Source: Cyanobium sp. NS01 (GTDB lineage: Bacteria > Cyanobacteriota > Cyanobacteriia > PCC-6307 > Cyanobiaceae). From it: a stretch of DNA of 64,000 nt. The notes under the pieces were generated by a model. The model had not been told where the DNA came from and searched no databases. It saw only the letters and a list, made by a program, of their open reading frames with translations. The stretch lies in contig NZ_CP047940.1 of the NCBI RefSeq assembly GCF_014280235.1, positions 1,240,001 to 1,304,000 on the forward strand. Direction: 5' to 3'. The position numbers and the translations under genes are program-made. Below, one piece after another: positions 1 to 64,000 of this stretch (the first letter of the stretch is position 1; the number at the start of each line of letters is the position of its first letter).

Positions 1-402
1 GACCACGCCATTCACCCAGGTGCGGCTGCGGATCTCGGGCCAGCCCAGAGCCGCCAGCAGCGGTTCCGGCAGGGCCAGCCCGCTGGTTTCCACCAGGATG
101 CCGTCCAGCTGGTCGGCCCGCTCCAGCAGCTGTTGCATGGTGGGCAGGAAATCGTCCTGCACCGTGCAGCAGAGGCAGCCGTTGGTGAGTTCCACCAGGC
201 GCGAGCCGATCTCCTCCTCAGGGCAGAAGCCGCAGCTGCGCAGCAGGGCCCCATCGAGCCCCACCTCGCCGAACTCGTTGACAAGCACCGCCAGACGCTG
301 GCCTCCATGCAGCAGCAGCTCCCTCAGCAGGGTGGTCTTGCCGGCGCCCAGGAAGCCGGTCACCACGGTGACGGGAAGACGGACGGAAGGTTGGGTGGTC
401 AT
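1..402 (-). CDS. CobW-family (G3E) GTPase, C-terminus cut by window edge
   Basis: Only the N-terminal ~134 residues lie in the window. The translation has a Walker A loop GFLGAGKTT at residues 16-24, NEFGEVGLD near 42-50, and the metal-binding GCLCC motif at 75-79, which together define the COG0523/CobW metallochaperone GTPases. These proteins use GTP to deliver metals such as zinc or cobalt to client enzymes; the client is not visible here. The ATG overlaps the stop of the upstream pentapeptide gene as ATGA, so the two are probably translationally coupled. The family is secure; the subfamily is not. Confidence 0.9.
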   Translation of the reverse strand, partial: MTTQPSVRLPVTVVTGFLGAGKTTLLRELLLHGGQRLAVLVNEFGEVGLDGALLRSCGFCPEEEIGSRLVELTNGCLCCTVQDDFLPTMQQLLERADQLDGILVETSGLALPEPLLAALGWPEIRSRTWVNGVV

Positions 403-923
403 GGGCGGCAGGCGAGGCTCTCGCGGGTGCTCACTCCCGTGAGCGGATTGGTGCCGCTGGCCCGGGCGCAGAGCGCCTTCTGTTCGGGCAGGTCGAGCAC
501 GGCGTCGGTGAAGTCGGCCCCGTCGATCCGGCTGCCGCGGAAGCGGCTCTGCATCAGCATGCCGTTGCGCAGCACGGCCCCCTCCAGGTTGCTGTCGTCA
601 AAACGGCTGGCGAAGGCCACCACGTCTTCGAGGTTGGCTGCCTGCAGATTGGCCTGCCGCAGGGAGCTGCCGTTGAACACGGCGCCGCGCAGGTCGGCCT
701 CGCTGAAGTCGAAGCCATCCAGCGTGGCCTTGAGAAATTCCTGCTGACGCAGGTTGCGGCCGTGCATGTCCGGCTGCAGATCCTGGACGGCCCGCTGGCC
801 GCGCAGCTCGGGGGCGGTGATCGCCAGAGCCGCCGGCGAAGCGCCGACCAGAACCCCCAGCAACAGAACGCCCAGCAGCAGCAGGCGCGGCAGGGGTTGG
901 AGCGGCGAGCGGATGCCGGCCAT
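399..923 (-). CDS. Lumenal/periplasmic pentapeptide-repeat protein
   Basis: About 174 residues. The N-terminus is a Sec signal: arginine-containing n-region, a leucine-rich stretch and an A-A-L-A cleavage site. The body is A(D/N)LXX pentapeptide repeats (for example EADLRGAVFNGSSLRQANL), which fold as a right-handed beta helix. The tail has two cysteines around a GTNPLTG motif. This layout is known from thylakoid-lumen pentapeptide proteins of cyanobacteria and plants, whose biochemical role is unknown. An in-frame ATG at 947 is an alternative start; 923 puts the signal n-region directly before the hydrophobic core. A homologous gene sits at 62711. Confidence 0.85.
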   Translation of the reverse strand: MAGIRSPLQPLPRLLLLGVLLLGVLVGASPAALAITAPELRGQRAVQDLQPDMHGRNLRQQEFLKATLDGFDFSEADLRGAVFNGSSLRQANLQAANLEDVVAFASRFDDSNLEGAVLRNGMLMQSRFRGSRIDGADFTDAVLDLPEQKALCARASGTNPLTGVSTRESLACRP

Positions 924-953
924 GGACGCACAACTACGGTGAGGCATCAAGTT

Positions 954-1619
954 ATGGCAACCATGGGGATGACCCTGCGGGTGGTGGTTCCCCCCCACCC
1001 CCTGATCGGCCACTGGCTCAGTGTGTTGCGCAGCAGGCACACCCCAGCAGCCGTCTACGCCACCGCCACAGCTGAGCTGGGCCGCTGGCTCACCTACGAG
1101 GCCGTGCGCGACTGGTTGCCCCAGCGCAACACCGCCATCGAGGGCTGTCTGGGCGCCACCGAAGGGCGGGTGGTGGATGGGGAGGTGCCGATCCTGGCCC
1201 TGCCCGTGCTCACGGCCGGGCTGGGGCTCTGGGATGGGGCCCGGGCGGTGCTGCCGGCGGCCCGTGTGCGCCACGTGGATCGCCTCGGCACCCTGCTGCC
1301 AGCAGAGATCGAGAGCCGTTGCGGCGTGCTGGTGTTCGCACCGGAGGTGGCGTCCGGCCACAGCCTGCTGGAGCTGCTGCACCAACTGCGGCAGCGGGGG
1401 GTTGAGGGCGACCGGCTGCGGGTGATCACGGCCCTGGTGGCCTCGCCGGGCCTGAAGGCCATCGGTGAGCAGTTCCCCAGCCTCACCCTCTACGCCGGCT
1501 GCATCGATCCTGATCTGACCGGCGATGGGGCGATTGAGCCGGGTATCGGCGCTGTAGCTGAAAGGCTGTTCGGCATCCCCGGAAACGGAGCTGTCGTCCC
1601 GGCCGCTGCCTCTGCCTAG
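954..1619 (+). CDS. Uracil phosphoribosyltransferase-like protein
   Basis: About 221 residues. The N-terminal LRVVVPPHPLIGHWLSVLR, ELGRWLTYEA and the C-terminal LYAGCIDPDL / PGIGAVAERLFG match UPRT, which makes UMP from uracil and PRPP. However, the PRPP-binding signature, D-P-M-L-A-T-G in typical UPRT, reads A-P-E-V-A-S-G here, and the usual R-x-E-x-T segment upstream is not recognisable. It may be a divergent enzyme or a non-catalytic relative. In-frame ATGs at 963 and 969 are alternative starts. It is divergent from the pentapeptide gene with only 30 bp between them. Confidence 0.75.
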   Translation: MATMGMTLRVVVPPHPLIGHWLSVLRSRHTPAAVYATATAELGRWLTYEAVRDWLPQRNTAIEGCLGATEGRVVDGEVPILALPVLTAGLGLWDGARAVLPAARVRHVDRLGTLLPAEIESRCGVLVFAPEVASGHSLLELLHQLRQRGVEGDRLRVITALVASPGLKAIGEQFPSLTLYAGCIDPDLTGDGAIEPGIGAVAERLFGIPGNGAVVPAAASA

Positions 1620-1643
1620 GGTTGGAACACTTGTGCACTGTTG

Positions 1644-2006
1644 ATGGCTGATCGCCAGGCTGGTCAGAGACACCCAGGCGGTGCGGCGGCCGGCGCCGCT
1701 GCCGGCGACTCCTCGGCCCTTCTGATCAGTGCCCTGGCCGGAGCCGTGCTCGGCGCGGCCGGCCTGGGCTGGTGGCTGCTGTCGAAAGCGGATCAGCGCC
1801 GCGGCAGCATGCGCCAGCAGCGGGTGCTGCGGCTCTCGCGGCTGCAGGAGAGCGGTGGGGCGGTGGAGGGCCTGCCGGCACCGGCCTCCCTGACGGCCAG
1901 CAATGACCGGGAGCTGCACCAGAAGGTGCACCAGCTCAACGAGGCCATCGAGGATGTGCGCCGTCAGCTGGAAACCCTCAGCATTGGCCGTCAGGGCTCG
2001 GGGTAA
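1644..2006 (+). CDS. Small membrane-anchored protein of unknown function
   Basis: About 120 residues. One hydrophobic segment ([22 protein letters not shown]) near residues 25-48 is followed by basic KADQRR and a C-terminal helical stretch ([21 protein letters not shown]) that could form a short coiled coil. I do not recognise a family. It lies between the UPRT-like gene and ilvD on the same strand, with 29 bp to the ilvD start, and its G/C-ending codons match its neighbours, so it is likely real. A TTG directly upstream at 1641 is in frame; ATG 1644 is preferred. Confidence 0.7.
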
Positions 2007-2035
2007 GTTGCTTGCAGGCACTTTCCGCTGAGGCC

Positions 2036-3706
2036 ATGCTCCGATCCGCTGCCATCACCCAGGGCGTTCAGCGTTCCCCGAACCGGGCCATGCTGCGGGC
2101 CGTGGGCTTCGGCGACGGCGACTTCGGCAAGCCGATCATCGGCATCGCCAACGGCTACAGCACGATCACGCCCTGCAACCTCGGCCTCAACGACCTCACC
2201 CGCCGGGCCGAGCAGGCTGCCCAGCTGGCGGGGGCGATGCCCCAGACCTTCGGCACCATCACGGTGAGCGATGGCATCTCCATGGGCACCGAGGGGATGA
2301 AGTATTCCCTGGTGAGCCGCGAGGTGATCGCCGACTCCATCGAAACCGCCTGCAACGCCCAGAGCATGGACGGCCTGCTGGCGGTGGGCGGCTGCGACAA
2401 GAACATGCCCGGAGCCATGCTGGCCATGGCCCGCATGAACATCCCGGCGATCTTCGTGTACGGCGGCACGATCAAGCCCGGCAGACTCGGGCCCTGCGAT
2501 CTCACCGTGGTGAGCGCCTTTGAGGCCGTGGGCCAGTTTTCCGGCGGCCGCATCGACGAGGCCGAGCTCACCGCCATCGAGAAGAACGCCTGCCCCGGTG
2601 CCGGCAGTTGCGGTGGCATGTTCACCGCCAACACGATGAGTTCGGCCTTCGAGGTGCTCGGCCTCAGCCTTCCCTACAGCTCCACCATGGCGGCCGAAGA
2701 CCCGGAGAAGGCCGAGAGTGCCGCCCGCTCCGCCGAAGTGCTCGTGCGGGCGATCGCCGCCGACATCCGCCCCCGCGACCTGCTCACCCGGGAGGCCTTT
2801 GAAAATGCCATCAGCGTGATCATGGCCGTGGGCGGCTCCACCAATTCGGTGCTGCACCTGCTCGCCATCGCGCGCACGGCCGGCGTGCCCCTCAGCATCG
2901 ACGACTTCGAAGTGATCCGCCAGCGGGTGCCGGTGATCTGCGATCTCAAGCCCAGTGGCCGCTATGTGACGGTGGAACTGCACCGGGCCGGGGGCATCCC
3001 CCAGGTGATGAAGCTGCTGCTGGAGGCCGGCCTGCTGCATGGCGACTGCCGCACCATCGAGGGCCGCACCCTGCGCGAGGTGCTGGCCGACGTGCCCTCC
3101 ACCCCACCGGCAGACCAGGATGTGATCCGCCCCCTCAGCCGGCCCCTCTACGCCAAGGGCCATCTGGCGATCCTCAAGGGCAACCTGGCGGAAGAGGGAG
3201 CCGTGGCCAAGATCTCCGGCGTCAAGACCCCGGTGATCACCGGGCCGGCGCGGGTGTTCGAGAGTGAGGAGAGTGCTCTGGAGGCGATCCTGGCCGGCGC
3301 TGTCCATGCCGGGGATGTGGTGGTGGTGCGCTACGAGGGGCCGGTGGGCGGCCCCGGCATGCGCGAGATGCTCTCCCCCACCGCCGCGATCGTGGGCCAG
3401 GGGCTGGGGGAATCGGTGGCCCTGATCACTGATGGTCGCTTTTCCGGGGGTTCCTATGGGCTGGTGGTGGGCCACGTGGCGCCGGAAGCGGCCGTTGGCG
3501 GCACCATCGGCCTGGTGGAGGAGGGCGACAGCATCACCGTGGATGCCGATCAGCTGCTGCTGCAGCTCAACGTGGCTGCTGAAGAGCTGGAGCGCCGAAG
3601 GGCGGCCTGGGTGCGCCCCGAACCCCGCTACCGCACGGGCGTGCTGGGCAAGTACGCCCGCCTGGTGAGCAGCAGCAGCCTCGGAGCTGTCACCGATCTG
3701 GCTTGA
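2036..3706 (+). CDS. ilvD: Dihydroxy-acid dehydratase
   Basis: About 556 residues, full length. IlvD removes water from 2,3-dihydroxy-3-methylbutanoate or -pentanoate, the third common step of valine and isoleucine synthesis, using an Fe-S cluster. The cluster ligands appear to be Cys47 (TPCNLGL), Cys120 (GGCDKNMPG) and Cys192 ([10 protein letters not shown]). The C-terminus carries the family motif [14 protein letters not shown]. Start ATG 2036 gives the MLRS...[12 protein letters not shown]-terminus typical of cyanobacterial IlvD; an upstream in-frame TTG at 2012 is less likely. The 3' end overlaps the convergent unknown gene by 17 bp. Confidence 0.97.
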
Positions 3707-4193
3707 GCAGATCCGGAGCGGGCGGTTCCGGCCTCAGCAGGGCCCGCAGCCGCCGCGCCAGCGCTTCTAGCGGCAGCCCCGCCCCTGGCCGTTCGCAGCG
3801 ACTGCCGTTGCTGCTCATCCACACCGGATGGCGCCCCTGCCAGAGCATGGGGAGCTCCGGGTCCGCAGCCCAGGCCAGGGTGAGGTGGAGGTCATCGCCA
3901 CTGCGGTAGAGCTCCAGTTCCAGGTCTTCCTCAGGAAGGCGCTCTCCGGCAGGGCTGCGCACCTCCAGCTTCAGGCAGCAGTCCTGCAGCTCGGCCATCT
4001 GCTCCAGGCTGGGCGCGTCCGGCTTGGCTGGATCGGTGGCGGCCAGCACGGCGTGGCGCAGCGGCTTGCGGCAGAGGTCGGCCGCCGCCGCCACGCGTTG
4101 GGCCAGGTCGGCCTCGGGCAGGTCGCTGGGGTCAGGGATAGGTACGGATGGCCTGGAGGTTGAAGCTGATCGGGCCGGGCCGGAAACCCGCAT
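3690..4193 (-). CDS. Unknown protein downstream of the CIA30 gene
   Basis: Up to 167 residues; start uncertain. The body contains [25 protein letters not shown], then a beta-rich stretch ([18 protein letters not shown]) and [13 protein letters not shown], with a basic C-terminal helix ([15 protein letters not shown]). I do not recognise a named domain. ATG 4193 overlaps the CIA30 gene by about 60 bp; a GTG inside the residue run QRVAAAADL would start after it. Strand, spacing and codon use place it as the last gene of the gnd-pgl-CIA30 run. Its end overlaps ilvD tail to tail. Confidence 0.6.
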
Positions 4194-4674
4194 TGGGGCT
4201 GCCGTCATCGCCGAAGCGGGAGTGCAGCAACTGCAGCCGGTTGATGCGGGAGGCATCGAAACGCAGCGGCAGGCCCACCGGCCGGGCCCGCACCGAGGGG
4301 CGCAGGCTGCTGAAGGGAACGCTCAGCTGCGTGCTGCCTTCGGCTTGGGTGGCGAACTCCACCACCCAGCGCAGACCGCCGGGGATCAGTTCCGTGAGTC
4401 CGGCCACTCCGTCAGCGCAGGCCAGCGCCAGCTTGAAGCGCCGCCCACCGCCCGCCAGCTCCAGTTCCAGGCCTTCAGCGCTGGAGAGATCCAGGGGCGG
4501 AGAGAACAGGGGCGAGCGACAGCTCACGAACCCGCCGCCCTCCTCCACCAGCTCGCCCTGAAACTGCAGACCGCCAGGACCGGCCTGACAGCGCCCCTGG
4601 CTGCGGCCCCCCATGATCGTGTCGTTCAGGGCCTGCCAGCCGCTGAAACCATCCCCCGTGACGATCTCGATCAC
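4132..4674 (-). CDS. CIA30-family protein
   Basis: About 180 residues. The N-terminus GFSGWQALNDTIMGGRSQG and the later beta-sandwich pattern ending in [15 protein letters not shown] match the CIA30 (complex I intermediate-associated protein 30) domain. In mitochondria CIA30 is an assembly factor of respiratory complex I; in cyanobacteria the role is not established, although NDH-1 assembly or sugar binding has been suggested for the fold. The GTG start shares four bases (GTGA) with the pgl stop, so it is coupled to pgl. Confidence 0.85.
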   Translation of the reverse strand: MIEIVTGDGFSGWQALNDTIMGGRSQGRCQAGPGGLQFQGELVEEGGGFVSCRSPLFSPPLDLSSAEGLELELAGGGRRFKLALACADGVAGLTELIPGGLRWVVEFATQAEGSTQLSVPFSSLRPSVRARPVGLPLRFDASRINRLQLLHSRFGDDGSPNAGFRPGPISFNLQAIRTYP

Positions 4675-5411
4675 GCCAGCGCCCCTGCCGCCCCGTGGTC
4701 GGCGAGCACGGTGATGGTGGTGGAGGGCTGCACCAGCCGCGCCGGGGTGCGCTCCGCAGGTTCCATCGGATCCAGCAGCCGCTGCAGGGCCTGGGCCTTG
4801 GCCGCACCGCTCACCAGGAAGATCACCCGCCGCGCTGCCGAGAGCACAGGCGCCGTGAGCGTGATCCGGGGCAGTCCCTTGCCCTCGCCCACCGTCACCA
4901 GCCGCTGGCGCTCCAGGGCGGCGCCGGTGCCCGGAAACAGAGAGGCGGTGTGGCCATCGTCGCCGAGGCCGAGCAGCACCAGATCCAGAATCGGCGGATC
5001 GCCGGGGCAGAGCAGGCGCAGCAGCTCGGCATAGGCCCTGGCCCCCTGCTCCGGACTGGCCAGGTCGGTGGCCACCGGGTGCAGGCGGGCGCCGCTGCCG
5101 GGGGGCTGGGCCAGCAGCGAACGCCGCAGCATCAGGGTGTTGCTGGACGGGTCATCGGCTGGAACCCAGCGCTCATCGCCCAGCAGCACATCCACCCGAT
5201 CCCAGGCCAGCCGCTCCTGCCCCAGCCGGCTGTAGGCCGCCTCGGGGGTGGTGCCACCGGCCAGGGCGATCTGGCAGCGATCCCGCTGGGCCAGGCCCAG
5301 GTCGATGGCCGTGGCGATCAGCTCGGCGGCGCGGTGGGCCAGCTGCTCGCCACTGTCCCATCGCTCCACGCTGTAGGCCGTGCCCTCCGATCGGGTGCTG
5401 GCAGGTTGCAT
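4671..5411 (-). CDS. pgl: 6-phosphogluconolactonase
   Basis: About 246 residues. Hydrolyses 6-phosphogluconolactone to 6-phosphogluconate, the second step of the oxidative pentose phosphate pathway. Motifs IALAGGTTPEAAY, LLGDERWVPADD and LGLGDDGHTASLFPGT are those of the NagB/RpiA-like Pgl (DevB) family. The gene starts 10 bp after the gnd stop, so consecutive enzymes of the pathway are adjacent. Start ATG 5411 gives the family's usual length. Its stop overlaps the CIA30 start. Confidence 0.95.
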   Translation of the reverse strand: MQPASTRSEGTAYSVERWDSGEQLAHRAAELIATAIDLGLAQRDRCQIALAGGTTPEAAYSRLGQERLAWDRVDVLLGDERWVPADDPSSNTLMLRRSLLAQPPGSGARLHPVATDLASPEQGARAYAELLRLLCPGDPPILDLVLLGLGDDGHTASLFPGTGAALERQRLVTVGEGKGLPRITLTAPVLSAARRVIFLVSGAAKAQALQRLLDPMEPAERTPARLVQPSTTITVLADHGAAGALA

Positions 5412-5421
5412 CGGTTGCGCC

Positions 5422-6840
5422 TCAGCTGATCCATTCGGTGTGGAACGATCCTGGCTGATCGACCCGCTCATAGGTGTGGGAGCCGAAGCAGTCGCGCATG
5501 GCCTGCACCAGGTTCTGGGGCAGGCGAGCGGTGCGGTAGCTGTCGATGTAGTCGAGCGTGCTCGAGAGGCAGGGCACAGGGATCCCAGCCAGGGCGGCCC
5601 CGGCCACGATCTGGCGCAGCCCCGGCAGCCGTTGGTTGATCTGCTCGGCAAACCAGGGATCCAGCATCAGGTTCGGCAGCTCGGGCGCTGCGGTGTAGGC
5701 ATCCTGGATGCGCTGCAGCAGTCGGGCGCGAATGATGCAGCCGCCCTTCCAGATCTGGCCGATGGCCGCGAAGTCGAGGGCGTAGTCGTGCAGCTTGGAG
5801 GCCTCCTGCAGCAGGGCCATGCCCTGGCCGTAGCTCACGATGCAGGCGGCGATGCAGGCATCGCGCAGGGGGGGCAGGCCCGCAGCGGCATCGCCGAGAT
5901 CGACGGCATGGGCCGGCGGGGCGGGCAGCACCGCCTCGGCTTCGAGGCGCTCCGGCCGCAGGGAGCTCATCACCCGGGCATTCAGGGCCGCATAGATGGT
6001 GGGCACCGGCACCCCCATCTCCAGGGCGCTCACCACCGTCCAGAGTCCGGTGCCCTTCTGGCCGGCCGCATCCACGATCATCTCCACCAGATCGCCGCCG
6101 CTGGCGGGGTCCTTGGTGCGCAGACACACCTCGGTGATCTCCACCAGGAAGGAGGCCAGTTCCTCGCTGCTGTTCCACAGACCCAGCACATCGGCCATGG
6201 CGTCGCCGCCCATGCCGCTGCAGCGCTTCATCAGGTCGTAGGCCTCGGCCAGGATCTGCTCAATGCCGTATTCAATGCCGTTGTGCACGGTCTTGACAAA
6301 GTGACCGGCACCGCCTGGACCGATGTAGGTGACGCAGGGGCCGTCCTCCACCTGAGCCGCCATCTTGCGCACCAGCGGCTCAATGGCGTCGTAGGCGCTG
6401 CGGGTGCCGCCGGGCATCATGCTGGGGCCCTCCAGGGCTCCCTTGGCGCCGCCGGACACCCCCATGCCGATGTAGCCGAAGCTCTTGCTTTCCAGCTCCG
6501 CCACCCGCCGTTCCGTGTCGGTGTAGAGGGAGTTGCCACCATCGATCAGCAGGTCGCCCTCCGCCAGCAGGGGGGCAATCGAGGCGATGGTGTCATCCAC
6601 CGGCTGGCCGGCTTTCACCATCATCAGGATCCGCCTGGGCTGCTCCAGGGCCGCTACGAACTCCTCCAGGGTTTTGGCGCCAACGATGTCCTTGCCGGCG
6701 CCCCGGCCCTGCAGGAAGGCCTCCGTCTTGGCGTAGGTGCGGTTGTAGACAACGCTCGAAAACCCGTTGCGCTCGGCATTGAGAACCAGGTTCTCGCCCA
6801 TCACGCCGAGACCGATCAGACCGAAATGTGCCGTACCCAT
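5422..6840 (-). CDS. gnd: 6-phosphogluconate dehydrogenase, decarboxylating
   Basis: About 472 residues. Oxidatively decarboxylates 6-phosphogluconate to ribulose 5-phosphate, producing NADPH. The nucleotide-binding GLIGLGVMGEN is at residues 7-17, followed by MMVKAGQPVDD, the substrate-binding GVSGGAKGALEGPSMMPGG, and the catalytic-region GAGHFVKTVHNGIEYG. Length and motif order are normal. It lies between glgC and pgl on the same strand; the 116 bp upstream separate it from glgC. Confidence 0.97.
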   Translation of the reverse strand: MGTAHFGLIGLGVMGENLVLNAERNGFSSVVYNRTYAKTEAFLQGRGAGKDIVGAKTLEEFVAALEQPRRILMMVKAGQPVDDTIASIAPLLAEGDLLIDGGNSLYTDTERRVAELESKSFGYIGMGVSGGAKGALEGPSMMPGGTRSAYDAIEPLVRKMAAQVEDGPCVTYIGPGGAGHFVKTVHNGIEYGIEQILAEAYDLMKRCSGMGGDAMADVLGLWNSSEELASFLVEITEVCLRTKDPASGGDLVEMIVDAAGQKGTGLWTVVSALEMGVPVPTIYAALNARVMSSLRPERLEAEAVLPAPPAHAVDLGDAAAGLPPLRDACIAACIVSYGQGMALLQEASKLHDYALDFAAIGQIWKGGCIIRARLLQRIQDAYTAAPELPNLMLDPWFAEQINQRLPGLRQIVAGAALAGIPVPCLSSTLDYIDSYRTARLPQNLVQAMRDCFGSHTYERVDQPGSFHTEWIS

Positions 6841-6956
6841 GCAGTTGGAAAAAGGGCTGTGCCCTCAGTGTGGCCAGAGCACCGGCCTGCGGGGCTGAAC
6901 CGTCACAACCCGGGCGCCTGTGTCAGCATCTCCTGGCCTGATTAGGCCCTGGAGCC

Positions 6957-8252
6957 TCAGATCACACTGCCATCAGCGATGGTGCCGTTCTTCACAACCA
7001 CCACGATTCCGTTGCGGATGTAGAAGTTCAGTTCGGGGCGATCCGCCTCCTCCACGTGATCTTTGTTGATGATGGTCACGTCCTTGCCGATGCGCACGTT
7101 CTTGTCGAGAATGGCGCCCTTCACGGTGGTGCCACTGCCCACGCCCATCGGAATGCCGCCGCTCTGCCTCAGGGCTTTGCGCTCCTCGGAGGACTCGAAG
7201 TAATCCGAGCCCATCACCAGGGTATCCTGCAGAACCGCGTTGTTTTCAACCCTGCTCCTGACCCCCAGCACGCAATGATGCACGCTGCAGGCCTTCAGCA
7301 GGGAACCCTCGCCGATGATCGACTCGGTGACCTGGGCGTCCTGAAGCTTGCTGGGCGGCAGGTAGCGGGGGCGTGTGTAAATCGGAAACCTTTCGTCGTA
7401 GAACGAGAATGGAGGGTTGGGCTGCTGGGTGAGAGCTAGATTGGCTTCATAGAAGGCACCAATTGTACCGATGTCTTCCCAGTAGTCATTGAACAGGTAG
7501 CTGCGCAGCTGATCTCCACGGGCCAACGAGATGGGAATGATCTCCTTGCCGAAGTCCTTGGCGGTGGGATTGGTGTTCAGCAGATCAAAGAGGGTCTGGC
7601 GGCTGAACACATAGATGCCCATGGAAGCCAGGTGGGGCCGCAGCGCCGCCTCCTCGTGGGAGAGGCCCAGGCTCTCGGTGTCCACACGCATCGCCTCCAG
7701 GTCGGCACCCTTGGGTTTCTCCCGGAACTCCTGGATGTGGCCCTGGGAATCGGTGCGCATCAGGCCGAAGGCCTCGGCCTGGACAGGATCCACCGGCAGG
7801 GCGCCCACGGAGAGATCGGCACCGGTGTCGATGTGGTGCTGGACAAACAGGCTGTAGTCCATGCGGTAGAGCTGGTCGCCGGAGAGGATCAGGTAGTGAT
7901 CCACGTCCCACTCCTGGAACAGCCACTGATACTTGCGCACCGCATCGGCCGTGCCCTCAAACCAGCTCGGGCTGTCGGGGGTCTGCTGGGCAGCCAGCAC
8001 CTCCACGAAGCCCTGGCCGAAGCCGGCGGAGAGGTTGTAGCTCATCGACAGGTGTCGATTCAGGGAGGCACTGTTGAACTGGGTCAGCACATAGATCTTG
8101 TTGATCTCTGAGTTGATGCAGTTGCTGATGGGAATATCGATCAGGCGATACTTGCCGGCCAGAGGTACCGCCGGCTTGGCACGCATCTTGGTGAGTGGGT
8201 AGAGGCGTGTACCGGCTCCCCCTCCGAGAATGATGGCTAGAACGCGTTTCAT
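6957..8252 (-). CDS. glgC: Glucose-1-phosphate adenylyltransferase (ADP-glucose pyrophosphorylase)
   Basis: About 431 residues, the usual cyanobacterial length. Makes ADP-glucose, the committed step of glycogen synthesis. The N-terminus has the nucleotidyltransferase signature [21 protein letters not shown] near 10-30; FGLMR and the C-terminal left-handed beta helix with [13 protein letters not shown] follow. In this family such lysine-containing segments bind 3-phosphoglycerate, the activator linking it to CO2 fixation. A TCAGGAAAC sequence just before the ATG could serve as ribosome-binding site. Confidence 0.97.
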
Positions 8253-8312
8253 GTTTCCTGATTCCTACTCTGATGGGGCGACCGTACAGGACTGGGGTTC
8301 CGGCGGGGCAGT

Positions 8313-8330
8313 GCCGGGCGCGGGCCCGGC
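8313..8330. other. Perfect GC hairpin between hemA and glgC
   Basis: GCCGGGC (8313-8319) and GCCCGGC (8324-8330) form a 7-bp stem with a 4-base loop in the 133-bp gap after the hemA stop. No T run follows on the minus strand, so a simple intrinsic terminator is doubtful. It could be an attenuator, a processing site or part of the glgC leader. Confidence 0.4.
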
Positions 8331-8385
8331 TTCAACTGTGGTGACCAACACCTCGATCAGGTGATGCAGGTCACGTAAAGGGAGA

Positions 8386-9696
8386 TCACGGCCTGGGATC
8401 GTCCTCCTGAAGCTCAAACAGCTCCTCCAGAACCCGCATCGCCGAGCGCCGCTGGGTGCGCGGCTGGGGTGCCCGGATGTTGGTGACCGGCGTATGAAGG
8501 ATCTTGTTGATGATGCCCTTGCTGAGGGCTTCCACCACCTTGCGTTCCCGGGCTGACAGATCGGGCCCCATGCGGCTGAGGGCCTTCTGGAGCTCCTGCT
8601 CGCGGATGTCCTCCAACCGCACCCGCAGTCTGTTGACCACGGGCACCGCCTCCAGACCGTCCCACCATTCCAGAAACAGGCGAGACTCCTGATGCAGCAG
8701 TCCTTCGGCCTCGGCGGCCATCTCACGGCGGGCTTCCTGATTGCGGGCCACCACCTCCTGCAGGTCATCCACGTCGTAGGCCTGCACACCAGGAACCTCG
8801 GCGGAGTCGGCGGCGATGTTGCGGGGGACGCCGATGTCCACCAGCATCAGGGAGCTGCGGCGGTTGAGGCCGGTCAGGCGCTCGGCGCTGATGATCGGGT
8901 CCTCGGCGGCCGTGCTGCAGAACACCAGCGAGCAGGTGCTGAGGCAGTGGTCGAGATCCTCGAGGGGGCGGCACTGCACCGGCAATACCGGAAAATCGGC
9001 CGCCAGCTGTTCGGCTCGGGTCACGGTGCGGTTGAGCAGCACCACACCCCGGCATCCCTTGGCCTGCAGGTGCTGCAGCAGCAGCCGCGCCATGCGGCCG
9101 GCCCCCACCACGGCAACCTGCTCCTGATCGAGGGATACCAGGTCATCGACCCCCCGCGCCTGGCCCACCTTCAGCTGGGCCAGCTCCACCGCCGCCGAGC
9201 TGATCGAGACGGCACCCGTGCCCAGGTTGGTTTCGGTGCGCACCCGCTTGCCGGTGCTCACCGCCTGGTTCAGAAGCCGGTTCAGAATCGGGCCCAGTGA
9301 GCGGTGCTCCTGGCCGAGCCGAACCATCTTCTTCACCTGGGAGAGGATCTGGCCCTCGCCCAGCACCAGCGAATCCAGACCGGCCGACACCCGCAGCAGG
9401 TGGTCGACAGCCTGTTCGTGGTGGTAGGTGAACAGGTGGGGGGTGAGCTCATCCACCGCCAGGCCGGAGTGCTGGCTGAGGAAGGCCCCGATCGAGGAGA
9501 TGCCCTGCTCCGGATGGCGCAGCAGCGTGTAGATCTCCAGCCGGTTGCAGGTGCTGAGGATGGAGGCCTCCAGCACCTGATCGTCGTCTCGCAACTGCTG
9601 GAGCGAGGCATCCATGGCCTGCTCCGGGATGCTGAGGCGCTCCCGGATCTCCACTGGAGCCGTGCGATGACTCAGACCGACAACGGCGATGTGCAT
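8386..9696 (-). CDS. hemA: Glutamyl-tRNA reductase
   Basis: About 436 residues. Reduces glutamyl-tRNA(Glu) to glutamate-1-semialdehyde, the first committed step of heme, chlorophyll and bilin synthesis. The catalytic cysteine is Cys50 in LSTCNRLEIY. The NADPH domain carries VVGAGRMARLLLQHL, and the C-terminal dimerisation helix (RKVVEALSKGIINKILH) is present. ATG 9696 gives the conserved MHIAVVGLSHRTAPVE start. It sits 34 bp after glpX, linking carbon fixation genes to pigment synthesis. Confidence 0.97.
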   Translation of the reverse strand: MHIAVVGLSHRTAPVEIRERLSIPEQAMDASLQQLRDDDQVLEASILSTCNRLEIYTLLRHPEQGISSIGAFLSQHSGLAVDELTPHLFTYHHEQAVDHLLRVSAGLDSLVLGEGQILSQVKKMVRLGQEHRSLGPILNRLLNQAVSTGKRVRTETNLGTGAVSISSAAVELAQLKVGQARGVDDLVSLDQEQVAVVGAGRMARLLLQHLQAKGCRGVVLLNRTVTRAEQLAADFPVLPVQCRPLEDLDHCLSTCSLVFCSTAAEDPIISAERLTGLNRRSSLMLVDIGVPRNIAADSAEVPGVQAYDVDDLQEVVARNQEARREMAAEAEGLLHQESRLFLEWWDGLEAVPVVNRLRVRLEDIREQELQKALSRMGPDLSARERKVVEALSKGIINKILHTPVTNIRAPQPRTQRRSAMRVLEELFELQEDDPRP

Positions 9697-9730
9697 GGTG
9701 GCAGCGCGGTGTGAGCTGATCGGTGCCGGC

Positions 9731-10735
9731 TCAGCGCAGCGCGATGCTCTGGGCACCGGCCTTGATGTGCACGGTGTCGGTGAAGCGTGCGGAGTTGTCG
9801 AGGGTGCTGATCACCAGCGAGCTGGTGCGGGTGCAGTCCTTCTCGAATTTCACCCCGTGGAACAGCAGGCCATCGGTGATGCCGCTGCCAGCGAACACCA
9901 CGTTCTCTCCGGAGGCCAGCTCGTTGGCTTCGTAGATCCTGTCGGGATCGGCAATGCCCATCTCGGCCAGGCGGGCCAGGTTGCCCTCCCGGGTGAGCCC
10001 TTCCCACTCCTTGGTCTGGGCCACGGCAGGGTCGTACACCAGCTGGCCCTGGAAATGACCACCAAGGGCGCGCATGGCGGCGGCTGAAATCACGCCCTCA
10101 GGTGCGGCGCCGATGCCCATCAGGCAGTGGGTGCCGGTGCCGGCGAAGCCACAGGCGATGGCGGCCTGCACGTCGCCGTCGGAGATGGGCTGAACCCGGG
10201 CGCCGGTGGCGCGGATCTCGGCGATCAGGTCCTTGTGGCGGGCACGGTCCATGACCACGATCACCAGGTCGCTCTTGGCCATGCCGAGGCACTGGCTGAG
10301 GATCTCGATGTTCTCGGTGGCGCTCTTGCGGATGTCCACCTTGCCCTTGGCGGCCGGGGGCGCCGCCAGCTTCTTCATGTAGAAGTCCGGGGCGTTGAAC
10401 AGGCCGCCACGATCTGAGGCGGCCAGCACCGCCATCGAGCCGCGCTGGTTGTTGGCGCAGAGGTTGGTGCCCTCGCAGGGGTCCACGGCGAAGTCCACGC
10501 CGGGGCCGGTGCCGCTGCCCACCTCCTCGCCGATGTAGAGCATGGGCGCCTCATCCCGCTCGCCCTCGCCGATCACGATGCGACCCTGCATGGCGATCTG
10601 GCCCATGCGCTTGCGCATCGCCTCCACGGCAGCCGCGTCAGCCTCGTCCTTCTTGCCCAGGCCCGTGAGTTCGGCCGAGGCGATGGCGGCCTGTTCGACA
10701 ACTTCGAGAATTTCCTGGATAAGGGTGCGATCCAC
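9731..10735 (-). CDS. glpX: Class II fructose-1,6-bisphosphatase / sedoheptulose-1,7-bisphosphatase
   Basis: About 334 residues. In cyanobacteria this GlpX-type enzyme hydrolyses both FBP and SBP in the Calvin cycle and is the main regulated phosphatase of the cycle. Motifs include [19 protein letters not shown], the metal-binding VDPCEGTN and [14 protein letters not shown]. Length is typical. It is the first gene of the minus-strand carbon run and is divergent from rpe, another Calvin/pentose phosphate enzyme, across 190 bp that probably hold both promoters. Confidence 0.96.
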
Positions 10736-10891
10736 AGTGGTCCGGCAAGAGGGGAGGAGGCTTCGTGATCGGGCCTGAGATGGCAGCTGCTGTGCGGAAT
10801 CTCAGTCAGGAAGCGGGCCTCACTGTATCAGCGATGGCAGCGCCTCCCGGCCGGCCCGGGGGCGCAGCCAAGGGCCTGGCGGGGCCTTAAC

Positions 10892-10897
10892 TACACT
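10892..10897 (+). promoter_or_regulatory. Possible -10 element for rpe
   Basis: TACACT lies 28 bp before the rpe ATG in a locally A/T-richer stretch of the glpX-rpe divergent region. It resembles a sigma-70 -10 box (TATAAT), but I see no convincing -35 at the correct spacing, so this is tentative. Confidence 0.3.
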
Positions 10898-10925
10898 GAA
10901 TTTCCCCTAGCCCAGCGGCCGTCCC

Positions 10926-11609
10926 ATGAGCAGCAAGTCCCTGGTGGTGTCACCATCGATCCTCTCCGCCGACTTCTCCAGGCTCGGGGATGACGTGCGG
11001 GCCGTCGATGCGGCCGGTGCAGACTGGATCCACGTGGACGTGATGGACGGCCGCTTCGTGCCCAACATCACCATCGGCCCCCTGATCGTGCAGGCGCTGC
11101 GGCCGGTCACCAGCAAGCCGCTGGACGTTCATCTGATGATCGTGGAGCCCGAAAAGTATGTGGCTGATTTCGCCAAGGCCGGCGCTGACATCATTTCGGT
11201 GCAGGTGGAGGCCTGTCCGCACCTGCACCGCAACCTGGCCCAGATCCGCGATCTCGGCAAGATGGCCGGTGCTGTGCTGAACCCCAGCACCCCGATCGAC
11301 ACGCTCGAGTACTGCCTTGAACTCTGCGATCTCGTGCTCGTCATGAGCGTGAACCCCGGCTTCGGGGGCCAGAGCTTCATCGACAGCCAGGTGGACAAGA
11401 TTCGTGACCTTCGGCGGATGTGTGATGCCAAGGGCGTCGATCCCTGGATCGAGGTGGATGGCGGCATCAAGGCCGAGAACGCCTGGAAGGTGATCGAAGC
11501 CGGAGCCAACGCGATCGTGAGCGGCTCGGGCGTGTTCAACCAGCCCAGCTATGCCGACGCCATCACCGGCATCCGTCAGAGCCGCCGGCCCGCCCCCGTG
11601 GCGGTCTGA
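10926..11609 (+). CDS. rpe: Ribulose-phosphate 3-epimerase
   Basis: About 227 residues. Interconverts ribulose 5-phosphate and xylulose 5-phosphate in the Calvin cycle and the pentose phosphate pathway. The TIM-barrel signatures are intact: [16 protein letters not shown] near the start, [15 protein letters not shown], the metal and catalytic region [22 protein letters not shown] and EVDGGI. Length and start are normal. Its orientation opposite to glpX-hemA-glgC-gnd-pgl suggests co-regulation from a shared intergenic region. Confidence 0.97.
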
Positions 11610-11622
11610 ACAGCTGAACCGG

Positions 11623-11649
11623 CCAGGCTCCCCCGAGGGGGAGATCTGG
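11623..11649. terminator. Hairpin between convergent rpe and ccsA
   Basis: CTCCCC (11628-11633) pairs with GGGGAG (11638-11643) around a CGAG loop, and flanking CCAG (11623-11626) can pair with CTGG (11646-11649). It lies between the rpe stop and the ccsA stop, where a two-way terminator is expected. No strong T run follows on either strand. Confidence 0.5.
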
Positions 11650-11660
11650 TGTCTCAGCGC

Positions 11661-12596
11661 TCAGCTCTCGAAGAACCAGCCGTAGCTGTGCAGGCCGATG
11701 CCCAGCAGGTTGACGCCGATGTAGCAGACGGCGATCACCACCAGACCCACCGAGGCCACGATCGCCGGGCGGCGACCCTGCCAGCCACGGATCAGGCGGG
11801 TGTGCAGGTAGGCGGCATACACCAGCCAGCAGATCAGGGCCCAGGTTTCCTTCGGATCCCAGCTCCACCAGCTGCCCCAGGCCTCGTTGGCCCACACCGC
11901 GCCGCTCACCAATCCCACCGAGAGCAGCAGAAAGCCCACAGTGATCGTGCGGTAGCTGAGTGAATCGAGCTGCTCGGCGATCGGAATCGACACGCTGGAG
12001 AGCTTCATCGGCGCCGCCATGGCACCCGGACCATCGCAGGCCAGCTGGGCCTGGCGATAGCCGCCGCTGCCGATCGAGCTGCTGCGCAGCTCCAGGGCCC
12101 GGCCCCTGTCGGTGAACAGCACAGCCACCGACAGCAGCGATCCCACCAGCAGGGCCGCATAGCTCAACATGATCACGCTCACGTGCATCACCAGCCAGCT
12201 GGAACGCAGGGCGGGCACCAGGGGGGAGGCCTCCTGAAGCCGATCGGGCAGGGCGAAGCTGGCGAAGGCCACGCAGCCGAGCGCCATCGGCGTGGCGGCA
12301 GCCGGCACCAGCGGTGATGGCCAGCTGCGCTCCACCAGCAGCTGGGTGAGGGTGCAGCCCCAGGCCAGGAAACAGAGCGACTCGTAGAGATTGCTGATCG
12401 GGAAATGGCCGGAATCGATCCAGCGCAGCACCAGCTGGGCGGTGAGACAGAGGTTGGCCGTGGCGATCAGCACCCGCACCACGGAGCTGTTGCGACCGCC
12501 ACTCAGGGCCCAGAACGCCAGAGGCAGCACCAGCAGCAGCAGGGCGAAGGCGGCGAGGCCCAGGGCAAGAACCGGATCGTGGAGCAGATCAGGCAA
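11661..12596 (-). CDS. ccsA: Cytochrome c biogenesis protein CcsA (System II heme ligation)
   Basis: About 311 residues with roughly eight hydrophobic membrane segments. It carries the heme-handling tryptophan-rich motif [18 protein letters not shown], plus conserved histidines (SSWLVMHVS and the C-terminal GLHSYGWF), as in CcsA/ResC. With CcsB it transports heme and attaches it to apocytochromes c in the lumen or periplasm, which is needed for cytochrome f and c6. CcsB is not in the window. It follows the lptF/G gene on the same strand by 51 bp. Confidence 0.94.
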
Positions 12597-12647
12597 GGTT
12601 TCAGCGCAGAGTCATCTCCCAGTCTGGCTGGTGATGGCGTCAGCTTG

Positions 12648-13838
12648 TCAGCGGCTGGCCTGCCGTAACAGCACGAAGCCTGTGACCAGGCCGATCACCA
12701 CGGGCAGCCAGGCGGAGAACAGGGGCTCAAGTGTGCCCTTGACGCCCAGGGAACTGAAGCTGAAGGCCACCAGGTAATAGCCGAAGATCAGCAGCACGCT
12801 GAGGCCGAACCCCTGGCTGCGGCTGCGCCGCGAGTGGGGCCTGGCCCCCAGGCTGCTGCCGATCAGGCCAAACACCAGACAGACCGCCGGAAAGGCGAAC
12901 TTCTCCTCGATCCTCACCCGCAGTTTGCGCGCCGCTTGCTCGTCGCCCGATTCCCGCAGCAGACGTTCCGCCGTACGCGCCTGACCGATGGTCATCTCGT
13001 TGGCGTCGGTGGGCAGCTTGGCCACCCGCATCGGCTGGTTGCCGAGCGGATAGAGGTAGCGATCGAAGCGGGCGGAGGTGATCGCGTCGGAATCGGCGCC
13101 GCCGATGCCGAACACCCGACCATCGAGAAACTCCCACTGGGCCTCAGCATCACTCCAGCGGGCCCGCTTGGCCGTGAGCATCACCCGATGGGCCGAACGG
13201 CTCATGTCCACCAGGGTCACATCCTCCATCACACCCTGGTTGAAACGCTGGGCATAGAAGATGTGGGTGAGGCCGCGCCTGGTGCTGCCATCGGGTTGCT
13301 CGACCCTGCCGTAGCGGGAATAGAGCACGTTGTCCTTCTGCTCGCCGGCCACGGCCCTGCCGATCGCCCGGCTCAGGGTGGCCTCGGCCTGGCTCAGGGT
13401 GCGCGGCACCACCGCTTCGTTGAAGCCGAAGGTGAGCAGCGTCATCACCAGCGAGAGAGCCACGGCCGCCATCACCATCCGCCAGGTGGGCACCCCAACG
13501 CTGCGCAGTGCCGTGAGTTCGCTGTTGCCGGAGAGCTTGCTGAAGGTGAGCAGTGTGGCCATCAGGGTGGCCATGGGGAAGGAGAGCACCAGAAACGAGG
13601 GCAGCTCCAGCAGCAGCACCTGCAGGGCCACGTCGAGCGGCAGGCCCGATTCCGCCACCCGCCGCACCAGCTCGAACACGGCCCCCACCGACAGCGACAC
13701 CGCCGTGAAGGCCGCCACGCCGTACACCAGCGGGCCGAACAACTCGCCCAGCAGCCAGCGATCCAGCAGCGGCAGCCGCCGCCAGGGCGCCAGCACCTGG
13801 CGCTGCAGCCGATCCAGGGCCAGAGGGGTGCCGCTCAC
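12648..13838 (-). CDS. LptF/LptG-family permease
   Basis: About 396 residues. Hydrophobic segments near residues 35-60, 75-105 and 120-145 and at the C-terminus flank a periplasmic domain, as in the YjgP/YjgQ family. These permeases extract lipopolysaccharide from the inner membrane, powered by LptB. Start is GTG, overlapping the lptB stop as GTGA. Only one LptF/G-type gene is present in this operon; cyanobacteria may use one such protein as a homodimer or keep the partner elsewhere, which cannot be told from here. Confidence 0.9.
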
Positions 13839-14563
13839 AGTCTGAAACCCTCCCCCAGGTAGTGCTGCCGCACGAGGGGATCGTTCCCTACATGCTCGGA
13901 CGTGCCTGAAGCCAGGATGGCGCCCTCCGAGAGGATGTAGGCCCGATCGGTGATGGCCAGGGTCTCGCGCACGTTGTGGTCGGTGATCAGCAGCCCCATG
14001 CCCCGGCCGCGCAGCTGCTGGATCAGGTCCTGCAGATCGGCCACGGCAATCGGATCCACCCCGGCGAAGGGCTCATCCAGCAGCAGGTAGCGGGGGCCTT
14101 CCGCTCCCACCGCCAGGGCGCGGGCCACCTCGGTGCGGCGCCGCTCGCCGCCCGAGAGCTGGTAGCCGCGGCGGTGCTGAAAGGCGCTGAGGTGAAAATC
14201 CTCGATCAGGTGTTCGAGCCGCTCGCGGCGCAGAGGCCTGGGGGTGCGACTGGATTCCAGGGCCAGCCTGAGATTGTTGCGCACGTCGAGCTGGCGAAAC
14301 ACGCTCGGTTCCTGGGGCAGGTAACCGATGCCGAGGCGGGCCCGCTGGGGCATCGGCACCTTGCTGATCTCGCGGCCGTCAAGCAGCACGGCCCCGGCGT
14401 CGGGGCGGATCAGGCCCGTCACCAGGCCAAAGGTGGTGGTCTTGCCGGCGCCGTTGGGACCCAGCAGGCCCACCACCTCGCCCGGTTCGAGGTGCAGGGA
14501 GACATGGTCCACCAGCACCCGGCCGCCGATGGCCAGCACCACCTGCTTCAGCTCCAGCGTCAT
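13835..14563 (-). CDS. lptB: LPS export ABC transporter ATP-binding protein
   Basis: About 242 residues. Walker [22 protein letters not shown]-loop [15 protein letters not shown] signature [17 protein letters not shown] and Walker [14 protein letters not shown] with the H-loop in TDHNVRET match LptB closely. It drives LPS extraction with LptF/G. It overlaps both neighbours by four bases (ATGA with lptA, GTGA with lptF/G), so lptA, lptB and the permease are almost certainly one translationally coupled unit. Confidence 0.95.
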
Positions 14564-15060
14564 GGCAGGGCGGCGGGGGCCGGAGCCTGGGTGGGGGGGA
14601 AGCGGTAGAGGGTGGTCACCTGTTCGCCGGGGGCCGATTCGGCCACCAGCCGTTCGTTCTCCACGAAGTACACAAGCCGCTCGGCCCGGATGCTGTTGCC
14701 ATCCCCTTGAAGCACGTCCACATCGCCACTCAGCACCAGGCGACCCTCACGGCTGAAGTACTGGGCCTGGCGGGCCGTGGCCACCACCCCCTGATCGCCG
14801 TAGACGATCCGCACATTGCCGCTGGCGGAGAGGATTCCGGTGGCGTTGTCGGCGCTCTGCAGGTCGGATTCGATCGTCACCACGCCGGTCAGAGGGGCCG
14901 TCTCGGGTGCGGCCGCTGGCGAGGCCATCTCCTGGGCCCTGGCTCCTGCCACCAGGGTGGAGGCGGGGAGGCCAAACGCAGCCAGACCCAGCAGGGCAAC
15001 GCTGGCGGGATGGAAGGCAGACAGGGGCAAGGACCGGGGCTGCCTGAACGCAGAATTCAA
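14560..15060 (-). CDS. lptA: LptA/OstA-like periplasmic LPS-binding protein
   Basis: About 166 residues. An N-terminal signal (hydrophobic [22 protein letters not shown]) precedes an OstA domain: [40 protein letters not shown] is the typical N-x-x-G-x-x-x-A-x-G-N-V repeat of the LptA jelly roll. It bridges LPS from the inner to the outer membrane. The start is a TTG overlapping the upstream DUF309 stop (TTGA); no ATG lies before the signal core, so the exact start is moderately uncertain. Confidence 0.88.
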
Positions 15061-15458
15061 TCTACAGAGGGCTGCGACGCTGCCCTGGCTGGAAGCAGCC
15101 GGGGCGGCTCCAGGTCCGGGTTCTGCTCAGGGCCCTGCAGGGCTTGCAGCCAGAGGCCGGCACTGCGGCAAACGGCTGCGAGATCCAGGCCCAGGGCGTC
15201 CTGCGGGCAGTCGCGCAAGCGCCCCAGCCCCTCACCCGTGAGGATGGTGGCACCGCGCCGATTGCCCCGTTCGAGGTGAAGCTGGCCCACGGCAATCTGC
15301 AGCAGGCCCTGCAGCACCGGACGGGTCGGGCCTGCCGTCTCGTGCCAGAGCTCCTCAAAGCCGTCGTGGCAGCCATACCAGTCGCCGGCATTGAACTGGG
15401 CGATGGCGGCGCCGAGGCGGGCATCGCCCAGCAGGGCTGACTCTTCGGGATCGAGCAT
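15057..15458 (-). CDS. DUF309 domain protein
   Basis: About 133 residues. The sequence FNAGDWYGCHDGFEELWHET followed by LQGLLQIAVGQLHLERGNRRGA is the DUF309 signature, an all-helical small domain of unknown function with a conserved H-x-x-x-E-x-x-W. It overlaps lptA by four bases and so is the first gene of the LPS export operon here. A role in envelope work is only suggested by position. Confidence 0.85.
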   Translation of the reverse strand: MLDPEESALLGDARLGAAIAQFNAGDWYGCHDGFEELWHETAGPTRPVLQGLLQIAVGQLHLERGNRRGATILTGEGLGRLRDCPQDALGLDLAAVCRSAGLWLQALQGPEQNPDLEPPRLLPARAASQPSVD

Positions 15459-15499
15459 GGAGCTGGACCTGGATCGGACCTTGATCTGAACCTGAACGC

Positions 15500-17308
15500 T
15501 CAGCGCTTGGCCGCCTTTTTGGAGGGCAGCTTGCGCAGCCGGATCGATTCCGGTGTCACCTCCAGCATTTCATCGGGACCGATGTACTCAAGGGCGCGCT
15601 CCAGAGTCATCTGCACAGGTGACTGCAGGGTGTCGAGCACCTCGGCGCCAGCGGAGCGGATGTTGGTCACCTGCTTGGCCTTGCAGACGTTGAGCTCGAG
15701 ATCCTGGGGCCGACTGTTCTCACCCACGATCATGCCCTTGTACACCTTGGTGCCAGGAGTGATGAAGAACTGGCCGCGATCTTCGGCCCCCTTGAGGGCA
15801 TAGAAGGTGGCCGTGCCCTCCTCGAAGGCAATCAGCACGCCGCTGCGGCGGGTGTCCACATCGCCCTGCATGGGCCGGTAGTCGAGGAAGGAGTGGCTCA
15901 TGATTCCCTCACCGCGGGTGGCACGGATGAACTCGCCGCGGAAACCGATCAGGCCGCGGGCCGGCACCACGAATTCCAGCAGGGTGCGGCCGTCGCTGGT
16001 GGTTTCCATGTTCTGCATTTCCGCCTTGCGGCTACCGAGTTTCTCGATGCAGGCACCCACGGATGCTTCCGGCACGTCGAGCACGAGGGTTTCGTAGGGC
16101 TCGCTGGGGGTGCCATCGATCGTGCGGAAGATCACCTGGGGCTGGCTCACCTGGAACTCATAGCCCTCGCGGCGCATCGTTTCGATCAGGATGCCGAGGT
16201 GCAGCTCACCCCGGCCGCTCACCGACCAGCGGTCGGGTGAGTCGGTGTCCTCCACCCGCAGGGCCACGTTGGTGAGCAATTCCTTCTGCAGCCGATCGCG
16301 CACCTGACGGCTGGTGACGAACTTGCCCTCCTTGCCGGCGAAGGGGGAGTCGTTGATGACGAAGGTCATCTGCAGGGTGGGCTCATCCACCTTGATCAAA
16401 GGCAACGCCTCGGGATTGTCCGGGCAGGCGATCGTCTCGCCGATGTTCACCTCATCGAAGCCGGACACGGCCACCAGGTCGCCGGCGCTGGCCTCGGCGA
16501 TCTCCACCCGCTGCAGGCCCTGGAAACCGAGCAGCTTGCTGATCCGGCCGCGCTTGACGCTGCCGTCATCGCGCAGGAGAGCAGCGGGCTGACCCGCCTT
16601 GATGGTGCCGTTGTGGATGCGGCCGATCATGATCCGGCCGAGGAAATCGCTGTAGTCAAGGGTGGTGACCTGGAGCTGCAGCGGCTTGGCGGGGTCCCCC
16701 ACCGGCGGCGGCACATGGCGCAGGATGGCGTCGAAGAGCGGACGCATGGTGTCGCTCTCTGTTTTCATGTCCGGCTTGGCGTAGCCGCCCATGCCGCTGC
16801 CGAACAGGTAGGGGAAATCGCACTGGTCGTCGTCGGCACCGAGCTCGAGGAAAAGGTCGAGCACCTTGTCCACGGCGATCTCCGGATCCACCCGGGCCCG
16901 GTCGATCTTGTTGACAAACACGATCGGACGCAGCCCTTTCTCCAGGGCCTTCTTGAGCACGAAACGGGTCTGGGGCATGGGCCCCTCGTTGGCGTCCACA
17001 ATCAGCAGGCAGCCATCCACCATGCCCAGCACGCGCTCCACCTCGCCGCCGAAGTCAGCGTGACCAGGGGTGTCGACGATGTTGATGCGAATGCCTTCGA
17101 AATCAACCGCCGTGTTCTTGCTGAGGATCGTGATGCCGCGCTCGCGCTCCAGATCGTTGGAGTCCATCACGCAGGTGGGCACCGCTTCGTTGTCGCGGAA
17201 GATGCCCGACTGGGCCAGCAGCGCGTCGACGAGGGTGGTTTTGCCGTGGTCAACGTGGGCAATGATCGCAATATTGCGAATCGGCGTGCCTGAATGTGCG
17301 CCGCTCAT
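15500..17308 (-). CDS. typA: Ribosome-associated GTPase TypA/BipA
   Basis: About 602 residues. GTPase motifs [12 protein letters not shown] (residues 17-28), [16 protein letters not shown] and VNKIDRAR are followed by EF-G-like domains and the TypA C-terminal domain with GLIGFRGEF. It acts in 50S subunit assembly and stress adaptation; in cyanobacteria and plants it is linked to oxidative and cold stress. The upstream region holds a 7-bp inverted repeat (17331-17354). Length is normal. Confidence 0.97.
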
Positions 17309-17330
17309 AAATTGAGAATTCCTACGGTTC

Positions 17331-17354
17331 AGTCTGTAGCCAAGAAAACAGACT
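17331..17354. repeat. Inverted repeat upstream of typA
   Basis: AGTCTGT (17331-17337) and ACAGACT (17348-17354) are perfect inverted copies separated by 10 bases, about 23-46 bp before the typA start, in an A/T-rich patch. This could be an operator or a 5' leader hairpin of the typA mRNA. Confidence 0.45.
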
Positions 17355-17384
17355 ACTCCATCCCCTTGCCAGGCTGATCCCGGC

Positions 17385-18146
17385 TCAGGGGGCCAGACGC
17401 TGGGCGGGCTCGAACACTTTCAGCGCCTCGGCCGTGCCCTCGAAGCGCCAGTGCCAGGGTTCGTAGCTCACGCCCTGGGGATTGCCTGCGGGAAACGACA
17501 GGGTGAAATGGAACCGCTGGGCATGGTCCTCCAGCCAGCGGAAGGCCTGCGTGGCGGCAAAGTCCTCGGAGAGATGGGTCTGGGGCATGCGGCCATCGCC
17601 CAGATCGATGGCATACCCCGTGCTGTGTTCAGAGAAGCCGGGCGGTGCGCTCACTTCGGCCCGCTCGCGGGCGTTCTGGTTGCGCTCCGCCTTCACATCG
17701 AAAAAGATCTCCCGCTGCAGGGCCCTGGAGCGGTAGGCACTCAGCAGCACCAGGGAGATGCCGTCGGCCTCCGCGGCCCGGCGCATGGCGGCCAGGGCTT
17801 CGGCGGCGTCGCGATGCAGTTCCTGCCCCGGCGCCACGCTCACCAGGACGGCGGGGTCGGCCTCGTCATAGGGGAAGTGACCCAGCAGGCGGCCATCGGC
17901 GGTCTGGCTGGCATCGAGGCCCTCCACCGGCCTGGGGGCCAGCCACCGCTGCAGGGCCTGGCGGCTCTGGGGCAGCAGCAGCCCCCCGGCCAGCAGCACC
18001 AGAACCAGAGAGAGGCCCAGCCGCCCCAGCCGCGCCAGTGGGTGCGTCGGTGCTGCCGCAGGCAGCTGCCGGCGAGCCACAGGGATGTCATCGGGCTGCA
18101 CGACGCCAGAGGAGCGGTGGGTGGGCAGTCTGGGGTTCAGCGCCAC
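17385..18146 (-). CDS. VanY-like D-alanyl-D-alanine carboxypeptidase
   Basis: About 253 residues. A basic N-terminus and one transmembrane anchor (LGLSLVLVLLAGGLLL, about 44-60) precede a periplasmic peptidase domain with LLSAYRSRALQREIFF, the zinc-binding SEHSTGYAIDLGDG, and the distal YEPWHWRF motif. These match the M15B/VanY/LdcB family, which trims D-Ala from peptidoglycan stem peptides. Start is GTG. A second, different M15-type peptidase lies at 24277. The substrate (DD- or LD-bond) cannot be settled from sequence. Confidence 0.9.
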   Translation of the reverse strand: MALNPRLPTHRSSGVVQPDDIPVARRQLPAAAPTHPLARLGRLGLSLVLVLLAGGLLLPQSRQALQRWLAPRPVEGLDASQTADGRLLGHFPYDEADPAVLVSVAPGQELHRDAAEALAAMRRAAEADGISLVLLSAYRSRALQREIFFDVKAERNQNARERAEVSAPPGFSEHSTGYAIDLGDGRMPQTHLSEDFAATQAFRWLEDHAQRFHFTLSFPAGNPQGVSYEPWHWRFEGTAEALKVFEPAQRLAP

Positions 18147-18429
18147 GCCAGGGCGGCATCACAGCACCCATGCAAGCGGACCCGGGGCCCAAGAGCCAGT
18201 GAGGCGCGCCAGGCCGACGGGCGCCCCAAACCAAGGCCTTAAATTGTTACAGCTTCGTCATACTCGCGCCACGATTCGGCCTCTGGGGTAAATGCGATTG
18301 CATCCATGTCGGCCCGTTGTTGCCGGCGGCAAATCACAATCTCCTTGGCGAAACCGGAAATCCCCCCGCCAGACCAGGCAGCGGTGTTAGTTTCGGCCAA
18401 CAGCTTTCTTTTGGCGGAGCATTCAACTG
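18147..18429 (+). promoter_or_regulatory. Upstream region of chlP
   Basis: This 283-bp gap is the longest gene-free stretch in the window. It contains an A/T-rich core (about 18239-18300) unlike surrounding coding DNA, then a stretch ending in GGCGGAG, a plausible ribosome-binding site, about 10 bp before the chlP ATG. I cannot fix the -35 and -10 elements. No gene with the window's usual G/C-ending codons fits here. Confidence 0.45.
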
Positions 18430-19845
18430 ATGTTGCGTGTCGCAGTGGTGGGCGGTGGCCCCAGTGGGTCCTGTGCCGCCGAGGTGCTTGCCAAGGCCGG
18501 TATCCAGACGTGGATCTTCGAGCGCAAGCTCGACAACGCCAAACCCTGTGGTGGGGCGATTCCACTCTGCATGGTTTCCGAATTCGACCTTCCCGATTCG
18601 ATCATCGATCGCAAGGTTCGGAACATGCGCATGATCTCTCCCTCCAACCGGGAGGTGGATATTCATCTGGACAACAACAACGAATACATCGGCATGTGCC
18701 GCCGGGAGGTGCTCGACTCCTTCCTGCGCAACCGCGCCGCTGATCTCGGTGCCCATCTGGTCAACGGTCTGGTGACCAAGATCGACACCGGCGTCAACCG
18801 CCAGGGCCCGTACACCCTCACCTACTCCGACTACGGCACCGGCGAGGCCACCGGTGAGAGCAAAACCCTCGAAGTTGACCTGATCGTGGGCGCTGATGGG
18901 GCCAACAGCCGGGTCGCCAAGGCGATGGATGCCGGCGACTACAACGTGGCCATCGCCTTCCAGGAGCGCATCCGGCTGCCGGCCAAGGAGATGAGCTACT
19001 ACGAAGACCTCGCTGAGATGTACGTCGGCACCGACGTTTCGCCGGACTTCTACGCCTGGGTCTTCCCCAAGTACGACCATGTGGCCGTCGGTACCGGCAC
19101 CATGCAGAACAACCAGTCTCTGATCAAGGGTCTGCAGGAAGGCATCCGGCTGCGGGCCCGCAAGCGGCTCGTCAATGGCGAGGTGATCAAGGTGGAAGCC
19201 CACCCCATTCCTGAGCATCCCAGGCCTCGCCGCGTGGTGGGCCGCATGGCCCTGGTGGGCGACGCCGCAGGCTACGTGACCAAGAGCTCCGGCGAAGGCA
19301 TCTACTTTGCAGCCAAAAGTGGCCGCATGTGCGCCGAGCAGATCGTGGCCAGCAGCCAGGCGGGACAGCGCATTCCCACCCAGGCCGATCTCAAGAAATA
19401 CATCAAGACCTGGGATCGCCAGTACGGTGCCACCTACAAGGTGCTTGAGATTCTGCAGAACATCTTCTACTCCAATGACGCTGCCAGGGAAGCGTTCGTG
19501 GAGATGTGCGATGACAAAGATGTGCAGCGCCTCACCTTTGACAGCTACCTCTACAAGCGGGTGGTGGCGATGAACCCCTGGCAACAGATCAAGCTCACCG
19601 TGCTCACCATGGCCGCCGTGCTGCGCGGCAATGCCCTTGCCCCCCAGACCTACAAACCCGTCGACAGCGCCGTGCGCGATGACGATGAAGTGGCCGCCAT
19701 GCTGGCTGTCAGCACCATCAAGGGCGGCATCAAGATGCGCGGTGAACTGGCTGCCCAGGCAGCAGCCAGCCCGGCGAATGGCACCGGCAAGAGCCAGGAC
19801 AAGTCAGCCGATCAGGAACGGGAACCTGTGCTGGCCGGCCAGTGA
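18430..19845 (+). CDS. chlP: Geranylgeranyl diphosphate / chlorophyll reductase
   Basis: About 471 residues. Reduces the geranylgeranyl chain to phytyl for chlorophyll a and tocopherol. The FAD-binding Rossmann motif VVGGGPSGSCAAEVL is at residues 6-20, with KPCGGAIPLC nearby, CRREVLDSFLRNRA, and the second flavin motif MALVGDAAGYVTKSSGEGIYFA. The last ~40 residues (AAQAAASPANG...) are low-complexity and probably unstructured. Convergent with glyS, with a shared hairpin between them. Confidence 0.97.
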   Translation: MLRVAVVGGGPSGSCAAEVLAKAGIQTWIFERKLDNAKPCGGAIPLCMVSEFDLPDSIIDRKVRNMRMISPSNREVDIHLDNNNEYIGMCRREVLDSFLRNRAADLGAHLVNGLVTKIDTGVNRQGPYTLTYSDYGTGEATGESKTLEVDLIVGADGANSRVAKAMDAGDYNVAIAFQERIRLPAKEMSYYEDLAEMYVGTDVSPDFYAWVFPKYDHVAVGTGTMQNNQSLIKGLQEGIRLRARKRLVNGEVIKVEAHPIPEHPRPRRVVGRMALVGDAAGYVTKSSGEGIYFAAKSGRMCAEQIVASSQAGQRIPTQADLKKYIKTWDRQYGATYKVLEILQNIFYSNDAAREAFVEMCDDKDVQRLTFDSYLYKRVVAMNPWQQIKLTVLTMAAVLRGNALAPQTYKPVDSAVRDDDEVAAMLAVSTIKGGIKMRGELAAQAAASPANGTGKSQDKSADQEREPVLAGQ

Positions 19846-19856
19846 TCCGGCGGAGC

Positions 19857-19877
19857 GCCTGAAGCGAGGCTTCAGGC
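19857..19877. terminator. Hairpin between convergent chlP and glyS
   Basis: GCCTGAAGC (19857-19865) and GCTTCAGGC (19869-19877) form a perfect 9-bp stem with a 3-base loop. It includes the glyS stop codon. Placement between two converging genes suggests a terminator or mRNA 3'-end stabiliser for both, although no T run follows. Confidence 0.55.
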
Positions 19878-22049
19878 CTGGAGTGCGCTGAAATCAGCCA
19901 GCACCGACGCCTGGTTGCGCAGCACGCTCAACAAGGCCAGACGGTTGCTGCGGATGCGACTGTCTTCAGCCATCACCATCACGCTGCTGTCGCCATCAAA
20001 GAAGGCGGCCAGGGCAGCAGCGCTCTCCTGCAGGGCCGCCGCCAGCGCCGCCAAGCCAGGCAACGCGGCCTTCTGAGCAGCCTCCTTGGCGAGTGGTTCC
20101 AGCCGCTGCAGCACGGCAAGCATGGCCGCCTCGCTGGGCTTCTCGAACAGGGCCGGCTCCACCACGGCTTCGGGGCTGAGCGTGTGCTGATCGAGAGCTC
20201 CCTTCTCCGCCAGTCTTGTGGCCCGGGTGACCACAGCCTGCAACGGCGCCAGCCGCCCCTGCTGACGCAGCTCGCGCAGCAACAGCCCCCGCTGACGGAC
20301 CGCACCGGGATCGGCCAGCAGCCGTTGCCTCGGCAGCCCGGCTCCAGCCACCGCCGCCACCAGGTCGGCCGCCAGGCCCTCCTCCTCCAGCAGGCTGGCG
20401 ATGCGCTGGGCCAGAAAGTCGCCCAGGTCGGCCGCCAGGGCCGCCGGCTCGATCCGGAATTCAGGAAACTGACTGGCCCAGCGGCGGCTGCCGGCCAGGA
20501 GCAGCCCCTGCAGATCCAGCCGCCAACCCTGCTGCCAGAGAATCTGCAGCAGGCCATTGCCCGCCCGCCGCAGGCCGTAGGGATCGGAGGAGCCGCTGGG
20601 CCGCTCACCCTTGGCGAAGATGCTGAACAGCAGTTCCAGGCGTTCGGCCAGAGCCACCACGGCCCCGGCAGCGCTCTGGGGCAGCGCGTCTGCGGCACCC
20701 CGCGGCAGGTAGTGCTCGAGCACCGCCAGGGCCACCGCCCGCGGCTCGCCCTCGGCCAGCAGGTATTTGGCGCCCATGATCCCCTGCAGCTCGGGGAATT
20801 CGCCCACCATCTGGCTCACCAGATCGTGCTTGCAGAGGTGGGCCGCCCGCAGGGCCGCCTCGGCGACGTCCGGGGGCAGCGCCAGGGCCTGCAGCAGCTC
20901 CTGGCTGCACCACTCGAGTCGCTCCACCCGGTCGCGCAGGGAGCCCAGTCCCTCGGCAAAGGTGACCCGGGCCAGCTGTTCGCGCCGCTCCAGGCTGGAG
21001 ACGGCCCTGTCGGCTTCCAGGAAGAAACGGGCATCGGCGAGCCGGGCGCGCAGCACACGCTCGTTGCCGCGGCGCACGGTGTCGAGGGAGTCCGGCGAGC
21101 CATTGCCCACGCACAGGAAGGCGGGCAGCAGCACATCCCGTGCTTCAAAGGCGAGGGGATCCACCGCGGCGTTGCGGCGGTAGAGCGGCACGTAGCGCTG
21201 GTGGGCCCGCATCACGGTGCAGAGCACCTCGGCTGGCAGGGCCAGGTAGGCGGGGTCCAGCGCCCCCTGCAGGAGCAGCGGCTGCTCCACCAGATCGGTG
21301 AGCTCCTCCAGCAGGTCGCCGGGCAGGTCCGGACGGCCTTCCAGCGCGTCGGCCGCCCGCTGGATGCCCTGGCTGATCCGCTCGGCCCGCAGCTGCCGGT
21401 GCACCTCCAGCCCGGCGGCGGCGAGGCTGGCCCCGTACTGGTCCGCCGCGGCGATCGACACCGGCTGCGGGTGCAGCCGGTGCCCCCGGCTGAGGCGGCC
21501 GGCCCGCACCTCTGGATCACTGCCCGGCAGCCGCACCGGCAGCACCTCGGCATCGAGCAGGGCCACCAGCCAGCGCACCGGCCTGGAGAAGCGGAAGTCT
21601 CCTTCCCCCCAGCGCATGAAGCGGCGGCCCTGCAACCCCTGAATCCAAGCGGGAATGCACTCCGCCAGCACCTCACGGGTGGGCCGTCCAGGCTCCAGCA
21701 GCCGCGCGAACACAAACGGGCCCTTGGCCGTGGGGCGCACCTCCAGCGCCGCCGGCTCGACGCCGCAGCGCCGGGCAAAGCCCAGAGCCGCCTGGGTCGG
21801 CATGCCGTCCTTGAAGCCCTGACTGGCTGGCGGCCCCTTGCGCTCCTCCCGCCGCTCGCTCTGGCAGGCGGGCAGCCCGTCCACCACCACGGCCAGGCGC
21901 CGTGGTGTGCTGGTCACCTCCAGGCGGCCATGGCTGAGGCGCTGGTCGTCCAGGTCGCGGGCCACCAGCGCCTGCAGCTGGGGCACGGCCAGGCGAGCGA
22001 AATCGGCCGGCAGCTCCTCGGTTCCGATCTCCAGCAGAAAGGTGGACAC
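19872..22049 (-). CDS. glyS: Glycyl-tRNA synthetase beta subunit
   Basis: About 725 residues. The beta chain of the alpha2-beta2 bacterial glycyl-tRNA synthetase; it recognises tRNA(Gly), and the alpha subunit (glyQ) must be elsewhere. The N-terminus STFLLEIGTEELPADF is diagnostic, and the HD-like region CKHDLVSQMVGEFPELQGIMG and the C-terminal anticodon-binding helices (FFDGDSSVMVMAED) are present. GTG 22049 fits homologues better than the upstream in-frame TTG at 22073. It is divergent from the sulfite reductase gene across about 110 bp. Confidence 0.95.
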   Translation of the reverse strand: MSTFLLEIGTEELPADFARLAVPQLQALVARDLDDQRLSHGRLEVTSTPRRLAVVVDGLPACQSERREERKGPPASQGFKDGMPTQAALGFARRCGVEPAALEVRPTAKGPFVFARLLEPGRPTREVLAECIPAWIQGLQGRRFMRWGEGDFRFSRPVRWLVALLDAEVLPVRLPGSDPEVRAGRLSRGHRLHPQPVSIAAADQYGASLAAAGLEVHRQLRAERISQGIQRAADALEGRPDLPGDLLEELTDLVEQPLLLQGALDPAYLALPAEVLCTVMRAHQRYVPLYRRNAAVDPLAFEARDVLLPAFLCVGNGSPDSLDTVRRGNERVLRARLADARFFLEADRAVSSLERREQLARVTFAEGLGSLRDRVERLEWCSQELLQALALPPDVAEAALRAAHLCKHDLVSQMVGEFPELQGIMGAKYLLAEGEPRAVALAVLEHYLPRGAADALPQSAAGAVVALAERLELLFSIFAKGERPSGSSDPYGLRRAGNGLLQILWQQGWRLDLQGLLLAGSRRWASQFPEFRIEPAALAADLGDFLAQRIASLLEEEGLAADLVAAVAGAGLPRQRLLADPGAVRQRGLLLRELRQQGRLAPLQAVVTRATRLAEKGALDQHTLSPEAVVEPALFEKPSEAAMLAVLQRLEPLAKEAAQKAALPGLAALAAALQESAAALAAFFDGDSSVMVMAEDSRIRSNRLALLSVLRNQASVLADFSALQA

Positions 22050-22158
22050 GCCAACCGCAACAGCAACCGCCAACTGTATGGAGCCGTCTGCAACCGATCA
22101 GGCTGCTGGTGGGCCTTGTTCGCTACCGTCAACAGGCTTTTGGGTGGTTGCCGCAATC

Positions 22159-23880
22159 GTGACGTCAGGGCCGACGAAGTTCGAACAACTCAAGGCCAGC
22201 AGTGGTCACCTGCGCGAACCGCTGTTGAGCGAGCTGGGCAATCAGGCGCCCAACTTCACCGACAGCGCCGTCCAGATTCTCAAGTTCCACGGCAGCTACC
22301 AGCAGGACAACCGCGACAAGCGCCAGAAGGGCCACGACAAGGAGTGGCAGATGATGCTGCGCCTGCGCAACCCGGCTGGCCGCGTTCCGGCCCAGCTCTA
22401 TCTCGCCATCGACGAGCTGGCCGATCGGCTCGGCAACGCCACCCTGCGGGTCACCACCCGCCAGGCCTTCCAGATGCATGGGGTGCGCAAGGAGAACCTC
22501 AAGGAGGTGATCGGCACGATCGTGCGCTCCCTGGGGTCCACCCTGGCCGCCTGTGGGGACATCAACCGCAACGTGATGGCGCCCGCCGCCCCCTACAGCA
22601 CGGGCGGGTACCCGGCGGCCCGCGATCTCGCTGACGCCATCGCCGATCTGCTGGCTCCCCAGGCCGCCGAGGGCTCCTATCTCGACCTCTGGGTGGACGG
22701 CGATCTGAGCTACCGCATCAAGCCGAACCTGCCGGTGCGCCGCGCCAAGGCCCGCCAGGCCGAGGGCGCCGTGTTCAGCGGCGATGCCGCCGAGCCGCTC
22801 TATGGCGGCACCTATCTGCCGCGCAAATTCAAGGTGGCGGTCACGGTGCCCGGGGACAACTCGGTGGATCTGCTCACCCAGGACATCGGCCTGGTGCTGT
22901 TCTGCAACCCCCAGGGCCGGCCCCTGGCGGCCAACGTCTACGTGGGCGGCGGCATGGGCCGCACCCACAACAAGGAGGAGACCTTCGCCCGCACCGCCGA
23001 TCCGCTCGGGTCAGTGGCCTACGAGCACATCCTCGATCTGGTGCAGGCGATCGTGGCTCTGCAGCGCGACCATGGCGACCGCGACCAACGCCGCCACGCG
23101 CGGATGAAGTACCTCATCCACGACCGGGGCGTGGACTGGTTCCGGCAGGAGCTGCAGCAGCGCTACTTCGCCCATCCGATCAAGGCCATGCGCCAGGAGC
23201 CTAAGCCAAGGCTGGAGGACTACCTGGGCTGGCATCGCCAGAGCCCCGGGCTCTGGTTCGTGGGCCTGCCGGTGCTCTGCGGCCGCATCGGCGGCGAGCT
23301 CAAGCGTGGCCTGCGTCACCTCGTGGACACCTACAAGCTGGATCTGCGGCTCACGCCCAACCAGGATCTGCTGCTCTGCAACATCGGCACCGCCCAGAAG
23401 GCCAGCATCCGGGCAGAGCTGATCGCCCTCGGCTTCGAGACACCGGACGCGCCGCCCCCCCTGGAGCGCCATGCCCTGGCCTGCCCGGCCCTGCCCCTGT
23501 GCGGCCTGGCCGTCACCGAGGCCGAGCGCATCCTGCCCGATGTGATCGGCCGGCTCGACACCCTGATGCAGGGGCTCGCCATCAGCAAGCCAGTGCTGGT
23601 GCGCATGACCGGCTGCCCCAACGGCTGCGCCCGGCCCTACATGGCGGAGATCGGGCTGGTGGGCAGCGGCGTCAACCAGTACCAGCTGTGGCTGGGCGGC
23701 ACCCCCAACCTCAGTCGGCTGGCGGAGCCCTATCTCGAGAAGATGCCCCTCGACGACCTGGAGCAGACCCTCGAGCCGCTGCTGCGGGCCTGGCAGGACG
23801 CCGGGGGCCGGCTGAGCTTCGGCGACTTCGTGGCCAGAAGCGGACGGCCTGCTGTGCAGGCCCTGCTGGCTTCGGCCTGA
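22159..23880 (+). CDS. sir: Ferredoxin-dependent assimilatory sulfite reductase
   Basis: About 573 residues. Reduces sulfite to sulfide with six electrons for cysteine synthesis. The siroheme/4Fe-4S ligands are visible near the C-terminus in the CPALPLCGL and TGCPNGCARPYMAEIGLVG segments; the N-terminal repeat has LRVTTRQAFQMHGV and the ACGDINRNVMAP motif. A plant-type sulfite reductase of this kind takes electrons from ferredoxin. The start is GTG; GTG 22159 is preferred over an in-frame GTG at 22144. It probably shares an mRNA with the small secreted protein that begins 1 bp later. Confidence 0.94.
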   Translation: MTSGPTKFEQLKASSGHLREPLLSELGNQAPNFTDSAVQILKFHGSYQQDNRDKRQKGHDKEWQMMLRLRNPAGRVPAQLYLAIDELADRLGNATLRVTTRQAFQMHGVRKENLKEVIGTIVRSLGSTLAACGDINRNVMAPAAPYSTGGYPAARDLADAIADLLAPQAAEGSYLDLWVDGDLSYRIKPNLPVRRAKARQAEGAVFSGDAAEPLYGGTYLPRKFKVAVTVPGDNSVDLLTQDIGLVLFCNPQGRPLAANVYVGGGMGRTHNKEETFARTADPLGSVAYEHILDLVQAIVALQRDHGDRDQRRHARMKYLIHDRGVDWFRQELQQRYFAHPIKAMRQEPKPRLEDYLGWHRQSPGLWFVGLPVLCGRIGGELKRGLRHLVDTYKLDLRLTPNQDLLLCNIGTAQKASIRAELIALGFETPDAPPPLERHALACPALPLCGLAVTEAERILPDVIGRLDTLMQGLAISKPVLVRMTGCPNGCARPYMAEIGLVGSGVNQYQLWLGGTPNLSRLAEPYLEKMPLDDLEQTLEPLLRAWQDAGGRLSFGDFVARSGRPAVQALLASA

Positions 23881-23881
23881 C

Positions 23882-24307
23882 GTGGGCACCGTTCCGCGGC
23901 GCGGCCGCTCCTGCGGCCCCCCCCCCGTGTGGGCCGCATCGCTTGCCCTGGCCCTGCTCAGCTCCGCCACTGTCACCCCTCTGGCCGCCCAGGGCCGGAG
24001 GTCGCCAGCGCCGCCCCCCTCCACACCGACGATCTATGACCCGGATCCGCTCAGCTGCCAAGCCGAGGCGATCCGCGAGGCGTTCGAGCGCCACCTGGAG
24101 CCCTTCGCCGACCAGAGCCCGGCCGTGATCGCCCGGCTCAGGACCCTGCAGGGGGAGATGACGGCTTCAAGCCTGCGACGCTGCGTGGCCAAGGGCCTGA
24201 TGCAGCGCGATGAGGCCAATGCGCTCTACCTGGATCTGATGGCGCCGGCATCCTCCTCCGCGCCGCCGGCCACCGCTCAGCCCGGCTCCGGCTCCACCCT
24301 TCCGTAG
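23882..24307 (+). CDS. Small secreted protein of unknown function
   Basis: About 141 residues from a GTG start. A signal peptide (arginine-rich start, WAASLALALLSSATV core, A-A-Q cleavage) precedes a proline-rich linker and a compact region with CQAEAIREAFERHLEPF and SSLRRCVAKGLMQRDEANALYLDLM. Two cysteines in the mature part could form a disulfide. The C-terminus is alanine/proline-rich. The gene starts one base after the sulfite reductase stop and its end overlaps the convergent dipeptidase by 31 bp. No family recognised. Confidence 0.7.
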   Translation: MGTVPRRGRSCGPPPVWAASLALALLSSATVTPLAAQGRRSPAPPPSTPTIYDPDPLSCQAEAIREAFERHLEPFADQSPAVIARLRTLQGEMTASSLRRCVAKGLMQRDEANALYLDLMAPASSSAPPATAQPGSGSTLP

Positions 24308-25005
24308 CAGGCCTTGGCTTCGCCCCGGCTCCAGGCCCAGAGCTGATCGCCCCAGCTGAAGTGCCACCACTCATTCGGGTGCTGGGCAAAGCCGGCCTGC
24401 TGCAGCACCTGACGCAACAGACGCCGTCGCCTGTGGCAGCCCCGCGCCCAGGTGCGCTGGGCCGGCTTGGCCGCTCCCTGGGCCACAGACTCGAAGTGGT
24501 CCGGTGAGGACACGGCTCCGATGGCGTCGATCGCCGAGCCCATGTCGAGGGGCAAACCCCGATGGTCAACCAGGGTGAGGTCCACGGCTGCGCCGGTGCT
24601 GTGGGGGGGCGGGGCAGCTGGATCCTCATCAGGATCGGCCCAGAAGCGCCCCACCTCCGCCGTCAGGGCCTCCCGGGCAGGGCTGGTTTCGGCCGGATCC
24701 ACGCCGCGCTTGCGGCAGAGCTCAAGCATGGTGTGCTCCACCATGAAGGCCTGCACGGCCAGGGGCCGCCAGCCATCAAAGATGGCCAGGCGCCAGTCGG
24801 GCTGCTGTTCCTGCAGAGCCTCCTGGGAGTCGAGCAGTCGGTCGATCACCTCCTGGCGCAGCTGAAACGGCGATCCTCCAGGGCCATAGGGAGCCCCCAG
24901 GGCTGTGTAGGGGTGGGGTTCCAGTCGCAACAGGTTGGGCGGCAGGGGAACCAGGGGATCCCGCCGCGGCTCGATGGGGACGGAATTCCAGGGACGCCGC
25001 GGCAT
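24277..25005 (-). CDS. VanX/DdpX-like D-alanyl-D-alanine dipeptidase
   Basis: About 242 residues. The peptidase M15D pattern is clear: FDGWRPLAVQAFM, the zinc site HSTGAAVDLTLVD, the DMGSAIDAIG motif and the distal NEWWHFSWGDQLWAW. VanX hydrolyses D-Ala-D-Ala; in non-resistant bacteria such enzymes (DdpX, PcgL) recycle it as a nutrient. No vanA/vanH-type genes are nearby, so vancomycin resistance is not implied. ATG 25005 follows a GTG at 25011; either may be used. Confidence 0.9.
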   Translation of the reverse strand: MPRRPWNSVPIEPRRDPLVPLPPNLLRLEPHPYTALGAPYGPGGSPFQLRQEVIDRLLDSQEALQEQQPDWRLAIFDGWRPLAVQAFMVEHTMLELCRKRGVDPAETSPAREALTAEVGRFWADPDEDPAAPPPHSTGAAVDLTLVDHRGLPLDMGSAIDAIGAVSSPDHFESVAQGAAKPAQRTWARGCHRRRRLLRQVLQQAGFAQHPNEWWHFSWGDQLWAWSRGEAKACYGRVEPEPG

Positions 25006-25072
25006 CGCCACTCCAGTGCAGCCTTCAGTGTGGCCTGACGGCGTGCCGCTGCGTTCAGCGGGCCTCGGGCCC

Positions 25073-27610
25073 TCAGTTCAGCCGGGCTCCTGCAGTCAGC
25101 CTGGCGCGCTGGCTCTGCAGCATGGCCAGGAGCCGGGGGTGACGCTCCAGGGATGGGTCCTCCGCCAGGATCCGCCCCCCCACGTCGCGGGCCTGCTCCA
25201 GCACCGCTCCGTCGTCGATGAGGCTGGCCAGGGCCAGATCAGGCAGGCCCGACTGGCGCGTGCCCAGCACCTGGCCAGGCCCCCGCAGGCGCAGGTCCAT
25301 CTCGGCGATCTCGAAACCATCGCTGGAGCGCACCAGCACATCGAGCCGCTGCCGGGCCAGGGCCTGGCGGCTGTCGTTGATGAGCAGGCAGTGGGACGCT
25401 GCCGCGCCCCGGCCCACCCGGCCCCTGAGCTGGTGCAGCTGGGCGAGCCCGAAGCGCTCGGCGTGCTCCACCACCATCACGCTCGCCTCCGGCACATCCA
25501 CACCCACTTCCACCACGGTGGTGCTCACCAGCACCTGGCTCTCCCCCCGCGCGAAGGCCTGGAGAGTGGCCTGCTTGTCGGGACCCGCCAGGCGGCCATG
25601 CAGCAGGCCCACCTGCAGCTCCGGGAACACCTCCTCGCTGAGCTGGCGGTGCACGGCCACGGCGGAGCGGAGGTCGAGCTTTTCAGACTCCTCCACCAGG
25701 GGCAGCACCACGTAGGCGCGCTGACCCCTGGCCACCTCCTCCCGGATCAGCTCGTAGGCGAGCTGGCGCTCGCCGGCGCGCAGCAGGCGCGTCTGAATCG
25801 GCGTGCGGCCCGGCGGCAGGCCGTCGATCTGGCTCACCTCCAGGTCGCCGTGCACCGACAGGGCCAGGGTGCGGGGAATCGGCGTGGCCGTCATGGTGAG
25901 CAGGTGGGGCTGGAGGCCCTTGGCCAGCAACCGGTTGCGCTGGGCCACGCCGAAGCGGTGCTGTTCATCCACCACCACCAGCCCGAGCCGGGCGAAGGCC
26001 ACGGGATCTTCCAGCAGGGCATGGGTGCCCACCAGCAGCTGCAGGGTGCCCTGGGTCAGGTCGTTGAGCAGCTGGCGGCGCAGGCGGGCGGGGGTGGAGC
26101 CAGTGAGCAGCCCGCAGGTCACGTGCAGCTGGGGCAGCCAGCCGCAGAGCTTCTGGTAATGCTGCTCCGCCAGCACCTCGGTGGGGGCCATCAGGGCCCC
26201 CTGGCAGCCGGCGTCGATGGCGGTGAGCAGGGCGGCGATCGCCACCACGGTCTTGCCGCTGCCCACGTCCCCCTGCAGCAGCCGGGCCATCGCCTGGGGA
26301 CGGGCCAGATCGGCGCGGATTTCCTCCAGCACGCGCCGCTGGGCCGCGGTGAGCTGGAAGGGCAGCAGCTCCAGGAACCTCGCCACCAGGCTGTTCCTGC
26401 TGGGGCTCTGCAGGGGTGGGGAGGGCCGCTGAGTGAGGGCGCGGCGGCGCTGCAGCAGGCCGAGCTGCAGCAGCAGAAATTCATCGAACACCAGCCGCTG
26501 GCGGCTGGCCCTGAGGCTCTCCTGATCCCGGGGGGCATGGATCTGGCGCAGGGCCTCAGGCCTGGCCATCAGCCCTTCAGCGCGGCGCAGAGGGGGCGGC
26601 AGCGGGTCTCCCCACGACTCCACCAGAGGCAGCACGCTGGCCACGGCCTGGCGCAGCCGGTCGGCCCCGAGACCCTCAGTGAGCCCGTAGACCGGCAACA
26701 ACCGGCCGATCGCCTCGGAGCGCAGGGGCGCCTGGGGGCTCTCCAGCACTTCGATCAGCGGGTCCTGAAAGGCCGGGCCATAGGGCGTCTCGCGCACCAG
26801 ACCGCTCACGGCCAGGCTGGCGCCCGGCGGGTAGAGGCGCTGCTGGCTCTTCAGCCAGCCCGGGCTGGTGAAGCGCTTGCCGGCCATGAAGCGACTCACC
26901 CGCAGGCGACCGGTGGGATCGCTGAGCTGCAGCTCCAGGATCGCCAGGTTGGGGTTACGGGGGCTGGCGAAGGCGAGGCAGCGGCGCACCGTGGCCACGA
27001 TCGTGGCGGTGCTGCCAGCCCGCAGCCCCTCGATGCGCACCAGGTTGGCGTAGTCGAGGTAGTCGCGGGGGTAGTAGTGCACCAGGTCGCGCACCACGAA
27101 CAGCCCCAGCTGAGCCAGCCGGGCTGCCGTGCGTGGACCGACGCCACGGATCTCCCCCAGGGGCGTGTCGGGGAGCAGGCCGCCGGCAGCCGTGGGCGTT
27201 GGCGGCGGTGCCGCAGCCATGAGCCGCAGCCGGGGCGGCCCCATCGGCCTGGCTGGCTCCAGGCCCTGGCGCAGTTGGTGCAGATGTTGGCGGCAGTCGC
27301 GCACCAGGCTCTGGCGCCGCGCCAAACTCAGCCCCTGGTAGCCCGCAAAGGCAGCCGCGAGTTCGAGGCAGCGGGAGTGGCCGGCAGTGATCTCCTGGGG
27401 CGGGGCCTGGAGGCTGCGGGCCAGAAAGCTGCTGAACCGCTCCCGCCGCCCGAGCAGATCGGCGAAACCACGCTCACTTTCGAGCAGCAACGCCTGCTGC
27501 AGGAGGCGCAGCCACTCGCTGGCTGGGGCAGGGCCCGGCGAGCCGGGCGTGGCGTCTAGGGGTTGCCCGGGGGGGGGCGACCGGTGGACTCCCGGTTGTC
27601 CTCCAGCCAC
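25073..27610 (-). CDS. recG: ATP-dependent DNA helicase RecG
   Basis: Up to 845 residues. Reverses stalled replication forks and processes branched DNA. It has a wedge/OB domain (PLGEIRGVGPRTAARLAQLG onward), Walker A LLQGDVGSGKTVVAIAAL, the DEQHRFGVAQR motif in place of a DEAD box, TATPIPRTLALS, and motif VI QLRGRVGRG. An N-terminal extension of about 150 residues, common in cyanobacterial RecG, is present. The GTG at 27610 overlaps the upstream gene by 55 bp; the true start may be later. Confidence 0.93.
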   Translation of the reverse strand: MAGGQPGVHRSPPPGQPLDATPGSPGPAPASEWLRLLQQALLLESERGFADLLGRRERFSSFLARSLQAPPQEITAGHSRCLELAAAFAGYQGLSLARRQSLVRDCRQHLHQLRQGLEPARPMGPPRLRLMAAAPPPTPTAAGGLLPDTPLGEIRGVGPRTAARLAQLGLFVVRDLVHYYPRDYLDYANLVRIEGLRAGSTATIVATVRRCLAFASPRNPNLAILELQLSDPTGRLRVSRFMAGKRFTSPGWLKSQQRLYPPGASLAVSGLVRETPYGPAFQDPLIEVLESPQAPLRSEAIGRLLPVYGLTEGLGADRLRQAVASVLPLVESWGDPLPPPLRRAEGLMARPEALRQIHAPRDQESLRASRQRLVFDEFLLLQLGLLQRRRALTQRPSPPLQSPSRNSLVARFLELLPFQLTAAQRRVLEEIRADLARPQAMARLLQGDVGSGKTVVAIAALLTAIDAGCQGALMAPTEVLAEQHYQKLCGWLPQLHVTCGLLTGSTPARLRRQLLNDLTQGTLQLLVGTHALLEDPVAFARLGLVVVDEQHRFGVAQRNRLLAKGLQPHLLTMTATPIPRTLALSVHGDLEVSQIDGLPPGRTPIQTRLLRAGERQLAYELIREEVARGQRAYVVLPLVEESEKLDLRSAVAVHRQLSEEVFPELQVGLLHGRLAGPDKQATLQAFARGESQVLVSTTVVEVGVDVPEASVMVVEHAERFGLAQLHQLRGRVGRGAAASHCLLINDSRQALARQRLDVLVRSSDGFEIAEMDLRLRGPGQVLGTRQSGLPDLALASLIDDGAVLEQARDVGGRILAEDPSLERHPRLLAMLQSQRARLTAGARLN

Positions 27611-28851
27611 AGCTGCTCCGCCTCCAGGATTCGTACCCGCCGCTGGACCCGGCGGTAACGCTGCGCCATTCTGCGCACCTCCAGGCCGTGTTGCTGCAGC
27701 CGCTGCCGGCAGGTGCGCAGGCGAGGGTTCTCCAACTCCAGATCAGCGAGCCGCAGCAGCACGGCCGCCAGGACGATGGAGGGTCCCGAGCCGTTCTCCT
27801 CCGCCGGCACCTGCAAGCGCAGCAGGTTGGGGGGAGCCGGCAGCACGTCCACCTCACCCTGCAGGGCCGCATCGAGCAGGCCCACGGGCAACAACCCCGG
27901 TGTCACACCCAGCCGCAGGCCATCGACGTTGAGGGCATGGGAGAGATTGCGCAGCCGCCGGCTGAGCGCATTCTCGTAGCCCTCCAGCCAGATGAGCAGG
28001 TCGATGGGGTCGGTGGGGAGGCGGCTGCCGCTCCAGGGGTGGCGGGCGTCCTGCTCACGGTCGGCCTGCTGCCAGGGCGGGCCCGCCGCGCCGCCGTGGC
28101 CATCGCTGCCGCCGGCATCAGCATCGGTCGGTGCGGGGCCCTCTGGGCGCTCAGTCTCGAGAGCCTCGGAGAAGGCCTGCAGCATGGCCTGGAGGCTCTG
28201 AGCCGGGCCCGCATCCGCTGGGGGCTGCTCGGCTGGGGCTGGCTCCGATGGCGCAGGCTCGGGGGGAGAGGGCTCGATGGAGTTCTGGTGGGCAGGCTCA
28301 GGCCTGACATCCGGGCTGAATCCAGGCTTGAACCCAGCACCCGAACCTGGGCCGAGCCCCTGCAGCAGGCCTGTCAGATCGGGGCCGCTTGAGCCCAGCC
28401 GCTGGAGATCGATCGGCGGCTCCAGACCCAGCTCGATCGAGCGGCCCGACCGGCTGGAGCCCTCGGGGGTGCCGGATTCAGTTCGGCCGGGCTCCTGGGC
28501 CAGGGAGTCCTGGAACCGGGCCCGTTCCTCCTTGGCCTGACGCTGGCGCAGCCGTGCCATCTGGGCCGCCATGGCCGCCACCTGCTCCACCGTCAGCAGG
28601 GTCTTGGCCCGCCTGGCCAGGTCGGCCATGCGCAGGTGCCACTGCCGGCGCTGCCGGGCGGAGAGATTGGCGTAGCGCTCCGGCTCGATCTGGGTGGCCA
28701 GATGGAAACAGGCCTGCTGAATCGCATTCAGCAGAGCGTCTCTGAGCACCTGGAGGTAGAGAGCCAGGTGGCGGTAGAGCTCGGGGTTGGATTGCTCCAG
28801 CCCCGCCCTGATGGCGCCGAGTCTGCGGTGGGCATCCTGGAGTGCTTCCAC
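27556..28851 (-). CDS. Unknown coiled-coil protein with a long disordered linker
   Basis: About 431 residues. An N-terminal helical region (to about 115, rich in R/Q/E with LRQRQAKEERARFQDSL) is followed by a proline/glutamate/alanine-rich linker (about 170-270), then a folded C-terminal part (LPTDPIDLLIWLEGYENALSRRLRNLSHALN...) ending in a basic coiled coil (RRMAQRYRRVQRRVRILEAEQLWLEDN). I do not recognise a named domain. It lies between tsf and recG on the same strand and overlaps recG. Possibly structural or nucleic-acid associated; this is inference only. Confidence 0.75.
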   Translation of the reverse strand: MEALQDAHRRLGAIRAGLEQSNPELYRHLALYLQVLRDALLNAIQQACFHLATQIEPERYANLSARQRRQWHLRMADLARRAKTLLTVEQVAAMAAQMARLRQRQAKEERARFQDSLAQEPGRTESGTPEGSSRSGRSIELGLEPPIDLQRLGSSGPDLTGLLQGLGPGSGAGFKPGFSPDVRPEPAHQNSIEPSPPEPAPSEPAPAEQPPADAGPAQSLQAMLQAFSEALETERPEGPAPTDADAGGSDGHGGAAGPPWQQADREQDARHPWSGSRLPTDPIDLLIWLEGYENALSRRLRNLSHALNVDGLRLGVTPGLLPVGLLDAALQGEVDVLPAPPNLLRLQVPAEENGSGPSIVLAAVLLRLADLELENPRLRTCRQRLQQHGLEVRRMAQRYRRVQRRVRILEAEQLWLEDNRESTGRPPPGNP

Positions 28852-28909
28852 GGCAGGGGGGGCGGAACGGTCCGCTGGGATGGATCGGATCGGGTCGGGG
28901 TCCAGCAGA

Positions 28910-29566
28910 TCAGGAGGCCTGCATGGCGGCCACCTCGGCGGCGAAGTCCATTTGCTTCACTTCAATCCCCTCACCGAGATTGAAGCGTACGAACCGTCGC
29001 ACCTGGATGTTCTCCCCCACCTTGCCGGCCACCTGCTTGACCAGTTCAGCCACACTGAGGGTGTTGTCCTTGATGTAGGGCTGATCCATCAGGGCCAGTT
29101 CCTTGAGGCGCTTACCGATCCGGCCGGCCACGATCCTTTCCTTCATCTCCTCCTTCTTGCCGGCCAGATCATCGCGGCCCATCTCGATCTGCTTTTCCCG
29201 CTCAGCGATCTGAACTGGAATCGCATCGGTGTTCACGTACTCCACCGATGGGCAGGCTGCGATCTGCATCGCCACATTGCGGATCAGCTCCTGGAAGATT
29301 TCGCCGCGGGCCACGAAATCGGTTTCGCAGTTCACCTCCACCAGCACGCCAACCCGCGCGCCGGTGTGGATGTAGGAGCCGATGGCGCCTTCGGCAGCGG
29401 TGCGGCCCGATTTTTTCTCGGCGGAGGCGATGCCCTTCTGGCGCAGCCACTCGATCGCTTTGTCGGCATCTCCCTTGGTTTCGGTGAGCGCCTTCTTGCA
29501 ATCCATCATGCCGGCGCCGGTCTTGTCGCGCAGGTCTTTGACCAGCTTTGCTGAAATCTCAGCCAT
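28910..29566 (-). CDS. tsf: Elongation factor Ts
   Basis: About 218 residues. Nucleotide-exchange factor for EF-Tu. The N-terminal UBA-like domain [25 protein letters not shown] and the signatures [28 protein letters not shown] are intact. It is shorter than E. coli EF-Ts, as is normal for cyanobacteria, which have a reduced core. It follows rpsB by 68 bp, the conserved bacterial rpsB-tsf arrangement. Confidence 0.97.
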
Positions 29567-29634
29567 GGGTGAGGAACTCAGGGTGAAAGGGTAGTCAGGG
29601 GGCGGAGCGTGGGCTCCGGCTCAGGCTGGTCTGC

Positions 29635-30345
29635 TCAGGCCTCGTCGTTCTGACCCTGCTCGCCGCCGTGGCGGCCTTCGTTGATGGCATCAGCCAGCCG
29701 GCCCAGCACCAGTTGCACCGAACGCACGGCGTCGTCGTTGCAGGGGATCGGCACGTCGCAGAGATCGGGGTCGCAGTTGGTGTCGAGCATCGACACCAGG
29801 GGGATATCGAGCTTGCGGGCCTCGAGCACGGCGTTGGTTTCACGGCGCTGATCCACCAGCACCACCACATCGGGCAGGCGCCGCATGCTCTTCAGGCCAC
29901 CCAGGTATTTCTGCAGGCGGTCGAGCTCGCGGCGCAGCACAGCCCCTTCCTTCTTGGGACGCATGGCGATCGCGCCTGAGGCCTCCATGCGCTCCAGATC
30001 CTTGAGGCGCTCGATCCGGGCCCGCATCGTGGTCCAGTTGGTGAGCATGCCGCCCAGCCAGCGCTGGTTCACATAGGCGGCGCCGCAACGGCTGGCCTCC
30101 AGGGCGATCACTTCGGAGGCCTGCTTCTTGGTGCCCACGAACAGGAAACGCTTGCCACTGCGAGCCGCACTGCGGACCCACTTGTAGGCGTTATTCATGC
30201 AGACAGCAGTCTGCACAAGATCGATGATATGAACCCCATTGCGCGCGCAGTAGATGTAGCGCGACATCTTGGGATTCCAGCGACGGGTCTGGTGCCCAAA
30301 GTGGGCGCCAGCCTCCATCATTTCGGAGAGAGTGACAACAGCCAT
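29635..30345 (-). CDS. rpsB: 30S ribosomal protein S2
   Basis: About 236 residues. Motifs [19 protein letters not shown] near the start, [14 protein letters not shown] and [31 protein letters not shown] are those of S2. In many bacteria S2 represses its own rpsB-tsf mRNA. A 194-bp region precedes the gene and may contain the promoter and leader; it includes a short CACCG-loop-CGGTG hairpin, but I cannot assign a known RNA motif. Confidence 0.97.
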
Positions 30346-30539
30346 GGTGTGGGGGGTTTCGGGTTTGCCTCCACCTGCCTAGGGATCGAAGCGCTCCACT
30401 CTCCGCAGACAGCACCGATTGCGGTGGCGTCCCCGGTTGGGTTGGAGCCCGTGATCACCCGAAACACGCAGGTGTGCGGAATGAAGTTGGACCAGAGCAC
30501 CTTATCAAAGCGATGCCTCACGGACCCTGGAACATGCGC

Positions 30540-31472
30540 TCAGGCCAGGCCCTGGCGCCGTGCCTCCAGCTGCAGGGTGCGCACCCCGAGGCGATTGAGA
30601 GGAATCCGCAACAGTTCAAGCGCCAGGGCCGCCCGATCGCGGCGCACCAGCCAGGCCAGCACCGGCCTGAGGCTGCGCTCATTCAGCAGGCCGCCCAGGG
30701 TGAGCAGCTCCCAGAGCAGGCGGTGATACCAGGTGAACTGGATGATCATCCGCACCCGCTGGCTGGGGTGCTTGCGGAAGAACACCAGGGCCATCCTGGC
30801 CCGCTCCCGCTCCACCCGGATCAGGTCGGCGATCTGCTCCAGCCGGAAGGCCGGGTGCCAGTGGTAGCCCACGGCCTCGGGGCAGCGGATCAGCGCCACC
30901 CCCAGGCGCCGGAGCCGTTCGCCCAGCTCCAGATCCTCCCAGCCATAGAGCTGAAAACCTGTGTCGAACAGCCCGGCCTGCTCCAGCAGCTCGCGGGCGA
31001 TGGCCACATTGCCGGTGGCGAAATAGGCCCAGGAGTGATCGCGCAACTTGTGGCGCTCCGCCGTGGGCTCGTTGAAGTTGGAGGTGTTGATCACAGCCCC
31101 GTAGGTGAAGCAGCGCTGGTGGCCGAGGCGCTGCCAGGCCTGCTCCAGAGCCTGGGTGTGGCAGAGCAGGAAGCACGGGGTCACCACCAGGTCGCTGTCG
31201 ATGAACACCACCACCTCGCCCCGGGCGGCCTCAACGCCGCGGTTGCGGCCCGCGGCCGCACCGCCATGGCTCTGCTGCAGCAGGCGCACGTGCGGCAGGG
31301 CCGCCGCCTCGGCCTCGATCCAGGCCACGGTGGCGTCGGTGGAGCCGTCATCCACCACCACCACCTCGTAGTCGCCTGCGCTGGCAGGAAAATCCTGCTG
31401 CTCCAGGGCCGCCAGGCACTTCTGCAGGATCGGCAGGCGGTTGTAGGTCGGGATGACAACGCTGAGAAACAT
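30540..31472 (-). CDS. Family 2 glycosyltransferase
   Basis: About 310 residues. GT-A fold with LSVVIPTYNRLPILQKCL at the N-terminus, VVDDGSTD, the DXD-type metal site VVFIDSDLVV, and the C-terminal FDTGFQLYGWEDLELGERLRRLG, which resembles the galactosyltransferase-like (GT7-C) extension. It transfers a sugar from a nucleotide donor, probably for cell-surface polysaccharide or glycolipid; donor and acceptor are unknown. ATG 31472 gives the typical start just before the first beta strand. No other glycan genes are adjacent. Confidence 0.9.
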   Translation of the reverse strand: MFLSVVIPTYNRLPILQKCLAALEQQDFPASAGDYEVVVVDDGSTDATVAWIEAEAAALPHVRLLQQSHGGAAAGRNRGVEAARGEVVVFIDSDLVVTPCFLLCHTQALEQAWQRLGHQRCFTYGAVINTSNFNEPTAERHKLRDHSWAYFATGNVAIARELLEQAGLFDTGFQLYGWEDLELGERLRRLGVALIRCPEAVGYHWHPAFRLEQIADLIRVERERARMALVFFRKHPSQRVRMIIQFTWYHRLLWELLTLGGLLNERSLRPVLAWLVRRDRAALALELLRIPLNRLGVRTLQLEARRQGLA

Positions 31473-31576
31473 GAACCCGCTGCAGCGCACCGAACCGGCT
31501 GCCATGACCTGGCCACCATCATCATGGTCTGGGCATCACGGTCTGGTCTTCAGGCTCGAGGGCAGGGCCAAGAGAA

Positions 31577-31596
31577 AGGGACCCCTCGGGGTCCCT
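31577..31596 (-). terminator. Rho-independent terminator after the 51-residue basic protein
   Basis: AGGGACCCC (31577-31585) and GGGGTCCCT (31588-31596) form a 9-bp perfect stem. Read on the minus strand it is followed by TTTCTCTT, a T-rich tail, which makes this the best intrinsic terminator in the window. It ends the small gene at 31653. Confidence 0.75.
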
Positions 31597-31652
31597 GCTC
31601 TGGCGCGGAGAGCTGTTCAGCCACCGAGCCACTCGCCAGCCAGGCCGACTGA

Positions 31653-31808
31653 TCAGTCGGCGGCGCCGCCGTTGTTGGCCGTGCCGGTCACGCCGTTACC
31701 CACGCCTTCACCGCGACCATCGTTGCGCAGCTTGCGCTTCTTGAACTTGCGCGCGTAGGCGCGGTTGCGTTCCTGTTTTTCCTTCTTCAGATTCCTGCGC
31801 TTGGACAT
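31653..31808 (-). CDS. 51-residue very basic small protein
   Basis: Translation begins MSKRRNLKKEKQERNRAYAR and continues with K/R-rich KFKKRKLRNDGRG, then a neutral glycine/asparagine/alanine tail. It has an ATG start and a strong terminator directly after, so it is a free-standing transcription unit or the tail of the upstream operon. The charge pattern suggests RNA or ribosome binding, like small ribosomal or ribosome-associated proteins. I do not recognise a named family, though comparable small basic proteins seem to occur in picocyanobacteria. Confidence 0.75.
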   Translation of the reverse strand: MSKRRNLKKEKQERNRAYARKFKKRKLRNDGRGEGVGNGVTGTANNGGAAD

Positions 31809-31861
31809 ACGGGAGGCATCGTGGGGGTTGAGATGACTGGATCCTACTCACCGCCCTTCCC

Positions 31862-32584
31862 TCAAGGGCCGACGGCCCCCGCCAGCTCCAGGGAGGCCTC
31901 GGCCAGCCGGCCATCCTCCATCTGCAGCAGCCGATCGGCCACATCGAGAATGCGGGGGTCGTGGGTCACCATCAGCACGCCGCAGCCCTGCTCGCGGGCC
32001 AGGCGGCGCAGCAGCCCCACCACCTCACGGCCGCTCTGGCTGTCGAGGGCGGCGGTGGGTTCATCGGCCAGCAGCAACTGGGGCTGGGCGGCCAGGGCCC
32101 GGGCGATCGCCACCCGCTGCTTCTGGCCGCCGGAGAGGTCGTGGGGCAGCTTGTTGAGGTGGTCGCCCAGGCCCACCGCCCGCAGCCACTCGCGCGCCTG
32201 ATCGCGGCGGGCGCGGTAGCCCAGGCCCGGCAGCAGGTCTGCCCCCATCTGCACATTCTGCTCGGCAGTGAGGCAGCGCAGCAGGTTATGGCCCTGGAAG
32301 ATCATGCCGATGCGTTGGCGCAGCTGCTGACGGATCGAACGACCCGCCCCGTGCAGCTCGCAGCCGAACAGGCGCACCGAGCCCTCCTGCACCTTGCGCA
32401 GGGCTCCCACCAGGGTGAGCAGGGTGGTCTTGCCGCAGCCGGAGGGCCCCGTGAGCAGCACCACCTCCCCTGGCGCGATGGTCAGCGTCACGTCCTGGAG
32501 CACCCTGCGGCGCATCTCTGCCTCGCCATACCAATGGCTCAGGCCCTCAACGGCCACCAGGGGCTCACTCGGGGATCGGGCCAT
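31862..32584 (-). CDS. devA: DevA-type ABC exporter ATP-binding protein
   Basis: About 240 residues. Walker A LLTGPSGCGKTTLLTLVGAL, Q-loop MIFQGHNLL, signature HDLSGGQKQRVAIARAL and Walker B LLLADEPTAALDS are all intact. The MacB/LolD-like subgroup with DevB and DevC partners exports lipids or other compounds through a TolC-type channel. It overlaps devC by one base (TGATG) and closes the pcyA-devB-devC-devA unit. Confidence 0.93.
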   Translation of the reverse strand: MARSPSEPLVAVEGLSHWYGEAEMRRRVLQDVTLTIAPGEVVLLTGPSGCGKTTLLTLVGALRKVQEGSVRLFGCELHGAGRSIRQQLRQRIGMIFQGHNLLRCLTAEQNVQMGADLLPGLGYRARRDQAREWLRAVGLGDHLNKLPHDLSGGQKQRVAIARALAAQPQLLLADEPTAALDSQSGREVVGLLRRLAREQGCGVLMVTHDPRILDVADRLLQMEDGRLAEASLELAGAVGP

Positions 32585-33756
32585 CAGAAGATCTCAGCGG
32601 GGTCGGCGTCACCGAGGCGGCGCATGGCCAGGGCCGCCGATCCCAGGCACATCACCAGGATCATGCTGAACACCACCGTGGCCCGAACGCTGTTCATGGC
32701 CACGGGCAGGTTGGTGCCGTTGCGCACCAGGGCGTAGAGGCCCAGGCCGGCGGCATAGGCCGGCAGGTAGCCCAGCACCGCCAGAATCAGGCCCTCCCGC
32801 GCCACCACCCCCAGCAGAATCGGCAGCCGATAGCCCATGGCCATCAACGTGGCGTACTCAGGCAGGTGGTCGCTCACATCGGAATAGAGGATCTGGTACA
32901 CAATCACGCAGCCCACGACGAAGCCCATGGCGGCCCCCAGGGTGAAGATGAAGCCGATCGCCGTGCTGGTGCGCCAGTAGGTCTTCTCGAACTCCTCGAA
33001 GCCCGCCTTGGTGAACAGCCGCACGTCGCTGGGCAGGCTGCTCTCCAGGCGCTGGCGGGTCGCCTCGATGTCACTGCCGGGCCGCAGCCGGATCAGGCCC
33101 AGTTCGATGCTGCCCGGGGGCGTGCCCGGCAGCAGCTGCAGGAAGGTCTCGCGGCTGGTGAGGATGTTGCCGTCCGCGCCGAAGGAGGGGCCCAGGGTCA
33201 CCAGCCCCGACACCCGCACCCGGGTGCCCGCCACTTCGGTTTCCACCGTGCGGCCCTGCTTGAACCACTCGGCGATCGGGCCGAACTCCGGCCTGGAGCG
33301 CTCATCGAACAGCACCCGCCCTTTCTGGGTGAGGCTGCGGGCCTTCTCAGCGAGTTCCGGGTCGAGGAACAGGGGATCGGCCGGCTCGAAGCCCAGGGCC
33401 AGGATCGAGCGGGTGTTGCCGCTCACGGGGTTGCGCCAGAGCAGCAGGTTCCAGTGCACGGGGGTGGCGCCCTGCACGGCGGGGTCCCCCATGGCATGGA
33501 TCAACCGGCGCCGGGGAAAGCCAGCCATGCCGATCGAGCTCATGGTGCGGGGACTCATCATCACCAGATCGGCGTCGAAGAGCTTGTGGATCGTGACGCT
33601 GGCGTCGAACAGCCCATCGCGGAAACCCAGCTGCATGAACATCAGGATCCCCGCGAAGGAGATCCCCGCCAGGGCCACCGCCAGCCGCAGGGGCTGGCGG
33701 GAGAGCAGCAGCCAGGCCAGGGGAATCCGGCGCGCTTGCCAGAGGCGCTGCAACAT
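32584..33756 (-). CDS. devC: DevC-type ABC exporter permease
   Basis: About 390 residues. One N-terminal transmembrane segment (LRLAVALAGISFAGILMFMQLGF), a large periplasmic domain with MSPRTMSSIGMAGFPRRRL, and three C-terminal membrane segments from about residue 270 to 380, the MacB/FtsX topology. DevC family members work with DevA and DevB; in Anabaena DevBCA exports heterocyst glycolipids, but this organism shows no sign of being heterocystous. One-base TGATG overlaps connect it to devB and devA. Confidence 0.93.
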   Translation of the reverse strand: MLQRLWQARRIPLAWLLLSRQPLRLAVALAGISFAGILMFMQLGFRDGLFDASVTIHKLFDADLVMMSPRTMSSIGMAGFPRRRLIHAMGDPAVQGATPVHWNLLLWRNPVSGNTRSILALGFEPADPLFLDPELAEKARSLTQKGRVLFDERSRPEFGPIAEWFKQGRTVETEVAGTRVRVSGLVTLGPSFGADGNILTSRETFLQLLPGTPPGSIELGLIRLRPGSDIEATRQRLESSLPSDVRLFTKAGFEEFEKTYWRTSTAIGFIFTLGAAMGFVVGCVIVYQILYSDVSDHLPEYATLMAMGYRLPILLGVVAREGLILAVLGYLPAYAAGLGLYALVRNGTNLPVAMNSVRATVVFSMILVMCLGSAALAMRRLGDADPAEIF

Positions 33757-34691
33757 CAGGGGGTGAAGCGGGCGATCAGCTTGAGGCCCGTGCGGTCGCG
33801 CACCCGCTGGGCATCATCGGGGTCGAGCTTCACCCGCACCTCCACGATGCGGGCGTCCACGTCGCCGGTGGGATCGGTCTCGAGCACGGCCCTCTGGCGC
33901 ACCTGGGGACTGATCCGCACCACCTCGCCGCTGAGCTTGCCCTCGAAGCCGCCGTTTTCGCTGGTCATGGTCACGGCCTGCCCCAGCCGCACCCGGTTGA
34001 TGTCGCTCTCGTAGACCTCGATCAAGGCCTCCATGCGCTGGTTCGCCCCCAGTTCGAGCACGCCGTCTTCACCCGGGCGCTCGCCGACCCGCGAATGGAG
34101 CCGCAGCACCGTGCCGCTGATCGGGGCCCTGAGCGAGGTGAGCTTCAGATCGGCCTCAAGGCGATCGCGCTCGGCCAGGGCCTCCTGCAGCTGACCTTCG
34201 AGCTCGAGCAGGGTGGTTTCGCGGGTGTCGAGTTCACCGCTCGGAATGGCGCCCTGGCGGCTCAGGGAGCGGTAGCGGGCGATGTCGCGGGTCTGCACGG
34301 TGAGGCGGCTGCGCAGATTGGCGATGCGCACCTCCACCACGCGGCGCTGGGCCTGCAGCGGGGCGGCCGTGTCAAACACCGCCAGCAGGTCGCCGGCGCT
34401 CACCGCATCGCCCTCCTGCACCAGAAGACGTGTGATGCGAGGACTGCCGCCGATGCCGCTGATCGGGGCGGCCAGGCTGCGCACCTCGCCGCTCGGATCG
34501 AGACGGCCCAGGGCCGCGACCGCCTCCGGGGCGGCGGGCCGCTCAGCGCTGCCAGCGGTCTGGGCCGGCATCGACGTGGACGCGGTCCTCAGCCGCTGCG
34601 CCACGGCCCAACCCACCAGCACCACCAGCACGGTGCCGCCCACAGCCAGAAGGAGCCTGCGCCGGGAGGTTTCCACACCCAGCAGCTTCAC
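33756..34691 (-). CDS. devB: DevB-type (HlyD-like) membrane fusion protein
   Basis: About 311 residues from a GTG start that shares GTGA with the pcyA stop. Basic start, one membrane anchor ([19 protein letters not shown]), a lipoyl half-motif ([22 protein letters not shown]), a coiled-coil hairpin (about 110-190), the second lipoyl half ([21 protein letters not shown]) and a beta-barrel end. It would link the DevAC pump to an outer-membrane channel; no TolC homologue is in the window. Confidence 0.93.
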
Positions 34692-35446
34692 AGGGCCGGT
34701 GGATCGTCGAAAAGCAGCTCTTCGATGTAGCGGTCGGCCCAGTCCGGGCTGAAGGCCTTCTCCAGCACCCGCCGTGTCTTGTCGTTTTGTTTCTGTTGCT
34801 TGCAGTACCGGAGCTGGCCGTTCCATCGATCGACGGTAGCGGGGTCGTCCAGGGGCTGAGGCGGGGTGTCCCGCAGCGCGGCGGTGAGCACCTCCAGCAC
34901 CTCGCCCACCTCGTCGATGAACGCCTGCTCCTCCTCCGGACCCACGGGGCGGATGAAGCGCACATGGGGCGAAAAGATCGAGCCCCAGCCCGGCAGCTCC
35001 CGCTCCTGGGCGTAGCTGCGCCGGGGGCGAGCCGCGAGGGCCGCCTCGATGGCTCCAGGCAGGGCGTCAGCCACGGGGGAGAGATCCACGATGGCGGCCG
35101 ACACCCCGGCCGGTCCGGCCACGATGTCGGCACCGAACACCGGCAGGTCGAAGCGGGGGTCGGGGAAGAGCACGCAGTGCAGAATCTGCAGCCCCGCCCC
35201 CAGCCGGGCGGTCTCGAGGTGCAGCTTGCGCAGGCCGCGGCACTGGCGCAGCTCGTTCCGGATGAACAGTTTCTCGCCGTCGAGGCTGCCGCTGATGGCC
35301 TCGAGGTCGGGGTCGATGGCCAGGGGGGCCAGTTCTGGCATGCGCTCCCAGCTGGCGCGGATGCGCGCGGCCAGGGCATCCACCAGGGGATGAATGCCCC
35401 CGGACTGGGCGCCGCTGCGGGCAGATCCGGCGTCGACGGTGCTCAC
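34688..35446 (-). CDS. pcyA: Phycocyanobilin:ferredoxin oxidoreductase
   Basis: About 252 residues. Reduces biliverdin IXa in two two-electron steps to phycocyanobilin, the chromophore of phycobiliproteins and phytochromes. Likely catalytic residues are present: Glu78 (LHLETARLG), His90 (ILHCVLFP) and Asp107 ([10 protein letters not shown]), matching Glu76, His88 and Asp105 of the Synechocystis enzyme. GTG 35446 gives the best N-terminus. Its stop overlaps devB. It starts only 22 bp from the divergent M16 peptidase gene. Confidence 0.94.
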
Positions 35447-35468
35447 AGCCGTGTCCCCAGTCAGCAGA

Positions 35469-36770
35469 ATGCAGATCCTGCCACGTCCCTTCGCCTTGCC
35501 CCTGGCTTCCACCCCCGTTCTGCTGCCAGGCCTGGCGTCACCGCACATCCACACCCTGCCGAACGGCGCCCGCAGTGTGCTGCTGCCCCTGGCTGACAGT
35601 CCCCTGGTGTGCCTCGACTTCTGGTGCCGGGCCGGCAGCGTGTTCGAGGAGTCGGGCGAGAGCGGTCTGGCCCACTTCCTGGAGCACATGGTGTTCAAGG
35701 GCAGTGCGCGGCTGGGGCCAGGCGAATTCGATGGGCGGATCGAGGCCCTGGGCGGCAGCAGCAATGCGGCCACGGGCTTCGACGATGTGCATTACCACGT
35801 GCTGATCCCCCCGGAGGCCGCCCTTGAGGCCCTGGATCTGCTGCTGGATCTGGTGCTCGAGCCCGCCCTGGTGGACGAGCCCTTTCAGATGGAGCGCCAG
35901 GTGGTGCTCGAGGAGCTGGCCCAGAGCGAGGACCAGCCGGACGATGTGGCCCTGCAGCGGCTGCTGCGGCTGGGTTGCGGCAGCCACGCCTACGGGGCGC
36001 CGATCCTGGGGGAACGCCAGGCCCTGCTGGCCCACACGCCTGCCACCATGGCGTCCTTCCAGAAGCGCCTGTACGGCGCTGAGCGCTGCGTGCTCGCCGT
36101 GGCCGGCGCCCTGGAGAGCCTCGCACCAGCACTGAAGAGCCGCATCGGCGCCAGCCCCCTGGCCGGCCTGCCCCGGCGGGATGAGCCGCCGCGCCGCTCG
36201 CCCATGGGCGTGGTGCCGGGCACGCACCGGCTGGCCCTGCCCCGGCTGGAAGCCGCCCGGCTGCTGATGCTCTGGGCCCTGCCTCCCGCCAGCGACCTCG
36301 CCGCCGTGATGGGAGCGGATCTGCTCACCACCCTGCTGGCGGAAGGCCGCCGCAGCCGGCTCGTGGCCCTGCTGCGGGAGGAGCTGCAGCTGGTGGAGAG
36401 CATCGACCTCGATCTGCACGTGATGGAGTGCGGCAGCTTCGCCCTGCTGGAGGCCATCTGCGAACCCGAGGATCTCGGCGCGGTGCGTCAGGCCATCGAC
36501 GCAGCCTGGCTGCAGCTGCAGCAGGAGGCGATCGGCGAGCCGGAGTGGCAGCGGGCCCTGCACCTGGTGGCCAACGGCTACCGCTTTTCGCTGGAGTCAC
36601 CCGCTGGGGTGGCCGGCACCATCGGCAACAACCTGCTCTGGGGGCGGCCCCAGGACCTGGGGCTGCCTCTGGAGCATCTGCACGATTGGACCGCGGACGC
36701 CCTGCAGCGACAGCTGGTGCCCCTGCTCGATCCCGCCCTGGCCTGTGTGCTTGAGGCGGTGCCCGCATGA
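35469..36770 (+). CDS. M16-family zinc peptidase, catalytic partner
   Basis: About 433 residues. The inverted zinc motif H-x-x-E-H is at residues 69-73 ([10 protein letters not shown]), with a downstream glutamate in [18 protein letters not shown] as third ligand. The family (processing peptidase/pitrilysin type M16B) digests small unfolded peptides or transit peptides. It overlaps the second M16 gene by four bases (ATGA), so both are made together and probably form a heterodimer like mitochondrial MPP beta/alpha. Confidence 0.94.
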
Positions 36771-38077
36771 GCAGCTGGACCTGCCTGTCGCTCGCCGGCG
36801 GCCTTCCCCTGCTGCTGCAGCAACGACCGGGCGTGGGTCTGGTGGCAGCCCGGCTCTGGATCCGGGGCGGCAGCAGCCGCGATCCCGTTGGCGGCCGGGG
36901 CGCCATGCAGCTCCTGGCTGGGGTGATGACCCGTGGCTGCGGAGCTCTCACGGCCGAACAGCTCGCCGACCTGGTGGAGGGCCGCGGCGCCGCCCTGCGC
37001 TGTGAGGCCCATGAGGACGCCCTGGTGATCAGCCTCAAGTGCGCCAGTGACGATGCCTCGGAACTGCTGCCGCTGCTGCTGGCGATGGCACGCGAGCCCG
37101 GCCTTGCCCCGGAGCAGGTGCAGCTGGAACGGCAACTCAACCTGCAGAGCCTGCAACGCCAGCGGGAGGACCCCTTCCAGCTCGCCCATGACGGGCTGCG
37201 GGAGCTCCTCTACGCCAACGGCCCCTACGGCCACGATCCGCTCGGGGTGGAAGTCGAGCTGGAGCAACTCACGGCCGCCGCCCTGGCCCCCCTGGTGGAC
37301 GACCTCGGCCGCCAGGGAGCCCTGCTGGCCGTCTGCGGCGACCTGCCGGCGGCGGCCGATCTGCAGGGCCAGCTCAACCGCCAGCTGGGCCTGACACCGT
37401 GGCAGACAGCCCTGCCCGTGCCCCAGCCGACGGCGGCGGCGGGGACAGGAGTGGCTCCCGTGCTGCTGTGCCAGGACACCGAGCAGGTGGTGGTGATGCT
37501 CGGGGCGGCGACTGTGCCTCTGGGCCACCCGGACGCCCTGGCCCTGCGCCTGCTGCAGGCCCACTTCGGCCTCGGCATGTCGAGTCGACTGTTCGTGGTG
37601 ATGCGGGAGGAACGGGGCCTGGCCTACGACGTGGGCGTGCACCTGCCGGCCCGCTGCGGCCCGAGCCCCTTCGTGTGGCACTGCTCCAGCTCCACTGAGC
37701 GGGCTGGGGAAGCGATGGCCGCGTTGCTGGAGGAGTGGCAGCGCCAGCTGGAAACGCCCCTCAGTACCGCGGAACTCAGCCTGGCCAGGGCCAAGTTCCG
37801 GGGGCAGGACGCCATGGGCCGCCAGACCTGCGGCCAGATCGCCGATCGTCACGCGCTGGTGATGGGCCATGGCCTGGGCGACGGCTACGTCGCCCGCTCC
37901 CTGCTGGCGGCAGAGCAGCTCAGCGCCGATGACCTGCTGGCTGCCGCGCGGCGCCATCTGGCTGAGCCCCGCCTCAGCCTGTGTGGTGCGGCAACGGCGG
38001 TGGCGGCGGCCGAGGCCGTGTGGAGCTCCTGGAGCAGCAGGGCAGCGCTGCCGCCGGCGACTTCAGGGAGTCGTTAA
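36767..38077 (+). CDS. M16-family peptidase-like protein, non-catalytic partner
   Basis: About 436 residues, with the same fold as its upstream neighbour. The segment that should hold H-x-x-E-H reads GRGAMQLLAGVMTRG, so the zinc site is lost. The C-terminal half keeps the R/Y pair region (LGMSSRLFVVMREERGLAYDVG) that completes the partner's active site in M16B heterodimers. This is the expected split of roles in paired M16B proteins. Confidence 0.92.
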   Translation: MSSWTCLSLAGGLPLLLQQRPGVGLVAARLWIRGGSSRDPVGGRGAMQLLAGVMTRGCGALTAEQLADLVEGRGAALRCEAHEDALVISLKCASDDASELLPLLLAMAREPGLAPEQVQLERQLNLQSLQRQREDPFQLAHDGLRELLYANGPYGHDPLGVEVELEQLTAAALAPLVDDLGRQGALLAVCGDLPAAADLQGQLNRQLGLTPWQTALPVPQPTAAAGTGVAPVLLCQDTEQVVVMLGAATVPLGHPDALALRLLQAHFGLGMSSRLFVVMREERGLAYDVGVHLPARCGPSPFVWHCSSSTERAGEAMAALLEEWQRQLETPLSTAELSLARAKFRGQDAMGRQTCGQIADRHALVMGHGLGDGYVARSLLAAEQLSADDLLAAARRHLAEPRLSLCGAATAVAAAEAVWSSWSSRAALPPATSGSR

Positions 38078-38102
38078 CGTCAGCCCACGATTCTGGCCAG
38101 CA

Positions 38103-38993
38103 ATGCCTGTCACCTATCCCCGGAAGCTCTCGAACAATCTCAGCGCCCGGGACGTGATGGCTCAGGTGGTGCAGAAGCGCGAACTTCAGGTGCTGTTTCT
38201 GAATGGCTACCGCTTCAACGAACAGCGCTCCTGCCTGGAGCTCACCAGCCTGATCGAGCTGCTTGACGGTGAGCCGGCCGAACTGGTGCGCGATCTCTCC
38301 CACCACGTCAACGATGAGGCCCGCCACGCGGCCTGGCTCACCGACCTGCTCTTCGAGATGGATGTGCCGATCGGCAATCCACCCACGTCCTCCTACATCG
38401 ATGAACTGAACCGGCTGCTGGACAGCTCCGCATCGGACGGGCGCAAGGACGAGGGCGTCGTGGCTGCCCTGGCCTCCATCAATGCCACGGAAAAGCGCGG
38501 CTGCCAGACCTTCTCGGCCCACATTCACGCCCTGAAGAGCGCCCCGGCCAGCGAGGAGAACACCAGGATCCGGGAAACCCTGGAGAAAATCCTGCCGGAA
38601 GAAGCCGGCCACGTGCGCTGGGGCAACCGCTGGCTCAACGCCATTGCCAGCCGCAGCCCCGCCGATCGGGCCAGGGTGGATGAGGCCAAGCACCGCTATT
38701 CCCTGATTGAGCACGCCGCCTACGCCGCCGGCATGGACATCACCGCAGGTGCCGAACTGCGGCGCCTCTCCAACCTGGTGGAGATCGCCGGCACCATCCC
38801 TGCCTGGCAACGGCCCGCCTACCTGCTGGAGCGCCTGCCCCAGACCCTGCTGGCTCCTGACCTGCAGAAGTCCCGCTTCCTGGCGGCCAAGCGCGTCTGG
38901 GAGCAGGAACCGGAGCAGTTCTTCGATCGCTTCGTGCCGATGTTCCTGAGCGGCCTGCAGAATCTGCGGCCCAGCGCCAGCAAGGCTGGCTGA
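38103..38993 (+). CDS. Ferritin-like di-iron protein of unknown function
   Basis: About 296 residues, predicted mostly helical. Two E-x-x-H pairs typical of ferritin-like di-iron sites are visible: VNDEARHAAWLTDLLFEM and LPEEAGHVRWGNRWLN; additional Glu/His residues (INATEKRGC, LIEHAAYAAG) may complete the site. Such proteins serve as oxidases, hydroxylases or iron stores. The reaction is not known here. It lies 25 bp after the M16 pair on the same strand. ATG 38103. Confidence 0.8.
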   Translation: MPVTYPRKLSNNLSARDVMAQVVQKRELQVLFLNGYRFNEQRSCLELTSLIELLDGEPAELVRDLSHHVNDEARHAAWLTDLLFEMDVPIGNPPTSSYIDELNRLLDSSASDGRKDEGVVAALASINATEKRGCQTFSAHIHALKSAPASEENTRIRETLEKILPEEAGHVRWGNRWLNAIASRSPADRARVDEAKHRYSLIEHAAYAAGMDITAGAELRRLSNLVEIAGTIPAWQRPAYLLERLPQTLLAPDLQKSRFLAAKRVWEQEPEQFFDRFVPMFLSGLQNLRPSASKAG

Positions 38994-39023
38994 AGCAGGG
39001 CCGCTCAGGCCAAACGCCAGGAC

Positions 39024-39326
39024 TCAGGGGCTCGCGGGCTGGCCATCAGGGGCAGCCACGAGAGCTGCGGCCGCGATCAGAAATGTGCCGCGCCGGAAGC
39101 GCACCGCCAGCTGCCCCATCGAGCGCTGGCCCACCACGGTGCCCACCTCATTCAGATCCACCAGGTCGGGGGGGCGCAGCATCGGCATGGGGTCCGCAGT
39201 CTTGAGATAGCGGGGAGTGTGCTGCAGGCACACTGCAGCGCCGATCGCCCAGGCCGGCTCAACCGGTTCCAGGCTCGACTGGGGCTCCTGGCTCGGCTGC
39301 TGCTCTGGCTGGGGGGTGCTGGTCAT
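39024..39326 (-). CDS. sipA: SipA-like protein (DUF3148), NblS-interacting regulator
   Basis: About 100 residues. The core RYLKTADPMPMLRPPDLVDLNEVGTVVGQRSMGQLAVRFRRGTFL matches the cyanobacterial SipA/DUF3148 family, a small beta-barrel that in Synechococcus binds the histidine kinase NblS, which controls responses to high light and nutrient stress. Here it has a longer N-terminus rich in Q/E/P (about 30 residues). ATG 39326. It sits alone, divergent from bioY. Confidence 0.82.
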   Translation of the reverse strand: MTSTPQPEQQPSQEPQSSLEPVEPAWAIGAAVCLQHTPRYLKTADPMPMLRPPDLVDLNEVGTVVGQRSMGQLAVRFRRGTFLIAAAALVAAPDGQPASP

Positions 39327-39382
39327 GGTGCGGCGCCGGCAGTGCGCCCAGACGGGCCTGGTCATCATGGTGCCCTGGCAGC

Positions 39383-40003
39383 GTGTCCACGGCGCGGCAG
39401 ACTGTGGCCAGACCATTCCTGGACGATTTGCGGGCCCTGGCGAACTGGATTGGAGCGGTTGCAGGCCTGTTGCTGATCCTGGTGGGGGGCCTGATCCAGG
39501 CCGCTGTGCCCCTTCCGGTGGGCCAGGGGCAGTGGGCCCTCACGGCCCTGCCGATCACGCTGCAGGTGCCGGCCCTGCTGCTCACGGCGGTGGTCTGCGG
39601 CCCCCGCAGCGGCCTGCTGGCCGCCCTGGCCTACCTCACCCTGGGGCTGTTCCAGCTGCCGGTGTTTCAGGGCGGCGGTGGCAGCGCCTATCTGCTGGAT
39701 CCGGGCTTCGGCTACCTGGCCGGCTTCGTGCCCGCCGCCTGGCTCACGGGCCGGCTGGCCCGGCAGCGCGGCATGGGCGACCTGCTCAACCTCACCCTGG
39801 CCAGCGCGGTGGGAGTGGGCGTGATTCAGGTGTGCGGTGCCCTCAACCTGCTGATCGGTGCGTTGGCCGGGCGCTGGCCCGGCGGCGTGCTGCCGCTGCT
39901 GATGAGCTTCTCGGTGGGGCCGCTGCTGAGCCAGCTGCTGCTGTGCTGTGCCGTGGCCACCGCGGCGGTGGCCCTGCGCAAGTTGCTGCTGGTGCCCTCA
40001 TGA
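39383..40003 (+). CDS. bioY: Biotin transporter substrate-binding protein BioY
   Basis: About 206 residues with six hydrophobic segments. The BioY pattern is seen in LPITLQVPALLLTAVVCGPRSGLLAALAYLTLGL and the GFGYLAGFVPAAW region. BioY binds biotin and works alone or with an ECF energising module; no ecfA/ecfT is present here, so it would use a module encoded elsewhere or act alone. Start is GTG. Its stop overlaps lspA (ATGA). Confidence 0.9.
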   Translation: MSTARQTVARPFLDDLRALANWIGAVAGLLLILVGGLIQAAVPLPVGQGQWALTALPITLQVPALLLTAVVCGPRSGLLAALAYLTLGLFQLPVFQGGGGSAYLLDPGFGYLAGFVPAAWLTGRLARQRGMGDLLNLTLASAVGVGVIQVCGALNLLIGALAGRWPGGVLPLLMSFSVGPLLSQLLLCCAVATAAVALRKLLLVPS

Positions 40004-40467
40004 GCCGCCAGCAGAGGATCAGCTACCTGCTGGCGGCCGCGGTGGTGCTGGCCGACCAGGCCAGCAAGGCCTGGGCCCAGCAGGCCCTGCAGCCCGGCCT
40101 GCCCCGCCCGTTCCTGCCCGGGCTGCTGGAGCTGCTGCTCACCTGGAACACGGGGGCGGCCTTCAGCCTGTTCAGCGGCGCCACCCAGGCCCTCGGCGTG
40201 ATCAGCCTGGCGGTGGCAGCAGGCCTGGTGGTGGCGATCGCCCGCCAGGGGACGATGCGACTGTCCCGCAGCCTGGCCCTCGGCTTTCTGCTGGGCGGCG
40301 CCGTCGGCAACGGCATCGACCGCTGGCGGCTGGGGGCCGTGGTGGACTTCCTGGCCCTGGTGCCGATCAATTTTCCGGTGTTCAACCTGGCCGACATCGC
40401 CATCAACCTGGCCGTGCTCTGCCTGGCCATCGATCTGCTGGGCGACAGGGGGTCGCGGCGTGCTTGA
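40000..40467 (+). CDS. lspA: Lipoprotein signal peptidase (signal peptidase II)
   Basis: About 155 residues with four membrane segments. Removes signal peptides from prolipoproteins. The catalytic aspartates are in GNGIDRWRLGAVVDFL and FNLADIAINLAV, and the conserved N-terminal VLADQASKAW and NTGAAFSLF motifs are intact. Overlaps bioY by four bases and the FHA-PBP gene by eight. Confidence 0.96.
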   Translation: MSRQQRISYLLAAAVVLADQASKAWAQQALQPGLPRPFLPGLLELLLTWNTGAAFSLFSGATQALGVISLAVAAGLVVAIARQGTMRLSRSLALGFLLGGAVGNGIDRWRLGAVVDFLALVPINFPVFNLADIAINLAVLCLAIDLLGDRGSRRA

Positions 40468-42616
40468 AACCCTGCGCCGGCGCTGGCGCCGCTGGCGCCA
40501 ACCCGGCCAGTGCCAGGTGGAGATCCATGTGCCTGGCCTGCCCAGCCGGACGGTGACGATCCAGAGCGGGGCCTACCGGATCGGCCGCGATGCCGACGGC
40601 CAGATTCCGATTGAGCACACGGCGGTGAGCCGTCAGCACGCCTTGCTGGAGCAGCGCGGCGGCGCCTGGCTGCTCTCCGACAACGGCTCCACCAACGGCT
40701 TGTGGTGGCGCAACCGCCGCATCCAGCACCTGCTGCTGCGCGATGGCGACACGGTGCGGTTCGGCCCCACCCACCAACCAGGCCTGCCCGAGCTGGACTT
40801 CCAGCGCCGCCCCCAACCCCGCTCCCAGCGCCTGCTGCGGGGCCTGGCCCTTGGCCTGGCGGCAGTGGCCAGCGGCGGCCTGGCACTGCTGGCGCTGTCC
40901 GTGGCCCAGGGGCCGATCCGCGGCAGCCTGGCCACGGTGCGGGGGCCCCTGGCCCTCTACGACCGGCAGGGCAAGCCGATCAACTCGGTGCAGGGCCTGG
41001 AGCACCGCGAGCTGGCCAAGCTGGGCGACTACCCGCCGGTGCTCGTGGACGCCCTGCTCGCCAGTGAGGACGCTCGCTTCTGGTGGCACCCCGGCGTGGA
41101 CCCGGTGGGCACGGCCCGGGCCCTGGTGACGAACCTCGCCGGCGGCCGGGTGCTGGAGGGGGGCAGCACCCTGACCCAGCAGCTGGCCCGCAGCCTCTAT
41201 CCCGACCAGGTGGGTCAGGGGGAGACCCTGGGGCGCAAGTGGCGGGAGCTGCTGGTGGCGCTGCAGCTGGAGGCCCTGTTCAGCAAGCACGACCTGCTGC
41301 TCAGCTACCTCAACCGGGTGTATCTCGGGGTGGGCTGGGGCTTTGAGGATGCCTCGCGGCACTTCTTCGGCAAGCCCGCCGCCGAGCTGGAGCTGCAGGA
41401 AGCGGCCCTGCTGGTGGGCCTGTTGCCCTCGCCGAATGGCTATGACCCCTGTGTGGCGCCCCAGGCCGCCCTGGAATCCCGCAACGCGGTGCTGCGCAAA
41501 ATGGTGGACTCCGGCCGCCTCGGTGCGGATGCCGGCCGCTCCGCCCGCCGCAGCCCGGTGCAGGTGGCGCCCGAGGCCTGCAAGCGGGCCGCCGAGCGGC
41601 GCGGTGCGCCCTTCTACACCGATCAGGTGCGCCGCGACCTGCAGGACCTGGTGGGTCCGGCCGTGGCGGCCGAGGGCAATTTTCTGATCGAGACCCACCT
41701 CGATCCAGGCGTCCAGGAGCAGGTGGAGCGGGTGCTGCGGCAGCGGCTGAACAGCAGTCGTGGACTCAATGTGAGCGAGGGTGCCGTGGTGGTGCTCGAT
41801 GTGCGCAACGGTGGCATCGTGGCGATCGCCGGCGGCCGCGACTACCAGCAGAGCCAGTACAACCGGGCCTCGATGGCCCAGCGCTCCCAGGGCAGCACCT
41901 TCAAGCTGTTCCCCTACCTGGCGGCTCTGGAGCGGGGCGCCGGATCCGGCGATGGGGTGAACTGCGGGCCCCTGCGCTGGCGTGGCCAGACCTTCAGCAG
42001 CGACTGCAGCGGCAAGCTCAGCCTGCTGAGCGCCTTCGCCCGCAGCAGCAACACCGCCGCCCTGCGCACCGCCCAGAAGGTGGGCCTCGAAGCCGTCGTG
42101 CAGCAGGCCCGGGATCTGGGCGTCACCAGCCCCCTCAGCCCCATCCCGGGCCTGGCCCTGGGCCAGAGCGAAGTGACCCTGCTGGAGCTCACCTCCGCCT
42201 ATGGCGCCGTGGCCAATGACGGCACCTGGCACGCCCCCAGCACGATCAAGCGGCTCGTGGACGCCGAGACCTGCCGGGGCAAGGATCCCGCCAGCTGCCG
42301 CCGCGAGGCGGCCGAGAGCGCGGCCAGCACCGCACCGGGCCGGCGGGTGGTGAGCGAGAAGACAGCGCGCTCCATGCAGCAGATGCTGCGGGCCGTGGTG
42401 ACCAGCGGCACCGGGCGGGCAGCGCGGCTCGGGGGCCGCGAAGGCGGCAAGACGGGCACCAGCAACGAGAACCGCGATCTGGTGTTCATCGGGATCGCTC
42501 CCGAGCGCCACTGGGTGGTGGGCGTGTGGCTGGGCAACGACGACAACAGTCCCACCCGGGGCTCCAGTGCCCTGGCTGCCGGGCTGTGGGCCGAGATCCT
42601 GCGCGCCACCTCCTGA
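40460..42616 (+). CDS. Class A penicillin-binding protein with an N-terminal FHA domain
   Basis: About 718 residues. Residues about 37-103 form an FHA phosphothreonine-binding domain (YRIGRDADGQI...VSRQHALL...DNGSTNG). A membrane segment at about 126-148 follows, then a GT51 transglycosylase (LASEDARFWWHPGVD, GGSTLTQQLAR) and a transpeptidase with SQGSTFKLF (S-x-x-K), SSN and GGKTGTSNENRD (KTG). It polymerises and cross-links peptidoglycan. The cytoplasmic FHA domain suggests control by Ser/Thr phosphorylation. Start is GTG within lspA. Confidence 0.94.
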   Translation: MLETLRRRWRRWRQPGQCQVEIHVPGLPSRTVTIQSGAYRIGRDADGQIPIEHTAVSRQHALLEQRGGAWLLSDNGSTNGLWWRNRRIQHLLLRDGDTVRFGPTHQPGLPELDFQRRPQPRSQRLLRGLALGLAAVASGGLALLALSVAQGPIRGSLATVRGPLALYDRQGKPINSVQGLEHRELAKLGDYPPVLVDALLASEDARFWWHPGVDPVGTARALVTNLAGGRVLEGGSTLTQQLARSLYPDQVGQGETLGRKWRELLVALQLEALFSKHDLLLSYLNRVYLGVGWGFEDASRHFFGKPAAELELQEAALLVGLLPSPNGYDPCVAPQAALESRNAVLRKMVDSGRLGADAGRSARRSPVQVAPEACKRAAERRGAPFYTDQVRRDLQDLVGPAVAAEGNFLIETHLDPGVQEQVERVLRQRLNSSRGLNVSEGAVVVLDVRNGGIVAIAGGRDYQQSQYNRASMAQRSQGSTFKLFPYLAALERGAGSGDGVNCGPLRWRGQTFSSDCSGKLSLLSAFARSSNTAALRTAQKVGLEAVVQQARDLGVTSPLSPIPGLALGQSEVTLLELTSAYGAVANDGTWHAPSTIKRLVDAETCRGKDPASCRREAAESAASTAPGRRVVSEKTARSMQQMLRAVVTSGTGRAARLGGREGGKTGTSNENRDLVFIGIAPERHWVVGVWLGNDDNSPTRGSSALAAGLWAEILRATS

Positions 42617-42619
42617 ACG

Positions 42620-44182
42620 GTGAAACAGCGCACCCGCCTCTGGATCGCCGCCGGCCTGCTGCTGCTGGCGCTGGTGGTGGTGGGGGTGGTGCTGCAGGCC
42701 ATCAACCAGCTGGTGTGGCAGCTGAGTGCCGTGCTGCCCTACGGCCTGGTGGGGCCGGTGGTGGCCGTGCTGCTGCTGGCGCTGGCCCTGCTGCTGGCGC
42801 AGCTGGCCTGGCCCTGGCTGCGGGGGCTGGGCCGGGGCGGGGCTCGCGGGCCCGGCCAGGCCGCCGGCGCCCGCCCCCCTGCTGAGCCGCCGGGCAACCG
42901 CCGCGAAGCCGCAGCCCGCCAGCTGGAAGCAATCGATCAGACCCTCGAGCGCGTGCGCGACGCGGTGGAGCGCCAGGCCCTCCAGGACCGTCAACAGCGC
43001 ATGGCCGCTGAGCTGGAGCGGGGTGACCTGGTGATCGTGGTGTTCGGCAGCGGCTCCTGCGGCAAGACCTCCCTGATCCGGGCCCTGTTGCGGCAGCTGG
43101 TGGGGGAGGTGGGGGCGCCGATGGGGGTCACCGAGCGCAGCAGCCGTTACCGGCTGCGCCTGCAGGGCCTGCGGCGGGCCGTGTGGCTCGTGGACACCCC
43201 CGGGATCCTGGAAGCGGGGGATGCCGGCCAGCAACGCGAGCGGCTGGCCCGGACCCAGGCCAGCCGCGCCGATCTGCTGCTGCTGCTGGTGGATGGCGAC
43301 CTGCGGGCCACGGAGTTCCAGGTGCTGGAAACCCTGGCCGGCCTGGGCAAGCGCCTGTTGCTGGTGCTCAACAAGTGCGATTTGCGCGGCGAGCAGGAGG
43401 AGCAGCGCCTGCTCGCCCTGCTGCGCCGCCGCTGCAGCGCCCTGCTCGCGCCAGAGGATGTGCTGCCGGCCAGCGCTGCTCCCCAGAGCGTGCCGATGCC
43501 AGGGGGACGGCCGCTGCAGCCCGCCCCGGAGGTGGCGGCCCTGTTGCGGCGGCTCGCCGCCGTGCTCCACGCCGAGGGGGAGGAACTGATTGCCGACAAC
43601 CTGCTGCTGCAGTGCCGGCAGCTGGGCGAGGCCAGCCGCCAGCTGCTGGCAGAACAGCGCCGGGCTGACGCCGACGCCGTGGTGGAGCGTTACAGCTGGA
43701 TCGGTGCCGCGGTGCTGGCGGTGACGCCCCTGCCGGGAGTCGATCTGCTCGGCGCGGCGGCCGTGAATGCCCAGATGGTGGTGGAGATCGCCAAGGTCTA
43801 CGGGGTGAATCTCAGCCGCCAGAACGCCCAGGAGCTGGCCCTGTCGGTGGGCCGCACCCTGGCGGGTCTGGGACTGGTGAAGGGGGGCGTGAGCCTGGTG
43901 AGTGCGGCCCTGAGCCTGTCGCTGCCGGCCCTGGTGGTGAGCCGGGCGATCCAGGCGGTGAGTGCGGCCTGGCTGACGCGGGTGGCCGGCCAGAGTTTCA
44001 TCACCTACTTCGAGCGGGACCAGGACTGGGGCGACGGCGGCATGCAGGAGGTGGTGCAGCGCCACTACGACCTGGGCCGTCGCGACGGCGACCTGCGCCG
44101 CTTCCTGGCCGAGGCCTTCAGGCGTGTGGTGGAACCCCTGCGGCAGCAGGAGCGGCAGTTGCCCCCCAGACCCGGGGCGTGA
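42620..44182 (+). CDS. Membrane-bound GTPase with C-terminal DUF697
   Basis: About 520 residues. Two N-terminal membrane helices (to about residue 65) precede a GTPase domain with a noncanonical P-loop FGSGSCGKTSLIRALL, G3 VDTPGIL and G4 LVLNKCDL. The C-terminal part (SWIGAAVLAVTPLPGVDLLGAAAVNAQMVVEIAKVYG) is DUF697, a membrane-associated domain seen in YcjF-like proteins. Function is unknown; proximity to lspA and the PBP suggests an envelope role. GTG start 3 bp after the PBP stop. Its end overlaps the convergent small gene by 65 bp. Confidence 0.88.
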   Translation: MKQRTRLWIAAGLLLLALVVVGVVLQAINQLVWQLSAVLPYGLVGPVVAVLLLALALLLAQLAWPWLRGLGRGGARGPGQAAGARPPAEPPGNRREAAARQLEAIDQTLERVRDAVERQALQDRQQRMAAELERGDLVIVVFGSGSCGKTSLIRALLRQLVGEVGAPMGVTERSSRYRLRLQGLRRAVWLVDTPGILEAGDAGQQRERLARTQASRADLLLLLVDGDLRATEFQVLETLAGLGKRLLLVLNKCDLRGEQEEQRLLALLRRRCSALLAPEDVLPASAAPQSVPMPGGRPLQPAPEVAALLRRLAAVLHAEGEELIADNLLLQCRQLGEASRQLLAEQRRADADAVVERYSWIGAAVLAVTPLPGVDLLGAAAVNAQMVVEIAKVYGVNLSRQNAQELALSVGRTLAGLGLVKGGVSLVSAALSLSLPALVVSRAIQAVSAAWLTRVAGQSFITYFERDQDWGDGGMQEVVQRHYDLGRRDGDLRRFLAEAFRRVVEPLRQQERQLPPRPGA

Positions 44183-44366
44183 GGCCGGCGGCCGGCCTCG
44201 AAGCGCCGACGCTGCCGAACCCCAGGGCCTCCGGCGGGGGCGGCTGCAAGGGGCCCCGGCTGTCGAGCACCAGGATCAGGCCCAGGTAGAGCACGGCCAC
44301 CAGGATCGAGATCGCCCCGGTGATGATCGCCACCCACTTGGAGCGCGGACTGGGGTCAGGGGTCAT
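44118..44366 (-). CDS. Small single-span membrane protein
   Basis: About 82 residues. The N-terminal MTPDPSPRSKWVAIITGAIS is followed by a hydrophobic span (ILVAVLYLGLILVLDS) and RGPLQPPPPEALGFG. This N-terminal half looks like a short membrane protein common in picocyanobacteria; the C-terminal ~30 residues lie antiparallel to the end of the GTPase gene. ATG overlaps the decarboxylase stop (ATGA), so it is coupled to that enzyme. Function unknown. Confidence 0.72.
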   Translation of the reverse strand: MTPDPSPRSKWVAIITGAISILVAVLYLGLILVLDSRGPLQPPPPEALGFGSVGASRPAAGLTPRVWGATAAPAAAGVPPHA

Positions 44367-45826
44367 CGGCTGGTCCGCGACAGGTGGCCCGAACGGACCG
44401 GCAGGGAGGCGGCCACCACGGCCCTGAGCCGCTGCAGCTCAGCCCCAGTGGTGTGGGGATTACCCAGCACGGCCTTGAGGTGATGGCGACCGCCGTGCAG
44501 GGGCCGCGACAGCATCAGCTGCTGCTCCAGCAGACGGTGCCGCGTGGTGAGGCTCCAGGTCTCGGCGGCGCTGGCCTCCGCGCCGCGCAGCGTGAAGGCC
44601 AGCAGGTGAAACCTCCCCTGCAGCAGCTCCAGGGCGGGAAGGCTGCCCAGCAGTTCCACCAGCTGCCGGCGGCGCTGGATCGCGCCGTCCAGAACCGCCT
44701 CGATGCCGTCGAGGCCCAGTTGCCGCAGGCCCAGCCAGAGCTTGAGCACGTCGGCGGGGCGGGTGCCCTGCAGGCCGCACTCGCCGCCGTGGCCGCCGCC
44801 CCAGCTCGGCTCCATGTAGGGCAGGCCGGTGCCGAAGGCCTGCTCGAGGGCCTCGGGCCGGCGCAGCAGCAAAAGGGAGGAGGTCTTGGTGATGCCGAGC
44901 AGCTTCTGGGGGTTGATCGTGACGGAATCCGCCAGCGCCAGCCCCTCCACCCGGTGCCGATGGCGGGGACTGAGGCCGAACACGGCTCCGATCGCCCCAT
45001 CCACGTGCAGCCAGTGGCCGTGGCGGCGGCAGAGCGCCGCACTGCGGGCCAGGGGATCGACGCTGCCGCGCACGGTGGTGCCGGCGGTGGCCACCACGGC
45101 GATCACCGGGATCCCCTGGGCCGCCAGGTGCTGCAGGGTGTGATCGAGGGCGGCGGGGTCCATGCCGCCGTCGGCGGCCGTGGGCACGGCCCACAGGGCC
45201 GCCGGCGGCAGGCCCATCACGGTGAGCGCCTTGTTGAGGGACACATGGCCATCGGCACTGGCCACCACCACAGCATCAGCGCGGCAGCCGAGGCCAGCCT
45301 GCTGGCGCGCGGTGACCAGGGCCATCAGGTTGGCCAGGGTGCCGCCGCTGGCCGCCACGCCACCACTGCCGGGGCCGAGGCCCAGCTGCTCGGCGAGCCA
45401 GGAGGCCAGGTGGCGCTCCAGGCGAGACAGGCTGGGGGAGAGCTCCTCGGCCAGCAGGTTGTTGTTGAGGCCGGCGCAGATCAGGTCGGCCGCGATCGAG
45501 GCGGGCAGGGGCGGCGGATCGAGGTGGGCCAGGGCGCCGGGGTGGGCAGGGTTGTAGGCGCCGTCCATCACCAGCTGAAGATCGGCCAGCAGCCGCGCGT
45601 TCGCCAGACCGCCCTGCTCGGGTTCGACGCCGGGCAGCACGCTCAGCGCCGGCAGGGGCCCTCGGCTGGACGCACTGGCCAGCCAGGCGCACAACTGCTG
45701 CGAGGCCTGCTCCAGAAACTCCTGCAGGCGCTGATCGAGCTGGTGCGGGCTGGCGAAGGGCAGGGGCGGAATCGCCCTCGGGGCTGGTGGCGCGCTAGCC
45801 AACGGCGGACGATCGGATCGTGCCAT
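44363..45826 (-). CDS. PLP-dependent group II amino-acid decarboxylase
   Basis: About 487 residues. Fold-type I decarboxylase: the cofactor-binding SGGTLANLMALVTARQ, WLHVDGAIGAVFGL (the aspartate contacts PLP) and the Schiff-base lysine in TINPQKLLGITKTSS. Family members decarboxylate glutamate, aspartate, tyrosine or 2,4-diaminobutyrate. The substrate cannot be read from sequence; supplying beta-alanine or a polyamine precursor is possible. The usual D-x-H-K at the lysine is replaced by N-P-Q-K. Coupled to a small membrane protein. Confidence 0.88.
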   Translation of the reverse strand: MARSDRPPLASAPPAPRAIPPLPFASPHQLDQRLQEFLEQASQQLCAWLASASSRGPLPALSVLPGVEPEQGGLANARLLADLQLVMDGAYNPAHPGALAHLDPPPLPASIAADLICAGLNNNLLAEELSPSLSRLERHLASWLAEQLGLGPGSGGVAASGGTLANLMALVTARQQAGLGCRADAVVVASADGHVSLNKALTVMGLPPAALWAVPTAADGGMDPAALDHTLQHLAAQGIPVIAVVATAGTTVRGSVDPLARSAALCRRHGHWLHVDGAIGAVFGLSPRHRHRVEGLALADSVTINPQKLLGITKTSSLLLLRRPEALEQAFGTGLPYMEPSWGGGHGGECGLQGTRPADVLKLWLGLRQLGLDGIEAVLDGAIQRRRQLVELLGSLPALELLQGRFHLLAFTLRGAEASAAETWSLTTRHRLLEQQLMLSRPLHGGRHHLKAVLGNPHTTGAELQRLRAVVAASLPVRSGHLSRTSR

Positions 45827-45879
45827 TCTCACCTGCAGGCTCGCGGAGCCACAAGCAACCAGGGCCTGCGGGAGCAGCA

Positions 45880-46464
45880 ATGGCCAGCAGCGCCAGCCAC
45901 GACGCCCCCGGCGACATGCGGGTGCACTACAGCTTCTGGATGGAGCGCCTGCTGCGCTGCGCCGGCCGCCTCGGGGCCAGCGGCGAAATTCCGGTGGCGG
46001 CGGTGGTGCTCGATGCCGGCGGGCGTTGCATCGGCTGGGGGGGCAACCGCCGCCACCACCGCCAGGATCCCCTCGGCCATGCGGAGCTGGTGGCGATTGC
46101 CCAGGCCAGCCGCCTGCTGGGCGATTGGCGAATGAACCAGTGCACCCTGCTGGTGACCCTCGAGCCCTGCCCCATGTGTGCCGGAGCCCTGGTGCAGGCC
46201 CGCCTCGGCACCCTGGTGTACGCCGCCCCAGACCCCAAGCGCGGTGGGGTGGGAGGAGCCCTGGATCTGGTGCGCCATCCCAGTGCCCACCATCACATGC
46301 GCGTGGTGGCCGGCGTGGAGGCCGAAGCTGCCGGCCGCCAGCTTCGGCACTGGTTCAGACAGCGACGGCAGCCGGCCGATCCGATGCCGCACCAGGATGG
46401 AAGGCTGGCAGTTCGGTGCGGAACAGCTCCAGCAGGCGATCCACGTTTTCCGGCTGACTGTTGA
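45880..46464 (+). CDS. tadA: tRNA-specific adenosine deaminase
   Basis: About 194 residues. Converts A34 to inosine in the tRNA(Arg) anticodon. The cytidine-deaminase zinc site is intact: GHAELVAI (His, catalytic Glu) and LEPCPMCAGALVQA (two Cys). The body ends near residue 165 with RQLRHWFRQRR; about 30 further residues run antiparallel into the aminotransferase gene and may be a non-conserved tail. ATG 45880 chosen; in-frame ATG 45820 is upstream. Confidence 0.92.
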   Translation: MASSASHDAPGDMRVHYSFWMERLLRCAGRLGASGEIPVAAVVLDAGGRCIGWGGNRRHHRQDPLGHAELVAIAQASRLLGDWRMNQCTLLVTLEPCPMCAGALVQARLGTLVYAAPDPKRGGVGGALDLVRHPSAHHHMRVVAGVEAEAAGRQLRHWFRQRRQPADPMPHQDGRLAVRCGTAPAGDPRFPADC

Positions 46465-47548
46465 AGCCCATCAGCCCGATCCGCCACACCTTGCCGGCCA
46501 GGGCACCGAGACCACCACCGACCTCGATGCCATGGGCGTTGAGCAGGTGCAGGCAGAAGGCCTTGCCATCCACGCCCTCGGGGATGCGCACCGTGGTGAG
46601 GGTGGGCAGACGCAGGTGCTCAGGGGCATGCAGGGAGAGGCCCAGATCTTCCAGGCCGGCCCAGAGCCGCTCGGCGTTGCGGCGGTGGCGGGCCCAGGCC
46701 TGCTCCAGCCCCTCCTCGGCCAGCAGCCGCAGGGCCTCGCGCATGCCGAAGTTCATGTTCACCGGAGCGGTGTGGTGATACACCCGGTCGCTGCCCCAGT
46801 AGCGGTTCAGCAGGGTGACATCGAGATACCAGTTGGGCACCTTGCCCTGGCGGGCTGCCATCTTGGCTTCAGCCCGGGGCCCCATCGTGAACGGACCCAG
46901 CCCGGGAGGGCAGCTGAGACCCTTCTGGCTGCAGCTGTAGGCCAGATCCACCTTCCAGTCATCGAGGTACACGGGCACGGCACCAAGCGAGGTGACCGTG
47001 TCCAGCAGCAGCAGGCAGTCGTGGGAACGGCAGAGGTCGCCGATGCCATCCATCGGCTGGCAGATGCCCGTGGAGGTCTCGGCATGCACCATGGCCAGCA
47101 CCGCCGGCCTGTGCAGCTTCACGGCCGCCTCGATCTCCTCGTAGGTGAAGGCCTCACCCCAGGGCCGCTCGATCGTCACCACCTCGGCGCGGTAGCGACT
47201 GGCCATGTCCACCAGCCGCAGGCCGAAGTAGCCCTTCACGGCCACCAGCACCTTGTCACCCGGCTCGAGGGTGTTGGCCAGGGTGGCCTCCATGGCGGCG
47301 CTGCCCGTGCCGCTCATGGGGATGGTGAGCCGGTTGTCGGTCTGCCAGGCGTAGCGCAGCAGCTCCTGCACCTCACCCATCAGCTCCACGTACAGCGGAT
47401 CGAGGTGGCCGATCGGCGTACGGGCCAGGGCCTGCAGCACCGTGGGGTGGGCATTGGAGGGCCCTGGGCCAAGCAACAGACGATCGGGCGTGGCAATGGG
47501 CCCGAGCGCACGGCGATGGGCGTTGTTGACGGAGGGCAGCGCAGACAA
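46355..47548 (-). CDS. Alanine/serine-glyoxylate aminotransferase family protein
   Basis: About 397 residues. Fold-type I aminotransferase of the AGXT/SGAT class: LLGPGPSNAHPTVLQAL at the start, SGTGSAAMEATLAN, HAETSTGICQPMD, DTVTSLGAVP and the PLP lysine in AYSCSQKGLSCPPGLG. It probably transaminates glyoxylate formed by photorespiration, giving glycine. Alternatives include phosphoserine-type or aspartate use. The C-terminus overlaps tadA by 110 bp on the opposite strand. Confidence 0.92.
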   Translation of the reverse strand: MSALPSVNNAHRRALGPIATPDRLLLGPGPSNAHPTVLQALARTPIGHLDPLYVELMGEVQELLRYAWQTDNRLTIPMSGTGSAAMEATLANTLEPGDKVLVAVKGYFGLRLVDMASRYRAEVVTIERPWGEAFTYEEIEAAVKLHRPAVLAMVHAETSTGICQPMDGIGDLCRSHDCLLLLDTVTSLGAVPVYLDDWKVDLAYSCSQKGLSCPPGLGPFTMGPRAEAKMAARQGKVPNWYLDVTLLNRYWGSDRVYHHTAPVNMNFGMREALRLLAEEGLEQAWARHRRNAERLWAGLEDLGLSLHAPEHLRLPTLTTVRIPEGVDGKAFCLHLLNAHGIEVGGGLGALAGKVWRIGLMGFNSQPENVDRLLELFRTELPAFHPGAASDRPAAVAV

Positions 47549-47648
47549 GGGGCCGGGGGAGGAAAAGGTGAACGTTCGGACTCAGATCCTGACAGTCAGC
47601 CTACGAAGCACCACCGCAGGCCAACCGTCAGGAGGATGTCGGGAGGAT

Positions 47649-48179
47649 TCAGCGGGCGCGCACGTTGCTGGCACCCAGCCCACGGCAGAGGTGCTCGAAG
47701 GGCGGGCGCACCACGGCGGCCAGGGCCGAGGGGTCAGCGTTGGCTTCGGCGGCCAGCAGCTCGCACACCACATCGCCCATCAGCGCAATGCTGCGCACCG
47801 TGGGGCCGGTAGGCACCCCGAGGCTCTTGTAGGTGTCGTCGAGGCCGTTGAGCACCCGCTCGTTGAGGATCGAGGCATCAGCGGCCACCAGGGCATAGCT
47901 GGCGTAGCGCAGGAAATAGTCCATGTCCCGCAGGCAGGCCGAGAGGCGGCGGGAGGTGTAGGCGTTGCCACCGGGCAGGATCAGCTCGGGGTCATCGAGC
48001 CAGAGCCGCTGGGAGGCCTCGCGCACGATGGCGGCGGCCTCGCGGTTGATCAGCTCCACGGCCCGCAGCCGCAGGGCCGATTCGGCGAAGTAGGCATTGA
48101 TGCGATCGATCGCATCCCGGTCGAGGTAGCGGCCCAGCTGGTCGTAGAGGCCGATCAGACCGGTGATGGCATCGCGCAT
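47649..48179 (-). CDS. apcF: Allophycocyanin beta-18 subunit (phycobilisome core)
   Basis: About 176 residues. Biliprotein fold with MRDAITGLIGLYDQLGRYLDR at the start, the chromophore cysteine Cys82 in SACLRDMDYFLRY, and Asn72 in PGGNAY, the position that is methylated in beta-type subunits. The sequence and length fit ApcF rather than ApcB. ApcF sits with ApcE in the core and forms part of the terminal emitter passing energy to photosystem II. PcyA at 34688 makes its chromophore. It is divergent from glnA. Confidence 0.92.
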   Translation of the reverse strand: MRDAITGLIGLYDQLGRYLDRDAIDRINAYFAESALRLRAVELINREAAAIVREASQRLWLDDPELILPGGNAYTSRRLSACLRDMDYFLRYASYALVAADASILNERVLNGLDDTYKSLGVPTGPTVRSIALMGDVVCELLAAEANADPSALAAVVRPPFEHLCRGLGASNVRAR

Positions 48180-48301
48180 GGTTCGAAAAGTTCGACGCAC
48201 CTGCGGCGGAAGCTAGCACTCATGACTGGCCAGAACCCAGGCGTAGGGCGCGATCTGGCCGATCTGAGAGAAACAGTTACGCAAGCAGGCCTGGAACTTC
48301 G

Positions 48302-48344
48302 GTAGCAAGCGCTACAGGTTGACGGTTGGCGGGCTCCCTACCTT
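48302..48344 (+). promoter_or_regulatory. NtcA-activated glnA promoter
   Basis: GTA (48302-48304), eight bases, TAC (48313-48315) is a perfect NtcA palindrome (GTA-N8-TAC). After 23 bases comes TACCTT (48339-48344), a TAN3T -10 box. This is the standard class II layout in which NtcA replaces the -35 element, turning glnA on when 2-oxoglutarate is high (nitrogen shortage). The ATG is 43 bp further on. Confidence 0.92.
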
Positions 48345-48387
48345 CCGGCCACGCCGCCAAGGGCCGGCACCACCCCTGCATTGCTCC

Positions 48388-49806
48388 ATGGCCAAAACCG
48401 CTCAGGACGTCCTGCGTCAGATCCAGGACGACGGCATTGAGTTGATCGACCTCAAGTTCGTTGACCTGCATGGCAAGTGGCAACACCTCACTGTCCACAG
48501 GGATCTGATCGACGAGGACGCCTTCACCAGTGGGGTGGCATTCGACGGCTCATCCATCCGCGGCTGGAAGGCCATCAATGAGTCGGACATGGCGATGGTG
48601 CCTGACCCGGCCACGGCCTGGATCGACCCCTTCTACAGCCACAAGACCCTCAGCCTGATCTGCTCGATCCAGGAGCCGCGCAGCGGTGAGCCCTACGGGC
48701 GCTGCCCGCGCGCCCTGGCCCAGAAGGCGCTCGAGTATCTGGGCTCCACCGGCATCGCCGACATGGCCTACTTCGGGCCCGAGCCGGAGTTTTTCGTGTT
48801 CGACGATGTGCGCTTCAACTCCGGCAACGGCAGCAGCTTCTACAGCGTCGATTCGATCGAGGCTCCCTGGAACAGTAACCGTCAGGAGGAAGGGGGCAAC
48901 CTGGCCTACAAAATCGCCCTGAAAGAGGGTTACTTCCCGGTTGGTCCCAACGACACGATGCAGGACATGCGCAGCGAAATGCTGCTCACCATGGCCAGTC
49001 TGGGGGTGCCGATCGAGAAACAGCACCATGAGGTGGCCACGGCGCAGCACGAGCTCGGCATGAAGTTCGCCGAGTTGATCCGTGCCGCAGACAACGTGAT
49101 GATCTACAAGTACGTGGTGCGCAACGTTGCCAAGAAATACGGCAAGACAGCCACCTTCATGCCCAAACCGGTGTTCGCCGACAACGGCAGCGGCATGCAT
49201 GTGCACCAGAGCCTCTGGAAGGGAGGCGATCCCCTGTTCTTCGGTGAAGGCACCTACGCCAACCTCTCCCAGACGGCCCGCTGGTACATCGGTGGCCTGC
49301 TGAAGCACGCCCCCAGTTTCCTCGCCTTCACCAATCCCACCACCAATAGCTACAAGCGTCTGGTGCCCGGTTTCGAGGCACCGGTGAACCTGGTCTATTC
49401 CCAGGGCAACCGCTCAGCAGCCGTGCGGATTCCGCTGACCGGCCCGAGCCCCAGGGCCAAGCGCCTGGAGTTCCGCTCCGGCGATGCCCTCTCCAATCCC
49501 TACCTGGGCTTTGCGGCGATGTTGATGGCCGGCATCGACGGTATCAAGAACCAGATCGACCCCGGCGACGGCACCGACCTGGACCTGTTCGAGCTCAGCG
49601 CTGAGGAGCTGGCGCGGATCTCCACGGTGCCGGCCTCCCTGAATGGGGCGCTCGAAGCCCTCGATGCCGACAAGCACTACCTGATGGAGGGTGGCGTGTT
49701 CAGCGCCGACTTCCTCAGCAACTGGATCGATCTCAAATACGAGGAGGTGCAGCAGCTGCGCCAGCGGCCCCATCCCCACGAGTTCGTGATGTACTACGAC
49801 GCGTGA
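48388..49806 (+). CDS. glnA: Glutamine synthetase type I
   Basis: About 472 residues. Fixes ammonium onto glutamate. Motifs: [25 protein letters not shown], the ATP-binding [19 protein letters not shown] and NRSAAVRIP. At the place of the adenylylated tyrosine of enterobacteria the sequence reads [10 protein letters not shown], with Phe instead of Tyr, consistent with cyanobacteria controlling GS by other means (NtcA and inactivating factors). ATG 48388 matches homologues. Confidence 0.98.
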
Positions 49807-50057
49807 GGGCGGATCTGGGCCAGGGCGCTGTCGTGCAGATGCTTCTGATGGGCGTGGCGGGTGGCCCAGGCCCTGAGCTGATGCGCCGCATCAGCGGTGG
49901 GGTTGAGCTCGGGATGGCGGCTGATCTGGGCCAGCTCGGCGTCATGGCGACGCCGTTCGCGGCTGTGCTGCTGGGCCCAGGCCAGGAAGGTGGGATCGGG
50001 TCGGGGCCCGCCAGGCGTCCTCAGTGGCAGCGGGATCGGCAGGGGACGGGCAGCCAT
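49794..50057 (-). CDS. Small histidine-rich protein with an internal duplication
   Basis: About 87 residues. A proline-rich start is followed by two copies of an ~20-residue unit, A-W-A-x-x-H-x6-H-D-x-x-L-A-Q-I: one at [19 protein letters not shown], the other at [19 protein letters not shown]. Histidines are frequent. Third codon positions are strongly G/C as in real genes here, and the repeat is visible only in this frame, so it is probably coding. It overlaps the glnA end by 13 bp. Family and function unknown; metal binding is possible. Confidence 0.6.
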
Positions 50058-50132
50058 GACGTCTCTTGGAGGGTTTCGTGGCATCGAGTCTCGCCCAGGT
50101 CTGTAGCCATCAATACCAACGCCGGTTTTCCT

Positions 50133-51161
50133 TCACAGTTCGTGGCTGGCTGAGCCCTGGCCTGAGCCGGGGGCCAGGGCAGGGGCGGGATCTCTCGGCA
50201 TGGTTTCCCCGTTGGCCCTGACCGCCGAGAGGCGACCGGCCAGCCGGGCATTGGCAGGGTGAAGCCGGTGGCCACGTTCGAGAACGCCCGCTGCCTCCAG
50301 AGGGCGACCCTGGGACTCCAGCAGGGCGGCCAACTCCAGGAAGCCGCGGGGGTGGGGCCTGGCCTTCGAGAAGATCACGGCGTAGAGCCTGGCGATCCCC
50401 TGCTCCGGATCGTGCAGCACGCCCGCCTGAATGCGGGCCAGGTGCAGACGGCCGCGCTCGTCATCGAGGCGCCTCAGCAACCGCGTGGGCCAGCCGCGGA
50501 AACGGGACGCCGTGTTCACGTACCAGTCGTCGTGACCACTGAGCTGCTTGAACACCCGGCGGAATCCCTGTTGCTGCATCAGCCGCAGGATCTTTTTCCG
50601 CTCCGGCGAGAAGTTGTGCTCGATCGTGAAGCAACGGAAGCGATAGCGATCCAGGGGGAGATGGCTGAGCACCATCAGCTCGGCCCCCTCCACATCCAGG
50701 GAGAAATAGTCGATCACTTTGGGGGCGTTGTGCCGATCCAGCAGGTCTCCCAAGGTGATCGTGGGAACCTCGATCGTGTCGGTGAAACCGGAACGGGGCT
50801 CCATCACCCGGCGCTCGCCCGTGGCGTCCAGGCCGCCGTAGAGGCCGTTGCAGGCAAAGCTCAGCGTGTCGCCGCTGCGGGAATAGAGGGCCTCAGCCAC
50901 CACCGGAATCGAACGCCGGGCCTCAGCATCGCGCCGCAACAGGGGATTGGGCTCTCCTCCCAGACCCTTCCAGCCCATGATCTCAAGCAGCAGGGTGTTG
51001 GAGAGGCGACTGCCGTTAGCGAGGCCGAATTCGAGGAAATAGCCTGGCTTGGGACCCTGGCAATAGAGAGCAAACAGATCCTGCAGGCTCTGGGAATTGG
51101 TGAGCTGCTGAAAGGGCTCACAGAACTGCAGAAATCGATCCCGGGAATCGAACAGTCCCAT
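50133..51161 (-). CDS. FkbM-family methyltransferase
   Basis: About 342 residues. SAM-binding motif YFLEFGLANGSRLSNT and the FkbM-type post-motif VIDYFSLDVEGAELMVLSHL are clear. Target is probably a sugar or small molecule hydroxyl. After the methyltransferase domain a helical C-terminal part (LELAALLESQGRPLEAAGVLERGHRLHP) looks like a TPR unit and ends in a disordered tail. ATG 51161 is chosen; in-frame upstream sequence looks non-coding. Confidence 0.85.
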   Translation of the reverse strand: MGLFDSRDRFLQFCEPFQQLTNSQSLQDLFALYCQGPKPGYFLEFGLANGSRLSNTLLLEIMGWKGLGGEPNPLLRRDAEARRSIPVVAEALYSRSGDTLSFACNGLYGGLDATGERRVMEPRSGFTDTIEVPTITLGDLLDRHNAPKVIDYFSLDVEGAELMVLSHLPLDRYRFRCFTIEHNFSPERKKILRLMQQQGFRRVFKQLSGHDDWYVNTASRFRGWPTRLLRRLDDERGRLHLARIQAGVLHDPEQGIARLYAVIFSKARPHPRGFLELAALLESQGRPLEAAGVLERGHRLHPANARLAGRLSAVRANGETMPRDPAPALAPGSGQGSASHEL

Positions 51162-51214
51162 CCCAAGCCGCCGCTCTGTCTGCGGCGCAGAAACTAGCAC
51201 TGAGGCACAGCCTT

Positions 51215-51499
51215 TCAGCTCTTCAACCACCAGGCCAGCAGCAAGCCGGGGGTGCCCCAGCGCCACAGGCGCCAGAACCACACCTCCATGCGCTGGGGCG
51301 AGGCCAGCTCCCCCGGCAGGGGATCCAGCAGGCGCTGAGCCAGGGCCAGCCGCTGCCGCTGGCGGCGCTGCCGAACGCCGCTGACCCGCGCCGCCATGGC
51401 CGCCAGGGTCAGCAGGCCATCGAGATGGTGCAGCAGGGCCACGGGTCGCCGAGGCCCATGGGCGCCGCGGCGGCGCAGACGGTGAGGCGGAGTCCGCAT
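51215..51499 (-). CDS. Small basic protein with a C-terminal hydrophobic segment
   Basis: About 94 residues. Arginine-rich N-terminus (MRTPPHRLRRRGAHGPRRP), helical middle, and a tryptophan-rich hydrophobic end (MEVWFWRLWRWGTPGLLLAWWL). Likely a membrane-associated small protein. No family recognised. It lies 38 bp from a divergent unknown gene; codon use matches neighbours. Confidence 0.6.
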   Translation of the reverse strand: MRTPPHRLRRRGAHGPRRPVALLHHLDGLLTLAAMAARVSGVRQRRQRQRLALAQRLLDPLPGELASPQRMEVWFWRLWRWGTPGLLLAWWLKS

Positions 51500-51537
51500 C
51501 GGTGGTTCCAGCCCAGGTGCGCGGCAGAAGCGTCAGG

Positions 51538-51888
51538 ATGGTTCAGCCGATGCAGTTTCGTCCAGTGGACACGGCTTCAACACGGCCCTCTGGGGTTTCG
51601 TCGACCACTGCAGGCGCTGGCTGGCCCGACGGGGCCGCCGACCAGGCCCGCTGCCTGCATCGCTCGCTCACGATCGGTGACCGCGACTGGCACGCCCTCA
51701 AGACTCAGCGCTGCCGCCGCGGCGCCGAACAGCTGGCCGCCGCCCTCGTGCAGCTCACCAGCTGCGATGATCCCGGCAGCCGTCAGAGCACGCCGGCCAG
51801 GCAGGAGGCCCTCGCCCTGGTGGAGCACGCCCTGCTCTGGTTGAGGGCCGAGATCAGCGATCCAGGCTGCCCCAGCCACGGGCGCTGA
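51538..51888 (+). CDS. Unknown small protein
   Basis: About 116 residues. The second half (IGDRDWHALKTQRCRRGAEQLAAALVQLTSC and QEALALVEHALLWLRAEISD) is helical and looks like a conserved cyanobacterial small protein; the first half is low in structure. Starts at 51538 or 51550 are both possible. Its end overlaps the convergent anti-sigma-like gene by 35 bp. I cannot assign a function. Confidence 0.6.
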   Translation: MVQPMQFRPVDTASTRPSGVSSTTAGAGWPDGAADQARCLHRSLTIGDRDWHALKTQRCRRGAEQLAAALVQLTSCDDPGSRQSTPARQEALALVEHALLWLRAEISDPGCPSHGR

Positions 51889-52291
51889 GCGCCGGCCGCA
51901 GCCGCTCGCGCCTCACGGCCAGCTGCAAGCGGTTGCCGCGCGGACTCCAGCGCACGTCGTCAAAACAGTGGTGAATCAGGAACAGGCCCCGGCCATCGCA
52001 GGAGTCCAGGGCCAGGGGCAGCTGGCAGCAGCGCGCCGATTCAGGCACCCCAGGGCCCTCGTCCTGCACCTGCCACACCACCCAGCGGGGTGTCTCGATC
52101 CGGCGAATGCGCAGACACTTGGCCGGATCACAGCCATTGCCATGGCGCACGGCATTCACCAGAGCCTCCTGCAGCCCCAGCTGCAGCTCGGCCTGCAGCT
52201 GGAGGCAGCGCACAGGTTCCAGCAGCAACTCCACCAGAGGCGCCAGCTGCAGTGTGGAGGGAGTGATGAAATCAGACCAGCGAAGCGCCAT
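51854..52291 (-). CDS. RsbW-like anti-sigma / Ser-Thr kinase ATPase domain protein
   Basis: About 145 residues, a stand-alone HATPase_c domain. The N-box LQEALVNAVRHGNG and the G1 box VQDEGPGVPE are clear, with a G2-like DGRGLFLIHH. Proteins like this phosphorylate anti-anti-sigma factors or sequester sigma factors. Neither an STAS partner nor a sigma factor is adjacent, so the partner must be elsewhere. ATG 52291. Confidence 0.85.
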   Translation of the reverse strand: MALRWSDFITPSTLQLAPLVELLLEPVRCLQLQAELQLGLQEALVNAVRHGNGCDPAKCLRIRRIETPRWVVWQVQDEGPGVPESARCCQLPLALDSCDGRGLFLIHHCFDDVRWSPRGNRLQLAVRRERLRPALSARGWGSLDR

Positions 52292-52358
52292 CAACCGCAG
52301 GTTCTTGGCCTTGGATTGACCCTAGATGGCAGGGGGGTGGTGCAACAGGCCTGGGGCG

Positions 52359-53081
52359 TCATCGGTTGATGCGTTGTTGCAGGGCCGGCTGGTTCAGCAG
52401 CGCATCCATCAGGCGCACCCCTCGCAACTGGTTCACCAGGGGCATGTGGCCCTCAGGAGCGTCGATGGTCCAGGCGAAGGAGCCTGGATAGCGGGTCCAG
52501 CGCCCGTCCTGCTTCCAGCCCAGACGGGGCCAGAGCTGCTCCCACCGCCCCTGGCAAGCCTGCAGCAGTCGGCCCTGCACCGAGAAACCGAAGCGCCCGC
52601 GCGAATAGCAGACCCAGAGACGATCGAGCGCTTCGAGATCTGGAGCCGGCATGGCAGGCACCTCGCTGTAATAGACGTAGCCACGGGTCACCGCGGCGGC
52701 GCCGGCCAGCTCCCGCAGGATGGCACTGGTGAGGCGATCGGCCTCCTCAAAGGCCATCCGGGCCAGCTGCAGCTGCAAGGGGGCGTAGTCGATGCCTGCG
52801 GCACTGGACGTGGCCAGCCAGCCCTGGGGATGGAGGTCCAGAAAGGCCTGGGCCTCGGCGCTGGGGGTCTCCAGCAGCAACTGAATCAGGGCGCCGGCAG
52901 CCCAGTCGTCGCCTGTGGCATCCAGGCCGGCCAGGTGATCGGCCAGCAGCGGCCGCAGTTCTGCGACCCGCTGCTGGACGGGGCCCAGCAGGGCGCGGCG
53001 CTGCCGGGCCGTGGCCGCCTGGAAGCGCTGGAGCAGATCCTCAGGGCTGACGTTGGCGGAAACCGGTGCGCCGGAGAGCAT
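52359..53081 (-). CDS. gun4: GUN4-domain protein, Mg-chelatase activator
   Basis: About 240 residues. An N-terminal helical bundle (to about 75) precedes the GUN4 domain with DYAPLQLQLARMAFEEADRLT, DLEALDRLWVCYSRGRFGFSVQ and WTRYPGSFAWTIDAPEGHMPLVNQLRG. GUN4 binds protoporphyrin IX and Mg-protoporphyrin and stimulates Mg-chelatase at the heme/chlorophyll branch. The domain order matches Synechocystis Gun4. It is divergent from psb28. Confidence 0.93.
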   Translation of the reverse strand: MLSGAPVSANVSPEDLLQRFQAATARQRRALLGPVQQRVAELRPLLADHLAGLDATGDDWAAGALIQLLLETPSAEAQAFLDLHPQGWLATSSAAGIDYAPLQLQLARMAFEEADRLTSAILRELAGAAAVTRGYVYYSEVPAMPAPDLEALDRLWVCYSRGRFGFSVQGRLLQACQGRWEQLWPRLGWKQDGRWTRYPGSFAWTIDAPEGHMPLVNQLRGVRLMDALLNQPALQQRINR

Positions 53082-53187
53082 GGATTGAGCGTGTCTGAGC
53101 AGGGCCCGCTGGTTCCACTATGTCAGGCGGCAGCGAGGCCAGGAGACAGGTTGAGCGCCATGGTGGGGCCATTCCAGGGCCACTGCC

Positions 53188-53193
53188 TAGGAT
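53188..53193 (+). promoter_or_regulatory. Possible psb28 -10 element
   Basis: TAGGAT lies 20 bp before the psb28 ATG in the 131-bp divergent region shared with gun4. It matches the -10 consensus at four of six positions. I see no strong -35. Such a short distance would leave a very short leader. Confidence 0.35.
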
Positions 53194-53212
53194 TGACCTT
53201 TGCCTCTTCCCC

Positions 53213-53611
53213 ATGGGTGCAGCCATTCAGTTCTTCCGTGGTGTGGATGAACCGGTCGTGCCCGACATTCGGCTGACGCGCTCCCGGGACGGGCGCACCG
53301 GCCAGGCGATGTTCGTGTTCGAGGAGCCCCAGGCCCTGGCCCCGGAAACCATGGGAGACATCACCGGCATGTTCCTGGTGGATGAGGAGGGGGAGATGGT
53401 GACCCGGGAGGTCAAGGCGCGCTTCGTGAACGGCAAGGCCAGCGCCCTCGAGGCCACCTACACCTGGAAGACCACCGCCGATTTCGAGCGGTTCATGCGC
53501 TTTGCCCAGCGCTATGCGGACAGCCACGAGCTGGGCTTCTCGAGCGGGGGCGGCGCTGAGCCCGCCGCTGACCAGGGCGAAGCCGCCAGCGACGCCCCCA
53601 GCGAGGACTGA
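53213..53611 (+). CDS. psb28: Photosystem II assembly factor Psb28
   Basis: About 132 residues. Begins with [25 protein letters not shown], typical of Psb28, and continues with [22 protein letters not shown]. Psb28 binds the cytoplasmic side of PSII assembly intermediates near CP47 and affects chlorophyll-protein synthesis. The last ~20 residues (acidic, alanine-rich) are an extension. ATG 53213 matches family length. Confidence 0.95.
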
Positions 53612-53615
53612 GACC

Positions 53616-54674
53616 TTGCGGTTCGGCCAATGGCTCGGCCTGCTGGCCCTGGTGGCAGCCCTGACCCTGCTCTGGACCCTGCGCCAGAGCCTGCTCACCC
53701 TGTTCGCGGCCGTGGTGGTGGCCATGGCCCTCTGCACCCTGATCGGCTGGATGCGGCAGCGGCTGGGATGCGGCCGTCCCCTCGCCGTGGTGCTCAGCCT
53801 CGGCCTGGTGTCGGTGGTGCTGGCGGTGCTGGCCACGGCCGTGATCCCGCCCTTCGTCGAGCAGTTCGGGGAACTGGTGTCAAAGCTGCCCGCAGCGGCC
53901 ACCACCCTGCTGAATCTCACCCGCGACCTGATCTCCCGGGCCAGCCAGATGCTCTACGGCCGCAGTGATGGCGGCCTGGACTGGTTGCGCGAGGGTCTGT
54001 TCAGCGGCGGTGAACCCAGCAACCTCAGGGGTGGAGCCCTGCAGCTGCTGGGCCTGGCCGGCGGCCTGGGCACGGGCCTGCTGCAGCTGCTGTTCGTGGT
54101 GGCTGTGGCCCTGATGATCACCCTGCAGCCCCTGGCCTATCGGGAGATCGCCGTGCTGCTGGTGCCCTCCTTCTACAGGCGGCGGTTTCGCAAGGTGCTG
54201 GTGAGCTGCGGCGATGCCCTCAGCGGCTGGATGGTGGGCGTGCTGATCAGCTCCCTGTGCGTGGGGGTGCTGGCGGCGATCGGCCTGAGCCTGCTGGGGG
54301 TGAAGCTGGTGGCCGCCAATGCGGTGCTGGCGGGGCTGCTGAACATCATTCCCAACATCGGCCCCACGCTCAGCACCGTGTTCCCGATGTCGGTGGCGCT
54401 GCTGGACAGCCCCATCAAGGCCCTGGCCGTGCTGCTGCTCTATGTGGCGGTGCAGAACCTGGAGAGCTATCTGATCACCCCTTCGGTGATGCAGCACCAG
54501 CTCAATCTGCTGCCCGGCCTCACCCTCACGGCCCAGCTGCTGTTCACCGTGGTGTTCGGCCCGCTCGGGCTGCTGCTGGCCCTGCCCCTGGCGGTGTGCC
54601 TCCAGGTGGTGGTGAAGGAGGTGCTGATCCACGATGTGCTCGACCGCTGGAAGCGGCCGCCCCTGGCCAGCTGA
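53616..54674 (+). CDS. AI-2E family transporter (first of tandem pair)
   Basis: About 352 residues with seven to eight hydrophobic segments. Conserved family features include the PNIGPTLSTVFPM loop, QNLESYLITPSVM and the C-terminal LLALPLAVCLQVVVKEVL. Members (PerM, YdiK, TqsA) are exporters or antiporters for small molecules or ions; substrate unknown. TTG 53616 follows the psb28 stop by 4 bp; no ATG is suitably placed. It overlaps the next paralogue by TGATG. Confidence 0.88.
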   Translation: MRFGQWLGLLALVAALTLLWTLRQSLLTLFAAVVVAMALCTLIGWMRQRLGCGRPLAVVLSLGLVSVVLAVLATAVIPPFVEQFGELVSKLPAAATTLLNLTRDLISRASQMLYGRSDGGLDWLREGLFSGGEPSNLRGGALQLLGLAGGLGTGLLQLLFVVAVALMITLQPLAYREIAVLLVPSFYRRRFRKVLVSCGDALSGWMVGVLISSLCVGVLAAIGLSLLGVKLVAANAVLAGLLNIIPNIGPTLSTVFPMSVALLDSPIKALAVLLLYVAVQNLESYLITPSVMQHQLNLLPGLTLTAQLLFTVVFGPLGLLLALPLAVCLQVVVKEVLIHDVLDRWKRPPLAS

Positions 54675-55738
54675 TGGCAGCCGTGCCTCCTGCCCACCCG
54701 CCCAGGAGTCCGCGCCGCCGGCCCAGCACGGGACTGGATGGACGCACTGTGCTGGGCGTGCTGGTGCTGGTGCTGCTGGCCATGCTCACCTGGGCCCTGC
54801 GCTGGGTGTTGCTGGTGCTGTTCGGCGCCGTGGTGCTGGCGGTGTCGCTGGATGTGCCCACCACACTGCTGATGCGGCGGCTGCGCCTGCAGCGCACCCA
54901 GGCCCTGGCCCTGGTGATCGCCATCCTGCTGGTGCTTGGCGCCTGGCTCACCCAGCAGCTGCTGCCGGAGCTGCTGGGCCAGATCAGCCAGCTGGGCCAA
55001 CTGATCCCGGAGGTGGGGGCTCGGCTGGCCGAGCTGATCGCCCGGGTGACCTGGCTGCCCAGGCTCGACCAGACCCTGGAGCGGCTCAACAGCTGGGAGG
55101 GCCTGCAGCCATTGGGCGCCCAGCTGCTCGGCGTGGCAGGGGGAGCCGCCAACAGCACGGTGCAGCTGCTGCTGATGGTGCTGCTGGCGATTCTGCTGGC
55201 CCTCGACCCCCGGCACCACCGACAGCTGGTGGTGGCGATCACTCCGGCCAAGTGGCGCCCGCAGATGGTGCAGCTGCTCGAGGAGTGCCGCGAGGCCCTG
55301 GGGGGCTGGCTGGCGGGCATGACCCTCTCGGCGGTGACGGTGTTTCTGCTCACCTGGGCCGGCCTGAGCCTGCTGCAGGTGCCCCTGGCCCTGCTCAGCT
55401 CCCTGGTGTGCGGCCTGCTCACCTTCGTGCCCACGATCGGCCCCACCGCCGCCACCCTGCTGCCACTGGCCGTGGCGCTGCTGGTGTCGCCCACCAAGGT
55501 GCTGCAGGTGCTGGTGCTGCGCCTGGTGCTGCAGAACGGCGAGGCCTTCCTGCTCACCCCGATCCTGCTCAGCCGCACGGTGAATCTGCTGCCCACCGTG
55601 GCCCTGATGGCCCAGCTCAGCCTGGGCACCCTGCTGGGCCTGCCGGGGGTGCTGCTGGCCCTGCCGCTGGTGGTGGTGCTCCAGGTGATCTTCAGCACCG
55701 TGGTGGTGCAGCGGGTGATGGACCGCTGGACCAGCTGA
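54674..55738 (+). CDS. AI-2E family transporter (second of tandem pair)
   Basis: About 354 residues. Same architecture as the upstream gene: LTFVPTIGPTAATLLPLAVALLVSPTKVL, QNGEAFLLTPILLSRTVN and the C-terminal LLALPLVVVLQVIF. The two differ along their full length, so the duplication is old or they are separately specialised. One-base stop/start overlap means coupled translation and possibly a hetero-oligomer. A proline/arginine-rich N-terminus precedes the first membrane helix. Confidence 0.88.
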   Translation: MAAVPPAHPPRSPRRRPSTGLDGRTVLGVLVLVLLAMLTWALRWVLLVLFGAVVLAVSLDVPTTLLMRRLRLQRTQALALVIAILLVLGAWLTQQLLPELLGQISQLGQLIPEVGARLAELIARVTWLPRLDQTLERLNSWEGLQPLGAQLLGVAGGAANSTVQLLLMVLLAILLALDPRHHRQLVVAITPAKWRPQMVQLLEECREALGGWLAGMTLSAVTVFLLTWAGLSLLQVPLALLSSLVCGLLTFVPTIGPTAATLLPLAVALLVSPTKVLQVLVLRLVLQNGEAFLLTPILLSRTVNLLPTVALMAQLSLGTLLGLPGVLLALPLVVVLQVIFSTVVVQRVMDRWTS

Positions 55739-55745
55739 GCCCGGC

Positions 55746-55931
55746 TCAGCGGTAACGGCGCCAGAGGTCCGGAAGCAGCAGCAGCACCAGCACCGCCAGG
55801 GCGTGATGCACCACGGTGTTCCAGAGGGTGGTGAAGGTGAAGTGGTCGGCCAGCAGGCGCAGATCGAAGCGCAGATCCACCAGGGCAAGCAGGCCCAGCA
55901 GGATCGGCAGGGCCGGAATCGGGCGCTTCAA
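55746..55931 (-). CDS. 61-residue membrane protein of unknown function
   Basis: Translation from a TTG gives KRPIPALPILLGLLALVDLRFDL followed by HFTFTTLWNTVVHHALAVLVLLLLPDLWRRYR, two membrane spans and a basic end. It follows secF by 28 bp on the same strand and ends 7 bp before the convergent AI-2E gene. Real-gene codon bias supports coding. Start is uncertain. It may be the last gene of the pdhB-secD-secF unit. Confidence 0.6.
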   Translation of the reverse strand: MKRPIPALPILLGLLALVDLRFDLRLLADHFTFTTLWNTVVHHALAVLVLLLLPDLWRRYR

Positions 55932-55959
55932 GGCAGGGAGCTCATGGGGGGGATGGCTC

Positions 55960-56931
55960 TCAGGACTTCGCCAGCACGGGGAGCAGGGTCGGCGCCACCG
56001 CCACGCTCGACCAGGCGCCCACCAGCACGCCCACGCTGAGGGCCACGGCGAACCAGAACAGGGTGCTGCCACCGAAGAGAATCAGGGCCACCAACGGCAA
56101 CAGGGTGGTGAAGGTGGTGTAAATGGAGCGGGTGAGGGTGGCGGACACGGCGGCATCGGCCTGATCGGCCAGGGGCAACTCCTTGAGCTGACCCCGTTTT
56201 TCGCGGATGCGATCGAAGATCACCACGGTGTCGTTCACCGAATAGCCGGCAATGGTGAGCAGGGCCACCGCAAACAGGCTGTTCACCTCCACCCCGGCCA
56301 GCAGCCCCAGCCAGGCGAACACCCCGCAGGTGATCAGCACGTCATGGCCCAGACAGAGCAGGGCCAGCAGGGCAAACAGGCGGTCGTAGCGGAAGGTGAT
56401 GTAGGCGGAGATGCCCACGAAGCTCACGGCCAGGGAGATCAGGCTGGCCCGCAGCAGTCGGGCGCCGAGGGTGGGGCCGATCGTCTCCACGGCGAGACCG
56501 GCTGGATCGGTGGGGCCCAGCAGGGACTGCAGACCATCCACCACGGCCTGGCCCTGGGCGGCACTGAGGCTGGGCAGGCGCAGCAGCACCTGCTCTCCGC
56601 CATCGAGAAGCTGCACAGAGGAGCCCCCCAGGCTGGGGGGCCGAGCCCCGTCGTCTTCAACGGGCAGGGTGAGGCCTTCCAGCCGCACTTCCACCGCGTC
56701 GCTGCCGAGCTCAGCGCAGCGCTCTCCACAGAGTCGGGCAATCTGGATCTGGGTGCCGCCGGTGAAATCCAGGCCGAGGCGCAAGGGCGCGCCGATGCTG
56801 GGCGCCCTCCAGGAGAGTCCGAGACCGAGCAGGCTCAGCGCCAGGGCCACGGCGGAGATGGCCCAGAACTGGCGGCGGCGGCGGTTGACCCGCACACCCA
56901 GCAGGCTGCTCAGAAGAGTCATCGGCGCCAA
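55960..56931 (-). CDS. secF: Protein translocase subunit SecF
   Basis: About 323 residues. Partner of SecD; uses the proton gradient to pull secreted proteins through SecYEG. Six membrane helices; conserved LGLDFTGGTQIQI, ITIAGYSVNDTVVIFDRIREKRG in the fourth-helix region and the C-terminal FGGSTLFWFAVAL. Follows secD by 28 bp. Confidence 0.96.
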   Translation of the reverse strand: MAPMTLLSSLLGVRVNRRRRQFWAISAVALALSLLGLGLSWRAPSIGAPLRLGLDFTGGTQIQIARLCGERCAELGSDAVEVRLEGLTLPVEDDGARPPSLGGSSVQLLDGGEQVLLRLPSLSAAQGQAVVDGLQSLLGPTDPAGLAVETIGPTLGARLLRASLISLAVSFVGISAYITFRYDRLFALLALLCLGHDVLITCGVFAWLGLLAGVEVNSLFAVALLTIAGYSVNDTVVIFDRIREKRGQLKELPLADQADAAVSATLTRSIYTTFTTLLPLVALILFGGSTLFWFAVALSVGVLVGAWSSVAVAPTLLPVLAKS

Positions 56932-56959
56932 GGGAACAACACGGAGCGGGGCAGGGAGA

Positions 56960-58480
56960 TCAGGAGGTGGCCGCGGGCAGCTGGATCCGCGGCAGGAAGT
57001 AGCTGGGCCGGCGCAGGGCCGGATAGCTCATCAGCAGCCGCAGCAGCGTACGGGTGCAGGTGAAGGCACTGAACAGGCTGAGCAGCACGCCGATGCCCAG
57101 GGTCACGGCGAAGCCCTTGACGAAGCCCGTGCCCAGGGCAAACAGGGCCACGCAGCTGATCAGGGTGGTGAGCTGGCCATCCAGGATCGAGGAAAAGGCG
57201 AGGCTGAAGCCGGTTTCGATCGAGCGGATCAAGGTGCTGCCCGAGCGCAGCTCGTCCTTGATCCGCTCAAAGATCAGCACGTTGGCGTCCACCGCCATCC
57301 CGAGGGAGAGGATGAAGCCGGCGATGCCCGGCAGGGTCAGCGTCACGGGGATCAGGGCATAGAGCGCCAGGTTGAACAGGGCGTAGAGGCTCAGGGCCAG
57401 CACGGCCACCACTCCGGCCAACCGGTACACCAGCACCATGAACACCGCCACCAGTGCCAGGCCCAGCAGGGCGGCCACCAGGCTGGAGCGGATGTTGTCG
57501 GCGCCGAGCGAGGGACCGACGGTACGCACCTCCACGACCCGAATCGGCAGGGGCAGCGAGCCGCCGCGCAGCTGCACCTCGAGATCCCGCGCCTCTTCGG
57601 CCGTGAAGTTGCCGGTGATGCTGGCGGCCCCGCCGGCGATGCCGGCGGCCTGGAACTCGGGCCCCACGCTGGCCTCACTGATCGAACGGCCATCCAGCAC
57701 GATGCCGAGCAGGCGCCCCGTGCCGGCGATGTTGCGGGTCAGGTTGGCGAACTGTTCACCACCGGTCTGGGTGAAGCTGAGCGTCACCTCCCAGCCACTG
57801 CCGCTCTGCTGCTGCTGGCGTCCGGCCGTGACCAGCTCCTTGCCCGTGAAGGCGGCGGGCTCGTAGAGCGCCACGATCTGGGTGTTCACCGCGTCGAGCA
57901 GCAGCTCCAACTGGTCGATCTCGCTGGCGCCAGCGGGCACGGCGATGTCGAGCTGTCGCAGGGCCTGGGCCAGCTGGTCTTCAGGAAAATCGGCGGGGGG
58001 CTGGGCGGCCTCGTTATCAGCGCCGGCCGCAGCGGGGTTGTTGAGGGCGCTGCGACGCTGGCGCTCAAGGTTCAGCACGGCCTCGGCCTGGCGCTTGAGG
58101 CTCAGCAGCCCCTGCATCTCCTGTTCGGTGCCGGCCCGCTGGGCGCGGAATTCCAGCAGGGCAGTGGAGCCCAGCACCTTGGCGGCCCGGCTGGGGTCCT
58201 GCTCACCGGGAAGTTGCAGCACCAGCTGGTCGTTGCCCACGGTCTGCAGGGTGGACTCGGCCACGCCGAGGCCGTTGATGCGGCGCTCCAGCACCTCCTT
58301 CACCGCTTCGAGCTGTTCCTGATCCACCGACGTGATCGCGCCGGCGGGCATCACCTGCAGGGTCAGCTGGCTACCGCCGCGCAGGTCGAGGCCCAGCTGC
58401 AGCGGGAAGGTGACGAGCAGGGCCGAGGCGGCGATCGCCAGGGCCAGGATCAGGGCGAACCACCCCTGTTGTCGTGCCAT
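56960..58480 (-). CDS. secD: Protein translocase subunit SecD
   Basis: About 506 residues. N-terminal membrane helix, LGLDLRGGSQLTLQV, a large periplasmic P1 domain with a glutamine/alanine-rich insertion (about 155-195), then the C-terminal RND-type helices with GIAGFILSLGMAVDANVLIFERIKDELRSG. Begins 1 bp after the pdhB stop. Works with SecF. Confidence 0.96.
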   Translation of the reverse strand: MARQQGWFALILALAIAASALLVTFPLQLGLDLRGGSQLTLQVMPAGAITSVDQEQLEAVKEVLERRINGLGVAESTLQTVGNDQLVLQLPGEQDPSRAAKVLGSTALLEFRAQRAGTEQEMQGLLSLKRQAEAVLNLERQRRSALNNPAAAGADNEAAQPPADFPEDQLAQALRQLDIAVPAGASEIDQLELLLDAVNTQIVALYEPAAFTGKELVTAGRQQQQSGSGWEVTLSFTQTGGEQFANLTRNIAGTGRLLGIVLDGRSISEASVGPEFQAAGIAGGAASITGNFTAEEARDLEVQLRGGSLPLPIRVVEVRTVGPSLGADNIRSSLVAALLGLALVAVFMVLVYRLAGVVAVLALSLYALFNLALYALIPVTLTLPGIAGFILSLGMAVDANVLIFERIKDELRSGSTLIRSIETGFSLAFSSILDGQLTTLISCVALFALGTGFVKGFAVTLGIGVLLSLFSAFTCTRTLLRLLMSYPALRRPSYFLPRIQLPAATS

Positions 58481-58481
58481 C

Positions 58482-59465
58482 TCAGAACGACCCGCTGGTG
58501 AGGTCCTGGGCGGCTTTGACGATCTGATGGGGCTGGATGATCGTGAGGTTTTCGAGCCCGCCGTTGTACGGGGTGGGGATGTCCTGGGAGGAGAGCCGCA
58601 GCGGCCGGGCGTCGAGGTCGTCGAAGCAGTGCTCGGTGATCAGGGCCAGCAGCTCGGCGCCGATGCCGCCGGTCTTCATGCATTCCTCCACCACGATCAC
58701 CTTGTGGGTCTTGCGGATCGAACGGGCGATGGTGGCCATGTCGAAGGGCTTGAGGCTGACCAGGTCGATCAGCTCCACATCGATCCCCTCAGCCTCGAGC
58801 TGTTGCACGGCCTTGAGACAGTGCTGCCGCATGCGCGAATAGGTGAGGATCGTCACATCGCTGCCCTCGCGCACCACCTCGGCCTGATCGAGGGCGCAGA
58901 TGTAATCGCCTTCGGGAATGTCTTCGCTGAGGTTGTAGAGCAGCACGTGCTCAAAGAAGAGCACCGGGTTGTTGTCACGGATCGCCGCCTTCATCAGCCC
59001 CTTGGCATTGGTGGGCGTGCTCACCGCCACGATCTTGATGCCCGGAACGGCATGGAAGTAGGCCTCGAGCCGCTGGCTGTGCTCAGCGCCGAGCTGGCGG
59101 CCGACGCCGCCGGGTCCGCGCACCACGGCCGGAATCGTGTAGTTACCGCCGCTGGTGTAACGCAGCATCCCCATGTTGTTGGAGATCTGGTTGAAGGCCA
59201 GCAGCAGGAAGCCCATGTTCATGCCCTCCACGATCGGCCGCAGGCCGGTCATGGCAGCCCCCACGGCCATGCCGGTGAAGCTGTTCTCGGCGATCGGGGT
59301 GTCCAGCACCCGCAGCTCGCCGTACTTCTCGTAGAGGTCCTTGGTCACCTTGTAGGAGCCGCCGTACTGGCCCACGTCCTCCCCCATCACGCAGACATAG
59401 GGATCGCGGGCCATCTCCTCGTCGATGGCTTCGCGGAGAGCGTTGAACAGCAGCGTTTCGGCCAC
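58482..59465 (-). CDS. pdhB: Pyruvate dehydrogenase E1 component, beta subunit
   Basis: About 327 residues. With the alpha subunit (elsewhere) decarboxylates pyruvate to acetyl-CoA precursor using thiamine diphosphate. Motifs: [51 protein letters not shown] and [14 protein letters not shown]. Normal length. Leads directly into secD, an arrangement that recurs in picocyanobacteria as far as I recall. Confidence 0.96.
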
Positions 59466-59530
59466 GCGTTGGCAAGCACCGACTGGGCGCCAACCTATCT
59501 CAGCCTCAGGCGCATCTCGGCCTGAAGCGC

Positions 59531-59626
59531 TCAGCCGCCAGCGGCAAAGGTGCTGAGGATCAGCACCGAAAGCAACATGCCCGGCAGCAGCAGGGTGACC
59601 AGCAGGCCCAGATCGTGCAGTGTCAT
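59531..59626 (-). CDS. 31-residue single-span membrane protein
   Basis: Reads [20 protein letters not shown] then [11 protein letters not shown]. One continuous hydrophobic helix with a short polar start. It lies exactly between DUF3082 (9 bp upstream) and pdhB (65 bp downstream) on the same strand, where an unexplained gap would otherwise exist. Its size and composition resemble small photosystem, cytochrome b6f or NDH-1 subunits, but I cannot match it to PsbX, PetL, PsaM, Ycf12 or others. Confidence 0.65.
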
Positions 59627-59635
59627 GACGGCAGG

Positions 59636-60007
59636 CTAGGTGGCCTCCTCCGCTTCGGTGTCGCCGCTGTGAGCGGATGGGGATCCAGGCGCCAGGCTGC
59701 GCACGAACACCAGGCCCAGACCCAGGGCGATGAAGCCGAAGGTGAAGGTGGCCAGGAAGCTCATGCCGATGATCAGCGTCTTGAGCGCCGTGGCGATGCT
59801 CTGGGCGATGGCGGAGTCGTAGTGGGGCGGGTGGGCGCCGTAGTACAGCACCACGCGCTGGCTCAGGCCCAGGGTGAGCCAGCCCAGCATCCCTGCCGTC
59901 AGAGATCCCGATAGAAAACTGAGGGGCCCCTTGCGGGGTCTCTCGCTGGGGGCCTCTGAGGAGGCACCGGCGGGGCCGTCGTTGGATGGGGAAGGGAGCT
60001 CAGTCAC
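59636..60007 (-). CDS. DUF3082 membrane protein
   Basis: About 123 residues from a GTG. Disordered start ([19 protein letters not shown]), then [30 protein letters not shown] and a second hydrophobic stretch ([31 protein letters not shown]), matching the cyanobacterial/plastid DUF3082 family, which has two to three membrane spans and unknown function. Overlaps ispE by GTGA. Confidence 0.85.
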
Positions 60008-60939
60008 GCCTCCAGGCTGACACCTTGCGGCCGCAGGGGGCAGGTCCAGCTGTCGAATCCAGCGGCGGCGAGATCGGAGGCAAGGCTGGCCTGGCTGCGG
60101 CGGGCCGCCTCCAGATCGGCGAACAGGGCGAACAGGCTGGGCCCGGAGCCGCTCATCGCCACGGCCAGGGCCGCGTCGGCGCGGCGAAGCAGGGCCAGCC
60201 CCTGGCGCACCGTGGCTTCGGCAGGTTCCACCACCGCCTGCAGATCGTTGCGCAGGGGCGGCAGCGCCTCCAGACCCTGCAGGGCCCGCAGCAATGGCCC
60301 CTGCCGCAGGGCCTGGCGCCGCTGCTCGAAGGCCGCTTCGCCCTCCAGGTAGCTCGCCTGCCGCTGCTGGCGGCTCTGCCGGTAGGCCCAGGGGGTGCTG
60401 ACGCTGGCGGCCGGATGCTTGAGCAGCAGCACGGCCCAACCGCCACCCCGGGGCGCCGGCTGGGCTTCGAGCCGCTCCCCCCGCCCGAAGCAGAGCTGGG
60501 TGCCGCCGCCGATGCAGAAGGGCATGTCGGAGCCCAGCTCGGCCGCCATCAGCGCCAGCTCAGCCTCGCTGTAGCCCAGACCCCAGAGATGGTTCAACCC
60601 CACCAGGGCGGCGGCGCCATTGCTGGAGCCCCCCGCCAGGCCGGCTCCCACGGGGATGCGCTTGTCGAGGTGCAGGTGAGCGCCGAGCTCGGGCAGTCCT
60701 GCCCGGGCCTTGAGCAGCTCAGCCGCCCTCACGATCAGGTTGGCGCCGTCCGTGGGCAGGCTGGGGTTGTCGCAGCTCAGCTGAATCCGGCCATCGGCGC
60801 TGGGACTGAGCCGCAGCCGATCGAGCAGCGCGATGGTCTGCATCACCATGGCCAGCTCGTGGAAGCCGTCGCCGCGCAGGCCGAGCACCTCCAGATGCAG
60901 GTTGATCTTGGCCGGGGACCACACGATCAGTTCAGCCAT
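60004..60939 (-). CDS. ispE: 4-diphosphocytidyl-2-C-methyl-D-erythritol kinase
   Basis: About 311 residues. Phosphorylates CDP-ME in the MEP isoprenoid pathway, which supplies carotenoids and the chlorophyll phytyl tail (see chlP). GHMP kinase motifs: [23 protein letters not shown] at the start, [17 protein letters not shown] as ATP loop, and the C-terminal [14 protein letters not shown]. Normal length. Preceded by rsmA at 27 bp. Confidence 0.96.
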
Positions 60940-60966
60940 GGCTGCGCCCGGGCAACGGCACCCGAT

Positions 60967-61776
60967 TCAACTGGGCCGATTCAAGCCCGCCGCCAGGGCC
61001 AGCCAGGCCGCCGGCGCGAGCTCCTGGGGCCGCTGCTGCAGGCTCACACCGGCGCTCTCGGCCACGGCATCCAGCTGCGGCGGCGAGGCCAGGCCCGCCA
61101 GGCTGTTGCGCAGCATCTTGCGGCGGGTGGCGAAGCAGCGGCGCAGCAGCTGTTCGGTGGCCCGGGCCAGGGCGGGCTCCGGCCGCTGCTGCGGAGGGTG
61201 GGGATCAATCACGATCACCTCCGAATGCACCTTCGGCGGGGGCTGGAAGCAACGGGGGGGCACGGCGCAGACGCCGCGGCACTCGCCCAGCAGCTGCATG
61301 CGCACGCTGAGGGCGGAATAGGCGGAGCTGCCCGGCCGGCAGCGGATCCGCTCGCCCACCTCCTGCTGCAGCAGCAGCACCAGCCGCCGGTAGGGCGGGC
61401 TCACGGGCTGATCGAGCCGGCCCACGAGCCGCTCCAGCAGTGGACCGGTGATGTTGTAGGGGATGTTGGCCACCACCTTGTGGGCCTCGGGCAGGGGCAC
61501 GGCCAGGGCATCGCCTTCCAGAAGCTGGAAGCGCTGATCGGCACCGAAGCGCTGCTGCAGGCCGGCCACCAGGTCGCGGTCGAGCTCGATGGCAGCCACC
61601 CGGGCGGCCGGGCTGGCCAGCAGGCGCTCGCTGAGGGCGCCCCGGCCAGGACCGATTTCCAGCACCACCTCCCCCGCCTCCAGCTCGGCGGCCGCCACGA
61701 TCCGATCCAGCACGGCCCCGTCCATCAGCCAGTGCTGGCCGAAGCGCTTGCGGGCGCGATGGGCGGCGAAGGTCAT
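60967..61776 (-). CDS. rsmA: 16S rRNA dimethyladenosine transferase
   Basis: About 269 residues. Dimethylates two adenosines in the 3' hairpin of 16S rRNA. Begins with ARKRFGQHWLMD, followed by the SAM motif VVLEIGPGRGALSERLL, the catalytic NIPYNITGPLLERL and the C-terminal FATRRKMLRNSL. ATG 61776 chosen as it sits just before the conserved start. First gene of the rsmA-ispE-DUF3082-pdhB-secDF run. Confidence 0.96.
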   Translation of the reverse strand: MTFAAHRARKRFGQHWLMDGAVLDRIVAAAELEAGEVVLEIGPGRGALSERLLASPAARVAAIELDRDLVAGLQQRFGADQRFQLLEGDALAVPLPEAHKVVANIPYNITGPLLERLVGRLDQPVSPPYRRLVLLLQQEVGERIRCRPGSSAYSALSVRMQLLGECRGVCAVPPRCFQPPPKVHSEVIVIDPHPPQQRPEPALARATEQLLRRCFATRRKMLRNSLAGLASPPQLDAVAESAGVSLQQRPQELAPAAWLALAAGLNRPS

Positions 61777-61857
61777 GGTGGGGCGGGCACGGACCTCAGC
61801 CTGCCTGTCCGCCGGCGCCAGCGCCGCTAGTAAGGGTGTAGCCCTTCTGCTGGCGCC

Positions 61858-62166
61858 ATGGCTCACGCTTCTCCCCCCCTGGCTCCGGTCTGCGCCCTGG
61901 CCGCTGCCCTGGCCGCTGCGGTGGCCACCGCTCTGGCAGGGGCCGCGCCAGCCCTGGCCGGCAGTGCCACGGCCTCGTCGATCTGGAACCGGGAGAATGC
62001 GCTGCAGCGGGCCCGCGAACAGATGCCGGCCGGAGCCACCGAGACCCGGGAGCGCTGTGAGGAGATTGAGGTGGGGATGAACAACGTGCGCTATCGCTGC
62101 ACCGTGTGGTTCGACCCCGCGGCCCCCTCGCCGAGCGGCGATGGCGCCCAGGAGGCCACACCCTGA
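61858..62166 (+). CDS. Small secreted protein of unknown function
   Basis: About 102 residues. Signal peptide with alanine/leucine core and A-L-A-G site, then a mature part with WNRENALQRAREQMPAGATETRERCEEIEVGMNNVRYRCTVWFD, containing two cysteines that could pair, and an acidic tail. Looks like a conserved cyanobacterial periplasmic/lumenal protein. Divergent from rsmA by 81 bp. No family name known to me. Confidence 0.75.
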   Translation: MAHASPPLAPVCALAAALAAAVATALAGAAPALAGSATASSIWNRENALQRAREQMPAGATETRERCEEIEVGMNNVRYRCTVWFDPAAPSPSGDGAQEATP

Positions 62167-62193
62167 ACAGGGGGCCCGGCCTGCGGCGCCCGT

Positions 62194-62562
62194 TCAGAAG
62201 CTCACTTGAATCCAGCGCACCGCCCGGCGCGAGGGGGGCAGCGCCACCAGGGCATAGACCAGTTCCACGGGGCAGTCGGCCCAGGCGGGGTGGGCCTCCA
62301 GCCAGCAGCTCCAGGCCCGCTGCAGCCTGAGCCGCTTGCGGGGCCCCAGGGACGCCTGGCCCCAGCCGTCGGGGCCGCAGCGGGAGCGGGCCTTCACCTC
62401 CACCAGCAGCAGCCGCTGCGGCTTGCTGAGCACCAGGTCGAGCTCGCCCCAGCGGCAGCGCCACTGCCGCGAGTGCAGGGTCCAGCCGCGGGAGCCCAGC
62501 AGGCGCAGGGCCCGCTGTTCGGCCCAGTCTCCCCGCCGCTGCAGGGTCGATCGCGCCGCCAT
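62194..62562 (-). CDS. YraN / UPF0102 endonuclease-like protein
   Basis: About 122 residues. Pattern GDWAEQRALRLLGSRGWTLHSRQWRCRWGELDLVL followed by LLLVEVKARS fits the UPF0102 restriction-endonuclease-like fold (G-E-x-D...E-V-K). Members bear nuclease motifs but the role is unclear. ATG 62562; upstream in-frame sequence is proline/alanine-rich and lacks similarity. Confidence 0.88.
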   Translation of the reverse strand: MAARSTLQRRGDWAEQRALRLLGSRGWTLHSRQWRCRWGELDLVLSKPQRLLLVEVKARSRCGPDGWGQASLGPRKRLRLQRAWSCWLEAHPAWADCPVELVYALVALPPSRRAVRWIQVSF

Positions 62563-62710
62563 TCCCTGCTCCGCTGGGGGCGCCGGCGGCCGGCGCCCGA
62601 TCCTGCCGGGCAGCATTGCCACAGCCGCTGGCCAAGCGGGTGCCACAGGAGCCGATGCGGTGCATCAGCATGAGCTGTCCGATCCAGCGGCCAGCGGCCG
62701 CATCAGCCCG

Positions 62711-63253
62711 ATGGCCGTGCCCCCCACTCCTGAGAGCCCGCTCTCTGCCGTCGCACCCGGCCGGGCCGGCTGGTGGCCCCGGCGTGGCGGGGTGTGGCTC
62801 AGTCTGGTGCTGGCTCTGATCCTGTGGAGTCCGGCATCGGCCTTCGCCGCCGTGGATGTGGCCAAGCAGGTGTTGATCGGTGCCGACTATCACGGCCAGG
62901 ACCTGCGCGGCGGCACCTTCAACCTCACCAACCTGCGCGACGCCGACCTCTCGGGCTCCGATCTGCAGGGAGCGAGCCTCTACGGCGCCAAATTGCAGGA
63001 TGCCGACATGAGCAACACCAACCTGCGCGAGGCCACCCTCGATTCAGCGGTGTTCAACGGCACCGATCTCACCAACGCCGTGCTGGAGGATGCCTTCGCC
63101 TTCAACGCCAAGTTCACGGACGTGATCATTGACGGCGCCGACTTCACCAATGTGCCCCTGCGCGGCGATGCTCTCAAGGTGCTCTGCGCGGCGGCCCGGG
63201 GCACCAATCCGATCACCGGGCGCGACACCCGGGACAGCCTCAACTGCGGCTGA
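62711..63253 (+). CDS. Lumenal/periplasmic pentapeptide-repeat protein
   Basis: About 180 residues. Signal peptide (basic start, GVWLSLVLALILW core, SAFAAVD cleavage), about 17 tandem pentapeptides (LRDADLSGSDLQGASLYGAKL...), and a C-terminal cap CAAARGTNPITGRDTRDSLNC. The same cap appears in the protein at 399-923 and in thylakoid-lumen pentapeptide proteins of plants. Function unknown. Confidence 0.9.
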   Translation: MAVPPTPESPLSAVAPGRAGWWPRRGGVWLSLVLALILWSPASAFAAVDVAKQVLIGADYHGQDLRGGTFNLTNLRDADLSGSDLQGASLYGAKLQDADMSNTNLREATLDSAVFNGTDLTNAVLEDAFAFNAKFTDVIIDGADFTNVPLRGDALKVLCAAARGTNPITGRDTRDSLNCG

Positions 63254-63283
63254 GCGCCGACCCAGATCCGCCTCACCTGTGCC

Positions 63284-63727
63284 ATGAGTTTCGACGCCCA
63301 AAGCCTGGAGCGCCTGCGTCAGCTGGGCCGTTCGCTGCCCAAGCCCCTGCCCGTCCCCGAGCCCCCCGCGGCCCGCAGACCCAGGGCCGACCAGCCCCGC
63401 CACAAGCTGGAAACGGAGACCAATCCGGAGACGCTCTTCGCTGAGCTGATTCAGGCCAGCGCCGATGGCACCGTGCCGCCGCACCTGCTGGATCGGCTGC
63501 GGACGCTGGAGGCCGCCCGTCTGAAGCGCCAACCGGCGCCTGCGACAACGCCTGGCTCGAGGGCCGAAGCGCCATCAAATCGGGAGTCGTCCCGCCCCGG
63601 CAAAGCCAACGCCAGCAGCAACGGCAAGGGTCTGGGCCGCCCCGACCCCCGGCTGATCGGCGAACATCAGGAGCTCTACACGGCCTTCCAGCAACTGCTG
63701 CTGGAAGACGACGAAGCCCTGCCTTGA
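63284..63727 (+). CDS. Unknown protein with disordered regions
   Basis: About 147 residues. A helical start (SLERLRQLGRSLPKPLP), a short ordered segment (ETNPETLFAELIQASADGTVPPHLLDRLRTLEAARL), a charged disordered linker and a C-terminal LIGEHQELYTAFQQLLLEDDE. Family not recognised. Its stop overlaps the following gene's likely TTG start (TTGA). Confidence 0.75.
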   Translation: MSFDAQSLERLRQLGRSLPKPLPVPEPPAARRPRADQPRHKLETETNPETLFAELIQASADGTVPPHLLDRLRTLEAARLKRQPAPATTPGSRAEAPSNRESSRPGKANASSNGKGLGRPDPRLIGEHQELYTAFQQLLLEDDEALP

Positions 63728-64000
63728 CCAGCCTGCGCCACCAGGCCTTCAGCGCAGGGAAAGTCACCGCCTTGGTCGGGCTCGGTTCCATCAGGCGTGC
63801 CGTGACCCGCCTGGGTTCGATCGGGCTCAGTGCCTTGGCGATCACAGTGCTCGCTGGCACTCGAGCCGCTGCCCAGGCGCCCCCCGAAGGCACCGGAGCC
63901 ACGCAGAAGGAGTCGTTCATGCTGATGTTCGGCAAGGGCAACGGGGCAATGCGCACCCTCTGTGCCCTCGAACGCGATGGCCTGATCACCGCGACGCAGC
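63724..64000 (+). CDS. Secreted protein, C-terminus beyond window
   Basis: At least 92 residues. From the TTG at 63724 or GTG at 63802, a signal peptide (LGSIGLSALAITVLAGTRAAAQA) leads to KESFMLMFGKGNGAMRTLCALERDGLITA, where the window ends. The start of the mature part resembles small secreted cyanobacterial proteins of unknown function. GTG 63802 gives the more usual signal-peptide length. Confidence 0.65.
   Translation, partial: MTSLRHQAFSAGKVTALVGLGSIRRAVTRLGSIGLSALAITVLAGTRAAAQAPPEGTGATQKESFMLMFGKGNGAMRTLCALERDGLITATQ

Follow-up and report, generated by a model that had tools for sequence, protein, structure and literature searches.

The pcyA–devBCA cluster of Cyanobium and a possible origin of the heterocyst glycolipid pump in pigment metabolism

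Four overlapping genes and their closest described relatives

The devBCA genes are a textbook heterocyst gene set. Among other systems that resemble the locus analyzed here, HrtBA has its ATPase and permease as separate proteins, as this locus does, but unlike it is not known to have a fusion protein or a TolC partner. The DevBCA–HgdD system of Anabaena PCC 7120 (alr3710–alr3712) is composed of the same three subunit families as our locus, and its devBCA genes lie downstream of pcyA (alr3707), a likeness judged by locus number. MacAB–TolC shares with our locus a MacB-type permease fold and a MacA-type fusion protein, together with a TolC-type gene; however, its ATPase is fused, whereas DevA is a separate protein. 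In the tolyporphin clusters, genes of the DevB and DevC families adjoin tetrapyrrole genes, according to excerpts of PMC8401325.

We analyzed a 64,000-nucleotide stretch of the Cyanobium sp. NS01 genome (NZ_CP047940.1, positions 1,240,001 to 1,304,000; hereafter the window). In the window, devB, devC and devA are consecutive on the same strand as pcyA (Table 1), and all three exceed their curated NCBIfam cut-offs: 225.4 bits against 129 for DevB (TIGR02971), 430.7 against 290.35 for DevC (TIGR01185) and 348 against 295.8 for DevA (TIGR02982). DevB also matched MacA (4dk0) with E=2.3e-8. PcyA scored 324.8 bits against a cut-off of 206 (NF002760) and matched Synechocystis-type PcyA (2d1e) with E=2.9e-66; the alignment showed that the LHC and DIVAGP stretches, which we take to have a catalytic role, are kept. 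The protein agrees with PcyA both in the curated equivalog score and at the His and Asp positions of the solved PcyA.

Direct reading of the sequence confirmed the overlaps that a first-pass annotation had proposed. The TGA of pcyA (34690–34688) lies within a GTGA shared with the GTG of devB (34691–34689), and TGATG motifs at 33756 and 32584 join devB to devC and devC to devA, in each case with one base common to the stop and the start. It is a fair inference from the sequence that all four genes share a single mRNA and that their translation is coupled. No sigma-70 consensus promoter was detected within positions 30000–37500. The gene of a 51-aa protein, which had a match in 60/60 family loci, looks like a separate cistron, with a −10-like TAGGAT upstream of it by eye. 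The hairpin beyond this gene is probably the end of the transcription unit, ahead of a glycosyltransferase gene; the consensus scan returned 5 terminator sites in the window against 1.8 expected. By eye, several relatives carry a similar hairpin and T-run at the corresponding place.

Table 1. Features of the pcyA–devBCA region, in window positions
Feature	Position	Strand	Description
pcyA	34688..35446	(-)	phycocyanobilin:ferredoxin oxidoreductase, 252 aa, start GTG
GTGA overlap, pcyA stop/devB start	34688..34691	(-)	read directly from the sequence
devB	33756..34691	(-)	membrane fusion protein, 311 aa, short helical hairpin
devC	32584..33756	(-)	MacB-type permease, 390 aa
devA	31862..32584	(-)	ABC ATPase, 240 aa
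51-aa basic protein gene	31653..31808	(-)	3' of devA; translated ORF
Terminator-like hairpin	31577..31596	(-)	3' of the 51-aa gene; consensus scan

Linkage within and beyond the family

The adjacency of pcyA and devBCA in close relatives, whose absence the first-pass annotation would have taken as a refutation, was evaluated in the family of the window, and no such absence was seen. In 138 of the 139 family genomes checked (those with both matches reported, out of 200 searched), pcyA and devC lie on the same strand with one devB between them; the gene order of the window is therefore neither local nor due to chance. Both pcyA and devB were present in 58/60 family loci. Choosing mechanically the possible start closest to each stop, a procedure biased toward small gaps, we found that an overlapping or abutting start was possible for pcyA/devB in 47 of those 58 loci, for devB/devC in 53/60 and for devC/devA in 17/60. 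DevC had a match in 198/200 family genomes. In one small-genome genus, 24 of the 26 DevC loci are linked to pcyA, and the remaining two are shorter loci without pcyA. Thus, the overlaps and adjacency of the earlier interpretation were borne out, whereas its premise that a heterocyst-type pump is an oddity in a unicellular genome has to be reversed, since DevC is carried by nearly the whole family and heterocyst devBCA itself adjoins pcyA.

Outside the family, devB/devC lies downstream of pcyA in 23 of 57 testable pcyA copies from seven families, which brings the sampled families with this order to eight. In a named, Nostocales-rich set, linkage was found in 64/72 testable copies. Four pcyA copies are common to the named and the phylum sets; counts of linkage, ORF lists and DevB length include these duplicates. 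The other 34 of the 57 copies outside the family are unlinked, and DevC was absent at E<=1e-70 from 8 of 63 genomes with pcyA, which argues against an obligate bilin link. In cyanophages, pcyA occurred in 27 records, and a search of cyanophages for DevC gave no match. Beside unlinked devBCA, a protein of 261–329 aa convergent with devA recurs; it is uninformative as to the cargo.

The NtcA promoter in Nostocales and the phylogeny of DevC

In Nostocales, pcyA and devB are separated by a spacer of 0.4–2.9 kb; outside Nostocales, 13/20 copies have a gap of <200 bases or none, and some have long gaps without an NtcA promoter. Counted on distinct rows only, a canonical NtcA promoter (class-II pattern) was present in 58/66 Nostocales spacers versus 23/3300 control stretches (0.7%). 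When other spacings of the box were tried in 68 distinct long spacers, N8 was found in 59, N5 in 32, N9 in 20 and the rest in 8–13. A dinucleotide-shuffle control was dropped as too generous because the bare GTAN8TAC is common upstream of pcyA (39/64 stretches of the same length); random same-length stretches from the same loci contained it in 20% of cases. No gene shared between pcyA and devB across Nostocales was prominent in the ORF lists.

The window, by comparison with Nostocales, has no spacer between pcyA and devB that could hold an NtcA-type promoter. GTAN8TAC was absent from the 170 nt around the pcyA start in 33/33 family loci, and the motif searches near this start found neither HLR1 nor a Fur-like match in these loci. 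The DevB proteins also differ: the Nostocales median is 474 aa, and the aligned difference from the window DevB falls within the hairpin.

The window DevC probably groups with pcyA-linked DevCs rather than with other DevC paralogues, although the four trees were divided. The family DevC sits on a long branch. In a quick tree of 98 rows it joined one long paralogue (support 70), and in a careful tree of 58 of these rows, chosen for spread, it joined two other paralogues (91/75). A third tree was built without five of these rows, namely L197, which is the linked exception, and two pairs of paralogues, one pair long and the other from Nostoc; in a fourth, nine of the 58 were removed and 14 added; in both, the window DevC formed one group with the pcyA-linked Nostocales DevCs, with modest support. 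An AU test accepted a tree in which the family DevC was held with the linked group (p 0.27). A sister relationship of tolyporphin DevC to pcyA-linked DevC was rejected: in the two tolyporphin strains checked (L339 and L341), the DevC near a hemE-type gene falls in a different subclade of DevC.

Proposed history, cargo and alternatives

Pfam and fold matches gave the window DevC a MacB-like permease fold with a periplasmic core and an FtsX domain (FtsX 36.7 bits against 25.5; MacB_PCD 28.7 against 27). Its AF2 model (pLDDT 81.3) matched HrtB, LolC/E and MacB, and the closest solved fold was that of HrtB, a heme exporter (Z 26.0, rmsd 3.9, 337 residues). The likeness to HrtB is one of fold: identity is 14%, and no link was found by sequence, including a profile search. 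DevC also resembles MacB weakly in sequence, with a best E=2.5e-4 from a profile. The window genome carries a single full-length DevC, a single TolC-type ORF (610 aa, two OEP repeats) and only two ketoacyl-synthase (KS) ORFs (433 and 436 aa), with no PKS-sized KS gene for a glycolipid polyketide synthase. Consequently, a heterocyst glycolipid is an unlikely cargo here.

We propose, with a probability of about 0.4, that pcyA–devBCA is an old unit with a tetrapyrrole-linked ancestral cargo that NtcA later took over for heterocyst glycolipids. The four genes would constitute the ancestral transcription unit. DevC and DevA would act as a MacB-type pump for an amphiphile, which they would take up at the inner membrane or in the periplasm and drive across the outer membrane through DevB and the sole TolC-type protein of the genome. 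The ancestral cargo would be a by-product, porphyrin or bilin, that arises where PcyA branches off and is exported because it is phototoxic. In Nostocales, devBCA would later have come under NtcA and been recruited for heterocyst glycolipids, the promoter splitting the old operon. That DevBCA began as PcyA's own efflux partner for a tetrapyrrole by-product and became the glycolipid exporter through an inserted NtcA promoter is somewhat doubtful.

Tetrapyrrole cargo is slightly favoured over lipid. For it count the expulsion of protoporphyrin IX by MacAB–TolC in E. coli (PMC4263509), the DevB/DevC genes of the tolyporphin clusters and the HrtB match, although fold likeness by itself shows no function. 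Against it, LolC/E, which serves lipoprotein release, and MacB are also good fold matches, and the biochemically tested DevBCA relative is a heterocyst glycolipid exporter, that of Anabaena with HgdD (excerpts of PMC6161253 and PMC8277102). Counting against the proposal as a whole are also the pcyA genomes without DevC, the unlinked pcyA copies, the phages that carry pcyA but gave no DevC match, the separate subclade of the tolyporphin DevC, the long branch of the family DevC and the long gaps without an NtcA promoter outside Nostocales.

Unicellular genomes and very small ones thus hold pump genes that correspond in position and overlap pcyA, which extends the history of this pump beyond heterocysts and turns its original cargo into a direct experimental question. 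The cluster would also be a plain example of how a developmental promoter can come to sit inside an older set of genes. No paper within the open-access literature contained both words pcyA and devB, and the excerpted open-access texts on the topic did not mention the linkage.

It is possible, though we hold this tentatively, that the cargo of DevBCA is a lipid or glycolipid of the envelope in all of these organisms. The tie to pcyA would then be a shared signal (light, iron or nitrogen) rather than chemistry, and pcyA would stand upstream as the source of a promoter with suitable activity. The Anabaena exporter and the LolC/E match both fit this explanation, as does a GT2 glycosyltransferase gene found 3' of devA in 26/26 loci of the small-genome genus and in devC-centred family loci; moreover, two genomes outside the family (f2) that lack DevC (E<=1e-70) carry a GT2 of 56% identity directly 5' of pcyA. 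However, the terminator-like hairpin separates the unit from GT2 in the window, a close GT2 relative occurred in only two of 139 pcyA loci outside the family, neither linked to devBCA, and the window genome lacks a PKS-sized KS gene. We know of no picocyanobacterial lipid that requires a DevBCA pump.

It appears unlikely that the order has no functional meaning and is a chance arrangement of long standing, preserved by inertia and, in compact genomes, by the overlaps. The unlinked copies outside the family agree with such an origin, as does the order that Nostocales retain despite a promoter between pcyA and devB. M16 peptidase and GT2 neighbours are likewise kept in most family loci fetched, so that synteny in the family is high in general. 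Across families, however, the order stands out. When 257 window ORFs were tested for recurrence near pcyA at 59 loci outside the family, devB recurred at 23, devC at 22 and devA at 27, six of the last being 31–36% matches to other ATPases at unlinked loci. Two further ORFs recurred, one that runs antisense to devC at 19/59 and one that is ABC-ATPase-like (13838–14746) at 17/59; the matches of the latter fell on the devA gene in 11 cases and on other ATPases in 6. All remaining window ORFs reached at most 4/59.

That the pump serves the efflux of drugs or metabolites in general and stands behind pcyA by chance is highly improbable. MacB-type pumps export drugs, as some Anabaena paralogues do (excerpts of PMC8277102), and at three loci (L133, L155 and L253) the interval from pcyA to devB holds ORFs that by eye resemble TetR regulators. 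For a drug pump, however, near-universal retention such as that of DevC would be out of the ordinary in this family, where small genomes are common.

The pcyA–devBCA genes in the window and its family

The bilin reductase gene pcyA and the DevBCA-type exporter genes are listed below, together with a small gene 3′ of devA.

The pcyA and devBCA genes and the small gene beyond them (window coordinates)
Feature	Position	Strand	Remark
pcyA	35446-34688	-	Overlaps devB; above curated NCBIfam cut-off
devB	34691-33756	-	Overlaps pcyA and devC; above curated NCBIfam cut-off
devC	33756-32584	-	Overlaps devB and devA; above curated NCBIfam cut-off
devA	32584-31862	-	Overlaps devC; above curated NCBIfam cut-off
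51-aa basic protein gene	31653-31808	-	Matched in 60/60 family loci

The genome, a single 2.75 Mb contig, encodes one full DevC; the sole further match was partial (30% identity, E=7.9e-4). It holds one TolC-type ORF (610 aa, two OEP repeats) and two ketoacyl-synthase ORFs (433 and 436 aa), and no ketoacyl-synthase ORF of polyketide-synthase size was found in it. Upstream, pcyA and an M16 peptidase gene diverge across about 22 nt (35447-35468, the M16 start being taken as the ATG at 35469). A block between them, GTGGCAGGATCnnCATTCTGCTG, seemed by eye to be strongly kept in most of the family loci viewed (L003-L032) and may be a two-way promoter shared by both genes.

Among 200 genomes of the window's family, pcyA was matched in 199 and DevC in 198. 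Genome size and gene content suggest that this family, f1, is that of Synechococcus, Cyanobium and Prochlorococcus. Both matches were listed for 139 genomes, the 61 outside this count including those of genus g5, which has a less similar DevC. In 138 of the 139, pcyA and devC shared a contig and a strand, with 892-1014 bases between them, roughly what devB takes up; in the single exception they were on separate contigs, and devB still followed pcyA as far as the fetched sequence reached. A possible devB start overlapped or abutted the pcyA stop in 47 of 58 family loci. In genus g9 (assemblies of 1.0-1.7 Mb), DevC was present in 26/31 genomes, and 24 of these 26 loci kept the order pcyA-devB-devC-devA-GT2, where GT2 is a glycosyltransferase gene; the other two were shorter and lacked pcyA. 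Genome counts include kin, and related genomes are not independent events.

The 51-aa protein was 88-100% identical in six family genomes, versus identities down to about 65% for DevC of relatives. Among the 136 phylum genomes, 49 contained it, each of them with pcyA as well. It had no match at the outside-family pcyA loci fetched, nor in Pfam, NCBIfam or PDB.

Linkage outside the family and DevC phylogeny

In the phylum sample of 136 genomes, pcyA was found in 63, of which 57 were outside the family. We fetched all 59 copies from these 57 genomes; 57 copies had at least 5 kb downstream and were testable. Same-strand devB and/or devC followed pcyA in 23 (both in 22), distributed as f6 2, f7 14, f10 1, f11 2, f17 1, f20 2 and f22 1 by family, and neither gene was found upstream of pcyA or on the opposite strand in the stretches fetched for these loci. 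In a named set, the best 80 of 538 loci and thus Nostocales-rich, 64 of the 72 loci with enough sequence were linked.

As a control, all 257 stop-to-stop window ORFs of at least 120 aa were searched in the 59 phylum loci. Matches recurred for devA (27), devB (23), devC (22), an ORF antisense to devC (19) and an ABC-ATPase-like ORF at 13838-14746 (17); each remaining ORF matched at most four loci. Six of the 27 devA matches lay in unlinked loci (31-36% identity), and 11 of the 17 matches to ORF 13838-14746 fell on devA itself, with six elsewhere at 27-33% identity. Therefore, the non-linked devA matches and those of this ORF are ATPase cross-matches. Matches to the window's rpsB were also no more than about 8 kb from pcyA in L207, L208 and L237 (two genera outside the family), with tsf in L207 and L208. 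A conserved protein of 261-329 aa is convergent with devA in L133, L157, L168, L197, L244, L252 and L344-L347, including loci in which devBCA no longer neighbours pcyA.

For Anabaena PCC 7120, two papers give alr3707 as pcyA (PMC4788461) and alr3710-alr3712 as devB, devC and devA (PMC8277102), a neighbourhood that we read from the locus numbers; in 56 named Nostocales loci it was seen directly. The first DevC tree placed 34 of 35 outside-family linked copies in one group (support 87), together with 15 unlinked copies and apart from other paralogue groups, L197 being the exception. The family's own DevC formed a long stem, which joined one long paralogue in this tree (support 70) and two others in a second (91/75). 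Holding it with the linked group was not rejected by the AU test (p 0.27). Without those long paralogues it fell in the linked group, the paralogues forming one side of a branch (85/95), as it did with more Nostoc paralogues (support 88). Orthology with the pcyA-linked DevC is thus likely but not proven.

The pcyA-devB spacer and DevB length

The pcyA-devB gap spanned 435-2921 bases (median 852) in the 56 named linked Nostocales. Among 20 other distinct linked copies, 13 had gaps of -36 to 187 (e.g. Symplocastrum 30, Argonema 72, Coleofasciculus 120, Microcoleus 124) and seven were longer. The NtcA promoter pattern GTAN8TAC-N21-23-TAN3T occurred in 58/66 distinct Nostocales/f7 spacers versus 3/20 other linked spacers, and in 23 of 3300 same-length control stretches elsewhere in Nostocales/f7 loci. 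The three other spacers with the pattern came from an uncultured bin, Plectonema radiosum NIES-515 and a heterocyst-forming Roholtiella relative. UBA11371/2, Aliterella and G260 had gaps of 942-1895 without the pattern; thus, a long gap is not solely a heterocyst trait. According to PMC3898017, NtcA binds at devB, the proximal promoter being bound at a non-consensus site; since that site departs from the consensus, the spacer promoter seen here would be another one.

A bare NtcA box also lay upstream of pcyA in 39/64 stretches of these loci, suggesting that pcyA may be nitrogen-regulated there. A conserved element that conforms to the NtcA consensus, GTAAC[CT][AT]AG[AG][CA]TAC, occurred within 600 nt 5′ of pcyA in 31/66 Nostocales loci (e.g. 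L121, L123, L147). In L133, L155 and L253, ORFs of 211, 211 and 174 aa, TetR-like by eye, lie between pcyA and devB.

DevB has 311 aa in the window; in Nostocales its median length is 474 aa (n = 70 rows, 430-506). An alignment of eight sequences placed the difference in the helical hairpin that separates the two lipoyl halves. Within the family, the alignment comprised three sequences, and stop-to-stop frames at 60 loci had a median of 347 aa (188-499); a short DevB is typical of the family rather than proven for all its members. Short-gap lineages outside the family mostly had a long DevB (366-561 aa), so hairpin length does not track the spacer.

DevC fold and cargo

A DevC structure model was built from 19 sequences (pLDDT 81.3, pTM 0.72). 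In a second-look alignment its top match was HrtB (7w7a_J, Z 26.0, rmsd 3.9 over 337 residues; 7w78_B, Z 24.0), followed by 5xu1 (Z 22.7), LolC/E (21.5), FtsX (17.4) and MacB (5nik_J, Z 17.3, rmsd 9.6). Foldseek gave its best E-values to LolE and MacB, and higher TM to HrtB and 5xu1; among the matches of the sequence searches, MacB and 5xu1 were plausible, all further ones weak and unrelated. The fold marks DevC as MacB-type; it does not tell the cargo.

A tetrapyrrole and a lipid cargo stand nearly level. PcyA adjacency across several families would favour a tetrapyrrole, as would the HrtB-like fold of the model. MacAB-TolC exports protoporphyrin (PMC4263509) and tolyporphin clusters include DevB/DevC genes (PMC8401325, PMC10459692), both of which also count for a tetrapyrrole. 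In two Nostoc strains named in the tolyporphin papers, a DevC gene and a second uroporphyrinogen decarboxylase gene lie about 5 kb apart, at a locus that we take to be the tolyporphin cluster. This DevC belongs to a different subclade from the pcyA-linked one, and is therefore a parallel instance involving a distinct gene. The known substrate of the Anabaena pump and the GT2 neighbour count for a lipid. Against an obligate bilin role, DevC was missing at E<=1e-70 in 8/63 pcyA genomes and had no match in cyanophages, although 27 of their records carry pcyA. In G201 and G256 (family f2), both without DevC at E<=1e-70, a GT2 relative (56% identity) lies directly 5′ of pcyA on the same strand (L213, L214).
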